A stretch of DNA of 22,843 nt, taken from contig NW_003105607.1 of assembly GCF_000003605.2 (NCBI RefSeq), forward strand, positions 295,880-318,722, given 5' to 3'. Of the stretch, positions 1-22,843 are shown in pieces. The notes under the pieces were generated by a model. The model saw only the letters and a program-made list of their open reading frames with translations. It did not search any database and was not told where the DNA came from. How positions within the stretch are numbered: position 1 is the first letter of the stretch; the number at the start of each line of letters is the position of its first letter. This stretch comes from Saccoglossus kowalevskii. Its lineage: Eukaryota; Hemichordata; Enteropneusta; Harrimaniidae. The position numbers and the translations under genes were made by a program.

Positions 1-1057
1 GGAGTGGTTATTTTTGCTTTACGGTATAAATAAATGAAATACCCGAAATTGGTGAACACGGTCAAGACTTTACTTATTCATGTTAAAAACACAAAAAATA
101 ATAACTCCTACTAAAACCAGTTTTTAGTTTACAACGTGCGTAATACAAACAATAGTTGTCATAGTAACACAAACAATAGTTGCCATGGCATCGGACGCAA
201 AATGGTGTCTCTCAAGCTGAACCATTTCAAAAAAAATCTAACTAATGACATATTTACGTTCTGACTGACAACGGAAGAAAAATTGTATTCTTTTTAATTT
301 AAACAACCGTCCCCATCCCAATTCTAGCATACGGTAATATGACGATATAATAATACCAACTGATTGCACAACATGTGAATTGACAATTCCAACAATGTTC
401 GAAGATACCATCCAAATAGGCATGTCTGACGTATGGAGATATGAAAGTTAGGTACGATGATTTACTATCAATCAGTAACAGTATAGTGTGATATTGAAGC
501 CATAAAGATAAAGACAACTCACAAATCTTTGCATAGGTTCATTATTAATAATTTGTTCTGCACATTATTTGACAGAATAAATTACCGCGTTTGTGTATGT
601 ATAATAAAAACCATATTTATCGCTTATATATTTTCGATATTATTTTATTCAGTTATAAATTCGATAAAAGAAATACAGTAATCTGTTTCTTTTTACGATA
701 GACGGGTTAGTTTTAGTGTATTTTATCAAGAGTTACAGTGTAGCCGTCGCTGCAATCTTAGTATACAGTAAGTAATTAACACACGACTGCAATTAGCTCT
801 TTGTGTACGGCCGCCTATAATCAAAGACTGATTGATTGCATCATGTATCACAACCATTTTAGACCGCGGCTAAACGTGCCCATGGCTTTTTAGAGTAAAT
901 AATAATCAACAACACGTATAAAAAGGATATAACAAATATGAACAAAAATAATGTGTACACTTTCCGTGATCTGTAAAGTGTACAGTGTTGAATCCAGCTA
1001 TTGAGACAAGAACCGCAATGTACCATGGGTTCACTGCCACTATCATGTGTCGTACTT
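1..1057. other. Gene-free AT-rich stretch
   Basis: No ORF here has a recognisable domain or a plausible exon structure; the short minus-strand ORFs at 238-517 and 906-1106 look like chance. A roughly 25-bp near-duplication around ACAAACAATAGTTG occurs at about 145-185. I see no promoter or RNA gene. Confidence 0.6.
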
Positions 1058-1120
1058 TGAGGTTATTACGATAGCGGTAGTGTCGACGGACGCGCAGCAT
1101 ACACATGAGTGCATACTTTC
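1058..1120. mobile_element. Degenerate fragment of a small palindromic element
   Basis: The motif GAGGTTATTACGATA and, about 45 bases later, TGAGTGCATACTTT match the terminal arms of the better preserved palindromic element at 16154-16293. This copy is shorter and eroded, and its target duplication cannot be read. Just downstream are a G run (about 1133-1141) and a C run (about 1164-1173). A short stem, CCCCCTT/AAGGGGG, lies at 1305-1320. Confidence 0.4.
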
Positions 1121-1340
1121 AGTGGCAGCGGCGCCGGGGGGGACTCGAAAAATGTTGAGGGTGCCCCCCCCCCATAGCATAATTCAAGCTGAAAACTTTT
1201 GTGTTATGTTATACATATTATGTATGTCAAAATGTGTCCCTCAAAATGCAGGAAATAGCGTTTCAGAGGATCTAGATTTCAACTTTTTCCGTGCGAGCCT
1301 GAAACCCCCTTTTAAGGGGGCTCCATGATATTATGATAAT

Positions 1341-1592
1341 AGTAAATAATGCTCTAGTCCATTTGAATGTCCTCGTAAAATCCACTGATCAATCGTTAAA
1401 TTTGTAAGAATTTAGGTCGGAGTCACATGTAACCTTATAGTTTTTATGACACTGGAATTGATTAAAAGTAATGTTCCACGTGCACCCGCAATTGAAAAAA
1501 ATAGATATTATTAAGAAAATTGGCTGTGCTTTGAAGTTCACTCTCAATTATTCTGTGCATCGCAAACAGTATATCTATTCATTGTTCAATGC
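1341..1592 (+). repeat. Dispersed repeat, uninterrupted copy
   Basis: This stretch matches 3710-3776 plus 4345-4542. Shared blocks include GATCAAT, AAATTTGTAAG, TAACCTTATAGTTTTTATGA and GATTAAAAGTAATGTT. The copy at 3.7-4.5 kb is split by a TTAA-site element and this one is not, so the TTAA at 1396-1399 acts as a natural empty site. No coding potential is seen and the parent transposon class is unknown. Confidence 0.8.
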
Positions 1593-2373
1593 GCCCTCAA
1601 GACTAGGGTATTTTCACTAATTTGACTACAGGTCAAAGCGATATCGACAACTCTCTAACGGCCTTACTGTCGTTTATTTAGTCATTGGTTTATAGAAAAG
1701 GTGCCTTACCAGTCTACACTGGAGATACGGTCAAGCGATTGCCCCCAGTCATGCACTCATATTTAGCAAATAACCTATTAAACATGACAGGGGAAACAAG
1801 TGCCTGATGTTTTGGGGAATTTTAAAAAGTTCAAGGTCTCCTTGGCCAAGACGGACGCTTCTAGTTGTGCCACAAGCATTGCAATTCATTTCCAGGCTTA
1901 AAGGTAGTTAGAATGTATACTGATGAAGTGAAATCATAAGTTTCCTGGAGCTGCGAAAGACGTTATAAGCGGGCATGTACGTGTAGTTTCTTTGTTTATT
2001 CCAATATTTACTGAGACACGCATACTTAGAAAAAATCTGTCTCAGTATCTTTACCTTTCTTTTAGTACCGGTTTGATCTTAGATATCTATTTATATATAC
2101 TGTAAACACAAAACACTAACAGAATCAAACACAAGGTTGTCATACATTAACATCATCCACGATTCACTGACGCTGTGAGTTGCGCAAACGTAGAATAAAT
2201 GCTAACTCGCAGCAAGTTCGATAAAAAAAATAGTGAAAGCAATATTTTAGATATTATAAATGCATTTTCTGCGATGTGACAGTTATTGTGACAATTAATC
2301 ACTGAGGTGCAGTTGACCGCTCGTCTAAAGTAGATGGTGAATAAAATATGTCTGACTGACGATCTGTTATTTC
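1593..2373. other. Gene-free stretch, nothing recognised
   Basis: No ORF, repeat or RNA gene that I can support was found on either strand. Confidence 0.55.
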
Positions 2374-2482
2374 ATTTATGGTTGATTTATTTTAACAATT
2401 ATGATTTTTATCATTTTTATGGTTGATTTGACAATACAGTTATGGTTGTTATTACATTTATGGTTGATTTGACAATACACTT
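2374..2482 (+). repeat. Short tandem repeat, about 42-bp period
   Basis: The core TTTATGGTTGATTT appears three times (near 2375, 2416 and 2458). The last two copies continue with GACAATAC. It is imperfect and non-coding. Confidence 0.6.
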
Positions 2483-3709
2483 ATTGTTATTTTCAAGAGG
2501 TTCCAAAAAAGTATTGTCACCCCCTTGTGCGGGTTCTGGTTACCGCATACAACAGCGCTTTAGTAAATTCAAGGGTGGCTCACAATCTACAAATGATTGA
2601 GTTTTACGAAGGACACTCATATGAACATTTCTTATGGACACAAATACGAAATGTACGCATATGTAAAAATCATCCAAACTTTAAACAAACTATTTGATAA
2701 CTAAGCTGGTAGACAACGTAATGTAAACATAGACTAAAATAAAAATAAAAATAATGGTATGCTAAATTCTAAATAATTCTCTCAAAATAATACAGCTCGT
2801 TACAGCGAAACCCCTATTCGGAACTAAGATATCTGGTGGAGTATGTGAGTGAGTGTTCTTCAACGATTCACTGGCGCGATTCACATGGCCTGTGCATGTA
2901 CTGCCATGGACTGGCGAGCTTGGATCTCCGCGACGTTTCACTCTATAAAGGCACATGGAATAACAGCCACGTGTAGTATCACTAGATGCATTTCGTATTT
3001 AAATACAGTTTTATGGTTGAAGTGTTACTAAATTTATGGGCACTACTCTTCCATATCCTTGGCTAAATTCACATAATATACTGGATATTATCTGGAAACT
3101 GAGAGTCTTTCAATTATTATTTTAAAAATAGAATATATACCACAGACAACCTAAAGTTACGGAATACGATGTAATAGGTACGCCGTACATTATTCGGGCA
3201 CCGAGAATGATACAGTTATGTTTTTTAAATATAATATTATAGGGTACAGCATACTCCTCCTCCAAATGGCCATGAAAGCTATCATTAGGGGGAGGGGCCA
3301 ATAAAACCATCTGAACGTAATCATAATTGTGCCAACTGTATTATGTTTGATATCAATGGAAGGGTTTCCAAACAAGCTATTCATTCACTGAGATAGCAAT
3401 TAGTAAAGTTGAAGTATGACGTCATATGAAAATGAAAAAGACTTATTATTAAACAACCAATCATCCCAATTGGTGTGAGAGAAAACAAGCTGAACTAAGT
3501 CGCAATGTAGGAACATATAGAATTATGAATATGTCAGCCAATGTCTCAAATGTTCTATGTGCAATGTGTGAAATTATGTGCAATCGTTCGTAGTTTTTCA
3601 TATATAGGAAACGAACACATCTAGCTAATGCCTCACACCGTCAGCTGAAGAAACAATACAGCCGAAATTAAAAACGTTTTCCACCATTGTGGTTTCGACG
3701 GCATGTAGT
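2483..3709. other. Gene-free stretch with one CRE-type palindrome
   Basis: No supportable gene. The short ORFs at 2762-3031 and 3122-3384 lie on both strands and resemble no family. A perfect TGACGTCA (CRE consensus, the CREB/ATF site) is at 3417-3424, inside the longer palindrome TATGACGTCATA. No core promoter was seen next to it. Confidence 0.5.
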
Positions 3710-3776
3710 TAAATCATTAATGGTATAGATCATCTGAATGTCATCGTGAAATCCGCTGATCAATGTTTTTCGTTGA
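3710..3776 (+). repeat. Dispersed repeat, left part of the split copy
   Basis: It matches the start of the intact copy at 1341-1592 (for example TGAATGTCNTCGTNAAATCC and GATCAAT). The match stops at TTGA, 3773-3776, where the palindromic element begins. It resumes at TTAA, 4341-4344. Confidence 0.8.
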
Positions 3777-4340
3777 AGGTGAAGTCAAGCTAAACAACAT
3801 AATGCTCCCTAAAGAAAGAGCTCCACAAATTTAGAAGAAATAAATAAGAAAAGAAATGAAATGAAGAAAAAAAGTAATGGAAATTAGATATTATTAACTA
3901 TTTTAGTCGTTAAAATAGAATGACACGTTTTTGTCACTTGTAGTGGTCAACAGGTTATATATCACCTATATAACCTACTCACATCGATAAATTGTACACA
4001 ATATAAGGAATTTTGAGCATTTGGTAGAAAAAAAAGGAATATTTTTAGTTGCTTGACAACTATTTTATATGCAATATGCTACCATTTTCTAAACTTTCAG
4101 CCAATTTGAAGTTAAAGATGAAATCATTTTCCCAATTTCTGACAACAGTGGATATGATCTCATAGTTTACCCATAATCCTTTGCTGAAGAATCAAGATGG
4201 TGGAGTATATACATTAATGAAAAGTTGAATATCAAGAGAATGAAAAGTGATATACAAAAAACTGTAAATTGTATGTTCTTACATTTGCCGAGCTCTTTCA
4301 TCTGGGAGTATTATGTTGTTAGCCTTAACTTTTCATTTAA
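3777..4340 (-). mobile_element. TTAA-site palindromic element, shorter copy (564 bp)
   Basis: This non-autonomous element has inverted ends that both carry ACAACATAAT: left AGGTGAAGTCAAGCTAA then ACAACATAAT, right the same block in reverse complement. It is homologous, in reverse orientation, to the 857-bp element at 12691-13547, including the central block CCTACTCACAT, but it has lost most of one arm. It sits inside a dispersed repeat. Comparison with the intact copy shows insertion at TTAA, with left flank TTGA (one mutation) and right flank TTAA. TTAA duplication is the hallmark of piggyBac-type transposases, but these ends do not begin with the usual CC of piggyBac, so the class is an inference. 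It has no ORF. Confidence 0.82.
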
Positions 4341-4344
4341 TTAA

Positions 4345-4542
4345 ATTTGTAAGTTAAAGAGAATTCAGGTCGTAGTAATATGTAACCTTATAGTTTTTAT
4401 GACACCGGAATCGATTAAAAGTAATGTTGCATCCGTAATTAAAAAAAAAGAGATATTCATGAAATTGGTCGTTGCTTTGAATGTCACTCGAAATTCCGGC
4501 CTAAATATGTGAAATACCTGTCTATATTCGGACGCGCCTTCC
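4345..4542 (+). repeat. Dispersed repeat, right part of the split copy
   Basis: It continues the repeat interrupted at 3776 and aligns with 1400-1592 (AAATTTGTAAG, TAACCTTATAGTTTTTATGA, GATTAAAAGTAATGTT). The junction is clean apart from an extra TTAA at 4337-4340. Confidence 0.8.
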
Positions 4543-4680
4543 CCAGCAGCCTTGCATACGTGTATGCATAAATATGGAAATCAGATGTGATGTACTAGTT
4601 ATCATCATTGCTGGATACTTACAAACCGGCTTATCTAATCGACCATAAAATGTATATCTATAAAAGTACCAGACCATAAA

Positions 4681-5097
4681 ATAGCGAACTATGAGAGCAA
4701 ACCACGTACAGATCGTGGTTTATTGGGTATGCGCACACAAAAACAAAAACGCAGTGTATTTCAACGACCAGGTGGTTACATAGTATAGCCAACTGTGAAA
4801 GCAAACCGCGTACAGATCGTGGTTTATTGGGTATGCGCACACAAAAACAAAAACGCAGTGTATTTCAACGACCAGGTGGTTACATAGTATAGCGAACAGT
4901 GAAGGCAAACCACGTACAGATCGTGGTTTATTGGGTATGCACACACACAAACAAAAACGCAGTGTATTTCAACGACCAGGTGGTTACATAGTATAGCGAA
5001 CAGTGAAGGCAAACCACGTACAGATCGTGGTTTATTGGGTATGCGCACACACAAACAAAAACGCAGTGTTGTTCAACGAGGTTATGGTTACATATTA
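4681..5097 (+). repeat. Tandem repeat, four 104-bp units
   Basis: Units begin near 4681, 4785, 4889 and 4993 and are nearly identical. The last decays after about 5070. Each unit contains an inverted repeat, ACCACG-TACAGAT-CGTGGT (the second unit has ACCGCG), that can form a 6-bp stem with a 7-base loop. Each also has an ACACAAAAACAAAAACG stretch. The period is not a multiple of three, so the similar short minus-strand reading frames come from the repeat and are not genes. Confidence 0.93.
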
Positions 5098-5285
5098 TAA
5101 CCACTGCGACTATAGATGTTTGTATACACATAGGACGGTTAATTAGTGACACGAATAACTAGAAATAGCCATTTATATGTCTAGTTTTTATGCTTGCACA
5201 ACTTCAATATGTGGGTATATTACGTCACTTTCTCGTGGGTCTATTTTATGCAGCGTTACAGTGACGAAATATTTTCAAAAAACGC

Positions 5286-5543
5286 ATGCGCAGCATAACT
5301 AAATTAGTGTCCGAATACATTCAGCATGAAATTAAAGGTCGATGTTTGTCACATCGTGTCGTCGATATGAACCCATATGACGTATACAACGCGTGCAAAA
5401 TACTTTGCTTGTTAACAAGAAATCCGATCACGATTATTAAGAAGACACCAAATTTGTATTCGCTGGAGAAGCTAGTCGCTCTTATTCTTGACGCAATTAT
5501 AGACTACGTCATTGTTTCTCTACTCTTACCATTACTGACGTGA
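5286..5543 (+). CDS. Unplaced 85-codon ORF
   Basis: The ORF runs from an ATG in ACGCATGCGC to TGA. The protein has a charged N-terminal half (RSITKLVSEY, MNPYDVYNACKIL) and a hydrophobic C-terminal run (VALILDAIIDYVIVSLLLPLL) that could be one membrane helix. Codon third positions look varied, and the stretch seems less AT-rich than its flanks. An in-frame TGA lies 21 bases upstream of the ATG, so it cannot extend far. GTGAAG at the stop could serve as a weak splice donor. I do not recognise the family. It may be a relic of a longer coding sequence or chance. Confidence 0.25.
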   Translation: MRSITKLVSEYIQHEIKGRCLSHRVVDMNPYDVYNACKILCLLTRNPITIIKKTPNLYSLEKLVALILDAIIDYVIVSLLLPLLT

Positions 5544-6049
5544 AGGAGTATGTCTTCTATTATGCCGTAGGGAGACATGCTGTTGCTTTGGTTACAGTGC
5601 TATTGGGCCCGTCGTCAAATTGAAATAGCTAAACTAGCCGAAATTGGTTTTCTTCAATAAAATATGTAATAGTTGTGGTTTATGACTTTCTGGAATCGTA
5701 TTTTAATATCAATGAATTGCATCTCGTTCCACTAATGGTAACTTTCATAATCATTAAGAAATCATTGCCACTCGTTAAAATGTGATGGTCGGGATTATGC
5801 AACATATGTTTTATCATGTTTCTTATGCAGGTGTAATTTCACAGTCACGAGGTCTTATAGCCTGAGCATTACATTTTCTTATCTCGGTCTCGACCCCCCC
5901 CCCCCTATTCTTACAGGTTCTAGATTCCAACAGGCGGTGTATTCGGGCCTCACACCAACAAATATTTTTTCATAGAAGCCAATATTAATATCAGTTTTGA
6001 ATTCAACGACAATGAACCACGTTGCAATGTATTGTAATTTGTCGAAAAG
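5544..6049. other. Gene-free stretch with a C homopolymer
   Basis: No gene is seen. A C run of about 13 bases lies near 5893-5906. Otherwise it is plain AT-rich sequence. Confidence 0.55.
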
Positions 6050-6486
6050 TGAATTGACAGTACGTACCTCTAATTCGAATCAACAATACGTATCAAAAAA
6101 CTGATATATCAAATATTCGAATTAACAGTACGTACCACTCATTCGAATAAACATGATGAACTATTCAAATTAATAGTACATTCGAAATGGCAGTATGTAC
6201 TATAAATTCAAATTGACTGTTCGTACCACTAATTCGAGTTGAAAGTTATTTGAGGTAGTACGTACAGCTAATTCGAATTGGTCGTTCGTACCACTGATTC
6301 GAATTGGCAGTACGTACCACTAATTTGAATTAACAAAAACACCACTAATTCTAATTGATAGTAGTAGTATATTGATAATTTTAATGTATTATTAAATATA
6401 CTTGACGGTACGTATCACTAATTCGAATTGGCCGTTCGTACTATTCATTCGAATTGACAGTACGTACCACTAATTCGAATTAATTC
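6050..6486 (+). repeat. Degenerate minisatellite of alternating palindromes
   Basis: An imperfect array, about 26 bp where regular, alternates CAGTACGTACCACT with AATTCGAATTG. I count ten ATTCGA cores (near 6071, 6117, 6142, 6180, 6231, 6270, 6297, 6420, 6448 and 6472). Both AATTCGAATT and GTACGTAC are self-complementary. Units have decayed unevenly, and the middle (about 6330-6410) has lost the pattern. Confidence 0.85.
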
Positions 6487-7907
6487 CGATATCAACATAC
6501 ACATATCAATCATAATATATACATCTTCTCTTCAAATCCCTCGGCAACATCACCATCGTGCACAGTATGTCTACATCTATCAATATTCTACGTTGTTCCT
6601 GACAGGAAATAAATGAGTATGCACGTGTGTGAAAATAAAAAGGTTTAATTGAGCCACGAGTACTCATAATTTTATTACAGATTCTAATCGTAAATCTGAC
6701 CCCAACCGAGATGCCGATAATACATTCTACGACGCTTCTTATTGAATCTAAAACTCTCCATTGGTTCAACAATGTGTCGACTGGGAGGTCATTTTGCTGA
6801 ACATTCCCACGAGACAAGAACATTGTGTTTAAATTTTTTTTCATTTCATTTTAATTCTAGAGAACGTAACATTACGAATAAGTTAATTGTTTGTTCATGT
6901 GTCGTCAAAGGCAACGAAATTCAACCCAGCGCGTCGAGAAGGAAATTATATTCCGTTTAGAACTATAGAAAATTACCAAAACGTTCTCTTTGGTAACCAT
7001 TTAGTGTGTGTATACATGTTATATTGTAGAATCGTTTAGTGTTATGCTTTTTCTTACATTGTATGTTCTGTTTACACTTAATGCGGGGGGGGGGGCTCGT
7101 CACCTGCGAATACGTCAGATGGCCATAGCTTGTCATTGTTTACAAACAAGCCTCTTCCCGTGAGCTTTTGCGTTTTTGGCGTGTGTTGTTATAGTCGATG
7201 GAACTCATTTCACGCGCGTGCGCAGGAGACGACCCTCCCGCTTTAATGTTCATATGGTACCAAAGAAGAGCCACGGCCTGAAATGTTCAGCTATTTTGAA
7301 TAGTTACTCAGGACTTATCAAATATCGTCTACTATATATTATGGTTTTAGGGAGATTTTAGCTTGTAGCCTTTTACTACTGAGTGATTAAAACAGGATCA
7401 GTTACATCCTTTTTCTATGACGTTCGTTTGACGTAAAAACAAATTCCCGGAAGTATTATATAACCTGTGACGGAAAAGGTGCCGCTGACTGCAGCCATAG
7501 AAAGAGAAATACTAAAAAGGAGATGATCATTTCAATTTACGATATTTGAGCTAGATTACGAAGCTTCTTTCAATGTTCTCTGGTGAACAAAATTAAGACT
7601 ACGTAAGCGTCTGTGATAGCTATACCAATGTCAGATGACTCGGCGAGTGTATCATCGGATAGGTACATGCTATGTATCAATTTAGTAGTCATTGCACATT
7701 ACATAATACATCTTTCTACAATAATCAATACTGTATAGATAAAAGTCAGTGTATCGATTTCCCTGACAATTTATTGTCAAATTGTTTATGGTCCTTGAAA
7801 GAACGGTAACAGAATACCGCAGTCAGTGTATAATGGACCCTTGTGTATTTGATAGTGTAGTAACCATATTTCAATTGCAATGTAGTCAATAGGTGAAACT
7901 GACAGCA
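6487..7907. other. Gene-free stretch, weak ORFs only
   Basis: A 112-codon minus-strand ORF (6506-6844) starts in an AT-rich stretch and overlaps a plus-strand ORF (6742-6960). Neither shows a recognisable motif. A G run of about 11 bases lies at 7085-7095. I call no gene here. Confidence 0.5.
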
Positions 7908-8176
7908 ATCAACATAGCTTGTCCAATGGTTGACACCCATTTTTTTGATTTCTACTGGTACATTAATAAAAATACAGGGACTACTAAAACAAGGTCACAA
8001 AACGGTATTTATATCATTGACTACCAGAAAGAAAAATCACTCTCTAAATTAACATTCTCCTGTAAGATTGCTATTTTAAATGTACTTCCGGTTATTCAGA
8101 ACAAATATTATTAGGAGTTGGTTTTTATAACTGACCGAAAGAAATGAGTTTCGTTCAACATTAAATATCACGTCTG
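7908..8176 (+). repeat. Direct duplication, copy 1
   Basis: This pairs with 8214-8483, an offset of about 306 bases. Shared blocks include ATCAACATAGCTTGTCCAAT, GACTACCAGAAAGAAAAATC and AACAAATATTATTAGGAGTT. Substitutions and small indels are spread evenly, so the duplication is not recent. ORFs inside it are not conserved between copies, so it is not coding. Confidence 0.9.
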
Positions 8177-8213
8177 AACCCAATCTAGGTCTGATCGAAT
8201 GACCCCGACATTG

Positions 8214-8483
8214 ATCAACATAGCTTGTCCAATGGTTGACACCCATTTTCTTATTTCTACTGGTACATGAATAAAAATACCGGGATTACTAAATAGCGTC
8301 ACAAAACGGTGTCAAATGAAACTGACTACCAGAAAGAAAAATCACTTTCCGGATCAAGATTCTCTAGTAAGTTTGCTCACTTATACGTATTTTCGGTTAT
8401 TCTTAACAAATATTATTAGGAGTTGGTTGTTGTTACTGACCGAAAAAAAAATGTGTTTCGTTCAACATAAAATATCATGTCTA
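8214..8483 (+). repeat. Direct duplication, copy 2
   Basis: Second copy of the roughly 270-bp unit at 7908-8176, separated from it by about 37 bases. It ends about 520 bases before the first recognised coding exon of the methyltransferase gene. It could therefore lie in the 5' regulatory region or a 5' UTR intron. Confidence 0.9.
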
Positions 8484-9008
8484 CAACCACAGTCTACTAG
8501 AGAGATATCTCTGTGGTACTGTTTGATATAGCACTTATCATTTACAGTCGTTTTCTCATTATCGTGGTGAAGGCTGTGTTTGCACTGAACTATTGCAGAG
8601 GTGGTCGATATTGCCAAAGACGTATAACCATATCAAGCATAATTATCTTTATATAAAATCTTGCAAGATATATCTTGATTACTTTGGGTGTTTAGGATTT
8701 AATATTTCACAAGATCCTGTTACATTGTGACATAACACACATGTAAATGAGTAAATTCTCATTCGCCATTTTGCTCACATCGAATTGATGCTTTTCTAAT
8801 GGCATTGGTTAAATTTCCAAATCAACGCCGTTTCTTCTGAAAATAACGCATTTATTGTCGGGGAATTCATACAGGGTTACTGTATGTATTTAGTAGTAGT
8901 TTGACAGATATCTGCATACTCAGTATAAACGTAGTTTTTGATTTTCCTTATGTGTCATAACATTTATCATATGCGAATCTCAACATGCTGTGTTTGTTAC
9001 TCAGGATA
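8484..9008 (+). other. Upstream flank and probable 3' end of a 5' intron
   Basis: The stretch just before the first recognised exon ends in a pyrimidine-rich run and CAG (TGTTTGTTACTCAG, AG at 9003-9004), followed four bases later by the ATG. This resembles a splice acceptor, so an unseen upstream exon, non-coding or with a short N-terminus, is likely. I found no TATA box or initiator that I would call. Confidence 0.45.
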
Positions 9009-9171
9009 ATGGAGACAGTAATAAAAAAAGGATTGTTATCCACACCAAAATATGTACCTAATTGGTATTTATATGACACACATGGGTCAAGTCTGTTTGC
9101 CAAGCTTGCCGTGGAAAGTCCTTACTACCATCTTTATAGAACGGAAAAAAGTATTCTAGAACAAAACGCGG
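9009..9171 (+). CDS. egtD-like: EgtD-like gene, coding exon 1
   Basis: Encodes residues 1-54 and the first base of codon 55. The donor is GCGG|GTAAGTT. The ATG has A at -3 and G at +4, a good Kozak context. However, the protein starts about 17 residues short of mycobacterial EgtD, and a likely splice acceptor lies at 9003-9004. An in-frame ATG at 8985 would add eight residues (MLCLLLRI) if no splicing occurs there. The true N-terminus is therefore open. Confidence 0.88.
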
Positions 9172-12100
9172 GTAAGTTGGTATATCATTGAGGAACAGTG
9201 GAAGTCCCGATGCCGTTTATTCCGTGACTGCGTTTATTTGTTGGCATTATGCACTGTATTATACAGGTAAAAAAGAGTAGCGTATTGATGATAGTAGAGA
9301 TAAACTGTTATCACACAGTCTGATAGCAAGCCACAATTTGACTCTAGACACAGATCTAAGTTTGAAACAGATTCTGTCGTCTCATTAGTCTCCAGGTAAT
9401 TATAGAATAATTGGTCTATAATTACTAAACTTCGCTATAAAGTACAAAACATTTATATATTGAATGTGAAATTAAACTTTTTGGCTTCTTTGTATATTTT
9501 TTTAAATTAATTTCTGTTGAAATTCAGTGTCATACGAATAAAAAAAGAAATCGGCCACGAGGGCGAACAATTAGTTATTATTGGAATTGAATTCCTATGG
9601 TAGAATCTCCTTGGCAGCAGTTTAGTTTTAACATTGTAGTAATGTGAAATATAATTCTGAATGAATCAAAGCTCGAGTTACGTTTAATTAGTTATGTATC
9701 TTAGCCCATGTGCGTGAAAGACACAAGTAATATCGATTACGGTAAATCACGACTTGATGGTACGTACCCCATTACAGCGTGCATTCTCGTGTGAAAGTCA
9801 ATGGTACCTCTTCGTACCCTGCAGTGCATTTGAAATAGAAATTCTCGCAAATACTGGTAAATTTATTAAGTTTCACCTAATGCCGGTGTCTGTAATGAAA
9901 GAAGATCTGGATAATCCATTGCAAATTTAGCCTATTATGTACATGGCAGTATATGAATTATAGTATAGTAATATTTGGTAATCGCTGTCCTACGTAACGA
10001 ATTGGTAATTGATAACAGTCATAAATGTAAGTGCTAGAAAATCACTAAAATCGATTTGTAAATAAGATATGTATGTAAGACAACAAACCAAGCTGACTGA
10101 CGAGACCTAAGCACTTTGCCTTATTCTGATATTGGCAAAATACAAGTATGTAAAAGGTAAAACAAAATAGAAGCGTTAATTGTTTTATTCGTCGGTATTC
10201 CTTGCTGTTAAGCATTCACGATAGGCGGTTTTATGGAACTCAGGTGCGCTGAGCAAAAAACAATCAGTGACGTTCACAATTTTTGCGCGAAATAGACAAC
10301 AATATGCACCTTCTGACAGTGACGACCTTCGTTCTCTTGCTGTCGAAAGCACCAATAAAGCAATGTGTGACGTCAATTAGTTTGTATCATTTGGCGGGGG
10401 TACGTAGAAAGTGGTTGAGTGTAACCCCGAACACAGCTTACATAGATTTGATGTATATTGCTAATTCAATGCGCCGGAAGTTCATCCGTCATCCATCATA
10501 CGCCCATTCTGTGTAGGAACGCGATACATTAAACTCTCCAACTTTCACTATAAATAAATCCCCTTTCCCGTATAAAACGTTTAATCCTCTTGTTCAGACT
10601 TTTTTATAATGAACGCGTACTGTACGCGGCGCTTTAAAAGTTACGACGTTCCATTAGGCACTACGCTGCGTCCACTGGGGAAATCAATGCATGCGTTACC
10701 GTGACTGGTATTTTTTTAGACGAGACCCATCCCACGTAAAAAAAAACAATGTAAGGCCCGATGCAGTCCCAACTGTGTAATTATAAATGACATCCCTACG
10801 TGTAGCTTAATGGTTGCGTCAGTGACTGTAATGTTAAGTTAATTAATGCACTTGTCAAATTTGGATGTCAAAAATTAAGTGGTGTAAAATTGTAAAATCA
10901 TAGAGGTAGCCGTACGTTACATGGTCACAGGAAGTTTCATGAATTTGTCGATATTGACCTTTAGCCACAACATCCATACGCCCACCCCAGCTGTAGTGAG
11001 TCTTTATGTTACTAACGGTGCAAGCCAACCGTAGACTTACTTTTCTCATCGGAAGACGAATAGATTTGCATTATAATTTTGACGCGATCCGATGCAGAAA
11101 CGCTCACTCTAAAATAGCTACTCCCATATTTCAGGGGATGACGTCATGTAAAGATGCAATTTGTTAATTTTAAATTTTGCAGTAAACAAATGGGTCAACA
11201 TTAATCATTATTTGTTTTCCTTGTTTCCCAAATGCGTTCGAGCATAGACTCTATACAATTTATTGTTCAAGGAAAATGTGGATGTTCACAGGAATGATCT
11301 GTAGCCAGTTCTTGACTAGTGGTGGTGCGTATTAATCGCTGGAAAATACAACTCGTTGATACAAATTGTACATATTTAAGAGTTTCTCGATAAACAAATT
11401 CACATCGAGGTAAATAATTTTTAAAACACCTACACTAATATTGACATTGAACACGAAAAAATAGATTCAAATCAGCGAACCAGTATTGGATTACTGCAAT
11501 ACCCTATAGGCGCACAATTTATGCGCATGCGCAAATGATCTATATTTTTTAGATACTATAAAATTGAATGTTTTGAAATTAGGTTTTATGTGGCAGGTGT
11601 ACGGTTCATTATTAAAATTAAATTTAAAAAAAATACGTATTCTATGTTCCATACCACCCCAACTTACTGATTTGCAATTGGCACTATGCGCAAAACAAAC
11701 AATCAATAAAAACAAACAAAGTAATTATACATCCTTATCGCGAGAGTTCAATAATAATTTGTATTTTCGGGGGAATACGACAAACCCGTCCTCTACAGCA
11801 ATGTAACTACTTTGTGATATGTACTTCAATTTCATATATAATGAAATACCGTGTGTTGTCGCTTTCATTACAGATGAAATTGTATCTGATTTAGAAGATG
11901 TCGTTTTATGCGAACTCGGTGCTGGCAGCTCTACCAAGACAACAATTTTATTGTCGGCCTTGGTGAAAAGAAACACAACAGTGACATTTATTCCTATAGA
12001 TCAGGCTAAAGGTATGAATAGTCGAATACTTTAATGTGGAATTTTAAAGAAGGCATCCGTATTGCTTCGAAAAAGTTGAACCTCATATAATGCTTGAGGT

Positions 12101-15100
12101 ATATCAGTAATGTTTAACTTTCCGTCAGGTTGTATAAAGCGTAGTGTGGTTGCTACACATAATTTACTGTTTGTGGCTTAATTGACAAAATGTATACAAA
12201 TACTTTATATACAATATTTTTAATTATCTTGCAGACTTTTTGGAAGACAGTGTCAAAATATTACTGCAGCGTTTCAACATTGGTTTAGTAGTGAAGCCAT
12301 TCGCCGGGGATTATATTGATGGTTTAAAACATATAAAGGACATTCACCAGAATAAACTTATCATTTGGCTTGGAACTAGTATTAGTAATGTGCCAATGAA
12401 GGATTTGAAGTCAATCCTGGTACACATTAACAAAACAATGGGTACATGAAATGTCAAATTTATTGATAAATATTTATCGATAAATATATTTAAGTTATTT
12501 GGAATATAAAGCTGTGTACTAATCAATATTCAATATTATCATACTGTATAATATATCCCAGTAATCGGTTTGGTTTGAACGTTGAAATGGTGGATTTAGT
12601 TGGGTTGAATCGGGTTGGTGAATATCAATTTGAATATTGCTCGCAGTTTGGTACTCCTGGTCAAACTCACGCTAGAAACTAAATTGTGATTTAAAGGAAA
12701 CATCAACCCAAACAACATAATGACCCCTGTAGAAAAAGCTCTACAAATGTAAGAGAATGCAATTTACATTTTTTTATATCACTTTTCATTCTCTAGATAT
12801 TCAACTTTTCATCAGTATTATGTAGTCAGCCATCTTGATTTTCAAGCAAAGGATTATGGGTAAAGTATGACATCATAGAATCTGTTGTCAGAAATTGGGG
12901 AAATGATTTCATCTATAACTTCAAAAGTTTAACTTCAAATTGGCTGAAATTTTAGAGAGTGGAAGCATGCATGTACTGGGGCCATCCATGTTTATAAAAT
13001 AGTTGTCATGGAAACAGAACTGAAAATATGTATTTTTATGTTTTTCTACCAAATTTTCAAATTTCCTTATATTGCATACAATTTACCAATGTGAGTAGGT
13101 TATACAGGTGATATATCACATGTTGACCACAAAAAGGGGACACAAAAGTGTCATTTTATATTTCACGACTAAAATATCGATTTTTATTTTTTAACGTTTT
13201 TAGCAATATCTTCACTTCATGTGTATTTGTAATATTCTAATTTCCACTACTATAATTATATACATGAGTAATATGCACAACAAAAATTTTAACTAATTCG
13301 CATCAGTATTTCTCATGTTATAGATGAAATAATTTTCTCAATTTTTGACAACAGATTCTATGATGTCATACTTTGCCCATAATCCTTTGCTTGCGAATCA
13401 AGATGGCTGACTACATAATAATGATATAAAGTTGAATATCTAGAGAATGAAAAGTGATATAAAAAAAACTGTAAATTGCATTCTCCTACATTTGTGGACC
13501 TTTTTCTTCAGGGGTCATTATGTTGCTTAGATTGATGTTTTCTTTAATAATACTAAAGTGCCATTTTTAACAATATTAGGATTTGTATCATTAATATTAT
13601 ATGACTTTGTTTCATTATATACCATCCAGCAACGTTTTGAAATATTAAGAAATTATTTCACAATCGAAACCAGTACAAGAAGGACAATTTTTACGATATT
13701 TCGGACACCTTGTTTCTCGAGTCCACTAAATCAGTGAAACCTAGTTAATAACATTTCTTGCCACTTTTATATCGATTAATTACAATGTGCAATATTAAAT
13801 ATGGCACGGTAAGTAAATCGTCAATATCTCTTGATAAGATTGTAAAGTTTACATAGCGCCATTACTGCATATATGTTAAATTTCCAACATTTGAACATTT
13901 CATGTTCTTCCCGCCATTCTGCTAATTGTAAACAACCCCTCCGCTGGTTTCCGCTATGTATACAACCAACTCGAATATGTTGTTAAATTAGCGTAAAATG
14001 GGTTACGAGGTCCGGCCTTATGTCAAAGCAAATGTTCTCCAACGTCAACAAATGTATCATTTTATATTACATCAGGGGGTAGTCTCGTTATATGTACCGT
14101 GCAATGCATGTTTGCTTAAAGTTGAATTCCTACAATTGTATGTTCTGTCGAAAACCTTACAATGACCCCTGTAATCACACTACGAACTCTGGAATCTGTA
14201 AAGTTCACGAGAAACCATGTCCAACTTGCATTCTAGAATTGAATTCAGAAGTACCTCTAAACAACATGTATTCAACATTGATAATGATGATTGATTCAGA
14301 GATTAAATACAGCTTCATTTTAGGATATGTTGCAAAACCAACTGATTATATAACTGTTCATGGTGATCACAATAATCGGTGGTATTCTCCATTTATTACG
14401 AAGTGGGGATGTCATTTATATGTTAACTCAAATACTCGGATGTTTTTTTTGGCCCGCATCCTACATATTACACAACCCCGGGAAAGAATATGTTTCTTGT
14501 TTTATCGTTTGTGTGCTTTAGCAATTGATTTGTTTTATTACAATGTAATTATGAGTGATTTCATTTAAAGGGGACAATGACAGATTATTGGTTGGTATTG
14601 ACATCACGCAAGACAAAGAGGAAGTGGTCACCATGTACAGCCATGTTCAAACATGGGCACCATTCAACTTTAATGTCCTGACCAGATTGAATCGAGAATT
14701 CGGAGCGGATTTTAAACATGCAAACTTCGTTATGTACACAAATTATGTTGTTAGTGATGATAAGGATGGTATTGTCGAAAGCCCGCAGTATGTCCAACAC
14801 GCTCTCAAAAGTACGTGTCAACATCACGTTCGTGTAGGTGAGTAACCGTCGAGCCCGGCCGTTGAGTAACAATCGATAACGTAATGTATACGTGCCAACA
14901 AACGAGAGTCATTTAACTATTTAAATATTCACTACATACATTGATAGATTTTTTAAATCTCCATTAGATTCGATTACAACTATTTTGTTATAGCTATTTA
15001 AGCAAATTACTTTTTATTTGGCGCAATACGTACTCATTTACTTGTAGTAAAGGACTGCTTGAACACAACTTCTGTTTCAATGATTAACGCAAGTTTACCC

Positions 15101-15398
15101 GATCGCACCACTCTCAGTATAATAAACTCACTTCTACATCCATAAGGTCAACAATTCTCAAAATGAGTTATAACACACTGCTCTCTTTGCAGATGATATG
15201 GATGAAATACTCCATTTTGAAGAGGGGGAGTTGTTTTATTGTAATGAGTTAGAGCATCTGAGTTTAAAATGGAACTGGAAACAGTTTGCAGACACAATGA
15301 AGAAAGGAGGATTACACATTGAAAAGACTTGGAGCGACAGTGGAAACAAGTTTGGGTTAGCTCGATTGAGAAAAATAAACTTATTTAATACTATTTAG
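9009..15398 (+). CDS. egtD-like: EgtD-type SAM-dependent amino-acid N-methyltransferase, five coding exons
   Basis: Five exons (9009-9171, 11874-12011, 12235-12441, 14571-14837, 15193-15398) join into 326 residues. Bacterial EgtD is about 320 residues and makes hercynine from histidine with three SAM molecules, the first step to ergothioneine. Seen: PKYVPNWYLYD (14-23) and SPYYHLYRTE (37-46), matching the family N-terminal substrate region with Tyr22 and Tyr39 at the places of EgtD Tyr39 and Tyr56. SAM motif I is ELGAGSSTKT (68-77), the acidic motif GDY is 125-127, and LGTSISN (146-152) has Asn152 at the place of EgtD Asn166. LLVGIDITQD (175-184) and Tyr192 (EgtD Tyr206) follow, then the FNFNVLTRLNREFGADF block (201-217) and the C-terminal HHVRV...FEEGE region. 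The loop carrying Glu282/Ser284 in EgtD is altered and longer. A cytosolic soluble enzyme is expected: I see no signal peptide or membrane span. Family membership is firm; the substrate is not. Confidence 0.93.
9172..11873 (+). other. Intron 1 (2702 bp, phase 1)
   Basis: It runs from GTAAGTTGG to TTTCATTACAG. It has no recognised element. It holds CRE palindromes TGACGTCA at 10368-10375 and 11139-11146 and a 7-bp hairpin, CGCGTAC-T-GTACGCG, at 10614-10628. ORFs at 10185-10516 and 11491-11806 occur on both strands over the same bases and show no family features. Confidence 0.8.
11874..12011 (+). CDS. egtD-like: EgtD-like gene, coding exon 2
   Basis: Residues 55-100. The acceptor is CATTACAG|AT. 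The split codon G|AT restores Asp55, giving the family-like EQNADEI across the junction. It carries SAM-binding motif I (ELGAGSSTKT) and the following FIPIDQAK strand. The donor is AAAG|GTATGA, leaving phase 1. Confidence 0.92.
12012..12234 (+). other. Intron 2 (223 bp, phase 1)
   Basis: GTATGA to TTATCTTGCAG. It is short and AT-rich, with nothing else recognised. Confidence 0.85.
12235..12441 (+). CDS. egtD-like: EgtD-like gene, coding exon 3
   Basis: Residues 101-169. The acceptor is ATCTTGCAG|AC, with split codon G|AC for Asp101. It encodes the acidic GDY motif (125-127, family GDF) and LIIWLGTSISN (142-152), the strand and turn that ends in the substrate-binding Asn of EgtD. The family consensus is closer to GSSIGN, so Gly-to-Ser at 151 is a mild departure. 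The donor is ATGG|GTACAT, phase 1. Confidence 0.92.
12691..13547 (+). mobile_element. TTAA-flanked long palindromic element in intron 3 (857 bp including TTAA)
   Basis: The ends are TTAAAGGAAACATCAA and its near reverse complement TTGATGTTTTCTTTAA. The inverted arms are about 226 bp each (12691-12916 and 13321-13547) and share blocks such as GTAGAATGACC-like termini, ATTCTCTAGATATTCAACTT and GATTATGGGTAAAGTATGAC. A roughly 400-bp centre links them. There is no transposase ORF, so it is a non-autonomous foldback/MITE-type element. It is homologous to 3777-4340, where an empty site shows TTAA targeting. Here TTAA flanks both sides. In the pre-mRNA the arms could pair into a long hairpin. Confidence 0.88.
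14092..14568 (+). CDS. Unplaced 158-codon Cys/His-rich ORF inside intron 3
   Basis: This is the longest non-repetitive ORF that is not an exon. It is in sense orientation and ends just before exon 4. The N-terminal third has eight possible zinc ligands in four pairs: C16-x2-C19, C27-x-H29, C36-x2-H39, C43-x2-C46. This resembles a RING-like cross-brace order, but the spacings are not those of a standard RING. The rest mixes hydrophobic and aromatic segments (YSFILGYVAKPTDY, YSPFITKWGCHLYV) with a hydrophobic tail. A possible acceptor (ATATTACATCAG) lies just upstream of the ATG. It could be an alternative exon, a transposon relic or chance. I do not recognise it. Confidence 0.3.
   Translation: MYRAMHVCLKLNSYNCMFCRKPYNDPCNHTTNSGICKVHEKPCPTCILELNSEVPLNNMYSTLIMMIDSEIKYSFILGYVAKPTDYITVHGDHNNRWYSPFITKWGCHLYVNSNTRMFFLARILHITQPRERICFLFYRLCALAIDLFYYNVIMSDFI
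14571..14837 (+). CDS. egtD-like: EgtD-like gene, coding exon 4
   Basis: Residues 170-258. It encodes GDNDRLLVGIDITQD, Tyr192 (EgtD Tyr206 position), the FNFNVLTRLNREFGADF block and VQHALKSTCQHHVRV (244-258). That last block aligns without gaps, by my memory of the family, with the strand that carries EgtD Met252; the residue here is His246. About seven residues (around 235-243) are extra relative to bacterial EgtD. The donor is GTAG|GTGAGT, a near-perfect consensus, phase 1. Confidence 0.92.
14838..15192 (+). other. Intron 4 (355 bp, phase 1)
   Basis: GTGAGT to CTCTCTTTGCAG, with a strong pyrimidine tract. Nothing else is recognised. Confidence 0.88.
15193..15398 (+). CDS. egtD-like: EgtD-like gene, terminal coding exon 5
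   Basis: Residues 259-326 and the TAG stop. The split codon G|AT gives Asp259. It holds ILHFEEGE (264-271), the lengthened loop LFYCNELEHLS (272-282), then LKWNWKQF (283-290) and TWSDSGNKFGLARL (304-317), the conserved C-terminal strand of the family (bacterial W-T-D-P...F-x-L). A short basic tail, RKINLFNTI, follows. Confidence 0.92.
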
Positions 15399-15437
15399 AA
15401 TTTCTGAATAGCGAAGCTAGAACGCCAGAAGTCATTA

Positions 15438-15443
15438 AATAAA
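15438..15443 (+). terminator. Poly(A) signal AATAAA of the EgtD-like gene
   Basis: A canonical AATAAA starts 40 bases after the stop codon. It is followed by a T/G-rich stretch (TTTTGTAAAGTTAGTGTTTGG) of the kind that promotes cleavage. This implies a very short 3' UTR of roughly 60 bases. A second AATAAA at about 15669 could be an alternative. Confidence 0.6.
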
Positions 15444-16044
15444 ATTTTGTAAAGTTAGTGTTTGGTAGATCGACCAGTGCAATATTGATCATATTTACCA
15501 TTGTTGGAAATATATACTGTATTATTATTCATGTATGCAGCAATCTAGTTTAGGGTATATAGCAATTTCACAAATTATCCGTTCTACCTCAGCGGAAATA
15601 ATGACATGTATTATGTACAGCCACATGAATTTGAAATATAACGCCTTGGACCGTAACTACTAAAGGTGAAATAAACGTCCGTCATTATGGCGCGAGTAGA
15701 TTGTACCAAATGTTTGACTAGTTACTGCATACTTTGGGGGGGGCAACAATAGGGCCAACCCTATTGGCAATAATAATGAGAGCAAGACCAAATCAAGTAT
15801 GCATATTAACACTACTGTATATAAAAAACATACCTTAAAGTTGTTATCAGGTATAAATTGAACATTATTTCGATTACATTTTCATTGATGGTGGGAAATT
15901 CGGCAATTTAAGGGAATACGTATTCAAATATTACCCACATGTCACAGTAAACACTATTCATTAACTCTGTTTCATTCATTCATTCATTAAATTTGAGACA
16001 GACGTTTATTGAAAGCGGATGATTGGTATTAAACACTGGTTTAC
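15444..16044. other. Gene-free 3' flank
   Basis: No gene is seen. It holds a G run at about 15736-15743 and a short (ATTC)n microsatellite at about 15971-15988. Confidence 0.55.
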
Positions 16045-16080
16045 CTATCTAGATTAACACTCGTAAGTTAATCTAGATAG
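16045..16080. repeat. Perfect 14-bp hairpin
   Basis: CTATCTAGATTAAC (16045-16058) and GTTAATCTAGATAG (16067-16080) are exact reverse complements around an 8-base loop. No T run follows. A related fragment, CTAGATTACCACTACGTA, lies about 20 bases downstream. It may be the core of a short palindromic element. Confidence 0.85.
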
Positions 16081-16153
16081 CGTATATAGCGTTCTATTAA
16101 GCTAGATTACCACTACGTATAACACATGGAAACACTGGTATTATATCTAATAA

Positions 16154-16293
16154 TATAAGGTTATGACGATGATACATCAAAGTATGCACGAAGACAGTAC
16201 AGCGGCAGTATCAACCGACCCGCAGCGGAGGTCGAAGCGACAGCGTACTATCTGAGTGCATACTTTGAGGTATCTTCGTAATAACCTTATTAT
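16154..16293. mobile_element. Small palindromic element (about 140 bp)
   Basis: The terminal inverted arms of about 35-40 bp are imperfect: left AAGGTTATGACGATGATACA then TCAAAGTATGCAC; right, in reverse complement, AAGGTTATTACGAAGATACC then TCAAAGTATGCAC. Between them lies a GC-richer centre of about 65 bp. Related ends occur at 1058-1120 and 18499-18535. The target duplication is unclear (TA-rich on both sides). It has no ORF, so it is a MITE-like non-autonomous element. Confidence 0.8.
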
Positions 16294-18258
16294 TATACAT
16301 CTTTTCCTACCAAGGATACATCATGGGAATGCCGAAATCAGCAAACTTCTTTGTATGGAGTCCGGTCAAACCTTTGTGGCAGCCATGTTTGTTTTTATTA
16401 TTAGAAGACGCTTACGCGCGTAATTATTCCATATTTGGAATTAGCATTTCCTAATACGGTAGGGATGAAAATACCCGGAAAATACCGCAAAATTACGGCA
16501 CGCTGTAACGTATGGCGTTACGGTGACAGATGTATAATAATACACTGTACTGTTCACAGTAACAAAAACACTATAGAAAGTAAAAACTATTAAAATGAGT
16601 CTGGTTTTAATTATTTGCAGTCACGCTTCAACAACTACATGTACTTATAACACGATAGTAGTTGACATTTCTATCTATGACATCAAAAAATCTTTAATCA
16701 ATAATTATATTTACTAGTCAGGAAGTGATTTTCTGTCAAAACATAAATTAAAAGCTATATCACAACAGCATGTAGGTGAATAGTACATTTAGTTGTACAT
16801 ATTATGTACGGACTCATGAGGCGTACTACAAGTAATGTTATCCTGTCATGAACTCGCTACCTTGATTCTAACTCAGCAAAGTTGTATTGGTATAAAACGA
16901 CATCAAAATTTGTTTACATTTAACTAGTGAAATGACTTTAAATGCTTCAATTAAACACGTAAGCTTGCAATATCGTGTGTTTCCGAGATGTGAGTGATCC
17001 TTTGTTTTATTTACAACGATTGCTTCGGACTATCATGATTGAAACTAATTCTCGATAAACATCAACGACCCGATAATGTGAACAAATCTTGTGCTATTTA
17101 TCAGTAGTTTCGTTTAATTGTAGTTGTTCATAGTTTTGATCATTGGAAATGAATACATATTCAACATATAACTGCCATAACATGTGTCAAGCAAATAAAA
17201 CGAAAGTAAAAAAAACAATATGAATAGGAAGGAAGGAAGCACCTTATAAATGCACTCGAATTATTTCGAAATGAGGTTAAATCTAATGTATATACATATA
17301 TGTGTATGAACATTCGACTGGATAAATGTCACACTACAAAGAACACATAAAATTTGTATCAATTTATGTAATACTAGCATTTGATATCGAATAAGCGAAA
17401 CAGAACGTAGCCGAATTTGACAAACTTGATATACCTCGATTTGTCACGTTATTAATACCCCCCAAAAACGAACGCTTATTAATTGCGACAGTGGCGCGCG
17501 TGGTCCGTTCGATTATGCAAATTTCGAATATGACACTGGTGGCTATCTTTTTCTTTCTAGCGTCTTTAAACAATAATGAACAACAATAATATAGTTAATA
17601 ACGAAATACCGGAATTTAGATTGTCGTACATCGCAAGCTTCGACATATATGCTCCGATATTATTTGCTTTGTGTTTTCTTTGATAATGTGAAGAGGTCAA
17701 AGGTCAATACTCAATAACTCGAGTGTACAATAACAATCATTATTGTTGCGCTCAGTGCCATAGACTACAGATTAAGGCGTATAATAATACAAGTAATTTT
17801 TAATGTGGCAAGTCTTTGTAAAAATTTATTGAAGAGAATCTACAAGCAAAATGTATTTTAGCTTCAACAGCTTCTAAAGCAATTTATAAAATATAACCCA
17901 AAACTAATATAATAATATTTGTATAAAAATAATTTTTAATTAAAGTTGAGGACGAACGCAGAGTTCAAAAACAATTTTTATTTTTAAATATCTTTTAGAC
18001 CGACAAAAAATCATGACAGGCATTACATTCTATGCTACAATTAACAATTCATTCCTGAAACTTGTATATTTTCTTTAAAATATATTAGTAGATGATAAAA
18101 ATACCAAGAACATTGGAAGAAAGAATAGTGTAAATCACAGACAATGTTTTTGATAGTGTTGTAAAAAAGAATCCAGAGTTAAGTCATTGATATGCATATA
18201 AGATTTTGCTTTGATCTCGTCCACTGTGTCTTCAGACCCACAGCGGTGATAAAACTAA
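16294..18258. other. Gene-free stretch, nothing recognised apart from a DR1-like site
   Basis: AT-rich sequence with small simple repeats (GGAAGGAAGGAAG near 17227, alternating TA near 17289). A 69-codon minus-strand ORF (17364-17573) has no family features. Confidence 0.5.
17694..17706 (+). promoter_or_regulatory. Perfect DR1 nuclear-receptor-type motif
   Basis: AGGTCA-A-AGGTCA is the consensus direct repeat with one-base spacing bound by RXR heterodimers and HNF4-type receptors. Only the motif is seen. No gene or core promoter is recognised beside it, so function is uncertain. Confidence 0.35.
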
Positions 18259-18531
18259 TTAATTATTAGACAGTATAGTATTATTATCATTCTCCAAGTC
18301 AAATAGAGATTGACTGATCATCTTCAGAACACACTCCGGGCACAAGTGAAAGGGTTCAGTGCCCTCGGTTAATGCCACAGCACATCGTGATAATCCGCGA
18401 CGACTCCGTTTTGATTTTAACAAATCCCGATGGCAGACAACAGTGGAAATTCGTTCCAAACTATTGGTGTTATTATGTCGACATTTTCTATATACAATGA
18501 GGTTATTACGAGGATACATCAAAGTATGCAC
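18259..18531 (-). CDS. Unplaced minus-strand Cys-containing ORF or exon
   Basis: It is open for 90 codons. The first 15 or so fall in the end of a MITE-like repeat, so a real exon, if any, would start after a possible acceptor (TTGTATATAG on the minus strand, at about 18488). The remaining part holds GLSRCAVALT and PFHLCPECVLKMISQSLFDL, a C..C-x2-C pattern. It faintly recalls the luminal Cys-rich segment of OSTM1-like proteins, but the spacing differs and I do not assert it. It ends in TAA with no poly(A) signal close by. Confidence 0.22.
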   Translation of the reverse strand: MHTLMYPRNNLIVYRKCRHNNTNSLERISTVVCHRDLLKSKRSRRGLSRCAVALTEGTEPFHLCPECVLKMISQSLFDLENDNNTILSNN

Positions 18532-18535
18532 GAAG
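18499..18535 (+). mobile_element. Single end of the small palindromic element family
   Basis: GAGGTTATTACGAGGATACA then TCAAAGTATGCACGAAGAC matches the left arm of the element at 16154-16293 nearly exactly. The partner arm is not found nearby, so this is a half copy or a deleted element. Confidence 0.7.
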
Positions 18536-18682
18536 ACGGTACAGCTGGAGTAATCTAATGGTCAATTACTTTACATCCACGTGTATTACAAGCCATTTAA
18601 GCCGTCTTTCCCGTTGCAATTGATTGTTTTATTTTGAAACTCGTGTGTTGCTTGTTTATAAGGCGGTTTATAAGGAGAGGAT

Positions 18683-18719
18683 AAAGTGTCGACATGCGCG
18701 TACTGCATGTCGATACTTT
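18683..18719. repeat. 15-bp hairpin with a single wobble
   Basis: AAAGTGTCGACATGC (18683-18697) pairs with GCATGTCGATACTTT (18705-18719) around a 7-base loop, GCGTACT. The only mismatch would be a G-U pair in RNA read from the + strand. No known RNA class is recognised. Confidence 0.8.
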
Positions 18720-18958
18720 GTAATTAGTATGTTCATATCGCCATTTTAAGGCGATTTACTAAACGTTATGAATTCATTCACTCATTTATTTGCATAGGTC
18801 TGGATCAAGTCAAATAATTTATTAAATATGATATTGTGGCTGTTATCATTGTCGTCAGTTCTTGGCTTGCATGTATCAGGGGGAAAATCTTCTCCTCTGA
18901 GGTTCTTCACACGTGTCAGGTGTCGCATACGACTTGTTTACCACTTCCGTGTGACTGA

Positions 18959-19110
18959 GAATGTTCTAAAACCGTACTGTGTCTGGGTGGAATGAACACT
19001 GTAGGAGGCAATAGAAGGTAATGGAACATTCTAGAAATTTGTAGTAAGTTCCAGACTCATTATGTATGCTGATGTAATGGTCTATTTATAGACAGTGTGG
19101 GTATATATAG
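18959..19110 (+). promoter_or_regulatory. Candidate promoter: heat-shock elements plus TATA box
   Basis: GAAcaTTCtaGAA at 19024-19036 is a perfect three-unit heat-shock element. GAAtgTTCtaAAA at 18959-18971 is a near-perfect second one, and TTCcaGA at 19049-19055 is partial. TATATATAG lies at 19102-19110, with an additional CTATTTATAG at 19082-19091. Transcription would start near 19130. Downstream there is no recognised gene: a 78-codon ORF (19221-19457) has no family features and runs into an inverted-repeat arm. It may be the promoter of a transposable element, for example a degraded LTR, though I could not define LTR ends. Confidence 0.45.
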
Positions 19111-19388
19111 GGGGGTTGTTCAGCACTGAGATCAGATCGGAGATCTCGTTGAATTGTATTGGAGTTTAAGTATCTAGTTATTGGAGTAGTGGAGCTTTAC
19201 CGCGTTATTGTACTTGATGTTTGCAGAGTATAATAATACCAGTACCAGTTGAAACCTCATCTGTTGGCTCCGTGTTCGTATTTTATCATCGCCGCCAGGG
19301 AAGTCTTTTTGTTACTGTTGCCATTTTGGTATTTGAACCATCACATCTGTACCATACCAATTACGGTAATATTACGTTGCGTGTGAAA

Positions 19389-19982
19389 TCAGGGGGGAAT
19401 CTCGTCTCGTCTCTCTATCGCGTCCCCTTGAGGTACGGGATCGGGAAAGTCACTTAAGCTTTTACAGTCAAATAGAGGCACGCAACGAAATACGTTTCAA
19501 TTCTCGTCTTAGTCGGTCAGTCGAGCACTCTATAAGACACAGCGCCCTGGGGAAAAGTCCCCAAGACTATCGCAAGGCTGACCAAGACTGCCCTTAGACT
19601 GCGTCTGTCCTGGTGTACTCACCAAGACCAACTAAAACAACTTTATTCATTTTCAAAACCTTAACCAATTACAAAGCAGTTAAAAGACTCTAGGACGTAA
19701 CCTTCAATCATACAGCCAATCACACTAAGTACTGGACACGTCATATCTTTTGATTAATCGTTCACGATATAACTAACTGTGAATACCAAATGTCAGAAAT
19801 AGTAGTCCGAATAGCGACGGTTATATCATAATTAGTTCCAAATCACTGAACCAAGTTCCGTCCAGGACCTCGCATGGGCCTAAACGATGACAGATATAAC
19901 ACAGCCATTCGCTAGTACTAGTAATCAGCTAATAAAGTCGATCAACAGATACGTGCAAACAATTTCATCATACATGCATGAC
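19389..19982 (+). repeat. Long inverted repeat, left arm
   Basis: It aligns in reverse complement to 20430-21050, starting at TCAGGGGGGAA. Shared blocks are GGGATCGGGAAAGTCACTTA, CACTCTATAAGACACAGCGC, CCAATCACACTAAGTACTG and TTAGTTCCAAATCACTGA. Divergence is by point changes and a few indels; the right arm has about 36 extra bases near 20800-20840. The arm contains several AAGACT/ACCAAGAC short repeats. An ORF at 19887-20105 is not conserved with the other arm. Confidence 0.92.
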
Positions 19983-20124
19983 GGTGATATCCCCGGTCAT
20001 TCAAATCGCAAGTGTGCCATACAATTTCTTGTAAAAAATATAATTTATATTAATTCATACGTATATGCGGCACGGCAATTTGTGGCGTTTATGGCTGTTC
20101 GTTAAATTATGATGATAACTTTTG

Positions 20125-20428
20125 GTTATGATTTATCAAACTTTTAATTCAAATGACATACTACTAGTACGTATTTTGAATTCAAAAGTTAAAGTGCATA
20201 CTTTTAACTTTTAAATCAAAGGTCATAATCACTGGTACGCACTTTTAAATCAAAGATAATATCACTGGTACTCATTTTTAAATCAAAAGTGCTGTTAACG
20301 GCATTTACTTTTTAATCAAAAGTCATATCACTGGCACAAACTTTTAAGTCAAAGGTCATATTACTGCTACGCACTTTTAAATCAAAGGTCATATCACTGG
20401 TACATACTTTTAAATCAAAGGTCATACT
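20125..20428 (+). repeat. 33-bp minisatellite, inner block
   Basis: Diverged copies of ACTTTTAAATCAAAGGTCAT followed by ATCACTGGTACGC lie between the two inverted arms, in the same orientation as the larger array at 21110-21800. The first units are the most decayed. The right arm begins directly after the last unit. Confidence 0.9.
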
Positions 20429-20429
20429 G

Positions 20430-21050
20430 TCATGAATTTGTTTACGCGTATCTGTTGACCGACTTAATTAGTTGATTATTAGCGAATTGCTGTGTTATGT
20501 TTGTCATCGTTTAGGCCTATTTGAAGTTTTGGACGGAACTTGGCTCAGTGATTTGGAACTAATTACGAGATAAACCGCCGCTATTTAGACTACTCATTCT
20601 GACAGTTGGTATCCGTAGTTATTAATGTAGTGAACGATTAATCAAACCATATGACGTATTCAGTACTTAGTGTGATTGGCTTTATGATTGGAGGTTACGC
20701 CCTAGAGTCTTTTTATTGTATTGTAATTGGTTAGAGTTTTGAAAATGAATACAGAGAGTTTGAGTTGGTCTTGGGGAGCACAGCACGATAGACGCAGTCG
20801 AGGGCAGTCCTGGAGAGCCTGGGGGCGAGTGTTGACGTAGTCTAAGAGAGTCTTGGGTCAGCCTTGCGATAGTCTTGGGAATTTTTCCCCAGGGCGCTGT
20901 GTCTTATAGAGTGCTCGATTGACCGACTAAGACGAGAGCTGAAACGTATTTCGTTGTGTGTGTCTTATTTAACTGTAAAGCTTAAGTGACTTTCCCGATC
21001 CCGCACCTCAAGGGGACGAGATATAGAGACGAGACGAGTTTCCCCCCTGA
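20430..21050 (-). repeat. Long inverted repeat, right arm
   Basis: Reverse complement of 19389-19982. It is flanked on both sides by the same 33-bp minisatellite, which suggests insertion into an array or co-amplification with it. Its outer end, TTCCCCCCTGA, recurs about 35 bases further out (about 21082-21092), so the terminus is doubled. Confidence 0.92.
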
Positions 21051-21109
21051 CAAGTGTGGAGAACCCAGAGAGAGAACGATATTCCCCCCTGATAATACCA
21101 CTAGTACGC

Positions 21110-21800
21110 ACTTTTAAATCAAAGGTCATATTACTGCTATGCAATTTTAAATCAAAGGGCATATCACTGGTACACACTTTTAATTCAAAGGTCATATCAC
21201 TGGTACGCACTCTTCAATCAAATGTCATATCACTGTACACACGTACACTTTTAAAATCAGAGGTCATATTACTGGTACGCACTTTTAAATCAAAGGTCAT
21301 ATCACTGGTACACACTTTTAAATCAAAGGTCATATCACTGGTACGCACTTTTAAATCAAATGTCATATCACTGGTACACATGCACACTTTTAAATCAAAG
21401 GTCATATTACTGGTACGCACTTTTAAATCAAAGGTCATATCACTGGTACGCACTTTTAAATCAAAGGTCATATCACTGGTACGCACTTTTAAATCAAATG
21501 TCATATCACTGGTACACACGCACACTTTTAAATCAAAGGTCATATTACTGGTACGCACTTTAAATCAAAGTTCATATCACTGGTATGCACTTTTAAATCA
21601 AAGGTCATATCACTGGTACACTTTTAAATCAAAGGTCATATTACTGGTACGCACTTTTAAATCAAAGGTCATATCACTGGTAAACACTTTTAAATCAAAG
21701 GTCATATCACTGTTACGCACTTTTAAATCAAAGGTCATATATAACTACACTTGTAGTACACACTTTTAAATCAAAGGCCATATCACTGGTATGTACTTTT
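21110..21800 (+). repeat. 33-bp minisatellite, main array (about 20 units)
   Basis: The unit is ACTTTTAAATCAAAGGTCAT followed by ATCACTGGTACGC. The first 16 units fall into groups of four, starting at 21110, 21247, 21386 and 21524. The first unit of each group reads ATTACTG instead of ATCACTG. In the first three groups the fourth unit reads CAAATGTC and has a lengthened linker. Fifteen units keep ATCAAAG exactly. Because 33 is a multiple of three, long ORFs open on both strands, but they are only an 11-residue repeat. The array is cut at its 3' end by the element at 21803-22715. Confidence 0.95.
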
Positions 21801-21802
21801 AA

Positions 21803-22715
21803 GGTAGAGATGCAGTTTGCCTGACAGGTATTTTAATTAGTTAATTAGGAAACCAAGATGACCTCCCTTGTCCACAAAACTATATATTTACGGAAAGCTT
21901 ATTGTACGAAATTTAAAGTTTTGTTAGTATTTTATTTTTATGGACACTGTAGTTTGAAATATGCACAAAAATGCTTTTTTGGTCAAAAGTGATTTAAAAA
22001 AAATAGCTTCTAAACCATGCTTCTGTTTCCTGTCAAAATTGGTTTATGGGTACATCTGTTTACTATGAAGAAAGCGCCGTCTTGAAAACTGTCTACCAGT
22101 TGTCAATTTTGTAGGGCAGCAGCTCAAATTTCACTACTTCAAGTGTATGCATAAATTAACACCCAGGCTAGTTGTCTGTACGATTGCTGTAACACTCTTC
22201 AACTAAAAACAATGCCTCGACGGCGTTTTGAAGATAAACACATTGTCAATCATTTGAGAAAATTTCAAAACAAAAGGTCAAAGCGTCTCGGAGCTATATT
22301 TTTTAAGTTCTGGAAGGTGCACTAAAAAGAAGCTGAGATAATTGATAATTTGCATAACAATTCACTCAGTAAGAAGTTTGCTAATGCTCATAATTATAAT
22401 GGATGTTACAGTTTCAAATTTAAATGTATTATCGTTTTGTAAAAAGTTAAATACAGTGCATAATATGGAGATCCCGACATTTCTTTTTTTCATCATGTTT
22501 TTTTTTATTATTTATGTACAGCCTTGCTAAATCTTGCTAAGCATTCAAAAGAGATAATTTTCCACCTGTTATCTATATTTTAAAATCGTTTTTTGAGTAT
22601 GTTCCACTATTCACAATTCTACAAAATTGTAACAGTCTATAGCCAAGACTTTTTGGATAATAAAAGCAAAAAAAAAAAATTCACTCCCAAGTGCCCTAGA
22701 ACCTGCATCTCTACC
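21803..22715. mobile_element. TTAA-inserted non-autonomous element with 13-bp ends (913 bp)
   Basis: The perfect 13-bp terminal inverted repeats are GGTAGAGATGCAG (21803-21815) and CTGCATCTCTACC (22703-22715). Both are directly flanked by TTAA (21799-21802 and 22716-22719). Removing the element and one TTAA restores a minisatellite unit (ACTTTTAA + ATCAAA), so the target duplication is certain. It has no transposase: the longest ORF is 62 codons and AT-rich. TTAA duplication is typical of piggyBac-type transposition. The ends differ from those of the elements at 3777 and 12691, so it is a separate family. Confidence 0.93.
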
Positions 22716-22843
22716 TTAAATCAAAAGTTATGTTAACGGCATGTACTTTTTAATAAAGGGTCATATTACTGGTACGTACTTTTAATTCAAATGTCGTATT
22801 ACTGTACTTAATGTTAATTCAAATGTCGTATTACTGTACGTCA
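22716..22843 (+). repeat. 33-bp minisatellite, outer block (runs off the window)
   Basis: The array resumes after the inserted element (ATCAAAAGTTATG, then AATAAAGGGTCATATTACTG, then TTCAAATGTCGTATTACTG twice). Its units are more diverged than in the main array. It continues past the window end. Confidence 0.9.

What the first reader, a model, noticed from the sequence alone, without database searches (positions are those of the whole stretch)
9009..15398. Intron-bearing stand-alone EgtD-type methyltransferase in an animal-like genome
Seen: five exons splice to one 326-residue frame with family motifs end to end. Known: EgtD makes hercynine in bacteria; fungi use the fused Egt1; marine invertebrates carry OvoA for ovothiol, and many animals are thought to import ergothioneine. 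A separate EgtD-like gene without a sulfoxide synthase in the window suggests a betaine-forming step (hercynine or another trimethylated amino acid) of unclear use. Inference: it may supply an osmolyte, an antioxidant precursor or a new pathway.
Basis: partly seen in the sequence, partly recalled or inferred. Interest (0 to 1): 0.75.

Follow-up and report, generated by a model that had tools for sequence, protein, structure and literature searches.

The report
Intact EgtD-family gene, altered substrate pocket
An intron-bearing, probably animal gene encodes a relative of the bacterial enzyme that triply methylates the amino acid histidine, but the part of the active site that should recognise histidine has changed, so it probably makes a different methylated amino acid.

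Summary
Five exons (9009-15398, +) join through four GT-AG, phase-1 introns into one 326-residue frame that matches Pfam PF10017 end to end (E 7.9e-66, residues 3-318). It is the only gene a six-frame Pfam scan recognises in the window: a free-standing EgtD-family methyltransferase with no sulfoxide synthase found beside it. It is not a clean EgtD: 204.9 bits against the EgtD cut-off of 290.9, and 127.1 against the EasF cut-off of 205.55. Against 90 bacterial homologues (EgtB found in the stretch held for 86 of 90), the checked residues for SAM, alpha-amine and carboxylate are kept. The imidazole side is changed: Ala205 to Met, Thr213 to Trp, Met252 to His, one residue at 211-212 lost, and Glu-x-Ser-x-Lys reads His-x-Ser-x-Lys after a four-residue insertion. 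Best reading: a working alpha-amino-acid N-methyltransferase (betaine former) whose substrate is probably not histidine. Against it: a glutamate may still reach the pocket, other conserved columns differ too, and the tree groups it weakly with EgtB-linked EgtDs. Substrate, species and expression are untested; no animal sequences could be searched.

The parts
9009..9171 (+). coding exon 1 (residues 1-54 and part of codon 55; includes Tyr22, Phe30, Tyr40 = EgtD Tyr39, Phe47, Tyr56)
   Evidence: an acceptor-like AG at 9003-9004 leaves room for an upstream 5' exon (sequence; a guess)
9172..11873 (+). intron 1, 2702 nt, GTAAGT...CATTACAG, phase 1
11874..12011 (+). coding exon 2 (SAM motif ELGAGSSTKT and IPID)
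12012..12234 (+). intron 2, 223 nt, GTATGA...TCTTGCAG, phase 1
12235..12441 (+). coding exon 3 (WLGTSISN; Asn152 = EgtD Asn166)
12442..14570 (+). intron 3, 2129 nt, phase 1; holds a foldback repeat at about 12691-13547
14571..14837 (+). coding exon 4 (Met191, Tyr192, Trp198, His246 = EgtD 205, 206, 213, 252)
14838..15192 (+). intron 4, 355 nt, GTGAGT...CTTTGCAG, phase 1
   Evidence: (the 981-nt combination) and sequence
15193..15398 (+). coding exon 5 and stop codon (NELEHLSLKW; Ser282, Lys284 = EgtD Ser284, Lys286)
15434..15439 (+). ATTAAA polyadenylation-like signal
   Evidence: consensus match only

Best explanation
The gene makes a single-domain, SAM-dependent alpha-amino-acid N-methyltransferase of the PF10017 (EgtD) family. 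As in EgtD, the SAM loop and the residues that hold an amino acid's carboxylate and alpha-amine are intact, so it should bring SAM and a free alpha-amino acid together and methylate the amine, probably up to the betaine (inferred by homology). The side-chain pocket is rebuilt: the Thr that positions the imidazole-bound water is Trp, the neighbouring Ala is Met, Met252 is His, and the Glu-x-Ser-x-Lys motif is His-x-Ser-x-Lys after an insertion. The substrate is therefore most likely not histidine, and the product would be another amino-acid betaine, used as an end product (osmolyte, antioxidant or neuroactive compound) or as a precursor. Shown: gene structure, family, kept and lost residues. 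Inferred: activity, number of methylations, non-histidine substrate. Unknown: which amino acid; a side chain smaller or more hydrophobic than imidazole would fit the added Trp and Met.
For: Open spliced frame. PF10017 7.9e-66. Below the EgtD and EasF curated cut-offs. Tyr39, Phe47, Tyr56, Gly86, Gly88, Asp113, Gly161, Asn166, Tyr206, Ser284 and Lys286, each 90 of 90 in the bacterial set, are all kept. Changed: Ala205 (90 of 90), Thr213 (89 of 90 Thr, 1 Ser), Met252 (85 of 90), Gly211 (87 of 90; the gap falls at 211 in MAFFT, at 212 in the profile alignment), and Glu of E-x-S-x-K[YFH], present in 89 of 90. Six MAFFT settings and a profile alignment agree on Trp at 213 and His at 252. In PMC8593015 (passages) Thr213 and the Ala205 carbonyl position the water that binds the imidazole-type nitrogen, Tyr206, Ser284 and Tyr56 bind the carboxylate, and Asn166 binds the alpha-amine. 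The one bacterial homologue of 90 that lacks E-x-S-x-K[YFH], L087, also has no EgtB in the 6.9 kb held and has Ser213, Ala252, Gly282, so the pocket can change away from the ergothioneine link. No close bacterial relative: at most 32% identity to 91 bacterial rows, at most 33% over the best segment in 80 scanned loci, 25-31% in the 30 of 47 plasmid records listed.
Against: The residue at EgtD position 282 is not certain: six MAFFT runs give His280, but the profile alignment and A2 put Asn276 there with Glu277 adjacent, so a glutamate could still reach the pocket. Met252 is Ser in four EgtB-linked homologues (L081, L085, L086, L090), so a change there is not diagnostic. The protein departs at 16 of 55 highly conserved columns, including ones outside the pocket set such as Tyr57 to His, Phe159 to Trp, Gly165 to Ser and Asp208 to His, so some pocket changes may be general drift; the pocket excess (4 of 4, hypergeometric P 0.005) used columns chosen partly after seeing the data. 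The tree groups the window with the four EgtB-linked EgtDs L081, L085, L086, L090 (support 0.83, long branch, midpoint root), not with L087. Three other loci without EgtB (L016, L028, L075) keep the pocket residues. No animal relatives, structure model or assay.
Confidence: 0.6

Rival explanations
1. It is a true histidine N-alpha-methyltransferase that makes hercynine; the pocket is rebuilt but still binds histidine. With OvoA, which can couple cysteine to hercynine at C-2, such an animal could even make ergothioneine itself.
For: It scores higher on the EgtD model than on EasF (204.9 against 127.1). Glu277 lies one to three residues from the Glu282 slot, depending on the alignment. The tree groups it, weakly, with four EgtB-linked EgtDs. 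OvoA is present in marine metazoans (PMC4768315 passages) and couples cysteine with hercynine (PMC9103826 passages).
Against: EgtD equivalog cut-off missed; Thr213, 89 of 90 Thr in bacteria, is Trp and Ala205, 90 of 90, is Met. No EgtB- or OvoA-type domain found in the window.
Confidence: 0.22
2. A named special case, counted apart from the best explanation: it methylates an aromatic amino acid (tryptophan, tyrosine or a halogenated form), giving betaines such as hypaphorine or 6-bromohypaphorine found in marine invertebrates.
For: 6-bromohypaphorine occurs in sponges, a tunicate and a nudibranch, and that paper says nothing of its biosynthesis ('biosynth' 0 occurrences; PMC4377982 passages). 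EgtD was made to prefer tryptophan by changes at Met252 and Glu282 (recalled, Vit et al. 2015, not seen here), two sites also altered here.
Against: Trp198 and Met191 add bulk to the pocket rather than remove it. The species is unknown.
Confidence: 0.12
3. A decaying or non-catalytic copy.
For: Longest branch in the tree (2.16); 16 of 55 conserved columns changed; no RNA evidence available.
Against: No frameshift or in-frame stop, four GT-AG junctions, the checked SAM, carboxylate and amine residues kept, polyadenylation-like signal.
Confidence: 0.06

Closest known systems
EgtD, L-histidine N-alpha-methyltransferase (TIGR03438; PDB 4uy5-4uy7, 4pim, 7scf)
   Same: Full-length PF10017 match, SAM loop, Tyr39, Phe47, Tyr56, Asn166, Tyr206, Ser284
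   Different: About 30% identity; below the curated cut-off; Ala205, Thr213, Met252, the 211-212 loop and the E-x-S-x-K motif changed; insertions before EgtD 250 and before Ser284; no EgtB found in the window; intron-bearing eukaryotic gene
EasF-type family (TIGR03439)
   Same: Same superfamily, matches residues 2-314
   Different: 127.1 bits against a cut-off of 205.55, weaker than the EgtD model; that fungal Egt1 methyltransferase domains fall here is recalled, not tested
L087, PF10017 protein on a Streptomyces sp. NBC_01237 plasmid, no EgtB in the 6.9 kb held
   Same: Residues 213, 252, 282 altered (Ser, Ala, Gly) while Tyr39, Tyr56, Asn166, Tyr206, Ser284 are kept
   Different: Different replacements, bacterial, and the most distant of the 91 rows from the window in the tree
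OvoA of marine metazoans
   Same: Has a SAM-methyltransferase domain and belongs to thiohistidine metabolism (PMC4768315 passages)
   Different: Here no DinB or FGE-sulfatase domain was found, and the methyltransferase is PF10017

Membership tests
PF10017 (EgtD superfamily) | Profile score above the gathering cut-off over the full domain | tested here: met
   222.6 bits against 23, residues 3-318 to profile 3-303 of 304
EgtD (TIGR03438 equivalog) | Score at or above 290.9 bits | tested here: not met
   204.9 bits. One search also matched the seven bacterial rows of A2 but does not print their scores, so whether divergent EgtDs all pass was not shown
EgtD | SAM, carboxylate and amine residues (Tyr39, Phe47, Tyr56, Gly86, Gly88, Asp113, Asn166, Tyr206, Ser284) | tested here: met
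EgtD | Imidazole-side residues Ala205 and Thr213, and E-x-S-x-K | tested here: not met
   Met191, Trp198, H-L-S-L-K; which residue fills position 282 is unresolved
EgtD | EgtB (sulfoxide synthase) in the same genome | tested here: inconclusive
   None found in the window; the genome could not be searched (genome search did not complete)
EgtD | Trimethylates L-histidine | not testable with these tools
   needs an enzyme assay
EasF type (TIGR03439) | Score at or above 205.55 bits | tested here: not met
   127.1 bits
Egt1 (fused methyltransferase and sulfoxide synthase) | DinB and FGE-sulfatase domains in the same protein | tested here: not met
   No such Pfam match up to E 0.01 in six frames of the window (a domain split over short exons could be missed); the frame ends at a stop and a polyadenylation-like site
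OvoA | DinB + FGE-sulfatase + C-terminal methyltransferase | tested here: not met
   same limit

The most novel reading that the evidence does not exclude
The gene belongs to an animal branch of the EgtD family that has left histidine and makes a different amino-acid betaine in the animal's own cells: an enzymatic source for a marine-animal betaine that has no assigned biosynthetic gene.
Probability: 0.42. Interest if true: 0.7.

Novelty: new variant of a known kind. Interest (0 to 1): 0.47.

Why it matters
EgtD chemistry is known from bacteria and fungi, and a review says animals do not make ergothioneine but acquire it from the diet (PMC7653990, start of abstract seen in the listing). A eukaryotic, probably animal, stand-alone member with its methyl-transfer residues in place and a changed side-chain pocket is a direct, assayable candidate for betaine synthesis in an animal. 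It also warns that a name such as 'histidine N-alpha-methyltransferase-like', if given to such genes by similarity alone, may be wrong about the substrate.

Tried and rejected
Chance open frames: rejected by the full-length Pfam match. Bacterial contamination or recent transfer: four spliceosomal-type introns and no close bacterial relative seen, though the scan used two N-terminal peptide patterns and kept 80 of 347 relatives, leaning to actinobacteria and cyanobacteria. Viral relatives: three viral-contig scans gave none. A second gene: the six-frame Pfam scan gave only PF10017 and one sub-threshold ORF29 match (17.4 bits against 27). tRNA and Rfam families at gathering score: none. A tree has no fungal or animal sequences and cannot place the gene; the window is its longest branch and groups with L081, L085, L086, L090 at support 0.83. 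A profile search of solved structures gave EgtD entries (E 1e-111 or better) and then only weak matches, best DisA at 1.4e-4.

Seven looked for EgtD, hercynine or PF10017-type genes in animals or in general: 1 paper listed of 1; 25 of 1,079; 40 of 43; 20 of 3,477; 20 of 23; 10 of 7,486; 8 of 437. No title or abstract start listed there is about an animal EgtD; several lists were a small part of the hits, and the library lacks most subscription papers. Searches were for residues, tryptophan betaine and glycine betaine; one gave nothing used here. Gerdol et al. 2019 and PMC4729200 are not held. PMC11175523, PMC13342648 and PMC10200813 were looked through by search terms and gave nothing on this gene. 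My recollection that NCBI annotates 'histidine N-alpha-methyltransferase-like' genes in several invertebrates comes from no call.

Structure prediction was not run: the tool takes proteins the DNA gives letter for letter, and I judged that a spliced protein is not one.
Full report
What is there. Exons 9009-9171, 11874-12011, 12235-12441, 14571-14837 and 15193-15398 on the + strand join through four GT-AG introns, all phase 1, to 981 nt: 326 codons and a stop. Of 24 donor combinations four were open, differing by a few residues at two junctions. Pfam finds PF10017 over residues 3-318 at 7.9e-66. The coding part has 37.6% GC against 33.9% in its introns, and an ATTAAA starts 36 nt after the stop. 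An AG at 9003-9004 could be the acceptor of an upstream non-coding exon; this is a guess.

Surroundings. All six frames of the window, stops read as X, were scanned against Pfam at E up to 0.01: only pieces of this gene pass a curated cut-off. No tRNA and no Rfam family at gathering score. So no sulfoxide synthase (EgtB, Egt1 or OvoA type) was found in these 22.8 kb. The rest of the genome could not be searched, because the genome search did not answer in 18 tries.

Family. The protein misses the NCBIfam EgtD equivalog cut-off (204.9 against 290.9) and the EasF cut-off (127.1 against 205.55). The solved relatives at strong scores are EgtD structures (the next best is DisA at 1.4e-4). No close bacterial relative was seen: at most 32.0% identity and a median of 30.3% to 91 bacterial rows, which have a median of 51.2% among themselves; at most 33% over the best segment in the 80 loci; 25-31% in the 30 of 47 plasmid records listed. 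A caution: one search used two N-terminal peptide patterns and kept 80 of 347 relatives, so bacterial diversity was sampled with a bias.

Active site. I aligned the protein with M. smegmatis EgtD and 90 bacterial homologues (80 and 10 of the 47 plasmid records, fetched). EgtB was detected in the stretch held (3 to 11 kb) for 86 of the 90, which marks most of them as ergothioneine enzymes. Tyr39, Phe47, Tyr56, Gly86, Gly88, Asp113, Gly161, Asn166, Tyr206, Ser284 and Lys286, each 90 of 90 in bacteria, are all kept. PMC8593015 (passages) assigns the carboxylate to Tyr206, Ser284 and Tyr56 and the alpha-amine to Asn166; it describes an ordered water, set by Thr213 and the Ala205 carbonyl, that binds the imidazole-type nitrogen. 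On that side the window protein differs: Ala205 (90 of 90) is Met191; Thr213 (89 Thr, 1 Ser) is Trp198; Met252 (85 Met, 4 Ser, 1 Ala) is His246; one residue at 211-212 is lost (Gly211 in 87 of 90); and the motif E-x-S-x-K[YFH], found in 89 of 90 proteins, reads H-L-S-L-K after a four-residue insertion. Six MAFFT settings gave the same partners.

Limits of that reading. The profile alignment and the 8-row alignment put Asn276 in the Glu282 slot, with Glu277 next to it (low posterior), so a glutamate may still be near. Met252 is Ser in four EgtB-linked proteins, so it is not diagnostic. Overall 16 of 55 columns that are at least 95% conserved in bacteria differ here, among them Tyr57, Phe159, Gly165 and Asp208 outside my pocket set. 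The four pocket columns among the 55 (205, 211, 213, 282) all differ (hypergeometric P 0.005) and none of seven backbone columns does (P 0.08). The pocket columns were chosen partly after seeing the data, so the P value is only indicative. In the tree the window, the longest branch, groups with the four EgtB-linked EgtDs L081, L085, L086 and L090 at support 0.83, which does not favour a separate origin.

An unplanned control. One bacterial homologue, L087, is the only one of the 90 without E-x-S-x-K[YFH], and one of four without EgtB in the stretch held. It has Ser213, Ala252, Gly282. Only 3 kb on each side of it were fetched, and its record holds a second match to the query, which I did not fetch. 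So loss of the EgtB neighbour and of the histidine pocket go together once. The other three loci without EgtB (L016, L028, L075) kept the pocket residues; L028 and L075 lie near contig ends, L016 does not.

Mechanism. I commit to a working alpha-amino-acid N-methyltransferase, most likely betaine-forming, with a substrate other than histidine (0.6). Shown: gene structure, family, kept and lost residues. Inferred: catalysis, number of methyl transfers, non-histidine substrate. The added Trp and Met argue for a side chain smaller or more hydrophobic than imidazole, but the one-residue loop deletion could make room, so I do not name the amino acid.

The main rival is hercynine synthesis (0.22). 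It would be striking, since OvoA of marine animals (PMC4768315 passages) can couple cysteine with hercynine at C-2 (PMC9103826 passages), so EgtD plus OvoA could give ergothioneine. The residue evidence is against it but not decisive. Aromatic betaines such as 6-bromohypaphorine (PMC4377982 passages) are a third option (0.12), and a decaying copy a fourth (0.06).

Novelty. EgtD-type enzymes are a known kind; an intron-bearing, stand-alone member with this pocket is a variant. Seven paper searches listed no title or abstract start on an animal EgtD, in an incomplete library and with several lists capped. I recall, from no call, that automatic annotation names such genes in several invertebrates, so the gene's existence would not surprise a genome annotator; its chemistry is the open point.

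Noticed in passing
window 12691-13547 (intron 3) and 3937-4341: A foldback (palindromic, MITE-like) repeat of about 857 nt with 87-89% complementary arms sits in intron 3; pieces of a related copy (79-95% alike, both orientations) lie about 9 kb upstream.
   Followed up: partly
window 19389-21050: A larger foldback structure: nested inverted arms (217, 182 and 97 nt, 85-87% complementary) around a 33-nt tandem array at 20207-20426; a further array of the same unit at 21095-21802 and related copies at 22707-22841.
   Followed up: no
window 20990-21769: The longest stop-to-stop frame in the window (259 aa) reads the 33-nt repeat as an 11-residue repeating peptide; probably not a gene.
   Followed up: no
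window 4681-5079: A 104-nt tandem repeat, 3.8 copies, 95% matches, so probably recent.
   Followed up: no
window 6257-6481: A degenerate 26-nt tandem repeat, 8.9 copies, 66% matches.
   Followed up: no
L087 2941-3954: A Streptomyces plasmid PF10017 protein with no EgtB in the 6.9 kb held and with altered residues 213, 252 and 282; the same record holds a second match to the query. A bacterial EgtD relative of unknown substrate.
   Followed up: partly
L081, L085, L086, L090: EgtB-linked EgtDs with Ser instead of Met at position 252, so Met252 is probably not needed for histidine (inference from gene linkage).
   Followed up: partly
window 14652-14654 (Trp198 = EgtD Thr213), approximate: A review reports that Thr213 of a mycobacterial EgtD is phosphorylated by a kinase (PMC9103826 passages); the window protein has Trp there, so that control could not apply.
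   Followed up: no
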